Assembly (NCBI GenBank): GCA_902621725.1
Contig: CACNND010000002.1
Coordinates: 64,049 to 128,048 of the forward strand
Reading direction: 5' to 3'
DNA: 64,000 nucleotides
From: an uncultured Alphaproteobacteria bacterium
GTDB taxonomy: Bacteria > Pseudomonadota > Alphaproteobacteria > HIMB59 > GCA-002718135
The notes beneath the pieces were generated by a model, which was not told where the DNA came from, did not search any database, and was given only the letters and a program-made list of their open reading frames with translations. The translations under genes were made by a program, and so were the position numbers. Of the stretch, positions 1 to 64,000 are shown one piece after another; the first letter of the stretch is position 1; the number at the start of each line of letters is the position of its first letter.

Positions 1-114
1 TAATAAAATCTCTTCTTTAATTTTCAAAAAATAATATTTATCTAAAAATACTATAGCGTATGGTATTAACCCAAAATATGAAATTAGGAATTGTATATTA
101 ATTTTTTTGAACAT
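1..114 (-). CDS. N-terminal part of a small membrane protein, possibly DUF3429
   Basis: Reading leftward from an ATG at 114, 38 codons stay open to the window edge. They encode a short basic start (MFKKIN), then a hydrophobic stretch with a Gly-Leu-Ile-Pro-Tyr turn followed by more hydrophobic residues. That layout resembles the first membrane segment of DUF3429 proteins, whose function is unknown. The gene starts 6 bases from the rightward kinase-like gene at 120, so the two would be divergent. Too little sequence is present to be sure of the family. Confidence 0.45.
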   Translation of the reverse strand, partial: MFKKINIQFLISYFGLIPYAIVFLDKYYFLKIKEEILL

Positions 115-119
115 TTATT

Positions 120-998
120 ATGATTAATAATAATATCATTTTTGAAATAGAAAAACTTTTAGATAATAAAAAAATTTTAGAATACAACATTTTATCTGAC
201 TCTTTTGGAATAAATTGTTTGAAAATTGATACAGAAGATAAGGAGCAATATATTGTAAAATATTATTACAAAAAAAAAGAGGGGGGGTTCAATGCAATAA
301 AATCTGAAGCTGATAATATTCTTTTTTTAAATAGTCATAAGTACAACTTTTTTCCAAAAATAATTAATAATAATAGTAAATTTCTTATAATGTCATTTAT
401 AGATAACAATAATGATCTACCCATTAAGACTAATGATGATTTATTAGGTGCTATAATTTCACTTCATTCTAAAAGGGGTAATAATTATGGATTTAATTTT
501 GATACTCAAATTGGTGGATTAAAGCAATTAAATTATAACTCAAAAAATTGGGTAGAATTCTACAGAGACAAAAGATTACATTACATATTTGATTTAATTA
601 ATAAAAAAAAACCAATGGATAAAGCTATAAACACTAAAATTGATCTATTATTAAAAAAAATAGACAATTTCATTCCCAATAAACCAAAACCGTCGCTGCT
701 ACATGGTGATTTATGGGAAGGAAATATACTTTTCAAAAATAAAAAGTTTTCAGGTTTGATTGATCCAGGATCTTTTTATGGTCATAATGAATTAGAAGTA
801 TCCTATTTGAGATGGTTTAACCCTAAATTTATTGATAGGAATTTTTTAGATAAATATAATGATCATATTAGTATTGATAAGTATTACGTAAATTACGAAC
901 CAATTTACCAATTGTATTATTCATTATTAAACGTCTATTTATGGGACAGAAGTTATATTGAAAATGTTCGAGGTTTGTTAGATAAAATTAAAATATAA
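120..998 (+). CDS. Fructosamine kinase / aminoglycoside phosphotransferase family protein
   Basis: The 292-residue protein has a protein-kinase-like fold of the fructosamine-3-kinase family, which phosphorylates sugar groups attached to amines in the cytoplasm. The catalytic loop HGDLWEGN lies near residue 194 and the metal-binding DPGSFYGH near residue 215. The middle NYGF..IGG and NW..FYRDKRL stretches are also typical of the family. Length is normal. It is alone between a leftward gene fragment and a convergent aldo/keto reductase. The early coding region contains nine A and then seven G bases (270-287), a possible slippage site, but the frame is intact here. The true substrate is unknown. 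Confidence 0.85.
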   Translation: MINNNIIFEIEKLLDNKKILEYNILSDSFGINCLKIDTEDKEQYIVKYYYKKKEGGFNAIKSEADNILFLNSHKYNFFPKIINNNSKFLIMSFIDNNNDLPIKTNDDLLGAIISLHSKRGNNYGFNFDTQIGGLKQLNYNSKNWVEFYRDKRLHYIFDLINKKKPMDKAINTKIDLLLKKIDNFIPNKPKPSLLHGDLWEGNILFKNKKFSGLIDPGSFYGHNELEVSYLRWFNPKFIDRNFLDKYNDHISIDKYYVNYEPIYQLYYSLLNVYLWDRSYIENVRGLLDKIKI

Positions 999-1002
999 AA
1001 GG

Positions 1003-2055
1003 TTAAACACAGGGATTAGGATCAGATAAGTGTATATCTTCAATTTCTTTTAATAGCTCTTTAGAAAGTGAAATATCAATGCTATCTATGTTCTCTTTGA
1101 GTTGATCCATTGTTGTAGCTCCAATTATATTACTCGTAACAAAAGGACGATCATTCACAAAAGCATTTGCAAAAGTGGAAGGGGCGATATTGTGTTTTTG
1201 AGCAAGTTTAAAATATTTTTCAATTGCTTTTTCTCCTCTTTCTGTATGATGTCTGGAAAATCTTCGTGGCCAAAGGGTATATCTAGCTTTTTGAGGATTT
1301 TTTCCACCAATATATTTACCGCTTAATCTACCACCTGCTAAAGGTGAGTAAGCAAGTAAGCCACAGCTTTCTCTGATAGAAACTTCAGAATTATGAATAT
1401 CAAATACACGATTAACTAGACTATACACATTCTGTATTGACATCATACGAGGAAGATTTTTTTCCTTAGAAATTTGGAGATACTTCATAACACCCCAAGG
1501 TGTTTCATTTGATAAACCTGCATATCTAATTTTACCTGACTTAACAAGCTGATCTAAATTATATAAAACCTCTTCTACTGTAGTCCAATCATTATCACTT
1601 GCATCAAACTCAAAGTCTAAAACTCCAAACTTTGGTACTTTTCTTTCAGGCCAATGAAGTTGGTATAAATCAATATAATCAGTTTTTAATCTTTTAAGAC
1701 TTTCATCTATTGCAGCATTCATATTTTTTTTATCAAAACCAAGACTTTTAGATCCTTCTCTAATCCACTCTAAACCGTCTGATTTTGATGCTATTTTTGA
1801 TGCTAAAATTATTTTATCTCTATTTTTTTTTTCATGAAACCAATTGCCAACTATTTCTTCAGTTTTTCCATAAGTTTCTTTACGAGGCATTACAGCATAC
1901 AATTCTGCGGTGTCAAAAAAATTTACTCCTCTTTCGACAGCATAATTCATTTGATCAAAACCATCTTGTTGGCTATTTTGTTCACCAAATGTCATGGTAC
2001 CTAAACAAATGACGCTTACATCTATGTCTGTATTTCCCAGTTTTCTATATTTCAT
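1003..2055 (-). CDS. Aldo/keto reductase, Tas-like
   Basis: This 350-residue NADPH-dependent oxidoreductase folds as a TIM barrel. The start MKYRKLGNTDIDVS and the first strand CLGTMTFGEQ are typical of the Tas/YajO group. The expected catalytic tetrad is visible as Asp48, Tyr53, Lys87 and His134. The C-terminal IIGATTMDQL matches the NADP phosphate-binding region. It reduces carbonyl compounds in the cytoplasm; the natural substrate cannot be read from sequence. It converges with the kinase-like gene with only 4 bases between stop codons, and diverges from the Bax-inhibitor-like gene. Confidence 0.9.
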   Translation of the reverse strand: MKYRKLGNTDIDVSVICLGTMTFGEQNSQQDGFDQMNYAVERGVNFFDTAELYAVMPRKETYGKTEEIVGNWFHEKKNRDKIILASKIASKSDGLEWIREGSKSLGFDKKNMNAAIDESLKRLKTDYIDLYQLHWPERKVPKFGVLDFEFDASDNDWTTVEEVLYNLDQLVKSGKIRYAGLSNETPWGVMKYLQISKEKNLPRMMSIQNVYSLVNRVFDIHNSEVSIRESCGLLAYSPLAGGRLSGKYIGGKNPQKARYTLWPRRFSRHHTERGEKAIEKYFKLAQKHNIAPSTFANAFVNDRPFVTSNIIGATTMDQLKENIDSIDISLSKELLKEIEDIHLSDPNPCV

Positions 2056-2125
2056 ACTATTTTAATAAAATGCCTTGAAATTGTCGGATTTATAGCGATA
2101 TTAGTAATAATTAAAAGGAGAATTT

Positions 2126-2878
2126 ATGGCTTTAGACTTTAATCAACGATCTTTTACTAAATCTGTAGATCAGGCAGCAATTGATGAAGGCTTAAGAGGG
2201 TATATGCTTAAAGTCTACAATTATATGACAATTGGCCTGTTGCTTACAGGATTTATCGCATACTTCTTTGGAAAAGCTTCAATAGTTACTGACGAAATGG
2301 GACAAATAATAGGGGTAACTCAAGTGGGAGCATTACTTTTTGGATCTCCACTTAAATGGGTTGTTATGTTGGCACCATTAGGGTTTGTATTTTATTTGAG
2401 TGCTAGAATTAATAGAATGTCAGTTTCTGCAGCACAAATAACTTTTTGGCTTTTTGCAAGTATTATGGGGCTATCTCTTGCATCAGTGTTTATTGAATTT
2501 ACTCAAACTTCTATCGCTAGAGTATTTTTCATTACTGCAAGTACCTTTGGAGCAATGAGCTTATATGGTTACACAACAAAAAGAGATCTAACAAAACTTG
2601 GTGGTTTTTTATTTATGGGTCTTATAGGTATAATTATTGCAAGTGTAGTTAATATTTTCGTTGGATCCACAGCTTTACAATTTGCAATCTCAGTTATCGG
2701 AGTTCTAGTATTTGTTGGACTAACAGCATATGATACTCAAAATATAAAAAATATGTACTATGGCGGTGATAGTGAAGAGATAGGATCAAAAAAAGCGCTT
2801 ATGGGAGCTCTTAAACTTTACCTTGACTTCATTAATTTGTTTATACTTTTATTACAATTGTTTGGACAAAGAAGATAG
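2126..2878 (+). CDS. Bax inhibitor-1 family inner-membrane protein (YbhL/YccA type)
   Basis: The 250-residue protein has about seven membrane segments after a 30-residue soluble start. The family signature is visible in the C-terminal half, FVGLTAYDTQNIKNMY, with the Asp residues implicated in proton/calcium gating in characterised relatives. In bacteria these proteins are inner-membrane proteins linked to proteostasis or ion leakage; the exact role here is unknown. A strong AAGGAG ribosome site lies just upstream of the ATG. The gene stands alone and is followed by a clear hairpin terminator at 2901. Confidence 0.9.
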   Translation: MALDFNQRSFTKSVDQAAIDEGLRGYMLKVYNYMTIGLLLTGFIAYFFGKASIVTDEMGQIIGVTQVGALLFGSPLKWVVMLAPLGFVFYLSARINRMSVSAAQITFWLFASIMGLSLASVFIEFTQTSIARVFFITASTFGAMSLYGYTTKRDLTKLGGFLFMGLIGIIIASVVNIFVGSTALQFAISVIGVLVFVGLTAYDTQNIKNMYYGGDSEEIGSKKALMGALKLYLDFINLFILLLQLFGQRR

Positions 2879-2900
2879 TTAAACAAAAATAGTTTACTAA

Positions 2901-2930
2901 ACCCAGTCTTTCTTTAGACTGGGTTTTTTT
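2901..2930 (+). terminator. Rho-independent terminator after the Bax-inhibitor-like gene
   Basis: ACCCAGTCT and AGACTGGGT form a 9-bp stem around a short T-rich loop and are followed by a run of T residues. It lies 22 bases after the stop codon and 10 bases before the next gene, so it probably insulates the TPR gene from read-through. Confidence 0.9.
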
Positions 2931-2939
2931 ATTTCAAAT

Positions 2940-4724
2940 ATGAATTATTCAGAAATTATTAATTCTGCTTTAAAAGAATTTTCACAAGGCAAAAAAGAGC
3001 AAGCATACAAAAAATTAAAAAAAATATTCAATAAAAATAAAGATGATGATTTGTTGAGATTTAATCTTGCAGTAATAGAACAATCTTTAGGGCTGAATAA
3101 TGAAGCTAAGCGTAACTATAAACACTTAGTAAAAATAAATAACAACTATAAAGCGATGAACAATTTATATCTTTTATATATTAAAGAAAATAATTATTTA
3201 GATGCTCTGGATGTTATTAATCAAGCAATAAAAGCAAAGAATATAACAGATATAATAATTAAAGATAAGGCATACGTATTATACAATTTAAAACGATATG
3301 ATGATTCAATTAATATATGTGAAAATTATTTGAATGACAAAAGTGATGTTGATGTGTCTAATATTCTTGGTTTGAATTATTTTGGAAAAGGAAATTTTCA
3401 AAAATCAGAAGAGATTTTTCAGAAAGGGTTAAAAAAATATAAAAATAATCCATTTATTTTGAATTCACTTGGTAGACTATATCACGAAAATAGAGACTCC
3501 AATAAAGCTGAAAGATATCTTCTAAAAGCTTATCAATTAAAAAAAGATTCTTATGAGATTATTAACAATTTAGCAGGTTTTTATAGAGAAGAGGGTAAAT
3601 ATCATAAATCCATTGATCTTTATCTGATGGCACTAAAATTGAATAATAAAAATCCAGCAATAATTAATAATTTAGCAAAAGCTTATTTTGACATAGGAAA
3701 ATTAGATTTAGCTGAAAAATATTGTCTTAGTGCATTGAATTTAAATAAACATGATGGAAATATTCAAAAAATATTGTCACTTATTTATTTACGTCAACAT
3801 AAGTTTAAAGATGCTTGGTATTATTTTGACGGTAGATTAAACTTATCAGATTTTATAGAAAAGAATAGCTCAATAAATAATATTAGAAAAAAACTTTTAG
3901 ATAAAAATTATCTAAAAAAGGATCTGAAAATATTAGTTTTGAGAGAGCAGGGTGTAGGAGATGAAATATTATATGGAACTATGTATGAAGATTTGCTAGA
4001 AAATTGTAATGATGTTACAATAGAATGTGATAAAAGGCTAAAAAAAATATTTTGTAATTCTTTTCCTAATTACAAAAATTCTTTTATTGAAAACGGCGCA
4101 GTATCTTTTAACAAAAATTTATTAAAAAAATATGATGTAGCAATATACGCAGGAAGCTTAGGAAAGTTTTTTAGAAAAAAAATACAAGATTTTAGGAATA
4201 AATCATATTTATATGCTGAAAGAAAATTAATTGAAAAAACAAAGAAAAAATTTTCTAGTTTAAATGGAAAATTTAACATTGGTATTTCATGGAAAAGTTT
4301 TCAAAACAGATACTCAAAAGAGAAGTCTTTAATTTTAGATGATTTTATAAATATTCTATCAAATCAAAAGTGTAATTATATAAATTTACAATATGGAGAT
4401 GTATATGAAGAAATAAAAATATTTAATGAAAAGTATAATAAAAATGTAATTACTTTTGAAGATCTGGATATTTTTAACAACTTCGATGACTTAGCATCTT
4501 ATCTAATAAATCTTGATCTGTTTATTTCTGTTAGTAACAGCACTGCTCACTTGGCTGGTGCACTTGGTGTAAAAACTTTATTAATAAGGCCTGAAAATCA
4601 TGCAGTTTTTCATTATTGGAATCAACCTGATAATAAAACACCATGGTATAGTTCAATAAGGTTCTTAAGTAAGAGTGAAATTTTAAATGATACAAATTTA
4701 ATTAATAAATATTTAATTTCATAA
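2940..4724 (+). CDS. TPR-repeat protein fused to a GT9-like (heptosyltransferase-type) domain
   Basis: The first ~300 of 594 residues are tandem tetratricopeptide repeats. The rest resembles the GT9/ADP-heptose transferase C-terminal fold: LREQGVGDEILYG near residue 335, a strand with GISWKS, and SNSTAHLAGALGVKTLLI near residue 530. The last matches the sugar-nucleotide-binding motif of that clan. Such chimeras are probably cytoplasmic and may glycosylate surface or flagellin-like targets, but the acceptor is unknown. It starts right after a terminator and converges with a GT8-like gene, overlapping by 6 bases, which suggests a small glycan locus. Confidence 0.8.
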   Translation: MNYSEIINSALKEFSQGKKEQAYKKLKKIFNKNKDDDLLRFNLAVIEQSLGLNNEAKRNYKHLVKINNNYKAMNNLYLLYIKENNYLDALDVINQAIKAKNITDIIIKDKAYVLYNLKRYDDSINICENYLNDKSDVDVSNILGLNYFGKGNFQKSEEIFQKGLKKYKNNPFILNSLGRLYHENRDSNKAERYLLKAYQLKKDSYEIINNLAGFYREEGKYHKSIDLYLMALKLNNKNPAIINNLAKAYFDIGKLDLAEKYCLSALNLNKHDGNIQKILSLIYLRQHKFKDAWYYFDGRLNLSDFIEKNSSINNIRKKLLDKNYLKKDLKILVLREQGVGDEILYGTMYEDLLENCNDVTIECDKRLKKIFCNSFPNYKNSFIENGAVSFNKNLLKKYDVAIYAGSLGKFFRKKIQDFRNKSYLYAERKLIEKTKKKFSSLNGKFNIGISWKSFQNRYSKEKSLILDDFINILSNQKCNYINLQYGDVYEEIKIFNEKYNKNVITFEDLDIFNNFDDLASYLINLDLFISVSNSTAHLAGALGVKTLLIRPENHAVFHYWNQPDNKTPWYSSIRFLSKSEILNDTNLINKYLIS

Positions 4725-5414
4725 TTTAAATTTCTTAGAAAGATATTCATCTCTTTCTTCAATCCATTCATTAGCAAATTCTACATCTTGCCACTCTGAA
4801 AACCATGGGCCACCTCTAGTAAAATGAACTGCATATGGTTTGTTTTGATTAGAATTTGAAGTCCATCCCTCAAGCCAATTCCACCTTTCATCTAATTCCC
4901 CAATTTCTTCATCTTTACACCACTTAAATTGATGTAAATAAGAACCGGTTTCTCTATTTACTGTTTCAACAGAAAGATTTTTTGTACTAGGATGATTACA
5001 ATTAAAAATAATAAAACTAGACCAGTTTTTCCTTGGATATATTGTCTGTTTCTGTCCATCCATTTTATGTTTTTCTTTTGGAGCATAATCATGTTTTACA
5101 CAGTATACAGCTTTTGACTCATCAAGATCATTATATAAATTAGCTACATCTCCAAAAAAAATAAAATCACAATCACAAAAAACTGCCCAGCCTTTATAAT
5201 TCATTAATTTGGGTACTAAAAATCTAGAATAAGTAAATTGTGTAGACGCCAAAGGATCTACATTTCTAGTATATAGTTTTTTAGAAATAAGCTCATCTAG
5301 CTTTAAAGAAAAAACATTAACATCAGTGCTTGCACGTTTTAATAATGTATATTTGCAAACTCTGTAGGCTATATCTTCTTTAGAATCATAACCTATAAAA
5401 AAATTCAATTTCAT
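4719..5414 (-). CDS. GT8-like glycosyltransferase with a DxD motif
   Basis: The 231-residue protein begins with FFIGYDSKEDIAY and carries Asp81-Cys-Asp83 followed by FIFFGDV, the metal and nucleotide-sugar site expected of GT-A enzymes. A late WNWLEGW segment and HFTRGGPW near the C-terminus resemble the product-side motifs of small bacterial GT8-like proteins. It has no signal peptide. It ends inside the convergent TPR/GT9-like gene and lies 3 bases after the downstream end of the hemY-like gene's coding region, so it may be co-transcribed behind it. Donor and acceptor are unknown. Confidence 0.7.
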   Translation of the reverse strand: MKLNFFIGYDSKEDIAYRVCKYTLLKRASTDVNVFSLKLDELISKKLYTRNVDPLASTQFTYSRFLVPKLMNYKGWAVFCDCDFIFFGDVANLYNDLDESKAVYCVKHDYAPKEKHKMDGQKQTIYPRKNWSSFIIFNCNHPSTKNLSVETVNRETGSYLHQFKWCKDEEIGELDERWNWLEGWTSNSNQNKPYAVHFTRGGPWFSEWQDVEFANEWIEERDEYLSKKFKL

Positions 5415-5416
5415 AA

Positions 5417-6718
5417 TTATTTAATATTTTGTCTTAACATTTTAGGAGAGGTCCAAACAAGAGAATTATAATTGCCAGAGTTAGACAAAGAAGTCCATTC
5501 TTCTTGAGATTGATTTGAAATTTTACAAATCCAACTACTTTCTTCATTAGCATTTTCAGCTCTCATTAACCATGAATCGCTTTTCTGTTTGTCATTATTT
5601 TCTCCAAGCTCTATATCAGACATGAAGTAACAAATTTCCTTTGATGGGTTAGATCCGATCATGCCTATAATATTTTTTCTTGCAATATCCCATTTTGAAT
5701 TTTTTATAGCGAAGAAAATTAAAAGTTTTTTCGATTCTTCTAAATTTGCGTTATTTTTGATTATATCATTTATAAGTTTTGTATCGCTTAAATTATATTT
5801 TATGAGTATTTTTGTAATAATTGATCTAAGCAGAAAACCTGGATTCAAATTCCAATATTTCTTTATTAATTTGATAAGATTTTTATTATCCTTTTTAATA
5901 GCTGTTATTTGTAAGTGGAGTTTTAAATATGGAGGAAAGTTTCTCTTTAGCTCAATTGCTTTTATAATATTTTTTAAAGATTTATTTATATCACTATCTA
6001 ATTGTATTTTTGCTATCTCATAAAATCCTATAGACTTATTTTCATTAAGATCACTTTTATTTATAATTTTATTTGAATAAGCTTTATCTGATAAAGAAAT
6101 TATTTGATTCCAATTTTTAGTTTTGGCAGCTATGTAGACTAATGTCTCATAAAGTTTTTCTATATTTGGATTTAAAGAAAATAATTTTTCACCATATAGG
6201 AAAGCATGATGGTAGTCCTGATTTTTCAGATTTTGTTCCATTAAACCTCTATATCCAAGAGTTTCTGTTTTCTTAGATTTAATCATATCTTCATAAACAT
6301 CATTAAGTTCTGGAAATTTTTTTTCTATTTTCAAAACTTCTGACTTAAGTAAAAGAGATAGAGATGGATCGTCTTTGAGGTAGGTATTCATTTTCTTATG
6401 TGATTTTAGTGCTGTCTTATTATCCTTATTGGCAATAGCAATCATTGCATCAACAAAGGATAAATATCCCTTTTCAATTTTTTTATACTTATTTTGTAGT
6501 AAAAATTTACCAAGTGATAATCTCGATCGAAAATATAAATAAAATAATAAATAAGCTATAAAGATAAAAGATATAAAAAATACAGCAAATAAATTTGAAG
6601 AAAATGAGTATTTAAAATTCCCAACATCCAAAGATATAACAAATGGATTAGTGAAAATAAATGTAAGTATTATTATTAATATTAATAACTGTAATACAAA
6701 AAATGAAAACCTATACAT
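5417..6718 (-). CDS. hemY: HemY-like inner-membrane TPR protein
   Basis: This is the proteobacterial HemY of unknown biochemical role, not protoporphyrinogen oxidase. The 433-residue protein opens with a membrane helix at about 3-25 and a second at about 45-65, followed by helical TPR-like repeats, as in the HemY_N family. It overlaps the upstream mic60-like gene by one base (TAATG), so the two are translated together. In many alphaproteobacteria the pair follows hemC/hemD, which are not present here. Sequence identity to characterised members looks low; the call rests on topology plus position. Confidence 0.7.
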   Translation of the reverse strand: MYRFSFFVLQLLILIIILTFIFTNPFVISLDVGNFKYSFSSNLFAVFFISFIFIAYLLFYLYFRSRLSLGKFLLQNKYKKIEKGYLSFVDAMIAIANKDNKTALKSHKKMNTYLKDDPSLSLLLKSEVLKIEKKFPELNDVYEDMIKSKKTETLGYRGLMEQNLKNQDYHHAFLYGEKLFSLNPNIEKLYETLVYIAAKTKNWNQIISLSDKAYSNKIINKSDLNENKSIGFYEIAKIQLDSDINKSLKNIIKAIELKRNFPPYLKLHLQITAIKKDNKNLIKLIKKYWNLNPGFLLRSIITKILIKYNLSDTKLINDIIKNNANLEESKKLLIFFAIKNSKWDIARKNIIGMIGSNPSKEICYFMSDIELGENNDKQKSDSWLMRAENANEESSWICKISNQSQEEWTSLSNSGNYNSLVWTSPKMLRQNIK

Positions 6719-7593
6719 TATTTAATTTTTGAAATTTCTCTAATAAAATTGTTATAGTTTTTCATTTCCGTATAAGAAATAAGGAAAAAATCTTCATATC
6801 TTTCAATTCTCTTAATTTTATCGTACGCCTTATCTAATTCTCTGTTTTTAATAAGATCTTTAATTTCCTTTAAAGTTAAAACTTTTTTATCAGTAATAAT
6901 ATTCTCTGAGGTGGGTGAGAGATTAATATACGGTAAAATAATATTACTTAAAATATTGTTTTCTTTTTTAATTATATTTTTTAGATATAAATTAATTTCG
7001 AAATTAAATTGATCTTCAAGAAATGCATGCCCTTTATATTTGTTTTCTTTTAAAATTGATATTTTTTCTAAAATAGTTAAATTTTCTTTTTTTAAAACAG
7101 TTTCAAGATATTTAAGTTCTTTGTCAAAGTTAAAACTATTTTCATATTTAATTTTAATCAAATCTATAACTTCATTTATTGATTGATTAATTAACTCAGG
7201 AGTATTTTCTAAATTATTTGTATTATTAGTTTTTAGAGAAGAAATTTCAGAATTTAATTTTTTAAAATTTTCATTTAAAATGGCTATACTTTCATTTATC
7301 TTGTTAAAATCAATTTCTGAATCTTTAGTTGTTTTTTCTGAAATCATTTTTTCTATACTAACTAAAGCTTTTTTATTTTCTAATATTTCATCAGATATTT
7401 TTTTTATATAGTTTTTATTTTCTCTAATATTTACTCTGAGATCATTCTCAATTTCAATCTGAGTTTTTGTTAATTGATCTTCACTTTTATAATTTATGTA
7501 AAGAATATACATTAAAAAAAATACAAATATCAAAAGTACAAAATTTAATGAATATTTAGAAAAAATGTAAAAACTATCAAAAAAATTTTTCAT
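6718..7593 (-). CDS. Mic60/mitofilin-like inner-membrane coiled-coil protein
   Basis: A single membrane helix (about residues 15-33) is followed by a long charged coiled coil (about 35-130) and a short helical C-terminal part; total 291 residues. That is the layout of alphaproteobacterial mitofilin homologues (COG4223), which shape membranes, and it sits next to hemY exactly as those genes do. It is short for the family and strongly Lys/Asn biased, so homology is inferred from architecture and context. It is divergent from tsaD across a 46-base gap that must hold both promoters. Confidence 0.6.
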   Translation of the reverse strand: MKNFFDSFYIFSKYSLNFVLLIFVFFLMYILYINYKSEDQLTKTQIEIENDLRVNIRENKNYIKKISDEILENKKALVSIEKMISEKTTKDSEIDFNKINESIAILNENFKKLNSEISSLKTNNTNNLENTPELINQSINEVIDLIKIKYENSFNFDKELKYLETVLKKENLTILEKISILKENKYKGHAFLEDQFNFEINLYLKNIIKKENNILSNIILPYINLSPTSENIITDKKVLTLKEIKDLIKNRELDKAYDKIKRIERYEDFFLISYTEMKNYNNFIREISKIK

Positions 7594-7639
7594 TATCTTT
7601 TTTTAGCATTATTAGTTTGTTGTTTAACAGAGGAAAATA

Positions 7640-8665
7640 TTGTACGAAAATAATATGCTTGTTTTTGCTTGTGAAACTTCTTGTGATGAAACATCAATAT
7701 GTATCCTTGATAACAATAATATTGTTGAACACATTGTTTTTTCTCAAGAAATCCATGATAAATTTGGAGGTGTTGTACCAGAACTTGCTTCACGATCTCA
7801 TTTAGAAATATTACAAAAAATAACTAAAAAGGTCTTTAGTCAAAATAATATATTTCCAGAAAAAATAGATGTATTTTGTGCTACGTGTGGTCCTGGTTTA
7901 ATTGGTAGTTTATTGGTTGGTGCAACATTTACTAAATCCCTTGCAATAAGCTTAGGCAAGCCTTTTGTGCCCATTAATCATTTAGAAGGACATATATTAT
8001 CTTCAAGTTTTAACAACAATATTACTTATCCACATTTAGTATTACTTTTAACAGGGGGTCATACGCAATTCTATCTAATGACAAATAATAAAGAAATTAA
8101 ATTACTTGGCGAAAGTGTAGATGATGCAATAGGTGAAGCTTTTGACAAAATAGCAAAAATGCTTGGATTAGGTTATCCTGGAGGAAAAGAAATTGAAAGA
8201 ATGGCAAAAAATGGAGATGAAAATTTTTTAAAACTTCCCAAACCTCTCATTAATGATGGAAGTTTTAATTTTTCTTTTTCTGGAATTAAAACACACTTAA
8301 ACTTAATAATAAAAAAAAATGAATTAAATGAAAAATTTATAGAGGACGTTTCAGCATCTTTCCAAAAAACGATGAGCGAAATAATTATTCAAAAACTATT
8401 AACTGGTATCGATATTTTGAGTAAAAGAAATATTTTTATTAAATCAATTTCAATTGTAGGGGGTGTTGCTAATAACGAGTATATTTCAAAGAATCTTGAA
8501 ACTCTATTTGACCAAAGCAAGATTAAACTTTGTTATCCAATAAAAGAAATGATGAGTGATAATGCAGCAATGATAGCATGGGCTTGTTTTGTAAATTATA
8601 ATAAATATAAAAATAATATTTTTTTTAAACCCCAGCCTAGACTAAAAATTAATGAAAGATTATAA
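7640..8665 (+). CDS. tsaD: tRNA N6-adenosine threonylcarbamoyltransferase TsaD
   Basis: TsaD attaches the threonylcarbamoyl group to A37 of ANN-decoding tRNAs together with TsaB/TsaE. The protein has the ASKHA start ACETSCDETS, the metal site His114-x-x-x-His118 in NHLEGH, GGHTQF, and the SGGVANN-like IVGGVANN followed by MSDNAAMIAWA. The TTG at 7640 is preferred as start: GAGG lies 7 bases before it, while the first ATG at 7655 would be 22 bases away. Length of 341 residues is normal. Confidence 0.95.
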   Translation: MYENNMLVFACETSCDETSICILDNNNIVEHIVFSQEIHDKFGGVVPELASRSHLEILQKITKKVFSQNNIFPEKIDVFCATCGPGLIGSLLVGATFTKSLAISLGKPFVPINHLEGHILSSSFNNNITYPHLVLLLTGGHTQFYLMTNNKEIKLLGESVDDAIGEAFDKIAKMLGLGYPGGKEIERMAKNGDENFLKLPKPLINDGSFNFSFSGIKTHLNLIIKKNELNEKFIEDVSASFQKTMSEIIIQKLLTGIDILSKRNIFIKSISIVGGVANNEYISKNLETLFDQSKIKLCYPIKEMMSDNAAMIAWACFVNYNKYKNNIFFKPQPRLKINERL

Positions 8666-8686
8666 GTGTAGAATGATTACAAATTA

Positions 8687-9100
8687 ATGAAATATTGGTT
8701 ACTTAAATCAGAGCCTAGTGCATGGTCATGGAATGATCAAGTTAAAGAAGGTTCTTCTATGTGGGACGGTGTAAGAAATTATCAAGCAAGAAATAATTTA
8801 AAAAAAATGTCCATAGGTGATTTGTGTTTTTTTTATCATTCAGTTACAGAAAAATCAATTATTGGAATAGTTGAAGTGGTTAAAGAATTTTATACTGATC
8901 CTACTGATAAAACAGGTAAATTTGTAGTTGTAGATGTAAAAGCAAAAAAGAAATTAAAAAATAGTGTTAATTTACTTCAAATAAAAAATAATAGTAAACT
9001 AAAAAATATAGCACTTATTAAACAATCAAGATTATCTGTGATGCCTATTTCAATAAAAGAGTGGGATGAGATTATCAATATTTCATTAAATAATGGATAA
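8687..9100 (+). CDS. EVE (PUA-like) domain protein
   Basis: The 137-residue single-domain protein begins YWLLKSEPSAWSW and continues with MWDGVRNYQARNNLKKM and FYHS, signature stretches of the thymocyte-nuclear-protein-1/EVE family. These PUA-like domains bind modified bases in RNA or DNA; the bacterial role is not settled. It is 21 bases after tsaD, another RNA-modification gene, and overlaps the following sulfotransferase gene by 8 bases, so the three are probably co-transcribed. Confidence 0.9.
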   Translation: MKYWLLKSEPSAWSWNDQVKEGSSMWDGVRNYQARNNLKKMSIGDLCFFYHSVTEKSIIGIVEVVKEFYTDPTDKTGKFVVVDVKAKKKLKNSVNLLQIKNNSKLKNIALIKQSRLSVMPISIKEWDEIINISLNNG

Positions 9101-10004
9101 TCAGATATTTTGGCTTGCATCTTATCCCAAAAGTGGAAATACTCTTTTAAGAAGTATAATTATTTCATTATTTTTCACTAAGGATGGATTATTTTCATTA
9201 AAACTAGCAAAGTATATTCAGCAATTTGATACTACAAATCATATAAAGAATAATAAAATTATTTTTGGTAATGATTTCAAAGAAATAAATAAATTAGAAA
9301 TTTTATATAAATATCTAAACGAACTCCAAAGTAAAAAAGCGCTTAGGTTTAATCAAGATTTCATTTTTTTAAAAACTCACTCAGGTCTTTTTAAAATAGG
9401 TAACTTTCCATTTACAACAATTGAAAATACTAGAGGTATAATTTATGTAGTAAGAGATCCAAGAGATGTTTGTATTTCATGGAGTAAGCATAGTAATATA
9501 ACTGTTGATAATAGTATTAATTTTATGATTGATGATTTAGCAGTATTAAAATGGAAAGAAGGAAAAAATAAAAAAGAAATTTTTACAGATCATGAAAGAC
9601 CTAAAACACTTCTAAGTAGTTGGGATAAGAATGTCATTTCTTGGATAAACGTAAAATCAAACTGGAATATACCAATGCTTGTAATAAGATTTGAAGATTT
9701 AGTTTATAATAAAGAAAAGGTAGTAGTAAATATTATTAAATTTTTTGAAGAAAAATATAAATTTAGTTTTGAAAATAAAGATGAAAAAATTAAAAATATA
9801 TTGAGGTCAACTGATTTTAATTTATTGAAAAAAGAAGAAAAAGATCAGGGTTTTATTGAATCATCAGGTGAAAATGATTTTTTTTCTGTAGGTAAAAAAA
9901 ACCAGTGGAAAAATAAATTAAAAAAAGAACAATTAAAAAAAATAGAAGGAAAATTTGGAAAAACAATGAAATCTTTTAATTATAAATTAAATGTTGAAAT
10001 TTAA
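9093..10004 (+). CDS. Sulfotransferase domain protein (Sulfotransfer_1 type)
   Basis: The 303-residue protein has the PAPS 5'-phosphosulfate loop at residues 8-19 (LASYPKSGNTLL) and the 3'-phosphate motif YVVRDPRDVCISW near residue 120. The WKNKLKKEQ stretch near the C-terminus matches the conserved GxxGxWK region in degenerate form. It would transfer sulfate from PAPS to a hydroxyl group on a glycan, lipid or small molecule. Its start lies inside the EVE gene. It is the first of three unrelated-looking sulfotransferases within 13 kb; no PAPS synthesis gene is in view. Confidence 0.85.
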   Translation: MDNQIFWLASYPKSGNTLLRSIIISLFFTKDGLFSLKLAKYIQQFDTTNHIKNNKIIFGNDFKEINKLEILYKYLNELQSKKALRFNQDFIFLKTHSGLFKIGNFPFTTIENTRGIIYVVRDPRDVCISWSKHSNITVDNSINFMIDDLAVLKWKEGKNKKEIFTDHERPKTLLSSWDKNVISWINVKSNWNIPMLVIRFEDLVYNKEKVVVNIIKFFEEKYKFSFENKDEKIKNILRSTDFNLLKKEEKDQGFIESSGENDFFSVGKKNQWKNKLKKEQLKKIEGKFGKTMKSFNYKLNVEI

Positions 10005-10028
10005 ATTAATTGTTATTAGTCTAATGTT

Positions 10029-11954
10029 ATGAAAATTGAAAATCGATGGATTGAAGAAGCTAAGTTAGATCAAGCAAAGTATGAATCTATGTATAGGGAT
10101 TCAATTGAAAATAATGACAATTTTTGGAAAAATCATGGTGAAAGAATAGATTGGTATAAAAAATACACAAAAATTAAAAATATTAAATATTCTAAAAATA
10201 AGGTAAATATTAATTGGTTTGAAGATGGTAAGGTAAATGCTTCTTTTAATTGTATTGATAGACATGCAAAAAAAACGCCTGATAAAATTGCAATTATCTG
10301 GGAGTCAGATGATCCAAGTGTAGAGAAAAAAATTACCTACAAAGAATTATTAAATGAGGTCTGTAAGGCAGCAAACGTACTCAAAAAACTGGGTATAAAA
10401 AAAGGTGATAGAGTAACTATTTATCTAACTATGATACCAGAGTTAGCATATTTTATGTTAGCTTGCTCAAGAATAGGCGCGATTCATTCTATCATATTTG
10501 GAGGATTTTCATCTGACTCAATAGCAGGAAGAATTCAGGATTGTGATTCTGAATTTATTATTACTGCAGATGAAGGAATCCGTGGAGGGAAGAAAATACC
10601 GTTAAAATCTATTACAGATAAAGCATTAGAAAAGTGTCCTAATGTTAAAAAATGTGTTGTAGTTCAAAGGACGGGTCAAGATGTAAATCTAAAAGAAGGA
10701 AGAGATTTTTATTTAAATGAATTACTAAAAAATGTTGAGGAATATTGTGAACCAGAAGTATTAAATTCTGAAGATCCTCTTTTTATTCTATACACCTCTG
10801 GGTCAACAGGAAAACCAAAAGGTGTTATGCATACTACTGGTGGATACTTAGTGTATGCTTCAATGACACACGAATATATTTTTAATTATAATGATGGAGA
10901 TATATATTGGTGCACAGCAGATATTGGGTGGATAACAGGGCATAGTTACATTATTTATGGACCACTTTCTAATGGTGCAACAACATTAATGTTTGAAGGA
11001 GTTCCTAATTATCCTAATTTTTCAAGATTTTGGGAAATTATAGATAAGTATAGTGTAAATATTTTTTATACTGCCCCTACAGCAATTAGAGCATTGATGA
11101 GAGAAGGTGATGGGTATGTAATTAATACAAATAGGTCTTCACTTAAGCTGTTAGGAACAGTTGGTGAACCAATAAATCCAGAAGCTTGGAAATGGTATTT
11201 TAAAGTTGTGGGTGATTCTAGATGCCCAATTGTCGATACATGGTGGCAAACAGAAACTGGTGGTATTTTAATATCACCTCAAACAGGTGCTATGGAGTTA
11301 AAACCTGGATCAGCTTCAAAACCGTTTTTTGGTATTGAACCTTGTATAGTTGATAAAGATGGTAAAGAACTCAGTGGTGAATGTGAAGGTATGTTATGCT
11401 TAAAAAGATCTTGGCCAGGACAAATGAGGACTGTTTATGGTGATCACGAAAGATTCATACAAACATATTTCTCACAATTTGAAGGTAAATATTTTACAGG
11501 TGATGGTTGTAGAAGAGACAAAGATGGATATTATTGGATTACCGGTAGAGTTGATGACGTAATAATTGTTTCTGGACACAACTTAGGTACTGCAGAAATA
11601 GAAAGTGCTTTTGTATCACATCCAAGTGTAGCAGAAGCAGCGGTAGTTGGGTATCCCCATGATATTAAAGGAAACGGTTTATACTGTTACGTTTCTCTAA
11701 AAGCTGGTCTAGAATATGATGAAAAATTAATTTTTGACCTTAAAAATACAATAAGAGAAAAAATAGGTCCAATTGCTTCACCGGACTTTATTCATATTAC
11801 TCCTGGCTTACCAAAAACTAGATCAGGAAAAATTATGAGAAGAATATTGAGAAAAATTGCTTCAGATGATTTTGAAAACCTAGGCGATACCACAACATTA
11901 GCAGATCCATCAGTTGTTGATGACTTAGTAAAAAATAGACTTAACAAAAAATAG
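10029..11954 (+). CDS. acs: Acetyl-coenzyme A synthetase
   Basis: Acs activates acetate with ATP and CoA. The 641-residue length is typical. The P-loop [12 protein letters not shown] lies near residue 255, the WWQTETGG motif near 400, the hinge GRVDDVI near 510, and the acetylation-regulated lysine in [11 protein letters not shown] near residue 597. The N-terminal domain shared by ACS enzymes is present. It is 25 bases after the sulfotransferase gene and ends one base before the convergent tdk stop codon, leaving no room for an intrinsic terminator. Confidence 0.97.
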
Positions 11955-12506
11955 TTATCTTGGTTGCCAGTGTTTCAAGCATCTTGGTTCATAGATGTTA
12001 GCCGCACCCACCTTAGTCCTTTCTCCACCCTCCTCTTTTCGGTAAGTTTTGGTAGCTTCGAGACCACAAACATTACAAAAACCATAAATTTTCAAGATTT
12101 TATCTGATAATCCTAACAGCATTGAAGATGTTTCCCATGGTTTTCCTCTTGAGTCTTGGTCAAGACCCGCGCAAACAACATCGATACCCTTATTTAAAAT
12201 TATCTCAACATTTTCTAGAGTTTCTTTAGTATTCATAAATTGAATCTCATCAAGAAAAACTGAATCAACTTCACTTTTATCGAATGTGTATTGCTTAAGT
12301 GCTAAATCCCAGCTTTGCATCGCATAACAATCATGGCTTAGATCATTATGAGTAATAATTTTATCATTTGAATACCTATTATCTATACTAGGCTTAATTA
12401 CGATAATCTTTTTATTTTGATGTTTAGCCCAAAGTATTCTTTTAAGTAGTTCGCTTGTTTTTCCTGCAAACATGGCCCCTACTATCGTTTCTAAATTTCC
12501 TCTCAT
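11955..12506 (-). CDS. tdk: Thymidine kinase
   Basis: Type II thymidine kinase of 183 residues, phosphorylating deoxythymidine in the salvage pathway. The P-loop is GAMFAGKTSELL (about 10-21), the catalytic acid is Glu87 in FLDEIQF, and the zinc ligands Cys144, Cys147, Cys176 and His179 are all visible. The lasso region near 160-170 is present. It is convergent with acs and divergent from rsmB. Thymidine salvage fits a nutrient-poor habitat, which is inference. Confidence 0.96.
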   Translation of the reverse strand: MRGNLETIVGAMFAGKTSELLKRILWAKHQNKKIIVIKPSIDNRYSNDKIITHNDLSHDCYAMQSWDLALKQYTFDKSEVDSVFLDEIQFMNTKETLENVEIILNKGIDVVCAGLDQDSRGKPWETSSMLLGLSDKILKIYGFCNVCGLEATKTYRKEEGGERTKVGAANIYEPRCLKHWQPR

Positions 12507-12583
12507 ATTTTCAGTATGTGTATATTAAAAATGTATAATACATTAAAATAAAAGTAATAAAAGAAGTGAAATAATTTTGTAAA

Positions 12584-13861
12584 ATGAAAAGTGGAACAAA
12601 AACTAGGTTAATAATTCATAACATACTTTATGAAATTTATAAAAAAAATAAAAATTTAAAAGATAATGACATTGAAAAATTAATAAACACAAATAGTTCA
12701 ACAGATATCAAATTTATTACAAATGTTTGTCTCTATACAATGAGATATTTTATATACTGTGATAAAATAATAAATTTATATTTAAAGAAAAAACCTAAAC
12801 TAAATCAAAGAATACTTTTAATAAGTGCAATTACACAAATAGTTTATCTTGGTTTTAAAGAATATGCAGTTGTAAACAGTTCTGTAGAAATAGCCAAAAA
12901 AATTAAAGTCTATCCAGGTTTAATAAATGCTGTTTTAAAAAAAATTGTAGTTGATAAAAACAAACTAACAAAAATACAAATAAATTTTAATGATCTTCCA
13001 GCCTGGTTTAAAAATGAAACAAAAGATTTAAAGGCTATAGAAAAAAAATCTTTTGTCAAAAATATTAAAGAAGAAGGAGCTGTTCATATAGTGTTTAAAA
13101 ATGAGGACGCTCTTAATAATTTTGAAAGAAAAATCATTAAAACTTCTTTAAGCTCAGGTTTTTTAGTGCAGCGAGAACAAATTAATAAAATTCCATCTTA
13201 CAACAATGGTCAATGGTGGGTACAAGATTATATGTCATACTTACCAATTTCTATTTTACCCAAAAAATTTTTTGAAGGTAAATGTCTAGATTTATGTAGT
13301 GCTCCTGGTGGAAAAGGATTTCAAATATTAAATATTAAAAAGGATGAAAAGAAAGTTGTTCTTAATGACAAAAGTAAAAATAAATTAAAAACACTAAGAG
13401 ATAATTGTAAAAGATTGAATTTTTCACCTATTATTAGAAATGATGATGGAACATTATTAAATCTTAACGGTTTATTTGATTTTATTTTGGTTGATGCACC
13501 TTGCTCATCTGTTGGTACAATAAGAAAAAACCCAGAGATATTTTTTAAGAAAAATAATCCAGACATAAATAGACTTTTAGATTTACAGCAAAAATTACTT
13601 GCTAGAGCTGCTATTGCATTAAATACTAAGGGGATACTTGCATATATGGTTTGTTCATTTTTAAAAAAAGAAACGACAGAACAAATAAATAGTTTTTTAA
13701 AAATAAATAAAAATTTTAGATTAATTGAAAATATTTTTGATAAATCAAAAAAAATTGATTTAAAATTTATTAATCAGAGTTACATTTTTAGTTTACCAAA
13801 TATTTATAGGGGCTTTAATGTAGACGGTTTTTTTGCAGCTTATATGGAAAAATATAAATGA
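12584..13861 (+). CDS. rsmB: 16S rRNA m5C967 methyltransferase RsmB
   Basis: The protein joins an N-terminal NusB-like RNA-binding domain (about 1-130) to a Rossmann methyltransferase domain. SAM contacts are in LDLCSAPGGKG near residue 235, the proline-containing DAPCSSVGT near 304, and the second catalytic Cys in MVCSF near 355. Its 425 residues are normal. It starts the rsmB-heparinase-purH order that is common in Alphaproteobacteria and overlaps the next gene by 4 bases (ATGA). Confidence 0.94.
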   Translation: MKSGTKTRLIIHNILYEIYKKNKNLKDNDIEKLINTNSSTDIKFITNVCLYTMRYFIYCDKIINLYLKKKPKLNQRILLISAITQIVYLGFKEYAVVNSSVEIAKKIKVYPGLINAVLKKIVVDKNKLTKIQINFNDLPAWFKNETKDLKAIEKKSFVKNIKEEGAVHIVFKNEDALNNFERKIIKTSLSSGFLVQREQINKIPSYNNGQWWVQDYMSYLPISILPKKFFEGKCLDLCSAPGGKGFQILNIKKDEKKVVLNDKSKNKLKTLRDNCKRLNFSPIIRNDDGTLLNLNGLFDFILVDAPCSSVGTIRKNPEIFFKKNNPDINRLLDLQQKLLARAAIALNTKGILAYMVCSFLKKETTEQINSFLKINKNFRLIENIFDKSKKIDLKFINQSYIFSLPNIYRGFNVDGFFAAYMEKYK

Positions 13862-15390
13862 AAAAGATTAAAATATTTTTCTACTTATATTTTTTTTATA
13901 GTTTTAGAAAAATTAGAGTAAAATTATCATTTAAGGAATTAAATTTTAGAAAATTAGACTTTACAAATTATAGTCAAATAAAAACTTATATTTTTAAAAA
14001 AAATTTTACAAAAATGGACTATAAATATGTTCACAATTTTGATTTTTTAAATTTTTCAACCAAAATTGGAGGTGCTATTGGAGTTAATTTATCAAAAGAA
14101 ATCACTTTTGGATGGTATAAAATTTATAAAAGTAAAATTGGCTATCCATGGTCTGGTGATATGATTTCCAAAAGATTAATAAACTTAATTTATAATTATG
14201 ATTTTATTGAGAAATCTTCAACTAAATATGATTTAGGTAAATTGAATAAAATTATTTATTATCATTTAAACAGAGGGTTATTTTTTTTTAATAATAAAAA
14301 AATAAATGAAATCACATCATATGATTTAATTGCAAACGCTCTTACAAACTTTCTTACAAAAAAAATGGGGGCCAGAGTAATTTTTTATTATAGTTTAGTA
14401 GTCAATAATCAGACAGATTTTAAGGGAATGCATAAAAGTTATAATCTTATTGAGCATTCAAAATTTATAAATAACTTAAATGAACTAAAAAATATTTTTT
14501 TATATTTTGATTATCCTTTTCCAGAAGAAATAAATGAGCAAATAATTAAGATGAAAACAGTTCAAAATCAGTATTTTCACTTAGATGGATCTATTCCTCT
14601 ATTTAATGGTGCAAATAATATTTTCACTAAAATTATTTATGACTCTCTAAATAAGGATGATTTTTTTAAAGTAAGAAATTTTCAAGATATAAAAAATGGA
14701 ATTGCTCTCTATGCAGATAGAAAAAAGAAATTATTTTTTGATGTTGTTCAACCAAAAAATGAAGAGATTAATAATAATCTTAGTGCAGGTACTTTGTCTT
14801 TAGAACTAAGTAGCGATGGTGAAAAAATAATTACAAATTGTGGAGCTTCTGATATTTTTGGTAAAAATCCTGGATATTTGAGGTATAGTGCAGCTCACTC
14901 AACAATAATTCTTCAAAATACAAATATTAGTGAAATAAAAGAAAATAATCCCCATTTAAACTATCCGCAGTCAGTAACTTTTGAAAATATTTCTTCAGAT
15001 AACGGGGTGATCTTTGAAGGATCTCACAATGGTTATAGCAAAAAATTTAATAAAATAATTAAAAGAAAGATATTTATTGATAAAAACAATACCAAAATAA
15101 TAGGTGAAGATTCTATTATAGCAACCAAGGTTAATAAATTAAAAGTTGTATACCATATAAGATTTCATCTTGTTGATGGTATCTCATTTAATTTTACCAA
15201 TAGTAAGAAAAATATAATATTAAGATCTAAAAATAATAATATATGGATATTTAAAAGTAATGAAGAATTATTAATTGAAGACAGTATTTTAGTTGATAAT
15301 AATAAAACAAAATCGACTAAACAAATAGTTATTAAAGGTATAATTGGAAATAATAAAATAATAAAAAAATGGTCAATAGAAAAAATTTAA
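13858..15390 (+). CDS. Heparinase II/III family protein
   Basis: The 510-residue protein shows a helical toroid-like first half and a beta-rich C-terminal half with SAGTLSLELSSDGEKIITNCG and AAHSTIILQN, stretches typical of the alphaproteobacterial heparinase II/III family. The actual substrate of this branch is unknown. A hydrophobic start (about 5-16) is weak as a signal peptide. The gene is locked between rsmB and purH, overlapping purH by 22 bases, so expression is tied to housekeeping genes. This argues against a purely scavenging lyase. The protein is diverged and Lys/Asn-rich. Confidence 0.8.
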   Translation: MKKIKIFFYLYFFYSFRKIRVKLSFKELNFRKLDFTNYSQIKTYIFKKNFTKMDYKYVHNFDFLNFSTKIGGAIGVNLSKEITFGWYKIYKSKIGYPWSGDMISKRLINLIYNYDFIEKSSTKYDLGKLNKIIYYHLNRGLFFFNNKKINEITSYDLIANALTNFLTKKMGARVIFYYSLVVNNQTDFKGMHKSYNLIEHSKFINNLNELKNIFLYFDYPFPEEINEQIIKMKTVQNQYFHLDGSIPLFNGANNIFTKIIYDSLNKDDFFKVRNFQDIKNGIALYADRKKKLFFDVVQPKNEEINNNLSAGTLSLELSSDGEKIITNCGASDIFGKNPGYLRYSAAHSTIILQNTNISEIKENNPHLNYPQSVTFENISSDNGVIFEGSHNGYSKKFNKIIKRKIFIDKNNTKIIGEDSIIATKVNKLKVVYHIRFHLVDGISFNFTNSKKNIILRSKNNNIWIFKSNEELLIEDSILVDNNKTKSTKQIVIKGIIGNNKIIKKWSIEKI

Positions 15391-16880
15391 AAAAAAAATA
15401 TGCTTTAGTTTCAGTATACAACAAACGTAAATTGCAAATCTTGTGTAAGAGTCTTAAAAAATATAATTATAAAATTATTTCTACAGGATCAACTTTTAAA
15501 AAAATTAAAAGCTTAGGATATGATTGTTATGAAATTTCTAAACTATCTAAAACAAAAGAGATTTTAGATGGAAGAGTTAAAACATTGAATCCAAAAGTTT
15601 TTGGTTCAATTCTCCACTTAAGAAAAAATAAAGAGCATAAAAAAGAATTTAAAAGTTTAAAATTTCCTGAAATAAATATGGTCATAGTAAACTTATACCC
15701 TTTCGAAAAAATTTCAAATAAAGCTGATAAAGATACTAAGATAGAAATGATAGATATAGGTGGACCCAGTATGGTTCGTGCTGCAAGTAAAAATTATGAA
15801 TTTGTAACTGCAGTATCTGATATTGGAGATTATGAAAGATTAATTAAAAATTTAAAAAAAAATAATGGTTATACAGATTTAAATTTTAGAAGAAATTTAG
15901 CAAAAAAAAATTTTTTATTAACTTCAGAATATGACAAAAAAATATTTGAGTGGTTTAAGGGTGAAAATAAATATGAGAAAAGAATTAGTTTAAGGTATGG
16001 TGAGAATCCTTCTCAAAAATCTTATTATGTTAGTAAAAATAAAAATTCAATTTTTAATTTTCAAATATCTGGGAAACAAATAAGTTATAATAATATAATT
16101 GATGTGGATAGTGGTTTAAATTGTTTATATGAATTTAGTGAGCCTACATGTATTATTGTTAAACACACTAATATGTGTGGTGCTGCTTCATCTGGTAAAA
16201 TTTTAGATGCATTTGAAAAAGCTTATTTAAGTGACAGTAAAAGTGCGTTTGGTGGGATAGTTTTAGTTAATAGAAAAATCGATTCATCTTTGGCGCATAT
16301 CTTATCAAAAAATTTCTTTGAAATAATTGTTGCACCTGATTTTACTAATGTAGCAAAAAAGATATTATCAATTAAAAAAAATTTAATATTATTAAAAATT
16401 AAAAAATATAAAAAAAACAATATTGAATTTAAATCAACTTTATTTGGAAATTTATATCAAGACAAAGATAATACTGTAATAAATAAAAATTTTATTAAAC
16501 CAATGTCAATAAAAACAAATTCAGTAAAAACAATTGATGATTTAATTTTTTCATTAAAAATCGTTAAACATTTAAAATCTAATGCTATTGTGTTATCAAA
16601 AAATAAGCAAACAGTAGGTATTGGATGTGGAGAAACTAATAGGGTTGACGCCGTTAAAAATGCCTTATCTAGAATGAAAAAATCAATTTTTACAAAGAAT
16701 TTTGTTTGTGCATCTGATGGTTTTTTTCCTTTTGTTGACAGTATTAAGTTATTAAGAAGAAGTGGGTGCAATGCCATAACTCAACCTTCTGGTTCAAGGA
16801 ACGATTATAAAGTAATTAATTATTCAATTAAACATAAGATGCCATTATACTTTGCTAAAAATAGACTGTTTAAACATTGA
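15369..16880 (+). CDS. purH: Bifunctional AICAR formyltransferase / IMP cyclohydrolase PurH
   Basis: PurH carries out the last two steps of IMP synthesis. An N-terminal MGS-like cyclohydrolase domain (about 1-140; GSTFKKIK, ILDGRVKTLNPKV) is followed by the formyltransferase domain with the catalytic Lys-His pair in KHTNMCGAASSG near residue 264 and a late SDGFFPFVDS. The 503 residues are slightly shorter than usual. The start lies 22 bases inside the heparinase-family gene and the stop overlaps a possible small gene's TTG. Confidence 0.95.
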   Translation: MVNRKNLKKKYALVSVYNKRKLQILCKSLKKYNYKIISTGSTFKKIKSLGYDCYEISKLSKTKEILDGRVKTLNPKVFGSILHLRKNKEHKKEFKSLKFPEINMVIVNLYPFEKISNKADKDTKIEMIDIGGPSMVRAASKNYEFVTAVSDIGDYERLIKNLKKNNGYTDLNFRRNLAKKNFLLTSEYDKKIFEWFKGENKYEKRISLRYGENPSQKSYYVSKNKNSIFNFQISGKQISYNNIIDVDSGLNCLYEFSEPTCIIVKHTNMCGAASSGKILDAFEKAYLSDSKSAFGGIVLVNRKIDSSLAHILSKNFFEIIVAPDFTNVAKKILSIKKNLILLKIKKYKKNNIEFKSTLFGNLYQDKDNTVINKNFIKPMSIKTNSVKTIDDLIFSLKIVKHLKSNAIVLSKNKQTVGIGCGETNRVDAVKNALSRMKKSIFTKNFVCASDGFFPFVDSIKLLRRSGCNAITQPSGSRNDYKVINYSIKHKMPLYFAKNRLFKH

Positions 16881-17026
16881 AAAATATAACTGAAAAATAC
16901 ATTGATGAATTAATTAAAAAAAACCCTAAAATTGCTAGTGGTAGGAAAAATTTTAAATTTTATAAATTAAGAATAAAGAGAACTATTAAATTAATTAGTA
17001 AATATTTTAAAAATACTAATAATTAA
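16877..17026 (+). CDS. Possible 49-residue basic protein after purH
   Basis: A TTG overlapping the purH stop codon (TTGA) opens a frame of 49 codons rich in Lys, Asn and Ile, predicted mostly helical and basic, ending at TAA 17024-17026. It fills what would otherwise be a 135-base gap and slightly overlaps the end of the convergent TPR-sulfotransferase gene. No family is recognised and no clear ribosome site beyond translational coupling is seen. In such AT-rich DNA an open frame of this size could be chance. Confidence 0.35.
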   Translation: MKNITEKYIDELIKKNPKIASGRKNFKFYKLRIKRTIKLISKYFKNTNN

Positions 17027-18653
17027 ATTTGATTATCCATTTTTTTAATTTAGATTCTAAGTTAATATATTTTTTGTATTTTTTCCATCTACCTATTGAG
17101 TTACTATAAAGAGGATTGACAACTTGATTATAACTAGGAGTAGAAATCGATTTTCTATTTTGTGCAACTTTGTGGAAATTTTCTATATTTTTTTCATATT
17201 TTAAATTCAGAAAGTTAAATAATTTGTAAACCTCATTTGTGAAGTCGTGAATAACATTTTCATATTTAATTTTTATATAATTTAATTGTAGCTGTTGTTC
17301 ATAAAATTCAAATAGCTCAAAAACATTATTATAAAAATTTATTGTATCCTCCCAATCCAAAAAATTAATCATTGCTTCATTCATTTTAAATGATGTAAAA
17401 AAACAACTTAAAACTACGTCGCAGGGATGTCTTAACGCAAGAATTATTTTAGACTCAGGAAAAATGATTTTAACAAATGCTAACTCAGCAAGTGTGAGTG
17501 GTATTTTATCAACAATTAATTTATTTTTATTTTTTTCACTTATGTTGATTTGATCAAAATAATATTTACGTAAATCAATAATTTCATCAGCTGTTATATT
17601 GCTTATTGAATTTAAATTTCTATTTTTATTGTCAAAGTATTTATTCCATAAATTAGGAAGAAAAGGCTTTTCTTCCAAAACTATTGTTTCTGAACTTGTT
17701 CTTAAAATTGTATCTAATAAAGTCGTACCAGATCTTGGAAAACCAACTAAAAAAGACAGGCTTATATTATTATTTTTAGATTTATCAGATTGATCTAATG
17801 CTAAATATAAATTTTTACTTGTATAAACACTCTTGTATTTTTGAACTAATTCGGAATAATTTTCTTTTTTAATTCTTTTATTTTCTTCTAAATTAGAAAG
17901 ATAGCTATTTCTTTTTTCTATTAATTCAAAAGACTTTGAATAATTTTCTAATTTTTCATTGTTATTGCATTTAAGATTTAAAATTCTTGGATAATAATAA
18001 CTTTCATTAACTAAATTTTTTTCTAATTTATGATTAATTATTATTTCCTCAGATTTTTTAAATTCTTTAATTCTATTTAAATACAAACTTTGAAAAAAAA
18101 TTAATTTTGGGTCTTTTGTGTTTAGGTTTTCTTCACATAAATCTATATATTTTTTTAAATCACTTATTTTATTAAGTCTTTCAAGACAATCAAGCATGTT
18201 TATATAGCTTTGAATACTCTTTCTATTTAAATTAATACTTTTTTTAAAATAATCTATTGCCTTAGGTAAGTTTGAAGATCTAACATAGAGTTTTCCTATT
18301 AAGAAAAACAAAAAATATCTATTTTGGTATTTACTTTTGTCTAACTTTTTTAATTTCAATAAATAATTAAATAAGTTTTTTTCTAGATTGTAATTAATAG
18401 ATAATTTCCACAAATGATCTAGAATTGATATCTCGTATTTAAATCCATAATTTTGCAATATTTTAAATGCTCTATTATAATTTTTACTTAATATATAAAT
18501 ATTTGATAAATTAATGTGCGCTTCTGGCCGAGATTTTTCTAAATCTGCTGCTTTCAAGAAATTGTTTATTGCTCTTTTTAATTCTGATTTCTTAGCATAA
18601 TAAATACCTTTCTCTACTAGATCATCATATGAAGTTTGAATTTTATCATTCAT
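17016..18653 (-). CDS. TPR-repeat protein with C-terminal sulfotransferase domain
   Basis: The first ~280 of 545 residues are TPR-like helical repeats. The C-terminal part has the PAPS loop LVGFPRSGTTLLDTIL near residue 305, the 3'-phosphate motif ALRHPCDVVLSCF near 404 and the late YSNSIGRWKKY. TPR-sulfotransferase fusions are common in marine bacteria; the acceptor is unknown and may be a surface glycan or protein. It is a single leftward gene, convergent with purH and divergent from a 2OG-Fe oxygenase-like gene. Confidence 0.85.
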   Translation of the reverse strand: MNDKIQTSYDDLVEKGIYYAKKSELKRAINNFLKAADLEKSRPEAHINLSNIYILSKNYNRAFKILQNYGFKYEISILDHLWKLSINYNLEKNLFNYLLKLKKLDKSKYQNRYFLFFLIGKLYVRSSNLPKAIDYFKKSINLNRKSIQSYINMLDCLERLNKISDLKKYIDLCEENLNTKDPKLIFFQSLYLNRIKEFKKSEEIIINHKLEKNLVNESYYYPRILNLKCNNNEKLENYSKSFELIEKRNSYLSNLEENKRIKKENYSELVQKYKSVYTSKNLYLALDQSDKSKNNNISLSFLVGFPRSGTTLLDTILRTSSETIVLEEKPFLPNLWNKYFDNKNRNLNSISNITADEIIDLRKYYFDQINISEKNKNKLIVDKIPLTLAELAFVKIIFPESKIILALRHPCDVVLSCFFTSFKMNEAMINFLDWEDTINFYNNVFELFEFYEQQLQLNYIKIKYENVIHDFTNEVYKLFNFLNLKYEKNIENFHKVAQNRKSISTPSYNQVVNPLYSNSIGRWKKYKKYINLESKLKKWIIKFNY

Positions 18654-18711
18654 GAATATTTAACTGGTTTTCAAATTAAAATTATTTTAAAGTAAATTAA
18701 ATTTTACATAT

Positions 18712-19308
18712 ATGCAAAATCCTAATCTTTTTTTTTCTACTCCTGTATGGGTATCAGAAATAGATAATTATAAAGAAACTAATGAAGAAATATATAATTA
18801 TATAAAAGAATTAAATAAAATTGATCAGAGTGGTGTAAAGAAAAGTAATGTTTTGGGTTGGCACTCAAACGTTTTCAATATGAATGATAAAGAGCCCAAA
18901 AATTTTATTAATTTAATATCACCTTATATTAATCAGATGCTTATCGATATGGATTGGGACTTATCGAAACAATCAACTAAAATTTCAAGCATGTGGTCTA
19001 TAATTAATAAAGGTGGTGCTTCTAATTCAAAACATCACCATGGTAATAGTTCTATAAGTGCTGCCTACTATGTTAGAGCTCCAGAAAATTCTGGTAATAT
19101 TGTTTTTTATGATCCTAGACCTGCACCAATATATTTTCACCCATTGTCAAAAAAACCTAATAATCTTAATGCAATGGTCAATTCAATCACACCTAAAGAG
19201 GGTGTGCTTGTTTTATTTCCTAGCTATCTAGAACATTCAGTTGATAAAAATCTATCTGATGAAGAAAGAATCGTAATAAGCTTTAATATTAATTTAATTC
19301 TAAATTGA
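18712..19308 (+). CDS. TIGR02466-type 2OG-Fe(II) oxygenase-like protein
   Basis: The 198-residue protein fits the TIGR02466 family: FSTPVWVSEI at the start, WSIINKGGASNSKHHHGN around residue 95-112, YVRAPENSGNIVFYDPRP and LFPSYLEHSV. The likely iron ligands are among His108-110 and His175, and Arg186 could bind 2-oxoglutarate. The family occurs in marine phages and bacteria, and its substrate is unknown. It is a lone rightward gene facing the leftward HAD-kdsB group, within an accessory-looking stretch. Confidence 0.8.
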   Translation: MQNPNLFFSTPVWVSEIDNYKETNEEIYNYIKELNKIDQSGVKKSNVLGWHSNVFNMNDKEPKNFINLISPYINQMLIDMDWDLSKQSTKISSMWSIINKGGASNSKHHHGNSSISAAYYVRAPENSGNIVFYDPRPAPIYFHPLSKKPNNLNAMVNSITPKEGVLVLFPSYLEHSVDKNLSDEERIVISFNINLILN

Positions 19309-19318
19309 ACATTTAAAC

Positions 19319-19942
19319 TTACTTAAATAATTTTTTTAGATCTCTTATTGATCTACATTTATGTTTATAGTTTAAATTCTTTCCATATCCCCAACTTGCA
19401 AAGACAAAATCAATTCCTGAGTTTTTTGCCGTTAAATAATCGACATGTGTATCACCTATATAAACGCAATCTTCTTTTTTCACATTTAATAATTTAATAA
19501 TCTTATATATTTTGTCAGGATGTGGTTTTCCTTTAGATCTTTTATCATCACATTGTATATATTTAAATAAACTTAAGTTGTTTTTTAGAAAATTTTTTGT
19601 TCTTTTTAGGTCTTTAGATGTAAGAATACTTAAAACAAATTTTTTTTTTTTTAATTCCTTTAAAACCTCAATAGTATTTTTATAATAAGTAATTTGTTTT
19701 TGATTTTTTAATGAAGTTTTTTGGTAAACTTTTGCGATACTTGAAAAATTATTTTTTAAACCCAAACTTTTTAATATTTCATAAAATGGTTTGCCTATAT
19801 TTTTAAAATATGTTTCAAAATTAATTTGGTTTAAAAAAAATTTTTTTTGTACTTCAGCCCATGAGATTTGCATATTTTTTTTTGAATCTATTATGACTCC
19901 ATCAAGATCGAAAATTAAGATTTTTTTAGAAAGTTTTTTCAA
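19319..19942 (-). CDS. HAD-superfamily phosphatase (phosphoglycolate-phosphatase-like)
   Basis: A capped HAD hydrolase of 207 residues. Motif I FDLDGVIID gives the nucleophile Asp12 and acid Asp14; motif II is LTSKD near 107; motif III/IV are the Lys in KGKPHPD and GDTHVDYLTA. It resembles Gph-type phosphatases. Its start overlaps the end of kdsB by 4 bases, so it could act on a sugar phosphate in the same pathway. A helical cap between motifs I and II makes classic KdsC (capless) unlikely. Confidence 0.8.
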   Translation of the reverse strand: MKKLSKKILIFDLDGVIIDSKKNMQISWAEVQKKFFLNQINFETYFKNIGKPFYEILKSLGLKNNFSSIAKVYQKTSLKNQKQITYYKNTIEVLKELKKKKFVLSILTSKDLKRTKNFLKNNLSLFKYIQCDDKRSKGKPHPDKIYKIIKLLNVKKEDCVYIGDTHVDYLTAKNSGIDFVFASWGYGKNLNYKHKCRSIRDLKKLFK

Positions 19943-20694
19943 TATTTTTTCCTAATTTTGTCAATATTCATAAACTTTAAAGCTTTAATAAAATCATCAT
20001 TTGTGTCGACAGAAAAACTTGAGCCATTTAATCTAAATGTTCCAATTTTCATATTGTTCTCAAGAGCTCTCATTAATTCAATTCCTTCAATTTTTTCAAT
20101 TTTACCTCTAGGAAGTTTTCTAAATTGTTTTAAACTTTTTGGTTTAAAGGATATTACTGAAAGATGTTTTGAGTAATAATTATTTTTTTTATTGTATGGA
20201 TAAGGAACAGTAGCTCTTGAAAAATAAAGTACTTTATTTTTCGATTCTACAATCTTTACAATATTTGGATTATTAGCATCACGCAAGCTAAGAGATGGCA
20301 CAACAATATCGTAATCCATATTTTTTGAATGCCATTCAATAACTTTATCTATATGTTTAGGATTAATCAATGGTTCATCACCTTGTATATCAACATAAAG
20401 GTCGTAATTTTTTTTTAATTTTTCAGCTGCTTCGCTAATTCTGTCTGTTCCAGTATTTGCAGCTCCAGTTTTTATTACATTACATCTAAATCTTTTAGCA
20501 ACCCTAGATATTTCATTGCTATCAGTACAAATAAATACTTTTTCTAACGATTTGGACAAAACTGCCCTTTTATATGTATGTACAACCATAGGCATTTTAT
20601 CTATTTCTAAAAGTGCTTTTTTAAATAATCTGGATGAATTCAACCTTACTGGTATCAATCCGACTGATAAAGTTTTTGGTTTATTTTTTTTCAT
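19939..20694 (-). CDS. kdsB: 3-deoxy-manno-octulosonate (CMP-Kdo) cytidylyltransferase
   Basis: KdsB activates Kdo with CTP for lipopolysaccharide or capsule assembly in the cytoplasm. The 251-residue protein has the nucleotide loop LIPVRLNSSRLFKKAL near residues 13-28 and VDIQGDEPLINP near 97-108, both characteristic. FSRATVPYP and the late SVDTNDD are also present. It is the middle gene of a three-gene leftward set with overlaps on both sides. A related sugar acid such as 8-amino-Kdo cannot be excluded as substrate. Confidence 0.9.
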   Translation of the reverse strand: MKKNKPKTLSVGLIPVRLNSSRLFKKALLEIDKMPMVVHTYKRAVLSKSLEKVFICTDSNEISRVAKRFRCNVIKTGAANTGTDRISEAAEKLKKNYDLYVDIQGDEPLINPKHIDKVIEWHSKNMDYDIVVPSLSLRDANNPNIVKIVESKNKVLYFSRATVPYPYNKKNNYYSKHLSVISFKPKSLKQFRKLPRGKIEKIEGIELMRALENNMKIGTFRLNGSSFSVDTNDDFIKALKFMNIDKIRKKY

Positions 20695-21466
20695 GAGCTA
20701 ATTCTGATAAATAATTCCAACATTCACCATTTTTAATTTCATCTATAGACCATTGTTCATATGCTAAATTATTAAAAATATTATAATTTATGTCATGTTT
20801 TTCAATATTTTCTATGCTCCCAATATTACTTAAGGTTTCGTTGGTGAAATATGCTGGGACTCCAGACAGCATAGATTTAAAACCAGCACTAGAATGATCA
20901 CTTACAAATGCCCATGCATTTTCAAGTAAAAACTCAAGTTTAATTTTAGATGTTCTGTTGTGTACTATAACTTTTCTATCTGTATATTTTTTTAATTTAT
21001 TTATTGTAGTTTGAGTCCAATTTTGGAGATTGTAATAAACTTTTGCTTCTAGAGTTGGTTCTGATAAAATAATATATTCTCCTGAATTATTAATTTTTTT
21101 AAACTGAAGATTAAGTTTATCTAATCTATCAGATTTTTTGTTTCCAAGACCACTGTGCCAGAAATTATTATAAACTACTCTGAAATAACCGTTTAGATTT
21201 TCAATTTTTGTTTTGTTTTTATCAAAACTTCTTTCAGATTGTCTAAAATATCCATGATCAATATAGTAAAAATTTTTAACTTTTTTTATTATATCTCCAG
21301 TACCCCTAAGATATCCATAGGTAACTATTGTTTTTTCATAATCTTTAAAATTATTTACATGGATCATCATTGAACTTGAGCCCTTTGCAAAAGAATAACA
21401 TAGGGTTCTGTTCATAATATGATCCGTATAAACTACAGTTGGTAAATCTATTGAGGAGCCTGACAT
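20681..21466 (-). CDS. Unrecognised protein of a surface-glycan-type locus
   Basis: I do not recognise this 261-residue protein with certainty. Visible features are FYYIDHGYF near residue 67, IILSEPTLEAKVY near 153, and SDHSSAGFKSMLSGVPAYF near 215. The last stretch resembles the donor-site helix region of KpsS/KpsC-like or other GT-B proteins, where a conserved Ser/Thr-rich turn precedes a 'level, address' helix. It is in one unit with kdsB and the HAD gene (overlap 14 bases), so a role in assembling or transferring a Kdo-type sugar is a reasonable inference, not shown. Confidence 0.45.
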   Translation of the reverse strand: MSGSSIDLPTVVYTDHIMNRTLCYSFAKGSSSMMIHVNNFKDYEKTIVTYGYLRGTGDIIKKVKNFYYIDHGYFRQSERSFDKNKTKIENLNGYFRVVYNNFWHSGLGNKKSDRLDKLNLQFKKINNSGEYIILSEPTLEAKVYYNLQNWTQTTINKLKKYTDRKVIVHNRTSKIKLEFLLENAWAFVSDHSSAGFKSMLSGVPAYFTNETLSNIGSIENIEKHDINYNIFNNLAYEQWSIDEIKNGECWNYLSELAHEKK

Positions 21467-21515
21467 TTTTAAAATAATATATTAATATTAATAAAAATTC
21501 ACAATTAATTTAAAA

Positions 21516-22253
21516 TTAAAAATTATAATTAAAATTGTCTATAACAGACTTATCTAAATTATACACATAATCTATTGTTTCTTGGTCATAGTAGTCCTGA
21601 TATTTAAACTTATTTTTTTTAAAATTATCATGTGACAATGAAATATCAAATTTTTTTTCAAGTTCTGACAGTTTCTCAAATTTAAAAATATTTTGAATTT
21701 TTTCTAATGTATAATAATCAACAAACCACCAAGATTGAGAACAAATTGTAAAGTTTGGATTCAAACTTGGTAAAACTTTTCTATTAGAACCTAAATAATA
21801 AAGCCAAAATTTAAATAAATTTTTCCTATTTTTTTTGTTAAATAGATCAAGTGAATTCAAAATCTCGTTTGTTGTATTATCATATTTTGAGTTCAATATA
21901 TTTCTTATATCTTTATTTTTAATTTTATGTAAGCCGACCTCATCTCTAAGTAATTCTTGTTCAAAAAGACTAGCTAATCTCTCCCAGGGATTTCTAATGA
22001 TCGTTAGGTAATGCATTTTCTTTTCAATTTTTAAAAGTGGTTTAATATATGTTTTTATAAAATTAAATGGAACGTGATCATGCTTACAGCCATAATTTTC
22101 CATGAAATGTATGTATGAACTATTATATTTTTTATTATCTAAACTGTTTTTTTTAATTGTGTTCTGGAAACTTGTACCGGCTGTCTTTGGGATATGTATA
22201 AAACAATAATCTAATTTATCTTTGTTAAAAAAAATCACTCTTTTGAGTAACAT
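21516..22253 (-). CDS. Sulfotransferase family protein (Sulfotransfer_2 type)
   Basis: The 245-residue protein carries CFIHIPKTAGTSFQNTI at about 17-33, the hallmark PAPS loop of the carbohydrate sulfotransferase group, and LTIIRNPWERLASLF near 105-119, the 3'-phosphate site. The remainder is short and diverged. It probably sulfates a glycan; a cytoplasmic location is suggested by absence of a signal peptide. It is 49 bases upstream of the kdsB group on the same strand and starts 37 bases from a displaced tRNA fragment, i.e. at the edge of a possible island. Confidence 0.8.
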   Translation of the reverse strand: MLLKRVIFFNKDKLDYCFIHIPKTAGTSFQNTIKKNSLDNKKYNSSYIHFMENYGCKHDHVPFNFIKTYIKPLLKIEKKMHYLTIIRNPWERLASLFEQELLRDEVGLHKIKNKDIRNILNSKYDNTTNEILNSLDLFNKKNRKNLFKFWLYYLGSNRKVLPSLNPNFTICSQSWWFVDYYTLEKIQNIFKFEKLSELEKKFDISLSHDNFKKNKFKYQDYYDQETIDYVYNLDKSVIDNFNYNF

Positions 22254-22289
22254 ATTAAGAAAGTTTTACAAAAAAGTATTATTTATATT

Positions 22290-22340
22290 TGGAGCGGGCG
22301 AGGAGTTTCGAACCCTCGAACTCAACCATGGCAAGGTTGC
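22290..22340 (-). pseudogene. Displaced 3' half of tRNA-Gly (CCA end to anticodon stem)
   Basis: These 51 bases match the 3' part of the intact tRNA-Gly at 22847-22921 in 45 positions, including CCA, the acceptor strand, the TTCGAA loop, the anticodon-stem GGTTG and the GCC anticodon. Homology stops just 5' of the anticodon stem; no D arm or 5' acceptor strand follows within the next 180 bases. Three of the six differences hit the T stem, so it could not fold into a normal tRNA. Its position downstream in the tRNA's reading direction is what integration into a tRNA 3' end leaves behind. Confidence 0.8.
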
Positions 22341-22524
22341 CGAATACATCGTTTGCTTATTATTTACCGAATATTGGAACAATATTTGTAAAAAATAAAT
22401 ATATTTGAATCCAAAGGGCTACTTGGAGGCTACGTAAAAAAATACTTATTTATTATAATATTAAATATTACGCTTTTTTATAATTATTTGATTTGGTAAT
22501 TTTATTAAATCACAAGGGGGTAAA

Positions 22525-22785
22525 ATGTTACAAATAATTAGTCACGAAGTAAAAGATGTTGATGTATGGTTATCTTTTAACGATGAAAGAGTGAAAACTT
22601 TCTCAAAGTTTGCTGATAACATTGTTGATTTTGTAGATACTGAAAAATCAAATTATGTTTCAATATGTTATAATGTTTTAGATGAACAAGAAATGGACAA
22701 AGTACTTGGCTCTGAAGAAGTAAGAAATGAGGCTGAAAAGCATGGTGTTGTTTTTGATACTCTGAAAAGATTTACTCAAAAATAA
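22525..22785 (+). CDS. Small ABM-like (dimeric alpha/beta barrel) protein
   Basis: The 86-residue protein begins LQIISHEVKDVDVWLSFND and continues with strand-helix-strand periodicity ending in GSEEVRNEAEKHGV. This resembles short antibiotic-biosynthesis-monooxygenase-like or related ferredoxin-fold proteins (start 'xxxHxVxDxxxW', later 'SxExxxxxxxxGV'). No catalytic residue can be named. An AAGGGGG ribosome site lies 6 bases before the ATG, one of the strongest in the window. It is the only gene between the tRNA-Gly and its displaced fragment. Confidence 0.65.
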   Translation: MLQIISHEVKDVDVWLSFNDERVKTFSKFADNIVDFVDTEKSNYVSICYNVLDEQEMDKVLGSEEVRNEAEKHGVVFDTLKRFTQK

Positions 22786-22846
22786 TTATAAAGAATAAGG
22801 CTAATGGCTACTCTAGGGCTACTTATTTCTTGGGATGTTTAATTTT

Positions 22847-22921
22847 TGGAGCGGGCGAAGGGATTCGAACCCTCGACTTCAACCTTGGCAAGGTTGCGCT
22901 CTACCCCTGAGCTACGCCCGC
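22847..22921 (-). tRNA. tRNA-Gly (GCC)
   Basis: A full cloverleaf of 75 nucleotides reads leftward: 7-bp acceptor GCGGGCG/CGCCCGC, D arm with GCTC/GAGC, anticodon arm CAACC-TTGCCAA-GGTTG with anticodon GCC (22887-22889), T arm with TTCGAAT, discriminator T and an encoded CCA at 22847-22849. It sits between the end of the carotenoid operon and the candidate mini-island. Confidence 0.97.
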
Positions 22922-22975
22922 ATAAAGTACACAATTACCACTTTGATTTTATAAGTCAATATTTGAGAAAATGAT

Positions 22976-23794
22976 TTATTGAAATCTTTTTCTATATACA
23001 ACATCAACTAGCAACATGTGAGGTAAGGTTAGTGCAGCAAGTCCAATGAAAATTACTTTTAAAAATGACTCATATAATGATAGGTTTTGAAATAGATAAT
23101 AAACTATCCCTAAACCACCTGCCCAAGAAATTACTGTAAACACAAGTGTTGAGTAAATAACAAATTTTTTATTATTTAGGTTTAGATATATATTTTTGAT
23201 CAAATGTTTTAAATGTTTGTAAGTATGGAAAAAACAAAAATATATTGCAAAACTTAAAAGTGGATCAAATAAATAAAAAATTAACAAAAAAAACAAAATT
23301 TCAACAACCCCTTTTCTTAATTTTTTTTCAAATAATGATAAGTAAATGAAATGTATTATTGATAAAAAAGTTAAAAAATAAGGAATGAAAAAATATTTTT
23401 GAAAAATATATATTTTATCATTAGTCAAATATTTAAATATTAAAAAAGATTGATTTTCATTAAAAAATATAATTCCAAAAATAATAGTCATTCCATAAGT
23501 AAAACTTACAGAGTATTTATATTGATTTATTTTAAAATTTGTCCAATCACATAATCCAAAATGAATAATTGTCATAATAATAAAAATAGATAGGCCAAAA
23601 ATTGGAAAGTATAACCAAAATAAGATTACTAGAAAAAACAAAACAAGGTAGTAAAATATAAATTTTAGAAATTGAACTCTATTATTAAAACCTACAAGTG
23701 AAGCGACTGCGCCGTCAAACGATCCGTGTGGAAGGCCAATGAAAAAGATTAAAAAAAAAGAAATAATATTTAAAATTGTAAGATCAGCCAACAT
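22976..23794 (-). CDS. blh: Beta-carotene 15,15'-dioxygenase, Brp/Blh family
   Basis: Blh cleaves beta-carotene to two retinals, the chromophore of proteorhodopsin. The 272-residue inner-membrane protein has about eight hydrophobic segments and the conserved histidines at 23 (LPHGSFDG), 78 (IHFGLCDW), 190/194 (FFHTYKHL) and 259 (LPHMLL), as expected for iron binding. The gene follows crtY by one base in a crtI-crtB-crtY-blh unit. No rhodopsin gene lies in this window; retinal production implies one elsewhere. Confidence 0.9.
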   Translation of the reverse strand: MLADLTILNIISFFLIFFIGLPHGSFDGAVASLVGFNNRVQFLKFIFYYLVLFFLVILFWLYFPIFGLSIFIIMTIIHFGLCDWTNFKINQYKYSVSFTYGMTIIFGIIFFNENQSFLIFKYLTNDKIYIFQKYFFIPYFLTFLSIIHFIYLSLFEKKLRKGVVEILFFLLIFYLFDPLLSFAIYFCFFHTYKHLKHLIKNIYLNLNNKKFVIYSTLVFTVISWAGGLGIVYYLFQNLSLYESFLKVIFIGLAALTLPHMLLVDVVYRKRFQ

Positions 23795-23795
23795 A

Positions 23796-24878
23796 TTATT
23801 TGAATAGTTCTTTAATAAAAGGAAGCTTGGGCATACTTTTTATAATTTTAAGCTTAGTTAGTAAACTTGATTCACCCATCATAAAACTTTGGAATTCATT
23901 ACCATTAAGATTAGATGCAAGTTTTATAAAAGAGTGCCCATTTTCTTTATTGTTTTTTAAAAATTTAATAAAAATTTTATCCATTTTTCTTTCTAAAAAC
24001 TTATGAACATTTACATAGTTTGTATTAGAATTTTTTAACAATTGGATATGTTTTATTATAAATGAAAAGGCGTATCCAGTTGAGGGCTTACAAGCGCCTC
24101 CCCTAATACCAATATTGAAAATATTAGAATTAGCTGATCTTTTTTCTTCTGCAAAAAACATTGGTATTACTCCTTTTTCTGAACTCTTTTCATTATATTC
24201 AGTGATATTATTTTTCTTCAAGTAATCATTTATTTTTTCTCTGTACCAAGCACTGGGGAAAACCTCTTTTGAGAAAACCGTAGATTCAACTAGTGCTTTA
24301 TTGTGACTGAATGGTAAAATATACATGAAATGTAATACATTATTTTCTTCCGTAAAGTGCATTAAAGTTAGTTTTTTATCGTCAAAAGTATTGTCCGCCA
24401 CAGTGATATTTATTCCTAAAAAATGTTGGAGTAATTCACCTTTTTTTTCTTTTAATGATCGTGAATCATATATTTTTTCAGCATAATATTCTTTTTTATC
24501 AGCTGTTATTATTTTAAAAAAATTTTGTTCTGGTAAATATCGAACAACCTGTTTATTTTTTATTTCTAAATTATTATTTGTTTCTAAGCAGAATTTTTTC
24601 CAAGCCTTAAAACTAATGACACAATATGGTTTATCTGTATTTGTGTGTACTACCTCAGTATTATTATTTCTAATAGTCCACTTAAACCATTTTTTTTCAA
24701 TAATACTTTCAAAAGGTCTCATCCAGTCTGTTAACCAAAAACCAAAGATATTATCTCTATTATTTATATCTTCATTTTCAAACGCAATAATTTCATTTGG
24801 TCTATCTCCATAAAGAATTTTATTTACTGCTAAACCACTAGGACCTAAGCCAATTATCGCTGCTTTATAAATTTTCAT
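23796..24878 (-). CDS. crtY: Lycopene beta-cyclase
   Basis: CrtY converts lycopene to beta-carotene. The 360-residue protein has the N-terminal dinucleotide-binding AIIGLGPSGLA (7-17), a central LPFSHNKALVEST, and GGACKPSTGYAFSF near residue 258-271, the counterpart of the conserved GGxxxPxTGYSF motif. It overlaps crtB by 14 bases and leads directly into blh, so cyclisation and cleavage are coupled. It is somewhat diverged and slightly shorter than well-studied CrtY. Confidence 0.88.
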   Translation of the reverse strand: MKIYKAAIIGLGPSGLAVNKILYGDRPNEIIAFENEDINNRDNIFGFWLTDWMRPFESIIEKKWFKWTIRNNNTEVVHTNTDKPYCVISFKAWKKFCLETNNNLEIKNKQVVRYLPEQNFFKIITADKKEYYAEKIYDSRSLKEKKGELLQHFLGINITVADNTFDDKKLTLMHFTEENNVLHFMYILPFSHNKALVESTVFSKEVFPSAWYREKINDYLKKNNITEYNEKSSEKGVIPMFFAEEKRSANSNIFNIGIRGGACKPSTGYAFSFIIKHIQLLKNSNTNYVNVHKFLERKMDKIFIKFLKNNKENGHSFIKLASNLNGNEFQSFMMGESSLLTKLKIIKSMPKLPFIKELFK

Positions 24879-25746
24879 TAGGTAGATTATCTCTTATTTT
24901 TTGATACTGATAATTCATAAAAGGGATAAAAGTAAAAAGTAAAATTGATTTAATTGTAATTAAAAATTTTTCTAAAAAGTTTAAATAGACCCTTTCTCTA
25001 AAATATTTTTTTTTATTGGATTTGATTTTAATCCCAATACCTCTGTAAATATTAGCTGCAACGAATACTCCTAGCCTGGTTGATACTGGGACATATTTTA
25101 AACCAGCAAAACCATTTTCATAAAACTTATCTGAAAGGCTTATTACTTGATGAATTGCATTTGATATTTTTTCATCTTTTGCTGAACTTGTTGGATGAGT
25201 ATCATTCAAGTTTTTTAATGATATATTAGGTATCCAATTGGCAGGTAAATATATTCTTTTCATTTTAGAATCTTCATAAACATCACGCGCTATATTTGTC
25301 AGCTGCATTCCAATTCCTAGGTCGATTGCAGATTGTGCTGCCTTTTTATTTTTTACTCCTATAATTTTAGACATCATTAATCCAACAGTGCCTGCTACAT
25401 GATAAGAATATTTTATAAGTTCTTCTTTATTTTGAATTCTAATTTTTTTTTGATCCAGAATTAATCCTTCTATTAAATCTATAAAAATTAAATTGTTAAT
25501 TTTATTTCTTTGTAAAAAAATACTTACTTTATTTTTTTTATTGTACTTAATTTCTTTGATTGAATTTTTAAGATAGATAGTTTGATCTTCACTATATTTA
25601 TCAGCAATATCATCAAAATATCTACAAATTGAATAGAGTGTGCCTGCATTTTTTTTAGAACTTTTTGGTAGAAAAAAACTTGCCCAGTAAAAACTTTTTC
25701 CTTCTCTTTTCAAATCAGTTAATGAATTAAGCTCTAAATCAATCAT
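24865..25746 (-). CDS. crtB: Phytoene synthase
   Basis: CrtB condenses two geranylgeranyl diphosphates to phytoene. The first Asp-rich motif CRYFDDIADK holds Asp45, Asp46 and Asp49; the second is LTNIARDVYEDSKMKRIYLP near 150-168. Length of 293 residues is normal. The C-terminus is hydrophobic and may anchor to the membrane. It overlaps crtI and crtY. The GGPP synthase (crtE) and isomerase genes normally needed upstream are not in this window. Confidence 0.93.
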   Translation of the reverse strand: MIDLELNSLTDLKREGKSFYWASFFLPKSSKKNAGTLYSICRYFDDIADKYSEDQTIYLKNSIKEIKYNKKNKVSIFLQRNKINNLIFIDLIEGLILDQKKIRIQNKEELIKYSYHVAGTVGLMMSKIIGVKNKKAAQSAIDLGIGMQLTNIARDVYEDSKMKRIYLPANWIPNISLKNLNDTHPTSSAKDEKISNAIHQVISLSDKFYENGFAGLKYVPVSTRLGVFVAANIYRGIGIKIKSNKKKYFRERVYLNFLEKFLITIKSILLFTFIPFMNYQYQKIRDNLPNENL

Positions 25747-27224
25747 TTTAATTTTAATTCAGTTTTAATAATATTTTCAACCACCTTAGCTGATGAAAGA
25801 ACGCCTGGTATTCCAGCGCCTGGATGTGAACCTGCTGCGGAAAAATATAGGTTTTTAATTTTTTTATCTTTATTGTGATATCTAAACCAAGCTGACTGCG
25901 TAAAGATGGGAGCTATAGAAAAACCAGCTCCATGCATAGAATTATAATCATTTTTAAAATCTTTTGGGTTCATCCAAAAAACATCTGTAATGTTCTTTTC
26001 TAAATCTGGCATAATTGTTTGTGATAATTCTTTAACTATTTTATTTTTAAGATTTTCTGATTTAATATCCCAATCAATTTTTCCTTGCAAATTAGGTACT
26101 GGACACAAAACATAAAAACTATCACAACCCTCTGGAGCAAAAGACTTATCTGTTGCGGTAGGTCTATGAATGTACAATGAGAAATCATCAGATAAAATTT
26201 TATTTTTAAATATATCATGAAGTAAAGACTTAAATCTTTCAGTCATCCAAATAGTATGATGAGCAACATTATGATATTGTTTTTTAGTACCAAAGAAAAG
26301 TACAAACAGACCCATTGAATACAGTAAGTTTTTTTCTCTTAAAACAGGTCTGCTTAATTTCTGTTTTTTTAAAAGTTTAGAGTAAACCATAGGTGGATCA
26401 GCATTACAAACAACCAAATCTAAATTGCTAAATTCTTCATTATTAGTTAATATTTTTGTTATCTTATTATTTTCTACAATAATCTCTTTTGCCTCAGTAT
26501 TTGTTTTGATGTTGATACCAGAATCTATCATTAATTTTTTTAACTCAGATACAATTTTACCGGTTCCACCCATGCAAAAAAATACTCCCCATTTTCTCTC
26601 TAAATAATGAATTAAAGCGTAGATGGATGTTGTTGTGTGTGGGTCACCTCCAACTAAAAGTGGATGAATTGAAAATGCTTTTCTAAGATAAGGATTTTTT
26701 AAATAACTGTTCACAAGTTGAGACACAGTAAAATAACTTTTCAAAATTATTAAATTAGGAATAACACCTAACATTTTAAAAAAAGAAATAAATGGTTTAT
26801 CAGCTAGTTGTGTAAACCCTACATCAAATATTTTTTTAGATTGGTTTAAGAGTTTAGAATATCCTGCAATGTCATCTTTATTAAATTTACTTATTTCAGC
26901 ATTTGTTTTTTCCACTGTAGAACAATAATCAAATGTTTTACCATCATGAAAATAATATCTATACCATGGTTCAAGAGGAACAAAGTTTAGATAGTCTTCT
27001 CTTTTTCTTCCAAACAAACTGAATAATTCATCAAAAAGAAATGGGGCTGTTATAACCGTTGGTCCTGCGTCATGCTTAAATCCATTTACTTCGAAAACTC
27101 TTGCTCTACCACCAATATCGTCTAGCTTTTCTATAATTGTTGTATCGTAGCCAAGTTTCTTTAGTCTTAAGCTTATAGCTATGCCGCCAAAACCACTTCC
27201 GATTACTACTGCTTTTTTTTCCAT
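25743..27224 (-). CDS. crtI: Phytoene desaturase
   Basis: CrtI desaturates phytoene to lycopene using FAD. The 493-residue protein starts with the FAD loop VVIGSGFGGIAISLRLKKLGY and GGRARVFEVNGFKHDAGPTVI, and ends with AAGSHPGAGIPGVLSSAKV, the conserved C-terminal FAD motif. It is the first gene of the leftward crtIBY-blh operon. A TATAAT-like box near 27269 lies in the 57-base divergent gap, but on the strand of prdX. Confidence 0.95.
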   Translation of the reverse strand: MEKKAVVIGSGFGGIAISLRLKKLGYDTTIIEKLDDIGGRARVFEVNGFKHDAGPTVITAPFLFDELFSLFGRKREDYLNFVPLEPWYRYYFHDGKTFDYCSTVEKTNAEISKFNKDDIAGYSKLLNQSKKIFDVGFTQLADKPFISFFKMLGVIPNLIILKSYFTVSQLVNSYLKNPYLRKAFSIHPLLVGGDPHTTTSIYALIHYLERKWGVFFCMGGTGKIVSELKKLMIDSGINIKTNTEAKEIIVENNKITKILTNNEEFSNLDLVVCNADPPMVYSKLLKKQKLSRPVLREKNLLYSMGLFVLFFGTKKQYHNVAHHTIWMTERFKSLLHDIFKNKILSDDFSLYIHRPTATDKSFAPEGCDSFYVLCPVPNLQGKIDWDIKSENLKNKIVKELSQTIMPDLEKNITDVFWMNPKDFKNDYNSMHGAGFSIAPIFTQSAWFRYHNKDKKIKNLYFSAAGSHPGAGIPGVLSSAKVVENIIKTELKLK

Positions 27225-27281
27225 TGTTTATTTAGTAATTGTATTTAAATACCTTATTTCTTAATAATTATAATATTATTT

Positions 27282-27794
27282 ATGCTGACAAAGACAGATT
27301 TATTTGAATTACTTAGTGTAAAAAATAAAGATTTTCAAATTCATGAGCACGATCCTTTATTTACAGTAGAGGACTCTGAAAAACTTAGAGGAGAAATTAG
27401 TGGTGCACATACAAAGAATTTATTTCTAAAAAATAAAAAAAATAACTTTTTTCTTTTTAGTTGTAATGAAAATGCAAAAGTTGATTTAAAACTATTCTCC
27501 AAATCAATTGATGCTAAAAATTTATCTTTTGCCAACGAAGAATATTTAAAAAAATATTTAGGCATAAAACCTGGGTCTGTTTCTCCATTTGCACTTCTTA
27601 ATGACATTAAAAATGTTGTTAAGTTTTATTTAGATGAAGAGCTTTATAAAAGTGAGGTAATTAATTTTCATCCTCTAATTAATACTACAACAATAAGTAT
27701 TAAAACTTCATTGTTTATTGACTTCCTTCTTGAAAATAATAAAAAAATTCATATTTTTTCTCTTGATAGCTATAGTATAAGTAAAGTTTTATGA
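27282..27794 (+). CDS. prdX: Prolyl-tRNA deacylase ProXp-ala/PrdX (YbaK domain)
   Basis: The 170-residue single YbaK/aminoacyl-tRNA deacylase domain removes mischarged alanine from tRNA-Pro. Visible family features are the HEHDPLFTVED start, GAHTKNLFLKNKK and GVKPGSVSPF-like GIKPGSVSPFALLND, typical of PrdX. It is the first gene of a rightward group with cnoX and a LON-domain gene; the stop overlaps cnoX (ATGA). Confidence 0.9.
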   Translation: MLTKTDLFELLSVKNKDFQIHEHDPLFTVEDSEKLRGEISGAHTKNLFLKNKKNNFFLFSCNENAKVDLKLFSKSIDAKNLSFANEEYLKKYLGIKPGSVSPFALLNDIKNVVKFYLDEELYKSEVINFHPLINTTTISIKTSLFIDFLLENNKKIHIFSLDSYSISKVL

Positions 27795-28657
27795 ATGAAA
27801 TTAGCAATATAATCGACGTAAATGAAACAGAGTTTAATGATCAAGTAATTGAGGCAAGTCAAAATAAATTAATTGTTGTAGATTTTTGGGCTCCATGGTG
27901 TGGTCCTTGCAAACAACTAACACCAATTTTAGAAAAAATAATATCTAAATCAAGTGATAAAGTAACATTAGTAAAAATTAATATTGATGAGAATCAACAA
28001 ATAGCAGCTCAACTAAGAATTCAATCAATTCCCACAGTTTATGCATTCAAAGATAAACAAATTGTTAATGCTTTTCAGGGTGTAATCCCAGAGAATAAGA
28101 TAATTGAATTTATAGAAAAATGTTTAGGGTCTAAAATTAACAAAGATTTTACTGATTTTTATAATGATGTAAAAAATGCGATGTCTGAAAATAAATATCA
28201 GGAAACCAAAGACGTACTGCTAGACTTTATTTCTAAAAACTCAAATGAAATAATGGGCATTTATTTGTATTTAGAATGTCTTATCGAACTGAAACAGTTT
28301 GAAGAGATTGAGAGTTTTATTGATTCATTAGATAAAGAAATGAAAGAAAAAGACGAGATTAAACAAGTTTTAAAAAAAATAGAAATTGTAAAGAAGAATT
28401 CATCTGGACCTGATATTGATGAATTACAAAATAAACTTGAAAAAGAACCAACTAACATAGATTTGGTTTTAGAATTATCTGATAGATATTTTTCAATCAA
28501 AGAATATGAAATTGGAATGGATTTGCTTTTAAAAAATTATCCAAGCAATAAGGATAAGGTAAAAAATAAAATGTTAGAGTTCTTTGGTGTACTGGGTAAC
28601 AATGATGAGATCACCGTAAGATATAGAAAAAAACTCTCACAAATAATGTTTTCTTAA
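27791..28657 (+). CDS. cnoX: Thioredoxin-fold co-chaperone CnoX/YbbN
   Basis: An N-terminal thioredoxin domain (about 1-112) with the active site WAPWCGPC (Cys37, Cys40) is followed by a TPR-like helical domain (about 130-288). This matches CnoX, a chaperone that protects proteins from oxidation and hands them to GroEL. Unlike the E. coli protein, both active-site cysteines are kept. Length of 288 is normal. It is coupled to prdX upstream and a LON-domain protein downstream, an order often seen in Alphaproteobacteria. Confidence 0.9.
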   Translation: MNEISNIIDVNETEFNDQVIEASQNKLIVVDFWAPWCGPCKQLTPILEKIISKSSDKVTLVKINIDENQQIAAQLRIQSIPTVYAFKDKQIVNAFQGVIPENKIIEFIEKCLGSKINKDFTDFYNDVKNAMSENKYQETKDVLLDFISKNSNEIMGIYLYLECLIELKQFEEIESFIDSLDKEMKEKDEIKQVLKKIEIVKKNSSGPDIDELQNKLEKEPTNIDLVLELSDRYFSIKEYEIGMDLLLKNYPSNKDKVKNKMLEFFGVLGNNDEITVRYRKKLSQIMFS

Positions 28658-28658
28658 A

Positions 28659-29252
28659 ATGGAATTACCAATTTTTCCTTTAAATGGTGCTGTTTTATTT
28701 CCAGGTACAAACTTGCCACTAAATATCTTTGAAGAAAGATATCTTCAAATGGTTGATTATTCATTGTCAAAAAAGAGATTTATAGGAATGATTCAAACTA
28801 ATCGAAATCAAGAATTATATAGTATAGGATGCGTTGGAAAAATTAACAGTTTTAGCGAAACAAATGATGGTAGATACTTAATTAGCCTAGAAGGAACTGA
28901 TTGCTTTAAAGTAAATAAAGAAGTCTATAAAGATTTTAAGTTTAGATTAGTAGACGCTAAACTAATAAAAAATTATCATAATGTTGAAAAGTTAAGCGAT
29001 GAGAAAAAAGTAAAATTACTTAAAAAATACGAAGACTATGCAAAAATAAAAAAGATGAATATTAGTTTAGAAGAAGTAAAAAAAATAGATATTTCACAAA
29101 TTGTCAAATTTATTGCAATGATCTCACCGTTTAAAGATGAAGATAAACAAGTTTTATTAGAAACTTCTAATCTTAATGAATTTTACAATAAATTATTATC
29201 AATAATTGAAATAGAATTAGTTGGAGACCTAACAAATAAAACTATTAATTAA
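28659..29252 (+). CDS. LON substrate-binding domain protein
   Basis: The 197-residue protein is only the N-terminal (PUA-like) domain of Lon protease: LPIFPLNGAVLFPGTNLPLNIFEERYLQMV is diagnostic up to residue ~32, with GCVGKINSF and RYLISLEGTDCFKV later. No ATPase or protease part is present, as in the stand-alone COG2802 family. Its role is unsettled; it may bind unfolded substrates alongside cnoX, one base upstream. It converges with the Ubi-type hydroxylase, overlapping by 8 bases. Confidence 0.9.
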   Translation: MELPIFPLNGAVLFPGTNLPLNIFEERYLQMVDYSLSKKRFIGMIQTNRNQELYSIGCVGKINSFSETNDGRYLISLEGTDCFKVNKEVYKDFKFRLVDAKLIKNYHNVEKLSDEKKVKLLKKYEDYAKIKKMNISLEEVKKIDISQIVKFIAMISPFKDEDKQVLLETSNLNEFYNKLLSIIEIELVGDLTNKTIN

Positions 29253-30426
29253 CCCTCATAGCAAAATCACTTATTTTATTTTTTAATTTTTTAAAATTAT
29301 TAATATTGCTAATACCAAAGAATCTTAGTTTTTCTATAAAAGGATATTGTAATTTAAAAATGCTATCAAGTTTGTCAGTGACTTGATAGAGCGTGTATGA
29401 GTTATAAAAATTTTTATTTTGATATTCTTTACAAAAAGATTTGTTACCAAGCTCTATACCAAGAGATTTATATTTTTTAATAATTTCATATAGGTTATTA
29501 AGATCATTGATTCCTAGATTCCAGCCTTGGCCAGCGATTGGGTGAAAAGAATGTGCAGAATCACCAATATAAACAGTTCTTTTTTCAAAAAATCTTGTAT
29601 TTAAATGTGCGTTTAGAGGAAATATTTGTTTACTTATTATTTTGTTGATTGAACCAACACAATCTTGTGTTTTCTCATTTAAAATAGTTTTGAGTTTTTT
29701 GTTTTCCAATTCAAGTAAAAATTCTAGGTACTCACTATTATGTGTCCACACAATTGAACTAGAAAAATTTTTAGTGGTTTTTTTCATAGGTAAAATAGCT
29801 AATGGACCATTTTTATAAAAAAACTCAAATGCTGTACTTTTGTGATCTTTGCTATGTGTGAAAGTTAATACAAGCGCATTTTTATTATAATTTTTTGAAT
29901 AATATGGAGTTTTAAATATTTTTCTTACTTTGCTGAACTTTCCATCTGCTGCAATGTTAAGGTCAGAAATAATTTTAATACTTTCAGAACAAATAATTAT
30001 TTTTTCAGAATCAAATTGAATATCTTTTATATGAATATTATTTATTACTTTAATATTTCTATTTTTTTTTATTTTTAAATAAATTAAATTTAAAAGATCT
30101 ATATTTTTTATAATATATCCTAAATTTGATTTTCTTCTGGCATTATCAAACTCTAATTGATTTGATAAGTCTCTATCAATTACTTTTATTTTTTCTATAA
30201 ATTGACACAAAGATTTCATTTCATTCCAAAGGCCTATTTTATCAAAAAAAATTTTAGTTCCCTCAGATATTGCTATAGTTCTTTGATCTTTATAATTTTT
30301 ACAATTAAAGTTTGGTTTTTTTTCCAATATCGTAACTTTAAAGCCAAGCTTTGATAAACAGAGTGCTGTTATAGAGCCTATAAGGCCTCCACCAACTATA
30401 TTGATATCAGAATGAATTTCCTTCAT
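29245..30426 (-). CDS. UbiH/UbiF-family FAD monooxygenase
   Basis: The 393-residue flavoprotein fits the ubiquinone-ring hydroxylase family (UbiH/UbiF/Coq6). FAD motifs are NIVGGGLIGSITAL at about 8-21 and YIGDSAHSFHPIAGQGWNLGINDL near 285-308. It likely hydroxylates a ubiquinone precursor at the inner membrane; which ring position cannot be told. It is a single leftward gene, divergent from ftsK across 47 bases. Confidence 0.88.
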   Translation of the reverse strand: MKEIHSDINIVGGGLIGSITALCLSKLGFKVTILEKKPNFNCKNYKDQRTIAISEGTKIFFDKIGLWNEMKSLCQFIEKIKVIDRDLSNQLEFDNARRKSNLGYIIKNIDLLNLIYLKIKKNRNIKVINNIHIKDIQFDSEKIIICSESIKIISDLNIAADGKFSKVRKIFKTPYYSKNYNKNALVLTFTHSKDHKSTAFEFFYKNGPLAILPMKKTTKNFSSSIVWTHNSEYLEFLLELENKKLKTILNEKTQDCVGSINKIISKQIFPLNAHLNTRFFEKRTVYIGDSAHSFHPIAGQGWNLGINDLNNLYEIIKKYKSLGIELGNKSFCKEYQNKNFYNSYTLYQVTDKLDSIFKLQYPFIEKLRFFGISNINNFKKLKNKISDFAMRVN

Positions 30427-30473
30427 AATTTTCTTCGAATTACCATAATCTATATGTAATACAATTTAACTAT

Positions 30474-32717
30474 ATGTTCAAATATGGGTCAATTAGATTT
30501 TTTTTAATAAAATTTACAGTTGGTTTACTAATTTTCGCAATATCTATTTTATTTTTAGGAAGCTTACTGTCCTATGATTCAAGTGATCCAGGCTTTAATA
30601 ATTTAGTAGATAGTACATCAAAAATACAAATACTGAATTACTTTGGTGGTTTTGGGGCATATACAGCGAGCTATTTGATAAGTTCATTAGGTTATCTATC
30701 ATACATATTTAGTCTCTTTATATTAATCATAAGTGTGAAGTTAATGTTAGGATTAGATACTAAACATATTTTTATAAAATTTATCTCCAACATAAGTGGT
30801 ATTGTTTTACTGAGTTCGTCAATGAGATACTTTGATATAAATTTTATAGAAATTGGATTTATATCCATAATTGTTAATGGTCTTGCTTATAGCTTGGTTG
30901 GTAGTTTAGTACAAAATAAATTACTACTATTAATTATAAATCTTATTTTGCTAATTTTTTCAATTTATTTAATTACTTATTCATTTTCTCTAAAAATAAA
31001 ATTTTTCAAAAAGATATTTATTTTTTTAGGTTTTTTTAAGTATCTTAAATATTTCAACCCTTTTAAATTAATAATTGTTGGTTCTAAAAATTTAAAACCA
31101 TTAAGAAAAAAAAGAGTTTTAAAAAAAAGTGAACCGACTATAAATAAAAATAGACAATCATATAATTTTAAGGAAAGTGAGAATTTATCAAGTCAAACAA
31201 AACCTAATGAGATGGGTGGTTTTAAATTTAAGCTTCCAGATAATCGACTTCTTGTTAAATCTAAAAATAAAAATGTAATTGATAGGGAAACAAGCAAAAT
31301 CAATAAAGAACGTGCAATTAAGCTTGAAAAAACACTTGCTGAGTATGGTGTTGAGGGAAGTATTGTTGATTTTAAAACAGGTCCAATTGTTACCTTGTTT
31401 GAGTTTATCCCAAGTGCGGGTATTAAATCTAGTAAAATAATAGGCTTGTCTGATGATATAGCAAGAGCAATGTCATCTTACTCTGCAAGGATATCATCTC
31501 AACCAGGCAAAACCAGTCTAGGAATTGAAATACCTAATGCAAAAAGAGAAAGTGTTATGTTTGGAGATTTAGTTGATGATGATAAGTTTGAATTAAATAA
31601 TAACTCTCTAACACTAGCTCTAGGAAAAAATATAGCTGGTGAAAAAGTTTATGCTGATTTAGAAAAAATGCCACACTTACTTATTGCAGGAACAACTGGG
31701 TCAGGAAAGTCAGTGGGTATTAATACCATGATCTTAAGTTTGTTATTTAAGTTCAAACCTAATGAATGTAAATTAATTTTAATTGATCCTAAAATGCTTG
31801 AATTAAGTATTTATGAAGATATTCCCCATCTACTAACACCAGTTGTTACAGATCCTAAAAAAGCAGTTTTTGCACTCAAATGGGTAGTGAGAGAAATGGA
31901 AAATAGATATAAATTAATGAGCTCAATAAATGTTAAAAATATAGTTTCTTATAATAAAAAGGTTGGACAATACATTAATGCTGGCAGAAAATTATACAGA
32001 GAAGTACAAACAGGCATAGATAATAATACGAGGATGCCAATCATTGAAAAAAAAGAAATAGTTTTAGAAAATCTTCCTTATATAGTAGTTGTTATTGATG
32101 AGATGGCAGACCTAATGATGGTTGCTGGAAAAGAAGTAGAATCACTAATTCAAAGGTTAGCACAAATGGCAAGGGCCTCAGGTATTCATTTAATTACAGC
32201 GACTCAAAGACCAAGTGTTGATGTTATAACAGGCACTATAAAGGCAAATTTTCCAAGTCGGATAAGTTATAAAGTTGCTAGTAAATTTGATAGCCGAACA
32301 ATATTAAATGAAATGGGATCCGAACAATTATTAGGAAGTGGAGATATGTTGTTCTTAGAAAATGGTGCGGTAATAAAAAGACTGCACGGAGGGTTTGTTT
32401 CTGAAAGTGAGGTTGAAAATGTTGTTTCTGCAATTAAAAGCCAAGTAATATTTGACCAAAATAAACAAATCGACTTAGTTGAGAATGAAGTTTCAAGTTC
32501 TGATAATCTAGACCTTATGACTGACAACACTGATGAGCTTTATGGAAAGGCTGTTGAAATAGTAATTAAACAGCAAAAAGTATCAACTAGTTATATTCAA
32601 AGATATCTCCAAATTGGTTATAACAGAGCCGCAAGAATTGTTGAAAAAATGGAAGAGGATGGTGTAATCACAGAACCAAATAATGCTGGAAAAAGACATG
32701 TGCTTAAAAAAGAATAA
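30474..32717 (+). CDS. ftsK: DNA translocase FtsK
   Basis: FtsK pumps DNA at the division septum and activates chromosome dimer resolution. Four to five membrane segments occupy about 10-175, followed by a short Lys-rich linker, the motor domain with Walker A AGTTGSGKSVG near residue 404 and Walker B VVVIDEMADLM near 540, and the C-terminal DNA-reading gamma domain (about 680-747). At 747 residues it is a short-linker version, as expected in a streamlined genome. Its end overlaps lolA by 20 bases. Confidence 0.96.
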   Translation: MFKYGSIRFFLIKFTVGLLIFAISILFLGSLLSYDSSDPGFNNLVDSTSKIQILNYFGGFGAYTASYLISSLGYLSYIFSLFILIISVKLMLGLDTKHIFIKFISNISGIVLLSSSMRYFDINFIEIGFISIIVNGLAYSLVGSLVQNKLLLLIINLILLIFSIYLITYSFSLKIKFFKKIFIFLGFFKYLKYFNPFKLIIVGSKNLKPLRKKRVLKKSEPTINKNRQSYNFKESENLSSQTKPNEMGGFKFKLPDNRLLVKSKNKNVIDRETSKINKERAIKLEKTLAEYGVEGSIVDFKTGPIVTLFEFIPSAGIKSSKIIGLSDDIARAMSSYSARISSQPGKTSLGIEIPNAKRESVMFGDLVDDDKFELNNNSLTLALGKNIAGEKVYADLEKMPHLLIAGTTGSGKSVGINTMILSLLFKFKPNECKLILIDPKMLELSIYEDIPHLLTPVVTDPKKAVFALKWVVREMENRYKLMSSINVKNIVSYNKKVGQYINAGRKLYREVQTGIDNNTRMPIIEKKEIVLENLPYIVVVIDEMADLMMVAGKEVESLIQRLAQMARASGIHLITATQRPSVDVITGTIKANFPSRISYKVASKFDSRTILNEMGSEQLLGSGDMLFLENGAVIKRLHGGFVSESEVENVVSAIKSQVIFDQNKQIDLVENEVSSSDNLDLMTDNTDELYGKAVEIVIKQQKVSTSYIQRYLQIGYNRAARIVEKMEEDGVITEPNNAGKRHVLKKE

Positions 32718-33291
32718 GTTATTTGTTTTTTTTTGTTTAATTTTATTATTTTCATTCTCTACTCACTCAAAAGAAAGTAGATTGATTGACAGTATTGATT
32801 ATCTAAATAATCTTAATAACTTTTCAGCTTCGTTTGTTCAAAATAATAATTATGAAATATCTGAAGGGAATATTTTTATAGGTCAAGACAGAATAAGAGT
32901 GGAGTATAACTTGCCCTCACAAATATTAATAATATTGAGTGATAATAAAGCAATGTATTACAATTTTGAGTTGGACGAAGATGAATTTTTTAATCCTAAA
33001 GATAGTTTAGCTTGGTTTTTTATAGAATTATTTAAAAATCCTGATTTTTTTTTAGATGCAAAAATTGAAATTAAAAACAAAAATTATATTATTAAAAAAG
33101 ATGGTTATTTTGATGATATAGAATTTTCAATAAAAGTTTCGTTTGAAGAAATGCCGACTGTAATTCGTAAAATTGAAGTAGAATTTGATGGAAATGATAT
33201 ATCTTTGTCACTTTTTAATCATCAATTTGATAGAGTTTTTAAAAAAAATCACTTTAAACTTATTAATCCCAAGTTTTTTAAGGCTAAGTAA
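32698..33291 (+). CDS. lolA: Outer-membrane lipoprotein carrier protein LolA
   Basis: LolA ferries lipoproteins across the periplasm. A signal peptide (MCLKKNKLFVFFCLILLFSF, cut near Ser-Thr-His-Ser) is followed by FSASFVQNNNYEISEGNIFIGQDRIRVEY-type LolA strands. The ATG at 32698 is preferred over the one at 32683 because it starts at the basic n-region of the signal peptide. About 197 residues, normal. It overlaps ftsK upstream and converges with the winged-helix gene. The ftsK-lolA order is common in Alphaproteobacteria. Confidence 0.88.
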   Translation: MCLKKNKLFVFFCLILLFSFSTHSKESRLIDSIDYLNNLNNFSASFVQNNNYEISEGNIFIGQDRIRVEYNLPSQILIILSDNKAMYYNFELDEDEFFNPKDSLAWFFIELFKNPDFFLDAKIEIKNKNYIIKKDGYFDDIEFSIKVSFEEMPTVIRKIEVEFDGNDISLSLFNHQFDRVFKKNHFKLINPKFFKAK

Positions 33292-33871
33292 TTTGAACAA
33301 AGTCATTTTTTGTTTTAATTTTGACAGTAGCTTTAATTTTATCAAATTTTTTTCTTATTCTTGTCAAGTGACTGTCTAATGAATTAGTAATTATGTCTCT
33401 TTTAATACCAAGTACTTTCTCTTTTAAGAATTTTTTTTCACATGTTTTTTTATCAATTAAATATATTAAAATATTTTTTTCTATATCAGTTATGGTGCAA
33501 GATAATTTATTTGATATGTTTGTCATTTTTCTGTCTTTTATTTTGATGTCGCAAAACCCTATTGTTTTCATTGAAAGAAAATTATTTATTTCTTTTCTAA
33601 GTCTGTCTGGCTCAATGGGAGTTTTTAGAACAACTAAATTATGATTTGTAAAAATCTTTTTATCAGACAAAAGAATATGTGGTTTTGATATTTTTTCTAA
33701 ATCATATTTTTTTGTATATTTGCTACTAAGAAAAATTATTCCACCCTCTTTAGACTGAAAATTGTTAAATAATTCATCCAAACTATAAAATATTAAATTG
33801 TAGTCAGGTAATAAATCTTCAAAGAATTTAGTGTAAGAAATTTCAGAAAAAATAGTGATTTTATTAATCAT
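33284..33871 (-). CDS. Winged-helix regulator with degenerate receiver domain
   Basis: The ~195-residue protein has an N-terminal half resembling a response-regulator receiver but without an obvious phosphoacceptor Asp (GGIIFLSSK where the Asp strand should be), though VVLKTPIEPDRL mimics the Lys-Pro switch. The C-terminal half (about 120-195) has the OmpR/PhoB winged-helix pattern, TDIEKNILIYLI..SLDSHLTRIRKKF. It may bind DNA without phosphorylation. The ATG at 33871 is chosen over a TTG 12 bases upstream. It overlaps the end of yggS by 8 bases, and no kinase gene is near. Confidence 0.7.
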   Translation of the reverse strand: MINKITIFSEISYTKFFEDLLPDYNLIFYSLDELFNNFQSKEGGIIFLSSKYTKKYDLEKISKPHILLSDKKIFTNHNLVVLKTPIEPDRLRKEINNFLSMKTIGFCDIKIKDRKMTNISNKLSCTITDIEKNILIYLIDKKTCEKKFLKEKVLGIKRDIITNSLDSHLTRIRKKFDKIKATVKIKTKNDFVQIT

Positions 33872-34505
33872 TTCTTTTGCCAAATAAAATTGTGCCCAGT
33901 CTGATGTATTTAGGTTTAAATTTTATTGCCTTTTTATAATCACTACTCATTCCTATGCTTAAATTGTGTAGATTATTTCGATTAGCTAATTCAGAAAGCA
34001 AACTAAAATGATCATCTGGATTATCATTTACAGGAGGTATGCACATAAGACCTATGATATTTAGTTGCATGTCGTTAATGCAATAATTAATAAACTCACT
34101 TACATCTGCAGGGAAAATACCGCTTTTAGTTTCTTCCTTGCCTGTATTTACTTGAATAAATATTTCTTTATTTTGTAAATATAAAAGATTTTTATTGAAT
34201 TCGATTGCTATTTTTTCTCTATCTAGCGTATGAAAGACATCAAACAGTTTGGCTGCATCTTTGACTTTATTTGATTGAAGAGGGCCTGTAAGGTGTAATT
34301 TAACTAATGGATTAGCATTTTTTATATCCTCAAACTTCTTTTTAGCTTCATTAACCCTGTTTTCACCAAATGTTTCTACACCGTATTTTATAGCATCTAT
34401 AACGCTATCTTTGGGGTGATTTTTGGAAATCGCAACTATTTTGGTTGATTTGCTATGTTTTATTAAAAATTCGTTGATTTCTAGGTATTTTTTATTATCG
34501 AACAT
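33864..34505 (-). CDS. yggS: PLP homeostasis protein YggS/PROSC
   Basis: A single-domain, alanine-racemase-like TIM barrel of 213 residues that binds pyridoxal phosphate and buffers its level. The PLP lysine is Lys28 in KIVAISKNHP; the family run FGENRVNEAKKKF, HLTGPLQSNKV, IFIQVNTGKEETKSG, GLMCIPP and LSIGMSSDYKKAI is all visible. It starts a two-gene leftward unit with the winged-helix gene and is divergent from the porin. Confidence 0.94.
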   Translation of the reverse strand: MFDNKKYLEINEFLIKHSKSTKIVAISKNHPKDSVIDAIKYGVETFGENRVNEAKKKFEDIKNANPLVKLHLTGPLQSNKVKDAAKLFDVFHTLDREKIAIEFNKNLLYLQNKEIFIQVNTGKEETKSGIFPADVSEFINYCINDMQLNIIGLMCIPPVNDNPDDHFSLLSELANRNNLHNLSIGMSSDYKKAIKFKPKYIRLGTILFGKRND

Positions 34506-34659
34506 ATTTTAGAACTGTTGTAAAAAAACAACACTTAATAAAAATTTTCTATAATTAGTAAGCTTTTTTTGAAATTTAATCAATTTGTTTATATTTACCT
34601 CCCCAATGTAGAATAGTTTCTACATTTAATGAATATTCATTAACTCAAAAGGAGTAATT
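34506..34659 (+). promoter_or_regulatory. Porin upstream region with an inverted repeat near the start
   Basis: This 154-base divergent gap must hold the porin and yggS promoters. GTAGAA-TAGT-TTCTAC (34609-34624) is a 6-bp-armed inverted repeat about 36 bases before the porin ATG, probably in its leader, and GTTGT/ACAAC (about 34514-34530) is another near the yggS start. A clean AAAGGAG ribosome site lies 7 bases before the ATG. I cannot assign exact -35/-10 boxes in this AT-rich DNA. Confidence 0.4.
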
Positions 34660-35712
34660 ATGAAAAAAGAACTATTAATCGGTACAGCCTTAGTATCTAC
34701 GCTTGGTGCAGCATCAGTTGCAGAAGCAGTAACAGCTACTATGAGCGGTAACCATAAAACTGGTGTCGAGCAAGAATCACCTGATTCTGGTGGAGATACT
34801 AGATCACAGATTAATGATAACAACTTTACTGTTTCATTATCTGAAACTACTGACGGTGGTGTTACTATTTCTTCTAGCTTCATGCTTATGAATGAAAATG
34901 GATCTGCTGGTGATCTTGATGCTGGATTTACTCTAGCTTTCACTGATGGATCTAAGCTTGATATCCTCAATGCTGGTAACGCAATGGCTGGACATGATAT
35001 CTCTGTTCCTGGATCTGCAGGCTCTGAAGGTATTACATTAACTACTGCAAACAATGCTCCAACTGGACTTGATTTTGCTGCTGCTTCAACTGTATTTGGT
35101 GTTGAATACCATACTGCTGAAGATTTCTTAGTTGATGGTTTAAAAATGTCAGCTTCAATCTCAACTGATAACGGTGCAAACTCATCTGCTACTTATAAAG
35201 TAGACAATCACTGGGGTCTTGGTGCAACATATGTAACAACTGCTGGTGATACTACTGTAACAATTGGTGCTGGTGTAACTGACTCAAGTTTTGGTATGAC
35301 TGGAACTGGTCCTAGCTCTGATGAAGGTGGTGTTCACTTTGGTGTGAGTGCTGTAACTGGTGATTTAACTGTTGCTATCGGATTTGGTGATGGTGATGAC
35401 GTTGGATCAACTACTGCTGGTACTGCAGATAGAGAAATCGACGGTGAAGTTGTAAAAGCTGGTGTTAAATATGTAACTGGCGATTTAACTTTCAACGTAG
35501 GTGCTGTATCTGGTGAAGCTACTGATAACGCTTTCGGTGGTACGACTACTGAAACAGACTCAGTTGATAAAGTTTCAGCAAGTGTATCTTATGCTGTTGC
35601 ATCTGGTGTAACTGCTATCCTAGGATATACTGATGTTGAATCTCAAAACGAGAATTCTTCTGATACTAAAGATGGTTCTGCTTGGTACATTGGTGCCAAC
35701 ATGGCATTTTAA
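34660..35712 (+). CDS. Alphaproteobacterial outer-membrane porin
   Basis: The 350-residue protein has a signal peptide MKKELLIGTALVSTLGAASVAEA (processed after about residue 23; given here for the start choice in two parts: basic MKKE, hydrophobic core to AEA), then alternating beta strands rich in Gly, Thr, Asp and Ser, ending in Phe (IGANMAF), the outer-membrane assembly signal. Codon use is strikingly biased toward GGT, ACT, GCT and TCT and GC is higher than its neighbours, as in very highly expressed genes. It stands alone with its own terminator at 35736. Confidence 0.88.
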   Translation: MKKELLIGTALVSTLGAASVAEAVTATMSGNHKTGVEQESPDSGGDTRSQINDNNFTVSLSETTDGGVTISSSFMLMNENGSAGDLDAGFTLAFTDGSKLDILNAGNAMAGHDISVPGSAGSEGITLTTANNAPTGLDFAAASTVFGVEYHTAEDFLVDGLKMSASISTDNGANSSATYKVDNHWGLGATYVTTAGDTTVTIGAGVTDSSFGMTGTGPSSDEGGVHFGVSAVTGDLTVAIGFGDGDDVGSTTAGTADREIDGEVVKAGVKYVTGDLTFNVGAVSGEATDNAFGGTTTETDSVDKVSASVSYAVASGVTAILGYTDVESQNENSSDTKDGSAWYIGANMAF

Positions 35713-35735
35713 TTAATCAGATAATTTATTTTAAT

Positions 35736-35768
35736 AAAAACGGCACTATAATTAGTGCCGTTTTTTTT
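35736..35768. terminator. Strong terminator after the porin gene
   Basis: CGGCACTA (35741-35748) and TAGTGCCG (35753-35760) form an 8-bp GC-rich stem with a 4-base loop, preceded by five A and followed by eight T, so the hairpin could work in both directions. It ends the porin transcript 24 bases after the stop codon. Confidence 0.93.
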
Positions 35769-35808
35769 ATGTTTTACTTTTTCCAATCTATGCAATAATT
35801 AAAGATTT

Positions 35809-36408
35809 ATGTATTTATTAAGATTGATAACAATTGCTTTATTATTGTTTGTTTACTCGTGTAATCAAAATCTTAGTGATAAGGAAAAAAAAGAAATGTG
35901 GAGTAAAGCACAAACGACCGGAGCTATAATAGATAGATCAGGCACAAAATTTAATTCAGCCACAAATAAAGATCTAGCTCTACAAGATGCTGAAACAAGA
36001 CTTCAAACAGGTGGTGGTCTTTTTGGTAAAGGTTTAGATGTTGATGGAATTATAAATCAAACAAATAATAATCAGCAAGTAGCTACATATGGTATGCCGA
36101 TAAATCAATACTTGTGGAGAGGGTCTCTTGAAACTATTAGTTTTATGCCATTGTCCTCTGCAGATCCTATTGGTGGAACCATAATTACAGATTGGTATAC
36201 GTCTGAAAATAATGAAGATGAGAGATGCAAATTAAATATATTTATATCTGGTTCAGAACTGAAAACTCAAAATCTAAAAGTCACATCATTTTGTGAAGTG
36301 TTCAAGAATAATAGATGGATTGCACGAAATGTTGATGCATCAAATAATATTAAAATAGAGAATGCTATATTAAACAAAGCGAAAAAATTAAAACTAAGCT
36401 CAAGTTAA
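35809..36408 (+). CDS. DUF3576 family lipoprotein
   Basis: The 199-residue protein has a lipoprotein signal peptide ending FVYSC (Cys18), then a linker and a conserved region [35 protein letters not shown], typical of DUF3576. The function is unknown. It lies just before leuS, as in many Alphaproteobacteria, with a 4-base gap. Probably anchored to the outer membrane, since position +2 is Asn rather than Asp. Confidence 0.85.
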
Positions 36409-36412
36409 GATA

Positions 36413-38932
36413 GTGTCATCGAGATACAATCATAAAATAGTAGAAGAGAAGTGGCAAAATCTTTGGTCTAAAAATAATTTATTTTCAGTAGAAACAAACA
36501 CGAAAAAGAAAAAATATTATGTATTAGAGATGTTTCCTTATCCTTCGGGAAAAATACATATGGGTCACGTTCGAAATTATACCCTTGGTGATGTTGTAGC
36601 AAGATATAAAAAAATGAATGGATATAACGTTATGCATCCAATGGGCTGGGATGCTTTCGGTTTGCCAGCTGAAAATGCAGCAATGACTGAAAAGAAACAC
36701 CCTGAAAAATGGACTTATCAAAATATAAAAACTATGAAAGATCAACTATTAAAAATGGGTTTGTCGCTAGATTGGAAAAGAGAGATAGCAACATGCCATC
36801 CCGAATACTACAAACATGAACAAAAGTTTTTTATCGATATGTTTAAGGCCGGTCTTGCATATAAAAAAGAATCTGAGGTAAATTGGGACCCAGTGGATAA
36901 AACTGTTTTAGCAAATGAACAAGTTATAGATGGAAAGGGTTGGAGATCTGGAGCAGAAGTAGAAAAGAAAAAGCTATCACAATGGTTTCTTAAAATAAGT
37001 AAGTATTCAGAAGAGCTTTTAAAAGATTTAGACAAATTAGACCAATGGCCTAACAAGGTTAAAATCATGCAATCAAACTGGATTGGTAAATCTATTGGTG
37101 CTGAAATTAACTTTAATCTTACAGACAAAGATCAGTATATAAAAATTTTCACAACACGTCCTGACACAATTTTCGGGGCAACGTTTATTGCTTTATCAAC
37201 AAATCACCCGGTTTCAGAAGAGTTAGCTAAAACCAATAAACAGGCAAATGCTTTTATTAAAGATTGTATGAAAGAAAACTCAGATAAAGTAAAAATGGGT
37301 TTTAATACGGGCCTATTTGTTAATCATCCGTTTATAGACGGCAAAAAACTGCCTGTATATATAGCTAATTTTGTTTTAACTGAGTACGGTTTAGGGGCAA
37401 TTTACGGTTGTCCTGCCCATGACCAAAGAGATTTTGATTTTGCAAAAAAATATGGTTTAGAAATAATAACAGTCGTAAAACCAAAAGAAAATAATGATGA
37501 AAATTTTTCTGTAAAAAATGAAGCTTATGAGGGTGATGGTATTATTATTAACTCTGATTTTTTAAATGACCTATATATAGATGAAGCAAAGGTTAAAATA
37601 ATAGAGTCAATTACAAAAAAGAAAATTGGTTATAAAAAAACAAATTATAAATTAAGAGATTGGGGCATATCAAGGCAGCGGTTTTGGGGTTGTCCAATTC
37701 CCATTATTTATAGAGAAGATGGGGAAATTCTACCTGTTGAAGAAGAACAATTACCAATAAAACTACCTAATGAAAAATTTAGTGAAAAAAACACTACTTT
37801 AAAAAATATTGAAGGATGGAGCGAGACAACATGTTCAAAAACTGGAATGAAGGCTGTAAGAGAGACAGATACCTTTGATACTTTTTTTGAGTCTTCTTGG
37901 TATTACTTTAGATATTGTAATGCTAGGCTCAACACACCATTTGATAAAGAAGATATTTCATATTGGTTACCAGTAGATCAATACATAGGCGGTATAGAAC
38001 ACGCAATCCTTCATTTGTTGTATTCAAGATTTTTTACAAAGGCTTTAAGAGATTTGGGTTATTTTAAATTAGATGAACCATTTAAAGGTTTGTTTACTCA
38101 AGGAATGGTGACCCATCAGACATTTCAAAATGAAAAAAAGGAATGGGTAGAGCCAAAAGAAGTTAAAGAACTTGATGGTGTTTTTTATGATAGGAACAAC
38201 AATAATGTTAAGGTTGGTAAAATTGAAAAAATGAGTAAATCAAAAAAAAATGTAATAGACCCTAATGACATAATTAATTCTTATGGTGCTGACACGGCTA
38301 GATGGTTTATGTTATCAGATAGCCCCCCAGAGAGAGACTTACAGTGGACTGAAAAGGGAATAATTGCTTCTTATAAATTTATAAATAAATTGTGGGATTT
38401 TGTAGAAAAACAAAAAAACTATTCAAACCCTAAACCTGATAACACACAATCAAAAAAAGTGTGTAATGAATTAAAAATAATAATTAATAATGTTTCATCA
38501 TTTATTGAAAAATTTCAATTTAATAAATCTGTAGCTAAAATTTATGAGTTTACAAATATTTTAAATAACGCGATATTAAACAAAAATATAAATAAAGATG
38601 ATTTAAAATGGGCTATTCAAAAATTAGCATTGATTTTACAACCGTTTGTTCCTCATATAAGTGAAGAAATTTGGTTAGCAACTAATCAAAAAGGTTTTTG
38701 TGTTAATCAAATATGGCCTGTAGAACAAGTTTCTCAAAAAGATATTAGTGTTAAAATAGCAATACAAATAAATGGGAAAACTAGAGATATTTTAGAGTTA
38801 AAAGAAAATATAGATAAAAAAGAAATCGTAGAATTGGCACTGGGTAATAAAAAAATTAATAAATATTTAAAAAATAAAGATATTATAAAGGAAATTTATG
38901 TTCCAGGAAAGATACTTAACTTGGTAGTTTGA
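36413..38932 (+). CDS. leuS: Leucyl-tRNA synthetase
   Basis: Class I synthetase of 839 residues charging tRNA-Leu. The HIGH-type motif is [15 protein letters not shown] near residue 42-56, the editing domain spans about 220-410 ([12 protein letters not shown]), and KMSKSKKN is near 609. The GTG at 36413 is the start giving the normal MSSRYNHK beginning; no good ATG is near. It overlaps lptE by one base, and the leuS-lptE-holA-parB order is a known alphaproteobacterial arrangement. Confidence 0.97.
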
Positions 38933-39429
38933 TGTTCAGAAAAATCTTATTTTTAAAATTAATATTACTTCTACATTCCTGCAACAACATTGATTTTGTT
39001 TATAACGATACGAAAGAAACAAACCCTCTCTACAATAAGACAATTTTTCAATTCACAGGAGATGAATTACCAATGTTAAAAACAAACGCTTATAGTTATT
39101 TAGGAAATGCCGAATTATCTATTTATGAATTAGTTATAGATGTGTCAGATAAAAAAACTAAGCGCTCAGTACTAGACAACCAAGTTGTTGATATTTATGA
39201 TCATGAAATTTCATATAAATTTAGTTTATATAATATCGAAGAGAGGTGTGTCTTATCAAATATAGGTATAAGCTCAAGCTTTACGTATACACCAAAATCT
39301 GGGGGTTTGAATTTTGCTTCAGATGAAAATTTGGTTAGACTTTATGATTTGTCATCTAACGAAACATTTCAGCAATTAATTAATTTAAGTAATGAAGCAG
39401 ATAAACTAGAGTGTTTAAATGAGGGTTAG
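38932..39429 (+). CDS. lptE: LPS-assembly lipoprotein LptE-like
   Basis: The ~165-residue protein begins with a lipoprotein signal peptide ending LLHSC and a beta-rich domain. In Alphaproteobacteria the gene between leuS and holA encodes LptE, which plugs LptD in the outer membrane during LPS export. Sequence similarity alone would be weak; the assignment leans on position and signal type. The ATG at 38932 is preferred to the overlapping TTG at 38929. It overlaps holA by 11 bases. Confidence 0.75.
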   Translation: MFRKILFLKLILLLHSCNNIDFVYNDTKETNPLYNKTIFQFTGDELPMLKTNAYSYLGNAELSIYELVIDVSDKKTKRSVLDNQVVDIYDHEISYKFSLYNIEERCVLSNIGISSSFTYTPKSGGLNFASDENLVRLYDLSSNETFQQLINLSNEADKLECLNEG

Positions 39430-40357
39430 CCCTATTTCTATTTTATCTGATCGTATTAAAATTGCACAAAATAGCATATTTTTTCTATCAGGAAATGAAA
39501 TTACGCTTATCGAGAAAATTAAAATGTCTATTATAGACTATTTTAAAAATAAAGGCTCATTTGCTATTAATAAAATAAAGAACATCGAAGAATGTCAATT
39601 TGAGAAAAGTCTTTTTGAGAAAAATAACATTTATATAATCAATGATGTTAGGGGTTTAAGTGAAAGCAAAATTGAAGATTTGATAAACAGTAATGAAATT
39701 TTTATATTTATAAATGAGAACAGCCCTAAAATAAAAACAATAAAAAACATATTTATAAAAAGAAAAGATACATGGATGGTTGATTGTTATGAGCTTTCTA
39801 AAGAAGATAAACAAGAATTGTTAAAAATATATTTGACTAAAAATAAAATTTCAACAGAAAATGAAACATATTGGGAATTAGTTGAAAGCCTTGCTGATAA
39901 ATATTTTTTCTTTGAAAAAGAATTAGATAAATTAGAATGTTTTTCAAATAACATAATAAATACAGAACAAATTAAAACTATTGTTTCAAAAAAAATTGGC
40001 GGAGTTAATGATATTTTTTTTGAAGTTTTAAAAAATAACAGCAAAATTACTGAAATATATAATAACAAAGTTACTAACTCAGCTGAGCTAAATGAGTTTT
40101 TTTATTCATTTAAAAGGTTTTGTTTTTTAATAATTGACAGTGAAAATGAAAATGATTTTAAAGCTGGTATTCCTAAATATTTATTTAAACAAAGGTCTTT
40201 TATGATAAGTTTATTTAATAGGTTTAATAATAAAAAGAAGACCTTGTTATTAAATTTATTACACAAAACCGAAAGAAGTATTAGATCTGAAGAAAAACTG
40301 TCTATAATTATTGGTTTAAGATTTTTAATAAATTTTAAAAGGCTGGTTACTTCTTAA
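39419..40357 (+). CDS. holA: DNA polymerase III delta subunit
   Basis: HolA opens the sliding clamp within the clamp-loader complex. The 312-residue protein is strongly diverged, but shows the N-terminal FFLSGNEITLIEKIKMSI, the central WMVDCYELSKEDKQELL and a helical collar at the C-terminus. Position after lptE and before convergent parB supports it. Its stop overlaps parB's end by 11 bases. Confidence 0.85.
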   Translation: MRVSPISILSDRIKIAQNSIFFLSGNEITLIEKIKMSIIDYFKNKGSFAINKIKNIEECQFEKSLFEKNNIYIINDVRGLSESKIEDLINSNEIFIFINENSPKIKTIKNIFIKRKDTWMVDCYELSKEDKQELLKIYLTKNKISTENETYWELVESLADKYFFFEKELDKLECFSNNIINTEQIKTIVSKKIGGVNDIFFEVLKNNSKITEIYNNKVTNSAELNEFFYSFKRFCFLIIDSENENDFKAGIPKYLFKQRSFMISLFNRFNNKKKTLLLNLLHKTERSIRSEEKLSIIIGLRFLINFKRLVTS

Positions 40358-41186
40358 GTCTTTTCATTAGTTCATCTAATTGGTTTAAATCAGAATAAAA
40401 CAAAGTTAAAGATCCTGATGACCCATTCTCGTTAAATTGTATTGATGTTTTTAAACCAATTTTATCTGACAGCTCTCTTTCTAAATCAACTATATTGGGG
40501 TCTTTCGTGTTATTGTTTTTCCTTGTTTTTTTAAATTTGGATGTTGATCTTTCAACATCCCTAACACTAAGTTTTTTATTAATTATTTCTTTAGCTTTTT
40601 CTAGAGCATTGGGAACACCAATCAAAGCCCTTGCGTGACCCATTGTTATTTCAGTATCAATAACCATTTGTTGTATTTTTTCATCTAAATCTAAAAGTCG
40701 TAAAATATTAGAAATATGGCTTGAACTTTTACCCACTAGCTTAGCAAGACTATCTTTATTAATTTTTTTAATATCAATTAACCCTTTGTAAGCATTAGCT
40801 TCTTCAATAACATTTAGGTCCTCTCTCTGTATATTTTCAATCAGTGCTGCTTCTAGTGTGTTTGTATTATCTAGATCTTTAACTACACAATCTAATTCGT
40901 GTAGCCCAACTAGTTGACAGGCCCTCCATCTTCTTTCGCCTGCAATAATTTGAAACTGTTGATTATCCAAAGCTTTAACAACGATGGGTTGGATGAGGCC
41001 TTGGTTTTTAATTGAAGCAGCTAACTCTTTTAACTCTTCATCTTTAAAATTTTTTCTTGGTTGTGATGGGTTTGGTAGAATTTGAGAAATATTAATTTTT
41101 TTAACCGCTTCATATTGTTCATCTTTAGCAGTTGTTGTTGATAACAGAGCGCCTAGGCCCATTCCTAGTTTATTTTCTTTATTCAT
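40347..41186 (-). CDS. parB: Chromosome-partitioning protein ParB
   Basis: ParB is a CTP-dependent clamp that loads at parS and spreads on DNA. The 279-residue protein has the ParA-contact start LGMGLGALLS, the CTP-binding GERRWRAC motif near residue 80 and ENIQREDLNVIEEA, the helix-turn-helix around 140-170 (SLAKLVGKSSSHISNILRLL) and a C-terminal dimer domain. It overlaps parA by 8 bases. Two candidate parS sites lie at 44428 and 44619. Confidence 0.96.
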   Translation of the reverse strand: MNKENKLGMGLGALLSTTTAKDEQYEAVKKINISQILPNPSQPRKNFKDEELKELAASIKNQGLIQPIVVKALDNQQFQIIAGERRWRACQLVGLHELDCVVKDLDNTNTLEAALIENIQREDLNVIEEANAYKGLIDIKKINKDSLAKLVGKSSSHISNILRLLDLDEKIQQMVIDTEITMGHARALIGVPNALEKAKEIINKKLSVRDVERSTSKFKKTRKNNNTKDPNIVDLERELSDKIGLKTSIQFNENGSSGSLTLFYSDLNQLDELMKRLKK

Positions 41187-41952
41187 AGTTTTTATTTTGA
41201 TTTAAAATGACTTCTTTTGCAAGCTCAATATAAGCCAAGGAGCCTGCGGCTTGTGTATCATATAACAATGCTGGTTTTCCATGACTAGGGGCTTCTGATA
41301 TTTTCACATTTCTAGGAATGGTGGTTTTATAAACTTGATCACCAAAGTGTTGTCTGACATCTTCCTCAACTAATGAGCTTAAAGAATTTCTTTTATCAAG
41401 CATTGTAAGTAATATACCTTCAATTTTTAAATCTTTATTAAAATTTTGCTGAATTAGTTTTATTGTTTGCATTAATGCAGAAAGCCCCTCAAGTGCAAAA
41501 AATTCAGATTGAAGGGGAATAAGAGTGGTGTCAGAAGCAACCAGTGAATTAATTGTCAGTAAACCAAGTGCTGGGGGGCAGTCTATAAAAATAAAGTCAA
41601 AATCATTTATTTCAGCAAATATTGATTTCAAAATAAACTCTCTGTTTTCAAAATTTGTCAACTCCACCTCTGCTGCAGCTAGATCAGTATTTGCACCAAT
41701 AATTTTTAGGCCTGGAATTAGTGTTTCCTTTATACCCTCTGTTAAAAGTTTTTTTTCGTGAATCATTTCATAAATTGATGGTTTTCTTTCATTATAAGCA
41801 ATGCCCAGTCCTGTGCTTGCATTTCCTTGTGGATCTGCGTCAACGATTAGCACATTTTTTTTCACAGCGGCTAATGAAGTTGCTAAATTTATTGTGGTTG
41901 TAGTTTTACCAACACCACCTTTTTGATTCGAAATAGAAATGATTTTTTTCAC
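41179..41952 (-). CDS. parA: Chromosome-partitioning ATPase ParA
   Basis: A 257-residue ParA/Soj ATPase that moves ParB-parS complexes. The deviant Walker A KGGVGKTTTTINLA lies at 11-24, Walker A' VDADPQGNASTGLG near 38-51, and Walker B FIFIDCPPALG near 120-130. It overlaps rsmG by 4 bases and parB by 8. It is in the usual origin-proximal rsmG-parA-parB unit. Confidence 0.97.
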   Translation of the reverse strand: MKKIISISNQKGGVGKTTTTINLATSLAAVKKNVLIVDADPQGNASTGLGIAYNERKPSIYEMIHEKKLLTEGIKETLIPGLKIIGANTDLAAAEVELTNFENREFILKSIFAEINDFDFIFIDCPPALGLLTINSLVASDTTLIPLQSEFFALEGLSALMQTIKLIQQNFNKDLKIEGILLTMLDKRNSLSSLVEEDVRQHFGDQVYKTTIPRNVKISEAPSHGKPALLYDTQAAGSLAYIELAKEVILNQNKNYE

Positions 41953-42554
41953 AATTTTTTATATTTACTTATTTTTAACACAAAACCATCACCCTCACTT
42001 TTGCTCGGATATAGATCATAAACAAAGTTAAAGGATTTTTTAGCATCATCAATTTCTTTCTTAACATTTCTTCCTTTAAGAAAAAGTAATGATGTATTTT
42101 TTTTTGTAAAAAAACGTGAATAATCCAATAATTTTATTAATGGGGCAAAAGCTCTGCAAATAATAAAGTCAAATTTTTGATTTTTGATTTTTTCAATCCT
42201 TGTACAAATAGTTTTAATTTCAAGACCTTGCTCGTTGGCAAAATCTTTAATAAAGTTAATTTTTTTCATCTTTGAGTCTATCAATAATATATTTGTATAA
42301 CCAAAAATATACAAAATTAATCCGGGCAAGCCTGCACCGGTTCCAAAATCTATTATTGATGAAGTCCTTTTCAAAATAAATTTAGACAGCTGTAATGAGT
42401 CATTAACATGCCTATCCCAAGCAACATTAATTGTAGATGGGCCTACTAGGTTATGTATTTTATTGTTATCTTTTAGTTTTTTTAAGTAGTTATCAATTAA
42501 ATCAACTTGTGTTTTGTTGAGATTATAATTCTTAATTAAAGTATTTTTATCCAA
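41949..42554 (-). CDS. rsmG: 16S rRNA m7G527 methyltransferase RsmG (GidB)
   Basis: The 201-residue SAM-dependent enzyme methylates G527 of 16S rRNA. INVAWDRHVNDSLQL and SIIDFGTGAGLPGLIL (about 68-83) are the diagnostic motifs, followed by LIDSKMKKINFIKDF and FDFIICRAFAPL. The start is a TTG at 42554, just after the mnmG stop; no ATG is available in frame nearby. It is coupled to parA. Confidence 0.95.
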   Translation of the reverse strand: MDKNTLIKNYNLNKTQVDLIDNYLKKLKDNNKIHNLVGPSTINVAWDRHVNDSLQLSKFILKRTSSIIDFGTGAGLPGLILYIFGYTNILLIDSKMKKINFIKDFANEQGLEIKTICTRIEKIKNQKFDFIICRAFAPLIKLLDYSRFFTKKNTSLLFLKGRNVKKEIDDAKKSFNFVYDLYPSKSEGDGFVLKISKYKKL

Positions 42555-42555
42555 A

Positions 42556-44421
42556 CTATGCTGCTTTTTTGTTTTTGTTTTTTTTAATATATCTAAGTAA
42601 AGCTATAATAGCAGCTGGTGTTACACCTGATATCCTTGAAGCTGCTCCAAGTGTTGGGGGTTTTATTTTTGATAATTTTTCAACTATCTCATTAGACAGG
42701 CTCCCAACTAATTTATAATTGGTTGATTTAGGAATTTTTAAATTTTCTTCTCTTTCAAAATCTTCTATATCCATCCTTTGTCTATCAAGATAACCTGCAT
42801 ACCTAGCTTCAATTTCTATTTGTTCAATTACATCATCTGCTAAATTATTTAGTTCTGGAAGAATTTTTTTGAGCTTAGGAGTTGTAATATTAGAAAATGA
42901 TAAGAGATCTATAATGTTTCTTTTCTTTCCATCTCTGTTTATTTTTATCCCTTTTTTTAGAAGCGCATCTGGTGAGAACTTCTGGTCTTTTACAAACCTA
43001 AAGCCTTCTTTTATTCTTCTGGATTTTTTTTCAAACATTCTTTGCCTATCTATATCAACACAACCTATATCAATTCCTAGGGGGGTAAGTCTTAAATCTG
43101 CATTATCGGCCCGAAGTAAAAGTCTGTATTCAGACCTTGAAGTAAACATTCTATATGGCTCTTTAGTTCCTTTTGTAACTAAATCATCTATCAAAACACC
43201 TATATATCCCGACGATCTAGGTATTATAAATTCTTTATTAGATGTTGTTTTAAGTGATGCATTTATCCCAGCCATTATACCTTGTGCAGCCGCTTCTTCG
43301 TATCCAGTTGTTCCATTAATTTGTCCTGCAAAAAATAAATTTTTAATTTTTTTTGTTTCAAGTGTGTGTGTTAGTTCTTGTGGGTCAACAAAATCATATT
43401 CAATTGCATAAGCAGGTTGTGTAATTGTAACATTCTCTAAACCTTTAATCGTTTTAACAAATTGCTCTTGAATTTCAGTTGGAAGTGAAGAAGATATTCC
43501 ATTAGGATATATTAAATCGCTATCTAATCCTTCTGGCTCAAGAAATATCTGATGTGATGACTTACTTTTGAATTTATGAATTTTATCTTCAATAGATGGG
43601 CAATACCTAGCTCCCATTGATTGTGCTTCTCCCGAATACATTGGTGATAGGTTTAAGTTCTTAGCGATTATTTCATGAGTATTTTTATTAGTATGAGTAA
43701 TAAAACAAGATATTTGAGGAATGTGGATATCTCTGTTGATAAAAGAAAATGGAATGAGCTTTTTATCTGGGTGTTGTTCATCTAAGTCATTGAAATTTAT
43801 AGTTTTTTTAAGTAATCTTGGGGGTGTTCCTGTTTTCAATCTGCCTATTGAAAACTTTAGATCTTTAAGCCTTCTTGCAAGCTTTATTGAGGGCTTATCT
43901 CCAACTCTTCCTGCTTCTTGTTTTTCTGAACCAATTCTTATTAGCCCTTGTAAAAAAGTTCCTGTTGTTAAAACTACAGATTCAGAGGATATTTTTTTAT
44001 TATCCCCTAAAACAACTCCCATTACCTGATTATTTGAAACAACCAAGTCCTCTACTGATCCTTCGATAATTTGAAGGTTTTTTTGGTCAGATACGATCTC
44101 ATTTATAGCATTTTTATATAAAATTCGGTCTGTTTGAGCCCTTGGGCCCCTTACAGCAGCACCTCTACTAGAATTTAACATTCTAAATTGTATACAGGAT
44201 CTGTCTGTAGCTTTGGCCATTATTCCATCTAGAGCATCTATTTCTTTTACAAGATGCCCTTTTCCAAGGCCCCCAATTGCAGGATTACAAGACATTTCTC
44301 CTATTTTATCTATTTTATGGGTAATTAAAGCTGTTTTTGATCCAGTTCTTGCAGATGAGCATGCTGCTTCTACGCCTGCATGCCCACCACCAATTACAAT
44401 TACATCAAATTTATTGTTCAT
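42556..44421 (-). CDS. mnmG: tRNA U34 carboxymethylaminomethylation enzyme MnmG (GidA)
   Basis: MnmG works with MnmE to modify the wobble uridine of several tRNAs. FAD motif [21 protein letters not shown] is at the N-terminus, with [22 protein letters not shown] and [11 protein letters not shown]-type motifs following. From the ATG at 44421 the protein has about 621 residues, normal; a GTG 12 bases upstream would run into the parS-like palindrome. It lies between mnmE and rsmG. Confidence 0.96.
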
Positions 44422-44427
44422 GTCTCT

Positions 44428-44439
44428 TTTCACGTGAAA
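44428..44439. promoter_or_regulatory. parS-like palindrome 1
   Basis: TTTCACGTGAAA is a perfect 12-bp palindrome identical to the core of the widespread bacterial parS site (consensus core TTTCACGTGAAA). It falls in the 18-base gap between mnmE and mnmG, about 2.5 kb from parA and 2.6 kb from the candidate origin. Flanking bases depart from the full 16-mer at two positions on each side. Confidence 0.8.
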
Positions 44440-45726
44440 TTACTTACCAATACAAAAATCACTAAATATTATATCTAAAATTTTCTCAATATCAAATTTT
44501 TGATTAATTCCATCAATATACATAATTGATCTTCTAACATTTTCAGCAGCAATATCTATTTCTTTTAAATCTAGTTTTTTAAGTAATGTAAGGGATTTTT
44601 TTAGGCTTTCCATATGTCTTTCACGTGAAAAGACTGGTCCAGAAATTGGTTTTTTCTTTAATTTTAAAGATATGGTTTTAATAAGACGCTCAATTCCATA
44701 ACCAGATACTGATGAAATACTATATACCCCATTAATTTTCTTTTTATTTGTATCATATTTTGATTTAACAAATATTTTTGATTTGATTTTATTATAGTTT
44801 TTCTTTTCATTATTTTTAAGAAAAACTATATTTAAATCAGACTTTTGAGCGCTCTCTAAGGATCTTTCTATACCTATTTTTTCAATTAAGTTCTTATATT
44901 TTCTTATTCCAGCTGTATCAATAAATGTGTATTTATCTCCTTGTATATCTAGCGTGGAGCTTACTAAATCTGTTGTGGTTCCTGGTATGTTAGTAACTAT
45001 AGAAACCTCCTTGTTATTAATATAATTAATAAAGGAAGATTTTCCTGTATTTGGTTTTCCAATAATAGTTATTTTAAAACCGTTATGTATTTGTTTAGAT
45101 AAAGTTGATCTTTCGATAATATTTTCAATTTGTTTATATATGTTCTTATTTTGTTCTCTTATGTTTTTATATATTTCTTTAGGAAGGTCTTCATCAGCAA
45201 AATCAATTATGGCCTCTATATCTGCTAGAAGTTTTTTTTGTTTATTTGATATTTCATTAACTAATTTATCTAAATTTCCACCTAAATTACCAATGGCTGT
45301 CTTTCTTTGATTTTCAGTTTCTGCATTAACTAAATCATTAATTGTTTCAGCTTCTAAAACACTAAGCTTATCATTCATTAGAGCCCTTTTGGTAAACTCC
45401 CCAGGCTCAGCAAGTCTGATCTGTTTTTTTAATAGTGTTTTGGTTATTTTGTTAATTATTGAAATGCTTCCATGACAAGATATTTCCACCATATCCTCTC
45501 CTGTATAGCTTTTTGGTGATTTAAAAAAAGTTGTTAGTGTCTGATCTACAACGCTCTTACCATCTAATAAATTGTTTAATGTAGCAAAGTTTGTTTTAAA
45601 TTTTTTTTTAGAAGATATTGATTTAATTATTGTGTGAGAATCTTTTCCCGAAACCCTAAAAACAGCTATACCTGATTTACCTCTTTGTGTAGCAAGAGCA
45701 AAAATTGTCTCTTTGGAAGCTTTCAT
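44440..45726 (-). CDS. mnmE: tRNA modification GTPase MnmE (TrmE)
   Basis: MnmE pairs with MnmG in U34 modification. The N-terminal folate-binding domain (IFALATQRGKSGIAVFRVSG) is followed by a helical domain and an inserted G domain with G1 IGKPNTGKSSFIN near 222-234 and G3 DTAG near 268. The chain ends in the functional FCIGK. At 428 residues it is slightly short. A second parS-like palindrome lies inside its 3' part. Confidence 0.96.
   Translation of the reverse strand: MKASKETIFALATQRGKSGIAVFRVSGKDSHTIIKSISSKKKFKTNFATLNNLLDGKSVVDQTLTTFFKSPKSYTGEDMVEISCHGSISIINKITKTLLKKQIRLAEPGEFTKRALMNDKLSVLEAETINDLVNAETENQRKTAIGNLGGNLDKLVNEISNKQKKLLADIEAIIDFADEDLPKEIYKNIREQNKNIYKQIENIIERSTLSKQIHNGFKITIIGKPNTGKSSFINYINNKEVSIVTNIPGTTTDLVSSTLDIQGDKYTFIDTAGIRKYKNLIEKIGIERSLESAQKSDLNIVFLKNNEKKNYNKIKSKIFVKSKYDTNKKKINGVYSISSVSGYGIERLIKTISLKLKKKPISGPVFSRERHMESLKKSLTLLKKLDLKEIDIAAENVRRSIMYIDGINQKFDIEKILDIIFSDFCIGK
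44619..44630. promoter_or_regulatory. parS-like palindrome 2, inside mnmE
   Basis: A second perfect TTTCACGTGAAA lies 191 bases from the first, within the mnmE coding region. Two such cores so close to parAB and the origin are unlikely to be chance in AT-rich DNA that otherwise shows no other copy in this window by eye. It would serve as a second ParB loading site. Confidence 0.75.
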
Positions 45727-45789
45727 TTTTTGGGAATTAAACCCAAGATGATATTAAGTAAATAAGAAAGATTATAAAAAAATTTATAT

Positions 45790-47046
45790 TTATTTAGTTC
45801 CCATGCTTTGGAAGAATTCGTTGTTAGTTTTTGTATTTTTCATTTTATCTAACAAGAACTCCATGGCTTCTGTACTTCCCATTGGGGCTAGTATTTTTCT
45901 TAAAATAAAGATTTTTCCAAGCTCGTCTTTATCAAGCAATAATTCTTCTTTTCTTGTTCCTGACTTACCAATATCAAAAGCTGGGTAGGTTCTTTTTTGG
46001 CTAAGTTTTCTATCTAGGACCATTTCACTATTACCAGTGCCTTTAAATTCTTCGAATATAACTTCATCCATTCTGCTTCCTGTATCTATTAAAGCAGTGG
46101 CAATAATTGTAAGTGATCCGCCTTTTTCTACGTTCCTTGCAGCTCCGAAAAATCTTTTTGGTCTTTGTAATGCATTGGCATCAACACCGCCTGTTAATAC
46201 CTTTCCACTAGATGGAACAACAGTATTATAAGCTCTTCCAAGTCTGGTGATTGAATCAAGTAGGATTACAACATCATGTTTATATTCAACCAGTCTTTTA
46301 GCTTTTTCAATTACCATTTCAGCAACCTGAACGTGGCGTGAAGCAGGTTCATCAAAGGTTGAACTAATTACTTCACCTTTAACTGATCTTTGCATATCAG
46401 TAACTTCTTCTGGTCTTTCATCAATTAACAGAACAATCAGTTTAGCGTCTGGGCTATTAGCAGTTATGGCATTAGCAATTTTTTGCATAATTATTGTTTT
46501 ACCAGTGAAAGGTTGTGCAACAATTAATTGTCTTTGCCCTTTTCCAAGAGGTGCAATAATATCAATTATTCTTTCTGTATTATCCGGCATAGGTTTTTCT
46601 TGTTCAAGTTTGAACCTAGCTTCAGGATACAATGGTGTTAAATCTTCAAAGTTAACCCTGTTCTTAACTAAATCAGTTTCTTGACCATTGATTTTGTTAA
46701 TTTTTGTTATAGCAAAATATCTTTCTCCTTGCTTTGGAGATCTAATTTCACCTTCAACACTATCCCCCGTTCTTAAACTAAATTTTTTAATTTGAGATGG
46801 AGAAATATAGATATCATCCGGTCCTGGAAGGTAATTTGACTCTGAAGACCTTAAAAAACCGAAACCATCTTGCATAATTTCAATAACCCCTAAACCAGTA
46901 ATAATTTCACCTTCTTCAGCAATTGTTTTCAAAATTGCAAACATCAAATCTTGCTTTCTAAGAGAAGAAGGGTTTTCTATACCAAGCTTGTCAGCTTGTT
47001 TTAAAAGCTCTTGAGGTTCTTTTCCTTTTAATTCCTGTAAATTCAT
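45790..47046 (-). CDS. rho: Transcription termination factor Rho
   Basis: Rho is the RNA-dependent helicase that ends transcription. The 418-residue protein has the N-terminal helical part ([14 protein letters not shown]), the cold-shock-like RNA-binding domain (about 50-120) and the ATPase with [18 protein letters not shown] near 170-187 and [13 protein letters not shown] near 260. It is complete and conserved. It lies immediately beside the candidate origin and starts the leftward rho-mnmE-mnmG-rsmG-parAB run. Confidence 0.98.
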
Positions 47047-47468
47047 AATGTTGTTGGGGTAGTTTAGAAATGAAATATTTTAATAATCAAAATTGAAGTT
47101 AATGTCAAAATAATAATAAATATATAATTTATATATTTAATTGTAGTATTAGTTGTAAGGTTAAAAAGCTTAATTATTCCTTTATTATCGCATCATACAT
47201 TATTTACCAACATATGAATAATAAATCTAACAAACATGTTAATTTAAAGAATATTTAAAAAAAATTATTATTTTTAAATAATTTGCAGTGCAATAAATTT
47301 CTAATAACTTGTTATTAATTTTGTATAATAAATATATTAACACCCACCCTATAATATTAAGACAAGTTATTAAGTTGTTAACAACACATTTTTAAAACAA
47401 AAGAACTATTTCTTAAATTCAAATTATATTTAATAGTGTTTATAACTATAATTTTTATTAACATACTT
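47047..47468. other. Candidate chromosomal origin of replication (oriC)
   Basis: These 422 bases hold no gene and are extremely AT-rich. They separate leftward rho-to-parB genes from rightward maf-to-smr genes, the position of oriC in many Alphaproteobacteria. Perfect inverted repeats are dense: 11-bp arms at 47117-47139, AAATTATT/AATAATTT at 47262-47284, TAATAAC/GTTATTA at 47302-47317, and GTTGTTAACAAC at 47374-47385. DnaA-box-like sites are weak: TATGAATAA (47213-47221, one mismatch) and TTATGCACC overlapping the maf start (47467-47475, one mismatch). A TTAA-N7-TTAA motif is at 47244-47258. No dnaA gene is present. Confidence 0.6.
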
Positions 47469-48059
47469 ATGCACCAAAAATTTATATTAGCTAGTTCAAG
47501 CAAATCTAGATACAAAATATTAAAAAATGCAGGATTAAATTTCACACAAAAAAAACCAAATTGCAACGAAGAGGATATTAAAAAAACCATTGATAGAAAA
47601 ACAAGGCCTGAGATTTTTGCAAAAAAACTTTCTTATGAAAAAGCAAGAAGTGTAAGTAAACAAAAACCTTATACCAACAAAATTGTCTTAGGCTGTGATA
47701 CCGTCATTTATCACAACGGAAAAATTTTAGATAAAGTAAACTCTGTTGAGAAAGCCAAAAAAAAAATTAGATCTCTATCAGGAAAGACACACCTAATAGT
47801 ATCTGGACTAACTATTTGTTTAAATGGATCTAAGGTTTGGGAAAACTACGAGAAAACTCATGTTAAAATAAGAAAGCTTAATAACAGCGAAATAAATACA
47901 TATCTAAAAAAAACAGGTAAACAAATACTAAGCTCTGTTGGATGTTATCAAATAGAGAGCTTGGGGCCCAATATTATTGAGAGCATAAAAGGAGATTATT
48001 TTAATGTTATGGGATTGCCTTTATTTAATTTGCTAGATTATTTATATTCAAAAAAATGA
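47469..48059 (+). CDS. maf: Maf-like nucleotide pyrophosphatase
   Basis: Maf proteins hydrolyse non-canonical or modified nucleoside triphosphates (dTTP/UTP type in this neighbourhood). The diagnostic start FILASSSKSRYKILKNAGL and the metal-binding LGCDTVIY near 80 are visible, plus GCYQIESLG near 160. The ATG at 47469 is chosen because it puts FILASSS at the usual residue 5; an upstream ATG at 47436 would add a hydrophobic tail. About 196 residues. It is the first rightward gene after the origin candidate and overlaps aroE (ATGA). Confidence 0.9.
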   Translation: MHQKFILASSSKSRYKILKNAGLNFTQKKPNCNEEDIKKTIDRKTRPEIFAKKLSYEKARSVSKQKPYTNKIVLGCDTVIYHNGKILDKVNSVEKAKKKIRSLSGKTHLIVSGLTICLNGSKVWENYEKTHVKIRKLNNSEINTYLKKTGKQILSSVGCYQIESLGPNIIESIKGDYFNVMGLPLFNLLDYLYSKK

Positions 48060-48838
48060 AAAAACTTTACGTAGTTGGGAACAAAGCATCTAAAAGTCTT
48101 TCACCAACAATATTTAACTATTGGTTTAGAAAATATAACATTAAAGCAAGTTATGGATATTTAGAGCTTACAGAAAAAAACTTTCATAATAAAATAAAAG
48201 ATGTTTTAGAAAAAAAAGATACCCTTGGTCTAAATGTCACCATTCCATTTAAAAACAAAATTATGAAACATCTTGGCAAAATAGACGCCCATGCAAAAAA
48301 AATTGGCGCTGTAAACTGTGTAACAAATAAAAAAACTATTAATGGAACCAATACTGATTGGACAGGATATTACAAAACCCTACCAAATATAAAACAAACT
48401 AAAAACAGGAAAGTTATTATTCTGGGTTATGGAGGTGCATCACACGCCATTCACTATGTTTTAAAAAAGAAGGGGTTTAAGGATATTTTAATTTTCAACA
48501 GGTCTAAGAAAAAAATTAAGTATTCAAAAAACACTGAATATACAAAAAAATATAGTGATCTTGAAACACACCTTGAGGGAGTTTTTTTAATAATTAATAC
48601 TACACCAATAAACCCTATGTTGAAAAAACACTTAAAACTTATTACCAAATCCACAATTATAAGCGACATTGTTTACACTCCAAAAAACACTTCATTTCTC
48701 AAACAGTTTCCGAAGAATAAAAAGATTTATGGAATATCAATGTTGATAGAACAGGCCAAACCATGTTTTAAAATTTGGTTTGGTAAAAACCCGTCTGTAG
48801 ATACAAAAATGCTTAACGCTATTTATAAAAAAATTTAA
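48056..48838 (+). CDS. aroE: Shikimate dehydrogenase
   Basis: AroE reduces 3-dehydroshikimate with NADPH in aromatic amino acid synthesis. SLSPTIFNYWF near 15-25 binds shikimate, NVTIPFKNKI near 60-69 carries the catalytic lysine, GAVNCVTN and NGTNTDWTGY follow, and the nucleotide loop is LGYGGASHAIHY near 122-133. 260 residues, normal. It overlaps both neighbours by a few bases. Confidence 0.95.
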   Translation: MKKLYVVGNKASKSLSPTIFNYWFRKYNIKASYGYLELTEKNFHNKIKDVLEKKDTLGLNVTIPFKNKIMKHLGKIDAHAKKIGAVNCVTNKKTINGTNTDWTGYYKTLPNIKQTKNRKVIILGYGGASHAIHYVLKKKGFKDILIFNRSKKKIKYSKNTEYTKKYSDLETHLEGVFLIINTTPINPMLKKHLKLITKSTIISDIVYTPKNTSFLKQFPKNKKIYGISMLIEQAKPCFKIWFGKNPSVDTKMLNAIYKKI

Positions 48839-49428
48839 TGACAAAAACCATAGCGATAACAGGTGGTATAGGATCAGGTAAATCAACCTTTTGTAGTAAA
48901 TTAAAAGAAAGAGGTTTTAAAATTCACAGCTCAGATGAACAGGTGGCCAAAATATATAAAAACCCTGAAAAAAAATTTGTTACTTATTTACGTACCATAG
49001 GTTTGTCTAAGTCTGTTTCAAAAAAAAAAATAGATAAAAAAATTATATCAAAGATTATTTTTGAAGATAAACAGATAAGAAAAAAGCTCGAGTTATACAT
49101 ATTTAAAATAGTTAGAAAAAAGAGGTCTGATTTTATAAAACAAGAAAAACAAAAAAAAACAAGATTAATATTTATTGATATACCATTATTGTTTGAAAAC
49201 AATTTAGAGAAACAGTTCAACAAAGTAATATCGATAATAGCCTCCAAAAGAGTAAGATTAAAAAGATTAAAAAAAACGAGAAAAATGACTGAAAACCAGT
49301 TTAAGAATATAACTCGATCTCAAACATCAGATGTTATAAGAAAAAAGAAATCTGATTATGTTATTTATAACAACTCGACATTAAATGATTATAAAATTAA
49401 GATTAATAAGCTAATAAGTAAGCTTTAG
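48838..49428 (+). CDS. coaE: Dephospho-CoA kinase
   Basis: CoaE performs the last step of coenzyme A synthesis. The P-loop is ITGGIGSGKSTFCSKL (about 7-22) followed by HSSDEQVAKIY and later FIDIPLLFENN near 110-121. The 196-residue length fits. The protein is unusually Lys-rich even for this window. Its start shares a base with the aroE stop. Confidence 0.95.
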   Translation: MTKTIAITGGIGSGKSTFCSKLKERGFKIHSSDEQVAKIYKNPEKKFVTYLRTIGLSKSVSKKKIDKKIISKIIFEDKQIRKKLELYIFKIVRKKRSDFIKQEKQKKTRLIFIDIPLLFENNLEKQFNKVISIIASKRVRLKRLKKTRKMTENQFKNITRSQTSDVIRKKKSDYVIYNNSTLNDYKIKINKLISKL

Positions 49429-49436
49429 TTAAAACA

Positions 49437-50111
49437 ATGAGAGAAATAGTAATTGATACAGAAACCACAGGCCTTGATTATAAAACCGGTGACAGAATAA
49501 TAGAAGTTGGTTGTGTGGAACTCAAAAACTATGTTCCTACAGGAAACACACTCCAATTTTATTGCAAACCAGACAGAAGTATAAGCGAAGGGGCAAAAAA
49601 CATTGTGGGTCTTTCAGATGATTTTCTTAATCAACAAAAACCATTTAAAGAAAACCTCAAAGAGCTTTTGAGTTTTTTGAAAAGTGACACATTAATAATT
49701 CACAATGCATCATTTGATTTGGGGTTTATAAATAATGAATTATCAATCCTAGGTTTATCCCCTTTAGAAAATCCAGTGGTGGATACCGTTTCTCTTGCAA
49801 GAGAGGTTTTAAACACCAGAATAGCTAACCTCGACTATTTGTGCAGAAGATTTAATATTGATTTATCAGACAGATCATTCCACGGAGCTTTGCTTGACTC
49901 CCAGCTTTTAGCAGCAGTTTATTTAGAGCTTAGAGGGGGTAAGCAATTTTCTATGGAGCTGAATTCAAACATTGACGAAAAAAACACACAAATTAACAAC
50001 AAAAACGAAACAAAAACCAAAATAATAGAAGTTAATAAAGAAGATTATCTTGCCCATAAAGAAATGTTAAAAAAACTAAAAAACCCCCTTTGGAAAAAAT
50101 TTAACTATTAA
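49437..50111 (+). CDS. dnaQ: DNA polymerase III epsilon subunit (proofreading exonuclease)
   Basis: A DEDDh 3'-5' exonuclease: ExoI VIDTETTGLD near residue 5-14, ExoII HNASFDLGFIN near 85-95, and ExoIII FHGALLDSQLLAAVY near 147-161. The C-terminal tail (about 170-224), which binds the polymerase, is Lys/Asn-rich. 224 residues. It follows coaE by 8 bases. The usual alphaproteobacterial order puts secB next; here the next gene is the Tim44-like protein. Confidence 0.95.
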   Translation: MREIVIDTETTGLDYKTGDRIIEVGCVELKNYVPTGNTLQFYCKPDRSISEGAKNIVGLSDDFLNQQKPFKENLKELLSFLKSDTLIIHNASFDLGFINNELSILGLSPLENPVVDTVSLAREVLNTRIANLDYLCRRFNIDLSDRSFHGALLDSQLLAAVYLELRGGKQFSMELNSNIDEKNTQINNKNETKTKIIEVNKEDYLAHKEMLKKLKNPLWKKFNY

Positions 50112-50141
50112 TATTTAAAAAAGTTATTATATTAAAATCAA

Positions 50142-50723
50142 ATGATTTACGGCGACCTTCAATTTTTTGATATTCTAATTTTTGCTGCTATTGCTGGATT
50201 TATTATTTATAGACTGAGGAGTGTTCTAGGGAAAAGAACAGGGTTTCAAAAAAATATTTCAGAGCCAAAACCTCAAAAAACCAAAAAACAAGAGGATTTT
50301 CAAAACATACCTTCTTTAATGGATAATGAGACAAAGTTTGAGGCCGTATATAAAAAAGTAAATAATTTTAATCACCGAGAATTTCTTGACGGTGCCAAAA
50401 AAGCATTTGAAATCATAATTTCATCTTTCAACAATGGAGATAAAAAAACACTGAAAAATCTTGTGTCTAAAGATGTTTATTCTGCTTTTGAAAAAGCGAT
50501 TGATGAAAAAACAAACAATCCAGAATCACAATTTTATTCACTTATTGTAGAGGGCATCGCAGATGCAAAAGTAGAAAATGACACAATATCAATATCGGTC
50601 AATTTTACTAGTGAGCAGATGTTAAATAATGATGAGGGTTCTATTGTTAAAAATAAAGACACTTGGACTTTTGAAAAACCAATAAACTCTTCTAGTCCTA
50701 TATGGATATTAACTCAAACTTAA
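50142..50723 (+). CDS. Tim44/TimA domain protein
   Basis: One membrane helix (about 10-26, IFAAIAGFIIYRLRSVLGKRTGF) is followed by a Pro/Lys linker and a Tim44-like domain (about 80-193) with FLDGAKKAFEIIISSFNNGDKKTLKNLV, a typical stretch of that family. In bacteria such proteins may be membrane-protein assembly or import-like factors, but the role is not established. 193 residues. It precedes the lysozyme gene in the slot before mltA-smr. Confidence 0.88.
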   Translation: MIYGDLQFFDILIFAAIAGFIIYRLRSVLGKRTGFQKNISEPKPQKTKKQEDFQNIPSLMDNETKFEAVYKKVNNFNHREFLDGAKKAFEIIISSFNNGDKKTLKNLVSKDVYSAFEKAIDEKTNNPESQFYSLIVEGIADAKVENDTISISVNFTSEQMLNNDEGSIVKNKDTWTFEKPINSSSPIWILTQT

Positions 50724-50726
50724 TAT

Positions 50727-51155
50727 TTGTCCTTTAAAGAACTCAAAGACCGAATTAAAAAAAACGAGGGCTATTCTGATAAACCCTATCAAGATCAATT
50801 AGGGTTTTATACTATTGGTTATGGTCATTTTATAACAGAAAAAGAAAATAAATATTATATTAAAAAATTTAAAAAAAAATATTTTGAAGAATTGTTTGAG
50901 AAAGACTTTAAAAAAGCACACGAACAATACAAAAAAAAATTTTTTAAAAAAGATCACACAACTTCAGAGAAAGAATTATTAATAGAAATGATTTTTCAAC
51001 TTGGAGCAAAAGGCGTCTCTAAATTTAAGAAAATGCTTTATTTTTTAAACAAAAAACAAAAATTCATGGCATCACTAGAGATGTTAGACAGTTTGTGGTA
51101 TCTGCAAACACCTGAAAGGGTTAAGAATTTAATTAAACACTATACAAAAAAATAA
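50727..51155 (+). CDS. GH24 T4-type lysozyme (muramidase)
   Basis: The 142-residue protein closely follows phage T4 lysozyme. The catalytic triad positions are kept with identical spacing: Glu14 (NEGY), Asp23 (YQDQLG) and Thr29 (FYTIGYGH). FQLGAKGVSKFKKML and SLWYLQTPERVKNLI match the central and C-terminal helices. It would cleave peptidoglycan glycan strands. No signal peptide or membrane helix is seen, so how it reaches the periplasm is unclear. The start is TTG at 50727, 3 bases after the Tim44-like stop. It occupies the place where mltA is usually found; no other phage genes are near. Confidence 0.9.
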   Translation: MSFKELKDRIKKNEGYSDKPYQDQLGFYTIGYGHFITEKENKYYIKKFKKKYFEELFEKDFKKAHEQYKKKFFKKDHTTSEKELLIEMIFQLGAKGVSKFKKMLYFLNKKQKFMASLEMLDSLWYLQTPERVKNLIKHYTKK

Positions 51156-51694
51156 TGGAAGAAGATTTTTTTCTAAAAAACATGAAGGGTGTAAAACCTT
51201 TTAAAAAAGATACCCCCATAGTTAAAACAAAAACAACTAATAAAAAAAATGTCAAATTAGATGAAAAAACTAATACTAAAAATACCAGTAAAAAAACAAT
51301 AACTGAACACAAGGTTAGTAGCTCAGAGTTTAAACTGTCGTTTGGCGAGGTGAACAAAGAGCTTAAGCGTGGAAAAATTAATATAGATAGAAGAATTGAT
51401 CTTCATGGTTATGGTTTAGTCGAAGCGCATGAAAAATTTATAAGTGAGGTAAAAAAAAATTATAACAAGAATAAAAGATGTTTGCTTATAATTACCGGAA
51501 AGGGTGTTCATAAAAAAATTGAAAATGAGCAAGACACAAGCCCTAAACTTTTCTATGGAAAGATTAAAAACTCAATAATAAACTGGATAAACGAAGACGA
51601 TCTTAGGAAATATATCTTAACATATCAAGATGCGGGTTTTGAACATGGGGGTGACGGAGCTCTTTTTGTTTATTTAAGAAAAAAAAAGTTTTAA
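51155..51694 (+). CDS. Smr domain protein
   Basis: A 179-residue protein with a disordered Lys/Thr-rich N-terminal half and a C-terminal Smr domain: IDLHGYGLVEAHEKF near 81-95, IITGKGVH near 112-119 and HGGDGALFVYLRKK at the end. Smr domains bind or nick nucleic acids; recent work on related proteins links them to collided ribosomes, but the role here is unknown. It overlaps the lysozyme stop by one base and converges with the DUF3108 gene. Confidence 0.9.
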   Translation: MEEDFFLKNMKGVKPFKKDTPIVKTKTTNKKNVKLDEKTNTKNTSKKTITEHKVSSSEFKLSFGEVNKELKRGKINIDRRIDLHGYGLVEAHEKFISEVKKNYNKNKRCLLIITGKGVHKKIENEQDTSPKLFYGKIKNSIINWINEDDLRKYILTYQDAGFEHGGDGALFVYLRKKKF

Positions 51695-52362
51695 ATTCTT
51701 TCTAACTTAAATACCCTTTTTTTGAAATGAATAAGAATTTCATATGGAAGCAAATCATCTTTAACTAAAAATTCAATTTTTTTTAAATCATTTCTTTTAT
51801 GATCAGCCCAAATATTTACATAGTCTTCAATTTCTAAAATTATATTTCCATCCTCACTTTCGTTTTGTTTAAGTGTGTAAATTCTTCTCCCATCAATTGT
51901 TTTTGCCTCATTTTCTCCGTGTAAAATATTTATAAAAGAGGTGATTGGGTCAAAATATAAATATAAGTCTTCTAGGTCTACCCTAGCTATTTCTTCTTCT
52001 ATAGGCTCTTGTTTTAATTCAATTAAATTATCGTCAAAAGACATTTTAACTATTTTTGTTTTCTTCTTAGTTTTCCAAAACTGTTTATAATTCTGAGTTT
52101 TAAATATGTTGTTTTCAATAACCCCTGTTGAAAGATAGCTTCCTTCAAATTTATATAAAGGTGAAAAAATACCAGAATTTTTCAAATTAATTTCTGTTTG
52201 ATAAATATTATCATTAATATTTAATGACCAACTAAAATTACCAATTTTAATTCCTGCTGTGCTGACCCTATATTCTGCACTAAAACTATTTGCATATGAT
52301 GTTTTAATTACAAATATAATAAAAAATATTAGAAATTTATTCAAACACGACCTCGTAAACAT
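51691..52362 (-). CDS. DUF3108 family periplasmic protein
   Basis: About 223 residues with a signal peptide ending near SYANS and then FSAEYRVSTAGIKIGNFSWSL, the typical opening of DUF3108 proteins, a beta-rich family of unknown function. ATG at 52362 is preferred over the adjacent TTG. It overlaps the GT39 gene by 26 bases, so it is the last gene of a leftward envelope group and may help place or sense its product. Confidence 0.8.
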   Translation of the reverse strand: MFTRSCLNKFLIFFIIFVIKTSYANSFSAEYRVSTAGIKIGNFSWSLNINDNIYQTEINLKNSGIFSPLYKFEGSYLSTGVIENNIFKTQNYKQFWKTKKKTKIVKMSFDDNLIELKQEPIEEEIARVDLEDLYLYFDPITSFINILHGENEAKTIDGRRIYTLKQNESEDGNIILEIEDYVNIWADHKRNDLKKIEFLVKDDLLPYEILIHFKKRVFKLERI

Positions 52363-53722
52363 CAAGTTTTCTTTTTGTAAATTTCTGATCAGGTGAATTT
52401 ATTTTTAACACCTTATATTCATTCTCTAAATAATTAATATCTGAGGGGCTCCCAATTAAAGTAAAGTTTTCATTTATGTTTTTATTAAGAGGAGATGTTA
52501 TTTTAAAGTGGTTTGTTATTTCACTACCTTCTTTATGTGGCATATAGAAATTAATATCCTTATCTCTTAATTCAAAATTAAGGCTTGAAAATAAAAGCCG
52601 ATCAGAAACCACTATATTTTTTACGACACCACCTGAAGAACCACTATAAATTTTTAGAGCATAATCATTTATACCACTTACTCGGTCAAAAATTTTAGAG
52701 GGATAACTTGTTCCAATCATAACAAAAAGAATAAAACAGACAGTAAAATTAAATATGTAATTAGCCATCTTTAAAAAAAAATTATTAATTCTAATATATA
52801 AAAGAGCAAACAAAGAAATTAAAGCTGGAGCAGCCCAATTTGCATTAGCTCTGACAAGAATGGCTTCTATCAAAACAATTAGAATTATAGGTATTGAAAA
52901 TATCAAAAAAATTTTTTGAATATAGTTCCATTTGTTAAATCCAAATAATCCACCCAAAAATATAAATGGACCCAACATTAAAATTTGAATTAATAAAAAT
53001 TCTAAACCCCTAATGAAATCTATTTCAATATTTGCAAAATTTGCATTATCCGAAGTATGCTGAAGTGTTATCCAGTCATTATTAAAATTCCAAACAATAT
53101 TTGGTAAAATAATTACAAATATACATAAAAAAGTAAGACTAAAACCTAATAAATTGTCCAAAAAAATTTTTCTAAATCTTTTATCAAATAAAATTAAAAC
53201 AAATAAACAAATCACAAAATATATAGCCGCATATTTTGATAAAAAAGCTAACCCCAGAAAAATACCTAATAATATAAAATTTTTTAAGCCTTGTTCACTA
53301 TTGATCTTAATTAATTCATTTAGTGAAAGTGTCCAAAATAATAATAAAAAAAGATCAGTACTAATTATAAAAGATGAAAAAGAAACAGCGGGTATAAATA
53401 AAAAAATTAAACAACCCGTAAATGAATCTTTTGTATTTAGCCCAGAGTTAAATAAAAGGTTATAAATGCTCCAAGCAATCAATAAATAGACAAACGATGG
53501 GAGAAGTTTTAATGAAACAAAACTACTGCCTAATATTTCTGTATAAACTCTGATTATCCATGACAAAAAAGGGGGCTTCGAAAAATAACCAAAGTCAATA
53601 TCTTTTGACCATAGCCAATACTGTGCTTCATCGCCAAACAAATTAAAAGTAGTAAAATTTAAGGCGCCTATTTTTAATAAAAGTAAAACAATAAATGATG
53701 GCAATAGAACTCTATTTAGCAT
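52337..53722 (-). CDS. GT39/ArnT-like membrane glycosyltransferase
   Basis: The ~461-residue protein has about eleven membrane segments. The first periplasmic loop carries GDEAQYWLWSKDIDFGYFSKPP near residue 30-50, with the conserved acidic pair used by GT-C/ArnT-like enzymes that take sugars from polyprenyl phosphate. Likely target is lipid A or another envelope glycan. ATG at 53722 (MLNRVLL) is preferred; a TTG 21 bases upstream would deepen the overlap. It overlaps the double-PAP2 gene by 11 bases, so the products probably act together. Confidence 0.85.
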   Translation of the reverse strand: MLNRVLLPSFIVLLLLKIGALNFTTFNLFGDEAQYWLWSKDIDFGYFSKPPFLSWIIRVYTEILGSSFVSLKLLPSFVYLLIAWSIYNLLFNSGLNTKDSFTGCLIFLFIPAVSFSSFIISTDLFLLLFWTLSLNELIKINSEQGLKNFILLGIFLGLAFLSKYAAIYFVICLFVLILFDKRFRKIFLDNLLGFSLTFLCIFVIILPNIVWNFNNDWITLQHTSDNANFANIEIDFIRGLEFLLIQILMLGPFIFLGGLFGFNKWNYIQKIFLIFSIPIILIVLIEAILVRANANWAAPALISLFALLYIRINNFFLKMANYIFNFTVCFILFVMIGTSYPSKIFDRVSGINDYALKIYSGSSGGVVKNIVVSDRLLFSSLNFELRDKDINFYMPHKEGSEITNHFKITSPLNKNINENFTLIGSPSDINYLENEYKVLKINSPDQKFTKRKLDVYEVVFE

Positions 53723-55046
53723 AATATTTTTTATACAATTCAAATAAAATTATATTTAAAATAAGAATAAAAAAGCCAGCAAACAAAATGTCACTTAAAA
53801 AATGACCACCAGCCATTATTCTAATTAAACCAAGCACTAAACCAAGAACAACACTTGCATAGAGAAAAATTATTTTTTTTGTAATTAAATATAAAATTAT
53901 AATTGAAAACCCAACAGAAGCATCGCCTGAAACAAAGGAGCAGTTTGTTTCACAAGCATTGGTTATTTCAAACCACGGGGAAAAAGACTCTTTTCCACCC
54001 AACTCCACTACATCGTTTGGTCTTGCCCTACCCCAAAAATTTTTAAGTATAAGATTTATAAATATTAAAACGCTAATAATTTGAGAAATCCATAAGAAAG
54101 CTATTTCCCTAATAGAAAATTTATAATTAAAAAAAATTTTATCAATTTTAAAGAAACTCCCAACTATTGGTAAAATTAAAATATAAATAAGTATTAGTGG
54201 TAATAAAATATCTCGAAACAATATTGAAGTTAAATCAAAACTTTGTAGTTCAAATTGTGATGCACCCTTATAAAACAAAGATGATACATATAAATCTAAG
54301 GATGGACCGGCAGTCACAAACACACAACTAAAAAACAAAATTAGAATGAAATAAAAAACCTTAGAATTTTTTTCAGGAATTAAATTTGATAATTTGTATT
54401 TATTATATTTGTTCTCTATTAATTTATTTAAAATCTTAAATAATATTAAAGCTAAAATTGCTCCAGCAACGACATCTGTAAAAAAATGTGCACTTACAAT
54501 AACTCTACTAAAAGCAACAATTGAAGCTAAAAAATAAAAAAAATATTTTAATCTTGGAAGAATAGAAACCAAAATAAAGCAAACGATAAATATCGTAGAA
54601 GAGTGTCCAGAGGGAAAAGAATGAAAATTTGATTCCATGGTAAAATATTTAAAACTAAAAACGTCTTCGAAATTAGTATGATTTGGTCTGGGTCTTCCCA
54701 CAACATGTTTTATAATTTGAGTAATTATTCCAACTGTCAAAATATATACAAAGGAAGAAATAAAAAAATTAGAAAGATTTTTTGCTGATTTAGTTTTTAT
54801 GATTTGAAGTCTGTTGTTAATATAAAAAACAATAAAGCCTATTATTGTAATAGAAAAATACCAAGACGAACTACCAAGTTTTGTTATTTCTGAAAAAAAT
54901 TCTTTTAGAAAAACTCCATTTGCCCAATCACTTAGGTTTATAAAAAAATTATAAAAAAAAAGATCTAAATCAAAAGAAGCAAAAATACTTAAAGTAATTA
55001 ATACTAAAATAAGTAATTCAAATTTGATGCTTTTAAAAATGCTCAT
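53712..55046 (-). CDS. Tandem PAP2-domain membrane phosphatase
   Basis: The 444-residue membrane protein contains two complete PAP2 domains in tandem. Domain 1 has Lys113...Arg120-Pro121, PSGH at 145-148 and Ser180-Arg181...His187...Asp191. Domain 2 has Lys335...Arg342-Pro343, VSGD at 372-375 in place of PSGH, and Arg409...His415...Asp419. PAP2 enzymes remove phosphate from lipid phosphates such as undecaprenyl diphosphate or lipid A. The two halves carry different motif variants, so they may act on different lipids. It is coupled to the GT39 transferase gene and lies 30 bases from hslU's end. Confidence 0.9.
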   Translation of the reverse strand: MSIFKSIKFELLILVLITLSIFASFDLDLFFYNFFINLSDWANGVFLKEFFSEITKLGSSSWYFSITIIGFIVFYINNRLQIIKTKSAKNLSNFFISSFVYILTVGIITQIIKHVVGRPRPNHTNFEDVFSFKYFTMESNFHSFPSGHSSTIFIVCFILVSILPRLKYFFYFLASIVAFSRVIVSAHFFTDVVAGAILALILFKILNKLIENKYNKYKLSNLIPEKNSKVFYFILILFFSCVFVTAGPSLDLYVSSLFYKGASQFELQSFDLTSILFRDILLPLILIYILILPIVGSFFKIDKIFFNYKFSIREIAFLWISQIISVLIFINLILKNFWGRARPNDVVELGGKESFSPWFEITNACETNCSFVSGDASVGFSIIILYLITKKIIFLYASVVLGLVLGLIRIMAGGHFLSDILFAGFFILILNIILFELYKKYYAK

Positions 55047-55075
55047 TTTACAACTATTAAAAAATTTAATGAGCT

Positions 55076-56389
55076 TTACAATATAAACTTTGACAAGTCC
55101 TGACTTTTAATAAGCTCTCCTAAACTATTTTCAACGTATTCTTTATTAATTATTATTTCTGTAGGGCCTATATCTGAGGCCGTATAACTAACCTCTTCAA
55201 GTAGTTTTTCCATTACAGTATGGAGCCTTCTAGCGCCTATATTTTCTACGTTCTGATTTATCTCTGTAGATAGAGAAGCGATGGTATCAATTCCATCTTC
55301 TTCAAATTTCAAATCAACCTTCTCTGTTCCAAGAAGTCCTTGATACTGCTTAATCAAACTATTTTGTGTTTCAGTAAGAATAAGTTTAAAATCTTTTTTA
55401 CTAAGACTATCAAGCTCGACTCTAATTGGTAATCTACCTTGAAGCTCAGGTAGCATGTCTGATGGTTTTGACAAGTGAAATGCCCCGGAGGCAATGAACA
55501 AAATATAATCTGTTTTTACAACACCATATTTTGTAGTAACCGCAGTTCCCTCAATGAGTGGTAATAAATCTCTTTGAACACCTTCTCTTGAAACATCCGC
55601 ACCACTTCTATCAGCTCTAGAAGTAATTTTATCTATTTCATCTATAAAAACGATGCCATTTTGCTCTACATCATCCAATGCTCTTGAGTTTATTTTATCT
55701 TTGTCTAATAGTTTATCGGTTTCTTCATTTAACAAATATGCATGAGAATCTTTGACACTCATTTTTTTCATTTTCTTTTGATTGCCAAAACCTTTTCCAA
55801 ATACATCACCTAAATTAATCATACCCATTTGAGAACCAGGCATGCCAGGTATGTCCATAGTTGGTAAACTTAAATTTGGATTAGCTGAAACTGGAATTTC
55901 AACTTCATTATCATTTAGTTCACCTGATCTTAGTTTTTTCCTAAAATTATCTCGAGTAGATGGCGTTGAACTTTTAGAAACCAAAACATCTAAAATTCTT
56001 TCTTCTGCATTTTTTTCTGCTTTTGCCTTCACCTCTTGACCCATTTGTATTTTTGTTTTTGTAATGCTTATTTCAATAAGATCTCTTATTATTTGCTCAA
56101 CATCTCTTCCAACATATCCAACCTCTGTAAACTTAGTCGCCTCAACTTTTACAAAAGGTGCGTTTGCTAGCTTAGCAAGTCTTCGTGAGATTTCTGTTTT
56201 ACCACAACCTGTTGGACCAACCATTAAAATATTTTTTGGTACAATTTCTTCTTTTAAAGAATCATCAAGTTGTTTTCTTCTCCATCTATTTCTTAAAGCA
56301 ACCGCAACAGCTTTTTTTGCATTGTTCTGACCAATGATAAACTTATCTAGTTCAGAAACAATTTCTCTTGGGCTAAAACTAGATTCCAT
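55076..56389 (-). CDS. hslU: HslU unfoldase ATPase of the HslUV protease
   Basis: HslU unfolds substrates for Hsl[20 protein letters not shown] is the Walker A near 57-75, [11 protein letters not shown] the Walker B near 250-260, and [17 protein letters not shown] the sensor region. The I-domain (about 110-240) is short, with a Gly/Met-rich linker. It ends in LSKFIL, the tail that inserts into HslV. 437 residues; 2 bases after hslV. Confidence 0.97.
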
Positions 56390-56391
56390 AT

Positions 56392-56940
56392 TTAAAGCTC
56401 GATTGTTTCCGAGATGATATTATGGTTTGTATAAATACAAATATCTGCGGCTATATTAAGAGATTCTAAAGCAATTTCTTTGGCATTCATTTTTGTATTT
56501 TTCATCAATGCTTTAGCAGCGCTATTTGCGTATGGACCACCAGAACCTATTGCAAGTATTCCGTCATCGGATTCAATTACATCACCTGTACCTGATAACA
56601 ATAAACTTACATCTTTATCAGCTACAATCATCATTGCTTCTAGTCTTCTTAGATATCTATCCGTTCTCCAATCTTTAGCCAATTCTACGCAAGCTCTTTT
56701 AAGCTGGTTCTTATATTGATCTAACTTTCCCTCTAATCTTTCAAATAAAGCAAATGCATCTGCAGTAGACCCTGCAAATCCAGAGATAACTGTTTCATCA
56801 GTTCCAAGTCTTCTAATTTTTTTAACATTGGATTTCATTACGGTATTACCAAGACTAGCCTGACCATCACCTGCAATAACGACTAAGTTGTCTTTTCTAA
56901 TTCCTACAATAGTTGTTGATTTAATAATATTTTTTTCCAT
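56392..56940 (-). CDS. hslV: HslV protease subunit
   Basis: HslV is the peptidase of the HslUV complex. The catalytic N-terminal threonine is expected at Thr9 in [11 protein letters not shown], after removal of a short eight-residue propeptide. [26 protein letters not shown] and [18 protein letters not shown] are diagnostic. 182 residues. It is divergent from hisB across 81 bases, as in many Alphaproteobacteria. Confidence 0.97.
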
Positions 56941-57021
56941 TAATTCTTAAGATGGCTATTTAATTATTTTTATCAAGTAATTTACCTAGAATAAATCATA
57001 TTTCACTGATATTAGGCAAAA

Positions 57022-57609
57022 ATGCGAAAAGGTAAAGTGGAGAGAAACACTAAAGAAACCAAGATAAGTTGTGAAGTTAACTTAGATGGCGCTGGTCAAT
57101 CTAATATTTCAACACAAATTGGTTTTTTTGATCACATGCTTGAATTATTATCTCATCACAGCTTGATAGATATAGACTTGAAATGTGAAGGAGATACTAA
57201 TGTTGATCTTCATCATTCAGTTGAAGATACAGCTTACGCAATTGCTTTAGCTATAAACAAAGCACTAGATGATAAGAAGGGAATAAACAGATATGGTTTT
57301 TCATATGTTCCTATGGATGAGTGTTTATCAAGATGTGTTATTGATTTAAGTGGAAGGCCAGAGCTTGTATGGAATGTTAATCTTGGTTTAAAAAAAATTG
57401 GTGAAATGGATACAGAGTTGTTCCATGAATTTTTCAAAGCATTTTCAAATGAATCAAAATGTAATTTACATATTGAAAACCTATATGGAAAAAACAATCA
57501 CCATATCATTGAATCATGCTTTAAAGCATTTGCTAAAAGTTTAAGATTTGCTATCGAAATAGATAACAGAAGAAAAGACAACATACCATCATCAAAAGGC
57601 ACTCTTTAA
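57022..57609 (+). CDS. hisB: Imidazoleglycerol-phosphate dehydratase
   Basis: HisB carries out step six of histidine synthesis. The 195-residue single-domain form shows the metal-binding repeats [29 protein letters not shown] and later FHEFFKAF and [18 protein letters not shown]. It is the first gene of a rightward run hisB-hisH-GNAT-hisA-hisF-hisE-hit and is 6 bases before hisH. The operon appears to start from the short divergent gap with hslV. Confidence 0.97.
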
Positions 57610-57615
57610 TTTTTA

Positions 57616-58245
57616 ATGAAAAAGATCACTATTGTCGATTACGGCTCAGGCAATGTTTTATCTGCACAAAAATCTTTTATTAAGATAGCAAAAGATAACA
57701 ATATTGAGGCTGATGTTTTAATTTCAAAAAAACTAAACGATGTAAAAGATTCAACTCATATTGTGTTGCCTGGTCAAGGAGCTTTTTCTACATGCATGAA
57801 TGGTTTAAAAAAAACTGACGGCTTAATTGATGAGCTTTGTGAGTTTGCGTTAATAAAAAAGAAACCATTTTTGGGGATATGTGTCGGTATGCAAATGTTA
57901 GCTAACATGAGTGAAGAAAATGGAGTTCATGAAGGATTAGGTTGGATAGACGGGCAAATTAAACTATTACCCGGAGACACCTTAAAACTTCCTCATATGG
58001 GATGGAACCTGGCAATACCGACTAATTCACAATATAATAAATTAATCTCAACTAAAAATGACTATTACTTCGTTCACTCTTATTATTTCGAATGTGCTGA
58101 TAAAGACAATATTTTGGCAGAAACTAAGTACGGAACAAATTTTGCTTCAATTGTTGGAAAAGAAAATATATATGGCGTTCAGTTTCATCCTGAAAAAAGT
58201 TCCTCCCAAGGATTAAACTTACTAAGTGAATTTATTAGAGTATGA
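57616..58245 (+). CDS. hisH: Imidazole glycerol-phosphate synthase glutaminase subunit HisH
   Basis: HisH supplies ammonia to HisF. VDYGSGNVLSAQKSF at the start, the nucleophile Cys in LGICVGMQML near residue 94, and FHPEKSSSQG near 189-198 with catalytic His and Glu. 209 residues. Its TGA overlaps the ATG of the GNAT gene, so translation is coupled to it rather than directly to hisA. Confidence 0.97.
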   Translation: MKKITIVDYGSGNVLSAQKSFIKIAKDNNIEADVLISKKLNDVKDSTHIVLPGQGAFSTCMNGLKKTDGLIDELCEFALIKKKPFLGICVGMQMLANMSEENGVHEGLGWIDGQIKLLPGDTLKLPHMGWNLAIPTNSQYNKLISTKNDYYFVHSYYFECADKDNILAETKYGTNFASIVGKENIYGVQFHPEKSSSQGLNLLSEFIRV

Positions 58246-58784
58246 ACATGTCTACACAACTAAAAGAGAAAATTAATATTTCAGTCGACAGCATTGAAAA
58301 ACTTACGGATGTAGATTTAGCAGACCTTTGTAATATTACAGAACAAGCAATAAAAGCTGGAGGGGGGTTTGGTTGGTTAAGAGTTCCCACAAGAGATATT
58401 TTAATAGATTACTGGACTAAAAGAACCAATGATAAATATATTAAACTTATTGTTGGTAGATTAAACGGTGTTATAGCTGGAACTCTTCAACTTGCATATG
58501 AGGCACCGAATATTGAGTCTAGGAAAAATATTGCACGCATAAGAAGACAGTTTGTTGCTCCATGGGCAAGGGGTTATGGTTTGGCTAAAACAATGATTGA
58601 TCACACTGAAAAAATTGCCAAAGAAGATAATATTAAATCATTGCAGTTAGCTGTAAGAGAAACACAAGATGCAGCAATAAAACTATTTACAGGTAAAAGT
58701 TACATAAAGTGGGGTGAAAACCCATACTATGCTTACATTAACGGAAGTTTTATTAAGGGTTACTATTACTATAAAAATCTGTAG
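58242..58784 (+). CDS. GNAT-family N-acetyltransferase inside the his operon
   Basis: The 180-residue protein has GNAT motif A in RRQFVAPWARGYGLAKTMIDHTEKIAKE, the ARGYGLA loop near residue 110 being the acetyl-CoA pyrophosphate site, and LQLAVRETQDAAIKLFTGKSYIKWGENPYY as motif B. It is coupled to hisH (ATGA) and to hisA (stop overlaps GTG). No histidine step requires an acetyltransferase, so it may act on a pathway intermediate, on a different amine, or regulate an enzyme. Substrate is unknown. Confidence 0.85.
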   Translation: MNMSTQLKEKINISVDSIEKLTDVDLADLCNITEQAIKAGGGFGWLRVPTRDILIDYWTKRTNDKYIKLIVGRLNGVIAGTLQLAYEAPNIESRKNIARIRRQFVAPWARGYGLAKTMIDHTEKIAKEDNIKSLQLAVRETQDAAIKLFTGKSYIKWGENPYYAYINGSFIKGYYYYKNL

Positions 58785-59524
58785 TGCAAATTATACCAGC
58801 CATTGATTTAAAAGATAATAAATGTGTTAGACTTTCTAAAGGTAAAGATAATACCAGTGTTGTTTACAATGAAGACCCAGAAAAACAAGCTATCTACTTT
58901 GAACAAATTGGTTGTAAAAAACTTCACTTGGTTGACTTAGATGCTGCTTTTGGCAGATCAAATGTTAATTTTGAAACAATAAAGAAAATTAGAAAATCAA
59001 TCTCAATACCAATACAATTAGGGGGTGGAGTTCGAAGTCTAGATTTAGCCAAAAAATATTTTGAAGTTGGAATAAATAATTTGATTATTGGATCAATGTC
59101 TGTTGAAAAACCAAATGAAGTAATAATTTTATCAAATATTTATGCAGATAAAGTATATATATCATTAGATATTCTTGAAGATAACATAATGATAAAAGGG
59201 TGGGATAAAAATTCAGGAAAAAAAACACAAGATATTCTTGATATTTATACTAACTCAAAAATTAAAGGATATGTAATTACAGATATTCAAAATGATGGAA
59301 TGCTAAAAGGTTTAAACTTAGATTTTGTTACTAATTTTATAAAAAAGACAAACTTAATTAAAAAATTTAATAAAAAAATTATAATTGCTGGCGGTTTAAC
59401 AGATTACTCTGATCTAATAAATTTAAAAAAGCTAAACACAAAAAATATTGAAGGAATAATCTCAGGTAAATCTTTCTATGAAGGAAAGATTGATCTAGTA
59501 GAAGCGCAAAAAATACTAAACTAA
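58784..59524 (+). CDS. hisA: ProFAR isomerase HisA
   Basis: HisA is a (beta/alpha)8 isomerase in histidine synthesis. [18 protein letters not shown] at the start contains the first catalytic Asp, with [12 protein letters not shown] near 82-93 and [15 protein letters not shown] near 165 for the second Asp and phosphate site. The start is a GTG sharing its first base with the preceding stop. 246 residues. One base separates it from hisF. Confidence 0.96.
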
Positions 59525-59525
59525 A

Positions 59526-60281
59526 ATGGTAAAAATAAGAATCATCCCATGTTTAGACGTTAAAGATGGAAGGGTTGTAAAGGGTATCAATTTTTTAAAT
59601 TTAATTGATGCAGGAGATCCTGTTGAACAAGCAAAACACTATTCTGATAATGGGGCTGATGAAATATGTTTTTTAGATATTAGTGCATCATTAGAAAATA
59701 GAGATACTATGATCAATGTAGTTAAAAAAACTGCAAACGAAGTTTTTATCCCCCTTACAGTTGGTGGCGGAATTTCATCAATAGAAAATATACAAGCCTT
59801 ACTTAAAGCTGGTGCCGACAAAGTTTCTATTAACTCTGCAGCAATTAAAAATCCTAATATCATTAAAGAGGCTTCTGAATATTTTGGAAACCAATGCATT
59901 GTTGTGGCCGTTGATGCAAAAAAACACAATAATGATTGGTTTGTTTATTCTCATGGTGGGACTAAAAAAACTGATTTATTTGCTTTAGGTTGGATAGAAA
60001 AAGCCCAAAAACTTGGAGCTGGTGAAATTCTTTTGACATCAATGGATAAGGATGGAACAAAATCTGGTTTTGATAATGAACTGCTGAGTAAAGTATCAGA
60101 ATTTATAAAGATTCCAGTTATAGCTAGTGGGGGAGTTGGAACTCTAGATCATTTTTATGATGGTGTAGCTAAAGGTAAAGCTGATGCATTATTAGCAGCC
60201 TCAGTCTTTCATTTTAATGAAATTAGCATTAAAGAAGTAAAGACATATTTAAAGGATAAAAATATAAATGTTAGAGTTTAA
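59526..60281 (+). CDS. hisF: Imidazole glycerol-phosphate synthase cyclase subunit HisF
   Basis: HisF makes imidazole glycerol phosphate and AICAR with ammonia from His[20 protein letters not shown] holds catalytic Asp11; [14 protein letters not shown] near 78-91 and [14 protein letters not shown] near 170 with the second Asp are diagnostic. 251 residues, well conserved compared with neighbours. It releases AICAR, the PurH substrate encoded 44 kb away. Confidence 0.98.
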
Positions 60282-60286
60282 AGTTT

Positions 60287-60559
60287 ATGAAAATTGAAGA
60301 TTTAAACGAAATTATAAACAATAGAGTAAAAACAAGAAAAAAAAACTCATATACAAATAAGCTATTAAAGTTAGGCCCAAAAAAAATAGCTCAAAAGTTT
60401 GGAGAGGAAGCCTCAGAGTTAATAATTGATTTTTTAAAAGGCTCAAAAAAAAGAACAATTGAAGAAGCTGTAGATGTAATTTATCATCTTCTCGTTTTAC
60501 TAAAGTCAAAAAAAATTACCATGAATGACATTTATAAAGAACTAGAAAAAAGAAAATAA
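60287..60559 (+). CDS. hisE: Phosphoribosyl-ATP pyrophosphatase
   Basis: HisE hydrolyses phosphoribosyl-ATP in step two of histidine synthesis. The short 90-residue protein has the MazG-like metal motif KLGPKKIAQKFGEEASELIIDFL near 27-49 and EEAVDVIYHLLVLL near 60-73. It is the HisE-only form, not fused to HisI. Five bases after hisF and close to hit. Confidence 0.93.
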   Translation: MKIEDLNEIINNRVKTRKKNSYTNKLLKLGPKKIAQKFGEEASELIIDFLKGSKKRTIEEAVDVIYHLLVLLKSKKITMNDIYKELEKRK

Positions 60560-60563
60560 TTTG

Positions 60564-60914
60564 ATGTACAATGAAAACAATATTTTTGCCAAAATATTAA
60601 GAAAAGAAATTCCATGTGATAAAGTTTATGAAGATGAATTCAGTTTATTTTTTAAAGATATCAATCCTCAAGCTAAAATTCATATCTTAGGAATTCCAAA
60701 GTTTCCTTGTACTACTTTTTCAGATTTTCTGAAAAATGCAGATAATAAAAATATCTCATCTTTTTTTAAAAGTGTGCAAATTGTTATAAAAGATTTAAAT
60801 ATTGAAAAAAACGGATATAGATTAATTACTAATTCAGGTGAAGATGGTGGACAGGAAGTACCACATTTTCATATACATATTTTAGCAGGAGAAAAAATTG
60901 GCAGACTAAGATGA
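60564..60914 (+). CDS. HIT-family nucleotide hydrolase (HinT-like)
   Basis: The ~116-residue protein has IFAKILRKEIPCDKVYEDE and the histidine triad PHFHIHILAGE near residue 104-114. HinT-like enzymes hydrolyse AMP-amine bonds. The ATG at 60564 is preferred over the adjacent TTG. It ends the his operon as commonly seen in Alphaproteobacteria and converges with the BON gene 6 bases on. Confidence 0.95.
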   Translation: MYNENNIFAKILRKEIPCDKVYEDEFSLFFKDINPQAKIHILGIPKFPCTTFSDFLKNADNKNISSFFKSVQIVIKDLNIEKNGYRLITNSGEDGGQEVPHFHIHILAGEKIGRLR

Positions 60915-60920
60915 TGTATT

Positions 60921-61523
60921 TTATTCTTTAATTATAACGTAATTTACTATTTCTTTAACACCCTTAATAGTTTTCAAAGATGCAATTAAATTTTCCATTT
61001 GTTCAGGCCTAGTTGTTATTCCTGCAACATAAATTTTACCTTTAATGGTTTCAAAATTATAAGCAACAGATCTTAACCCAATTGCTTTTGCTGCTACCGC
61101 CCTAGCTTGTGTGCTGATCCACAAATCACCTGCATAATCTTTAAGTGTGTCCCTGTTTCCAATCTCTATTTCATTTACAACCTCTTTGACACCCTCAACC
61201 TCCCAAACAATTCTAACTGCATCAATTCTTACCTCTTGATTGTCTACTAGACCAGTTAACAAGACTCTTCCTTCTAGAACTGATGTATTAATATCTATGA
61301 ATAAATTATTGCCTGCATTAAGAAATTTTGCTGCGACATTTACTTTTATAGTTGCATCATCAACAACTACTCCAAGTGAACGATCGCCTTCAGCAACTAC
61401 CATTGCTGTACTTCCTCCTGTGGCTAATATACCTGATGGTGAGCAAGCGTAAAGAAATACAAAAAATATAACAGATATGTAAGAGATGATTAGTTTTTTG
61501 ATTTTTTGAAATTTAAAACCCAT
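60921..61523 (-). CDS. BON-domain lipoprotein (OsmY/YraP-like)
   Basis: A 200-residue lipoprotein with a signal peptide ending VFLYAC, followed by two BON domains (about 52-115 and 130-200; VNVAAKFL..VLLTGLVDN and VAGITTRPEQMENL). YraP-type proteins bind phospholipid at the outer membrane and help envelope integrity. It overlaps the end of rsmI by 34 bases; rsmI, lppC and yraP are neighbours in many Proteobacteria. Confidence 0.88.
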   Translation of the reverse strand: MGFKFQKIKKLIISYISVIFFVFLYACSPSGILATGGSTAMVVAEGDRSLGVVVDDATIKVNVAAKFLNAGNNLFIDINTSVLEGRVLLTGLVDNQEVRIDAVRIVWEVEGVKEVVNEIEIGNRDTLKDYAGDLWISTQARAVAAKAIGLRSVAYNFETIKGKIYVAGITTRPEQMENLIASLKTIKGVKEIVNYVIIKE

Positions 61524-62338
61524 TTGTAAACTCTATTTTTATTTATTCCTGTCAATTTATGTACTATTTGAACGACGTCGGTCAAAGAAAATTTTAAAAG
61601 TAATTTTTCAACTTCTTTTGAATAATCTTTAATATTAACTTCCTCTTTTAGTATTGAAGAAACCCCTTCAACAACAACAACAAATTCGCCTTTAGTGTTT
61701 TTATTAATAGAAGCAAATTTTTTAAAATCAGACCCTTTACCTCTTATCGTTTTTTCATTAAATTTTGTTAATTCTTTAGATATGCTTATAAGTCTATCCT
61801 GAAACTCAAAACTTAGAATTTCTAAACACCGTGTTATTTTATGAGGAGATACAAAAAATACTGAGGTTACCTCATTTTTATTAATTTTATCAACAAAATC
61901 ATTTATTTTTCCATTTGTTTTTGGAAAAAATCCAGCAAAATAAAATTTATTAATTGATACGCCAGATAGCTGTAAAGCAGGGATTATCGAAGTTGGTCCC
62001 GGAATTGATGTAACCATTACTTCATTTTTTATGCAATGCCGTATCAATTTGAAACCAGGATCTGATATTAGCGGAGAACCAGCATCAGAAATTAAAACAA
62101 CTTTTTCACTTTTAAGTTTTGTTGATAACTTTTGTATAACCAACTCTTCATTATGATCATGCATAGAAATTAATTTCTTTTTTATGCCCAATTTATTAAG
62201 TAATTTAAGAGAATGTTTTGGGTTTTCACAAATAATAAAATTACAAGCTTCAAGAGATTTAATAGCTCTTTCAGAAATGTCACCTAGATTGCCTATCGGT
62301 GTAGCTACTATGTATAAACCATTATCATCATTATTCAT
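61490..62338 (-). CDS. rsmI: 16S rRNA C1402 2'-O-methyltransferase RsmI
   Basis: RsmI methylates C1402 of 16S rRNA. GLYIVATPIGNLGDISERAIKSLEACNFI is diagnostic, followed by LISDAGSPLISDPGFKLI near 95-112 and the SAM-site GPTSIIPALQLSG near 125-137. ATG at 62338 is chosen; a GTG at 62371 would add a non-conserved tail. About 282 residues. Its start is head-to-head with, and overlaps by 29 bases, the lipoprotein gene. Confidence 0.95.
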   Translation of the reverse strand: MNNDDNGLYIVATPIGNLGDISERAIKSLEACNFIICENPKHSLKLLNKLGIKKKLISMHDHNEELVIQKLSTKLKSEKVVLISDAGSPLISDPGFKLIRHCIKNEVMVTSIPGPTSIIPALQLSGVSINKFYFAGFFPKTNGKINDFVDKINKNEVTSVFFVSPHKITRCLEILSFEFQDRLISISKELTKFNEKTIRGKGSDFKKFASINKNTKGEFVVVVEGVSSILKEEVNIKDYSKEVEKLLLKFSLTDVVQIVHKLTGINKNRVYKWVLNFKKSKN

Positions 62339-63605
62339 TATTATTATTTTTACATGTATTTCTTCATGCACTCAAATAAATTTAAAAACTATAACAGAAG
62401 ATCCTAAAAAAATTCAAAAAACAAATAGTGCAAGTGATGAAAAGTTAAACATTTTTAAGCCTATTGAAAAAGATGAGCAACAAAATAAAAAAAAAATAAA
62501 TAGAAAATTAAATTATAAGTTAAATAAAGAAATCATTGTTTTATTTTCTAATAATAACATGAAGCTATCAAAACAATTTATCAATGTCTTAGAATTAGCT
62601 ATATATAATAAAGATTTTAAGGAAGTTTCATTTAATATTAATTATTTTAATGATGATAAAGAGTTAGAAGAAATTATTGAGCAAACTAAAAAAAATGGAA
62701 CTATTTATATAGGCCCCATTGAATCTAATTATACAAAAATAACAAATAAATTTTGCGACAACCAATTAATATTTTTTTCTTTTTCCTCTGATTCAAGTCT
62801 AGCAAAAGAATGTATTTATCTTTTGAACTTCTTTCCTATGAATGAACTGGAGCAACTTTTTTCATCTTTAAGTAATGAAGCGAAAGTTGCTCTTTTATAT
62901 CCTGAAAATAATTATGGGTATAACATTAACATACTCATTGATAGCGTTACCAACAACAGTAAAGCAGTTCTTGTAAATAGAGCTTCTTATAAAAAAGATT
63001 TATCAAATGTTAGAGATGCAATTAAAGAATTGGGAAAATATGAACTTAGAAAATATGAACTTGAAAGACAAAAAAAATTATTATCATCAAAAAATGATGA
63101 GAAATCATTAAATAGACTAAAAAAATTAGAAAAGTTTAAAACCACAAATGATTATGATTTTACACATATTTTAATTGCCGATTATGGATTAAATTTACTT
63201 CAAGTTGCACCACTCCTCCCGTACTATGACATAGACCCAAATGTTATTCAGTTTATGGGCACTGGTGTAATAGATGATGAAAACTTTTTTTTAGAACCTT
63301 CTTTAGAAGGTGCAATATTTCCAGGAATTGAAAAATCTAAAAGAATTAAATTATTAGAGGAATATTCTAATATATATGATGAAAATATGTTAAGAATTTC
63401 AACGCTTCCATATGATTTGGTTGGCCTGTTGAACTATATCTACTCTAATGATTTAAATTATCTTGAGGCTATAGAACTTCTAAATAATAAAAAAATAAAA
63501 TTTGATGGTATTGATGGGAAATTTTATTTTAAAAATAATATCATCGAGAGAAATTTACAGGTTTTAAAAATTTCGCGAGGTAAGGCAAAAAAACTAATAA
63601 GATAG
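62310..63605 (+). CDS. LppC/LpoA-like lipoprotein (penicillin-binding-protein activator)
   Basis: About 431 residues. The ATG at 62310 gives a clean lipoprotein signal peptide (MYKPLSSLFIIIIFTCISSC), whereas the longer reading would begin inside rsmI. The remainder has a type I periplasmic-binding-like fold: LYPENNYGYNINILIDSV near 205 and IADYGLNLLQVAPLLPYYDI near 288. LpoA-type proteins stimulate PBP1A; the role here is inferred from fold and the rsmI neighbour. A 15-base tandem duplication occurs at 63035-63064. Confidence 0.8.
   Translation: MYKPLSSLFIIIIFTCISSCTQINLKTITEDPKKIQKTNSASDEKLNIFKPIEKDEQQNKKKINRKLNYKLNKEIIVLFSNNNMKLSKQFINVLELAIYNKDFKEVSFNINYFNDDKELEEIIEQTKKNGTIYIGPIESNYTKITNKFCDNQLIFFSFSSDSSLAKECIYLLNFFPMNELEQLFSSLSNEAKVALLYPENNYGYNINILIDSVTNNSKAVLVNRASYKKDLSNVRDAIKELGKYELRKYELERQKKLLSSKNDEKSLNRLKKLEKFKTTNDYDFTHILIADYGLNLLQVAPLLPYYDIDPNVIQFMGTGVIDDENFFLEPSLEGAIFPGIEKSKRIKLLEEYSNIYDENMLRISTLPYDLVGLLNYIYSNDLNYLEAIELLNNKKIKFDGIDGKFYFKNNIIERNLQVLKISRGKAKKLIR
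63035..63064 (+). repeat. 15-base in-frame tandem repeat in the lppC-like gene
   Basis: AAAATATGAACTTAG is followed directly by AAAATATGAACTTGA, giving the repeated peptide KYELR-KYELE in a charged helical linker. Fourteen bases including the preceding G are identical, so the duplication looks recent and keeps the frame. Confidence 0.9.
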
Positions 63606-64000
63606 AAAATTAACTAATTTTGTAATTGCCATTGATCTGTGACTAATCTCATTTTTCTTATATTTATTCATTTGTGCTAACGTTTTAGTTTCTTTATTTG
63701 GGATAAAAATGGGATCATACCCAAAACCATGTTTGCCCAAAACTTTGTTAGAAATAGTTCCCTTGAGTGTTCCCTCAAAAACTATATGATAATTTTCTTT
63801 TAAAGTTAGGCATATAGATGTTTGAAAAAAAGCTCTATTTTTTTTAGTTTTTCTGGTTTTGTCGATTATAAATTCAAAGCATTTTTTTTTGTTCTTAAAT
63901 TTATCAAGAAATCTTTTAGATTTGATCCCTGGCCCCCAATTTAAAGCTTCAATACAAATTCCTGAGTCATCAGCAAAGCATGGTAAAAGCGTCTTTTGAT
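63594..64000 (-). CDS. rdgB: RdgB/HAM1 non-canonical purine NTP pyrophosphatase, C-terminal part
   Basis: The window edge cuts the N-terminal part; 135 codons are visible. They contain CFADDSGICIEALNWGPGIKS, the ADDSG loop with the catalytic Asp, FEGTLKGTI and GKHGFGYDPIFIP, and RSMAITKL near the end, all diagnostic of RdgB, which removes ITP/XTP from the nucleotide pool. Its stop codon overlaps the end of the convergent lipoprotein gene by 12 bases. Confidence 0.93.
   Translation of the reverse strand, partial: QKTLLPCFADDSGICIEALNWGPGIKSKRFLDKFKNKKKCFEFIIDKTRKTKKNRAFFQTSICLTLKENYHIVFEGTLKGTISNKVLGKHGFGYDPIFIPNKETKTLAQMNKYKKNEISHRSMAITKLVNFLSY

Follow-up and report, generated by a model that had tools for sequence, protein, structure and literature searches.

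What does the short piece of DNA between an intact tRNA gene and a displaced copy of its 3′ half represent? Such an interval was present in the window, by which we mean the whole 64-kb stretch of DNA that was analysed. A first-pass annotation had offered three options for it: a deletion remnant of a larger island, a satellite mobilised in trans, or a cassette kept for its one gene. The last two, taken jointly, gave the best fit. We consider it very probable that the interval is a 557-bp mobile cassette without an integrase, situated at the 3′ half of tRNA-Gly(GCC), moved by a tyrosine integrase supplied in trans and kept for a useful gene. The features of the locus were as follows.

22290–22340, minus strand: displaced tRNA-Gly 3′ half, from the CCA end to the anticodon stem; putative distal core (attR side); 45/51 identical
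22341–22846, no strand: cassette body (the mobile unit, 506 bp), with sharp boundaries; 12 copies of 506–549 bp in different arrays
22417–22435, minus strand: distal arm pair ACGTAGCC-TCC-AAGTAGCC, 11-bp spacing, about 76–95 nt before the distal core; found by pattern search
22514–22520, plus strand: Shine-Dalgarno-like AAGGGGG, 4 nt before the ATG
22525–22785, plus strand: cargo gene (86 aa), the sole plausible gene between the tRNA copies
22806–22824, minus strand: tRNA-proximal arm pair AAGTAGCC-CTA-GAGTAGCC, 11-bp spacing, 22 nt after the CCA end
22847–22921, minus strand: intact tRNA-Gly(GCC); ARAGORN; Rfam RF00005, 70.9 bits
22976–23794, minus strand: blh, beta-carotene 15,15′-dioxygenase, the conserved 5′ neighbour of the tRNA; PF15461, E = 2e-47

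ARAGORN and Rfam agreed on the complete tRNA-Gly(GCC) that had been annotated, and found it to be the single tRNA in the 64-kb window. This gene is the likely attachment target, with its 3′ half as one recombination core (attL side). The blh gene was found 5′ of tRNA-Gly in most same-genus loci and marks the fixed side of the locus. Adjoining blh on this side, ORFs between 23796 and 27224 (minus strand) resembled carotenoid biosynthesis genes, as assigned by eye.

The annotated match of 45 of 51 bases between the displaced half and the intact gene was reproduced, the two being separated by 506 bp measured from the CCA end of the tRNA, and it extended to 59 nt at 86% identity. As the second-best ungapped match to the tRNA half in the whole window was just 26/52, this match is not due to chance. 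The last base of the anticodon loop was altered in the displaced half (TTGCCAA to TTGCCAT) and there were five other changes; its counterparts in most relatives were identical to the tRNA at 51/51 positions. If the anticodon loop is the overlap region, this altered base means that the window copy may excise poorly or no longer. Together, the 506-bp body and one 51-bp core make up the full interval of 557 bp. The body encoded one small gene with a ribosome site, as had been annotated. No integrase lay between the two tRNA repeats, again in agreement with the annotation, and PF00589 had zero matches in the window's genome, which is 81.6% complete. The cassette likewise gave no relaxase or phage match and had no replication or packaging gene.

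Cassette arrays at tRNA-Gly in related genomes

The comparison set consisted of 102 same-genus genomes, which are incomplete assemblies (completeness about 53–96%); up to 20 kb around tRNA-Gly was compared in 88 stretches and the copies of the tRNA 3′ half were mapped. A search with the window interval revealed the 3′ half to be repeated at the same locus in many same-genus genomes. Between one and four displaced 3′ halves, most of them matching the tRNA at 51/51 positions, accompanied 58 of the 85 intact tRNA-Gly loci, and the remaining 27/85 had none. The displaced halves bounded 95 cassettes, 428 bp to 13.7 kb long, which belonged to 65 sequence families and were arranged in variable order; 33 of the 95 were shorter than 1 kb. 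The comparison with relatives that had been proposed in the first-pass annotation thus yielded tRNA-Gly sites without a displaced copy, islands of larger size, and identical 3′ halves of tRNA-Gly that enclosed different cargo. The most distal 3′-half fragment of each array was more decayed than the interior fragments (p=0.0016), which is the expectation if new cassettes insert next to the tRNA.

The fragment could also be read as a conserved non-coding RNA of another kind, or as a duplicated tRNA that has nothing to do with integration. A few arrays (L067, L070, L113 and L118) did contain a second tRNA-Gly sequence that was complete. However, Rfam assigned the displaced fragment to no family and matched the intact tRNA alone, and the copies varied in number and position and flanked different cargo. 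This variable presence and cargo already refutes such a reading, to which we give next to no credence.

A full tyrosine integrase was encoded by 9 of the 95 cassettes and an N-terminal integrase fragment by 8 more, with no integrase homologue in the other 78. A PF00589 survey of the genomes revealed phage-type integrases and one core recombinase, the latter in most genomes; at the tRNA-Gly locus it returned the identical nine integrases. Past the displaced copy at +757 in L089, the array was adjoined by several small paralogous proteins in a row (clusters c37 and c52) that look secreted. Five genomes from another family of the order (G112, G125, G132, G133 and G161) contained the tRNA-Gly core pattern in two or three copies; these core copies suggest that the same tRNA-Gly site is used outside the family.

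The cassette with the 86-aa gene recurred as a precise unit of 506–549 bp, with the same two ends, in 12 arrays in which its neighbours differed. Five copies were nearly identical to that of the window: L052 (99.2%), L053 (99.0%), L051 (98.8%), L056 (98.8%) and L054 (98.2%). The 2-kb host flanks of these carriers were 82.0%, 85.2%, 84.9%, 84.3% and 85.6% identical to those of the window, respectively, a divergence of 14–18%. The 300 bp before the tRNA showed 82–84% identity and the cassette 95.6–100%, right up to both edges; identity stopped at both att cores and clear homology was absent beyond the displaced fragment. Counted from the tRNA, the 86-aa-gene cassette was followed by a sulfotransferase cassette in L051, L057 and L058, and the order was reversed in L059 and L063. 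Mapped onto a tree built from 83 host flanks, the 86-aa gene (16 carriers) required 14 changes in presence and the sulfotransferase 11, counts that are indicative as the flank tree is itself open to recombination. The cassette has been transferred between lineages. In L062 the 86-aa gene adjoined tRNA-Gly without a detectable displaced 3′ half, and the distal core there seems to have been lost.

These data bear on the first of the three options, in which a larger island bearing an integrase shrank to its ends and a single gene and no longer moves. The decayed distal core of the window (45/51) is compatible with this, as is cassette L070.1, which has no integrase but whose type A ends and cargo families c36 and c71 also occur in integrase elements. 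From the latter it follows that some integrase-less cassettes are probably deletion derivatives. A unit with the same ends in 12 arrays, next to different neighbours and with 98–99% identity set against 14–18% flank divergence, argues instead that the compact form itself has moved. A one-off remnant is thus unlikely, and its description as dead is largely refuted; an origin of the cassette by ancient deletion is possible. We regard the deletion remnant as improbable overall.

Paired arm sites and the possible source of the integrase

The two ends of the window cassette each contained a pair of short direct repeats with 11-bp spacing. The 65 cassette families were examined for 7-mers that held three or more G or C residues and recurred without mismatch at a given spacing. 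Pairs spaced by 11 bp were found at 26/65 proximal ends and 33/65 distal ends, compared to 3 of 983 interior windows, and 7-mer repeats at other spacings were few. The same arm motif occurred at the proximal and distal ends in 29/65 families, compared to 3.7% of mismatched pairings; in the controls, it did so in 1/65 with the distal end reverse-complemented and in 0/47 interior comparisons. About 15 sequence types of arm pair were distinguished. About half of the cassette families had no clear arms at one or both ends, which indicates that some cassettes have decayed. Repeated arm sites are used by arm-binding tyrosine integrases, the lambda and Tn916 enzymes for example, and the paired repeats described here are predicted to be integrase arm-type sites.

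Pairs of this spacing also adjoined integrases at tRNA-Arg, tRNA-Gln and tRNA-Leu; none were found in the 43 kb surrounding the core recombinase. The genome of the window had a second integrase-less cassette on another contig, at tRNA-Ser(GGA) (L244, 1591–3040; G000 contig C4). Each of its ends had GGCACACATATGGCACAC arm pairs, and it held small genes resembling those for membrane proteins. None of the other 28 tRNA loci of this genome had an arm-paired cassette. In L051, L057 and L060 the sulfotransferase cassette contained a complete tRNA-Ser(TGA) beside its distal arms, as did another cassette in L066, and other cassettes held just part of such a tRNA.

The arm sites also bear on whether ordinary homologous recombination, through conserved flanks or the 51-bp tRNA repeats and with no site-specific enzyme, distributed the cassettes. 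The neighbouring regions of the tRNA-Gly locus were likewise highly variable, and perfect 51-bp repeats could recombine at a low rate. Against this, the shared tracts stopped at the cores on both sides, the paired sites were enriched at the ends only, and integrase genes were present within nine elements of the same arrays. Some cassettes could have spread by homologous recombination through longer flanks; as an account of the locus it is very unlikely. Site-specific integration into the tRNA 3′ end, as the annotation had proposed, is strongly supported by the variable sites and cargo, the breaks at both cores and the paired arms at the ends.

Comparison of arm types linked integrase-encoding with integrase-less elements. 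The TGTGACA type was common to six integrase elements and five integrase-less cassettes, and the CTCCGACA type to the integrase element L088.1, at its proximal end only (its distal end was of another type), and three integrase-less cassettes. As these types are common to both kinds of element in the same arrays, mobilisation in trans is supported for these two types. The enzymes linked to the arrays matched Phage_integrase with an N-terminal arm-binding region. Among the TGTGACA-sharing integrase-less set was a cassette that encoded an alternative oxidase along with a flavodoxin-like and an ABM protein. Respiratory cargo of this composition characterised a mobile cassette family of type A and ~1.99 kb (L061, L076 and L124). 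As to the integrase elements themselves, that of L056 carried Type I restriction-modification genes, that of L068 a Type III methyltransferase, that of L069 a gene for a DndB-like protein and that of L073 one for a DUF5906 protein.

For the AAGTAGCC arm type of the window, we infer action in trans. The patterns GTAGCC-N5-GTAGCC and, more strictly, AGTAGCC-N4-AGTAGCC were used to look for a helper, and no integrase element with arms of this type was found among the 102 same-genus genomes. The matches comprised the 86-aa-gene cassette, L066.1 and integrase-less cassettes at tRNA-Gln and tRNA-Ser, and nothing else; a reversed control pattern gave 0 matches in the same-genus genomes. The window-type cassette also occurred in arrays without any integrase. 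The eight N-terminal integrase fragments, situated at proximal cassette ends (L058, L061, L067, L072, L080, L084, L090 and L118), covered the arm-binding region (about 44–95 profile positions) without the catalytic domain, and several adjoined ACGCTCCA-type arms. Such fragments may represent remnants or, alternatively, free arm-binding proteins.

In the preferred reading, a tyrosine integrase from another element, either transient or located elsewhere in the cell, would act in trans by binding the paired AAGTAGCC arm sites at both cassette ends, with recombination taking place across the anticodon stem-loop core. In circular form the cassette would travel from one tRNA-Gly site or array to another, and every insertion would restore the tRNA and leave the older 3′ half at the far end, which would account for the tandem stacking of cassettes. 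It would then be retained owing to the usefulness of its single gene. The circular intermediate and a vector between cells are further parts of this scheme that we infer.

No relatives of the 86-aa gene were found in viral contigs or phage records. A possible viral link through the exact tRNA-Gly core was rejected, as the sole viral contig containing it had a complete tRNA in unrelated GC-rich DNA. A type A integrase had no viral relative in this search, and the L088 integrase had just two, at 29% identity.

Relation to known elements, and the cargo gene

The closest known kinds of element are CIMEs, additive flexible genomic islands and tycheposons. A CIME is an element without integration and transfer genes in which attL and attR are kept, and tandem accretion of such elements has been described (PMC5704250). 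The window cassette resembles one in having no integration or transfer genes while keeping two tRNA-Gly 3′-half cores and arm pairs at both ends. However, CIMEs are described as decayed ICEs or IMEs that are moved in cis with a neighbour (PMC5704250), whereas the 0.5-kb, one-gene unit was found intact in many arrays, in varied orders and with both arm pairs kept, which suggests that it moves as a unit.

Repeated tRNA ends also mark the additive flexible islands of Ca. Methylopumilus fGI-2 (PMC10872708), where islands of 330 bp to 42 kb hold many genes of unknown kind, and of Alteromonas fGI1 (PMC4119200). Like these, the arrays described here (95 cassettes of 65 families at 85 loci) place variable cassettes at one conserved tRNA with repeated 3′ ends. 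In contrast, as far as consulted, PMC10872708 and PMC4119200 mention neither paired arm sites, nor arm types shared with integrases, nor transfer of a single-gene cassette across lineages. Tycheposons of Prochlorococcus are tRNA-associated cargo islands linked to tyrosine recombinases in streamlined ocean bacteria, as cited in PMC10872708 and PMC11389934, and PMC10872708 gives them as 4–200 kb in length and with a recombinase. They share with the window cassette a tRNA boundary with a partial tRNA copy, and differ from it in that the cassette is 506 bp with no tyrosine recombinase, 78/95 cassettes being integrase-free and 33/95 below 1 kb.

Integron cassettes, including CALINs, form tandem arrays of small, often one-gene cassettes without an integrase (PMC11389934). 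The tRNA cassettes are similarly small, one-gene and in tandem, have no integrase of their own and would be moved by one in trans; however, in place of attC/attI they have a tRNA 3′ half as their core, accompanied by arm sites, and Rfam finds the tRNA alone. Phage satellites such as PICMIs and VEIMEs are small marine elements that depend on a helper (PMC10803314). Array element L073.1, with an integrase and a DUF5906 protein, is reminiscent of these, whereas the window cassette is devoid of replication and packaging genes and the searches linked it to no phage. What is new here is the occurrence of tRNA cassettes that are interchangeable, have no integrase, often hold a single gene and possess matched arm sites. 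We found no published account of paired arm sites that match between ends, or of a one-gene cassette followed from array to array, in a literature search that took in few subscription journals and secondary accounts of tycheposons.

Streamlined ocean bacteria are thought to be poor in mobile elements, yet their populations have very large flexible gene pools. The arrays provide a concrete route by which single genes can be gained, lost and reordered at fixed tRNAs with no need for an integrase kept by the host. We tentatively raise the possibility, in our view slightly less likely than not, of a genus-wide, integron-like exchange on tRNA 3′ halves, in which integrase-less cassettes of one to a few genes would be transferable, tRNA-Gly, tRNA-Gln and tRNA-Ser would serve as array sites, and the ~15 arm types would act as address codes for a compatible helper integrase. 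The arm types lead to a testable prediction of which integrase pairs with which cassette, and the 11-bp-spaced pairs are a simple signature for spotting such cassettes in other genomes.

The 86-aa gene was found in 17 of 110 family genomes, every one in a single genus. Across its copies dN/dS was about 0.13; the gene is under purifying selection, and the protein is thus maintained. Domain and family searches with the protein gave no significant family. A structural model of low confidence (pLDDT 61) had the order strand-helix-helix-strand-strand-helix-helix-strand, and its best solved-structure matches in Foldseek were ferredoxin-like proteins, NIPSNAP and proteins of the ABM type. The product therefore probably adopts, on this model, a ferredoxin-like (ABM/NIPSNAP-type) alpha-beta fold. 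An ABM-domain protein was likewise encoded by a tRNA-Gln cassette with GTAGCC arms.
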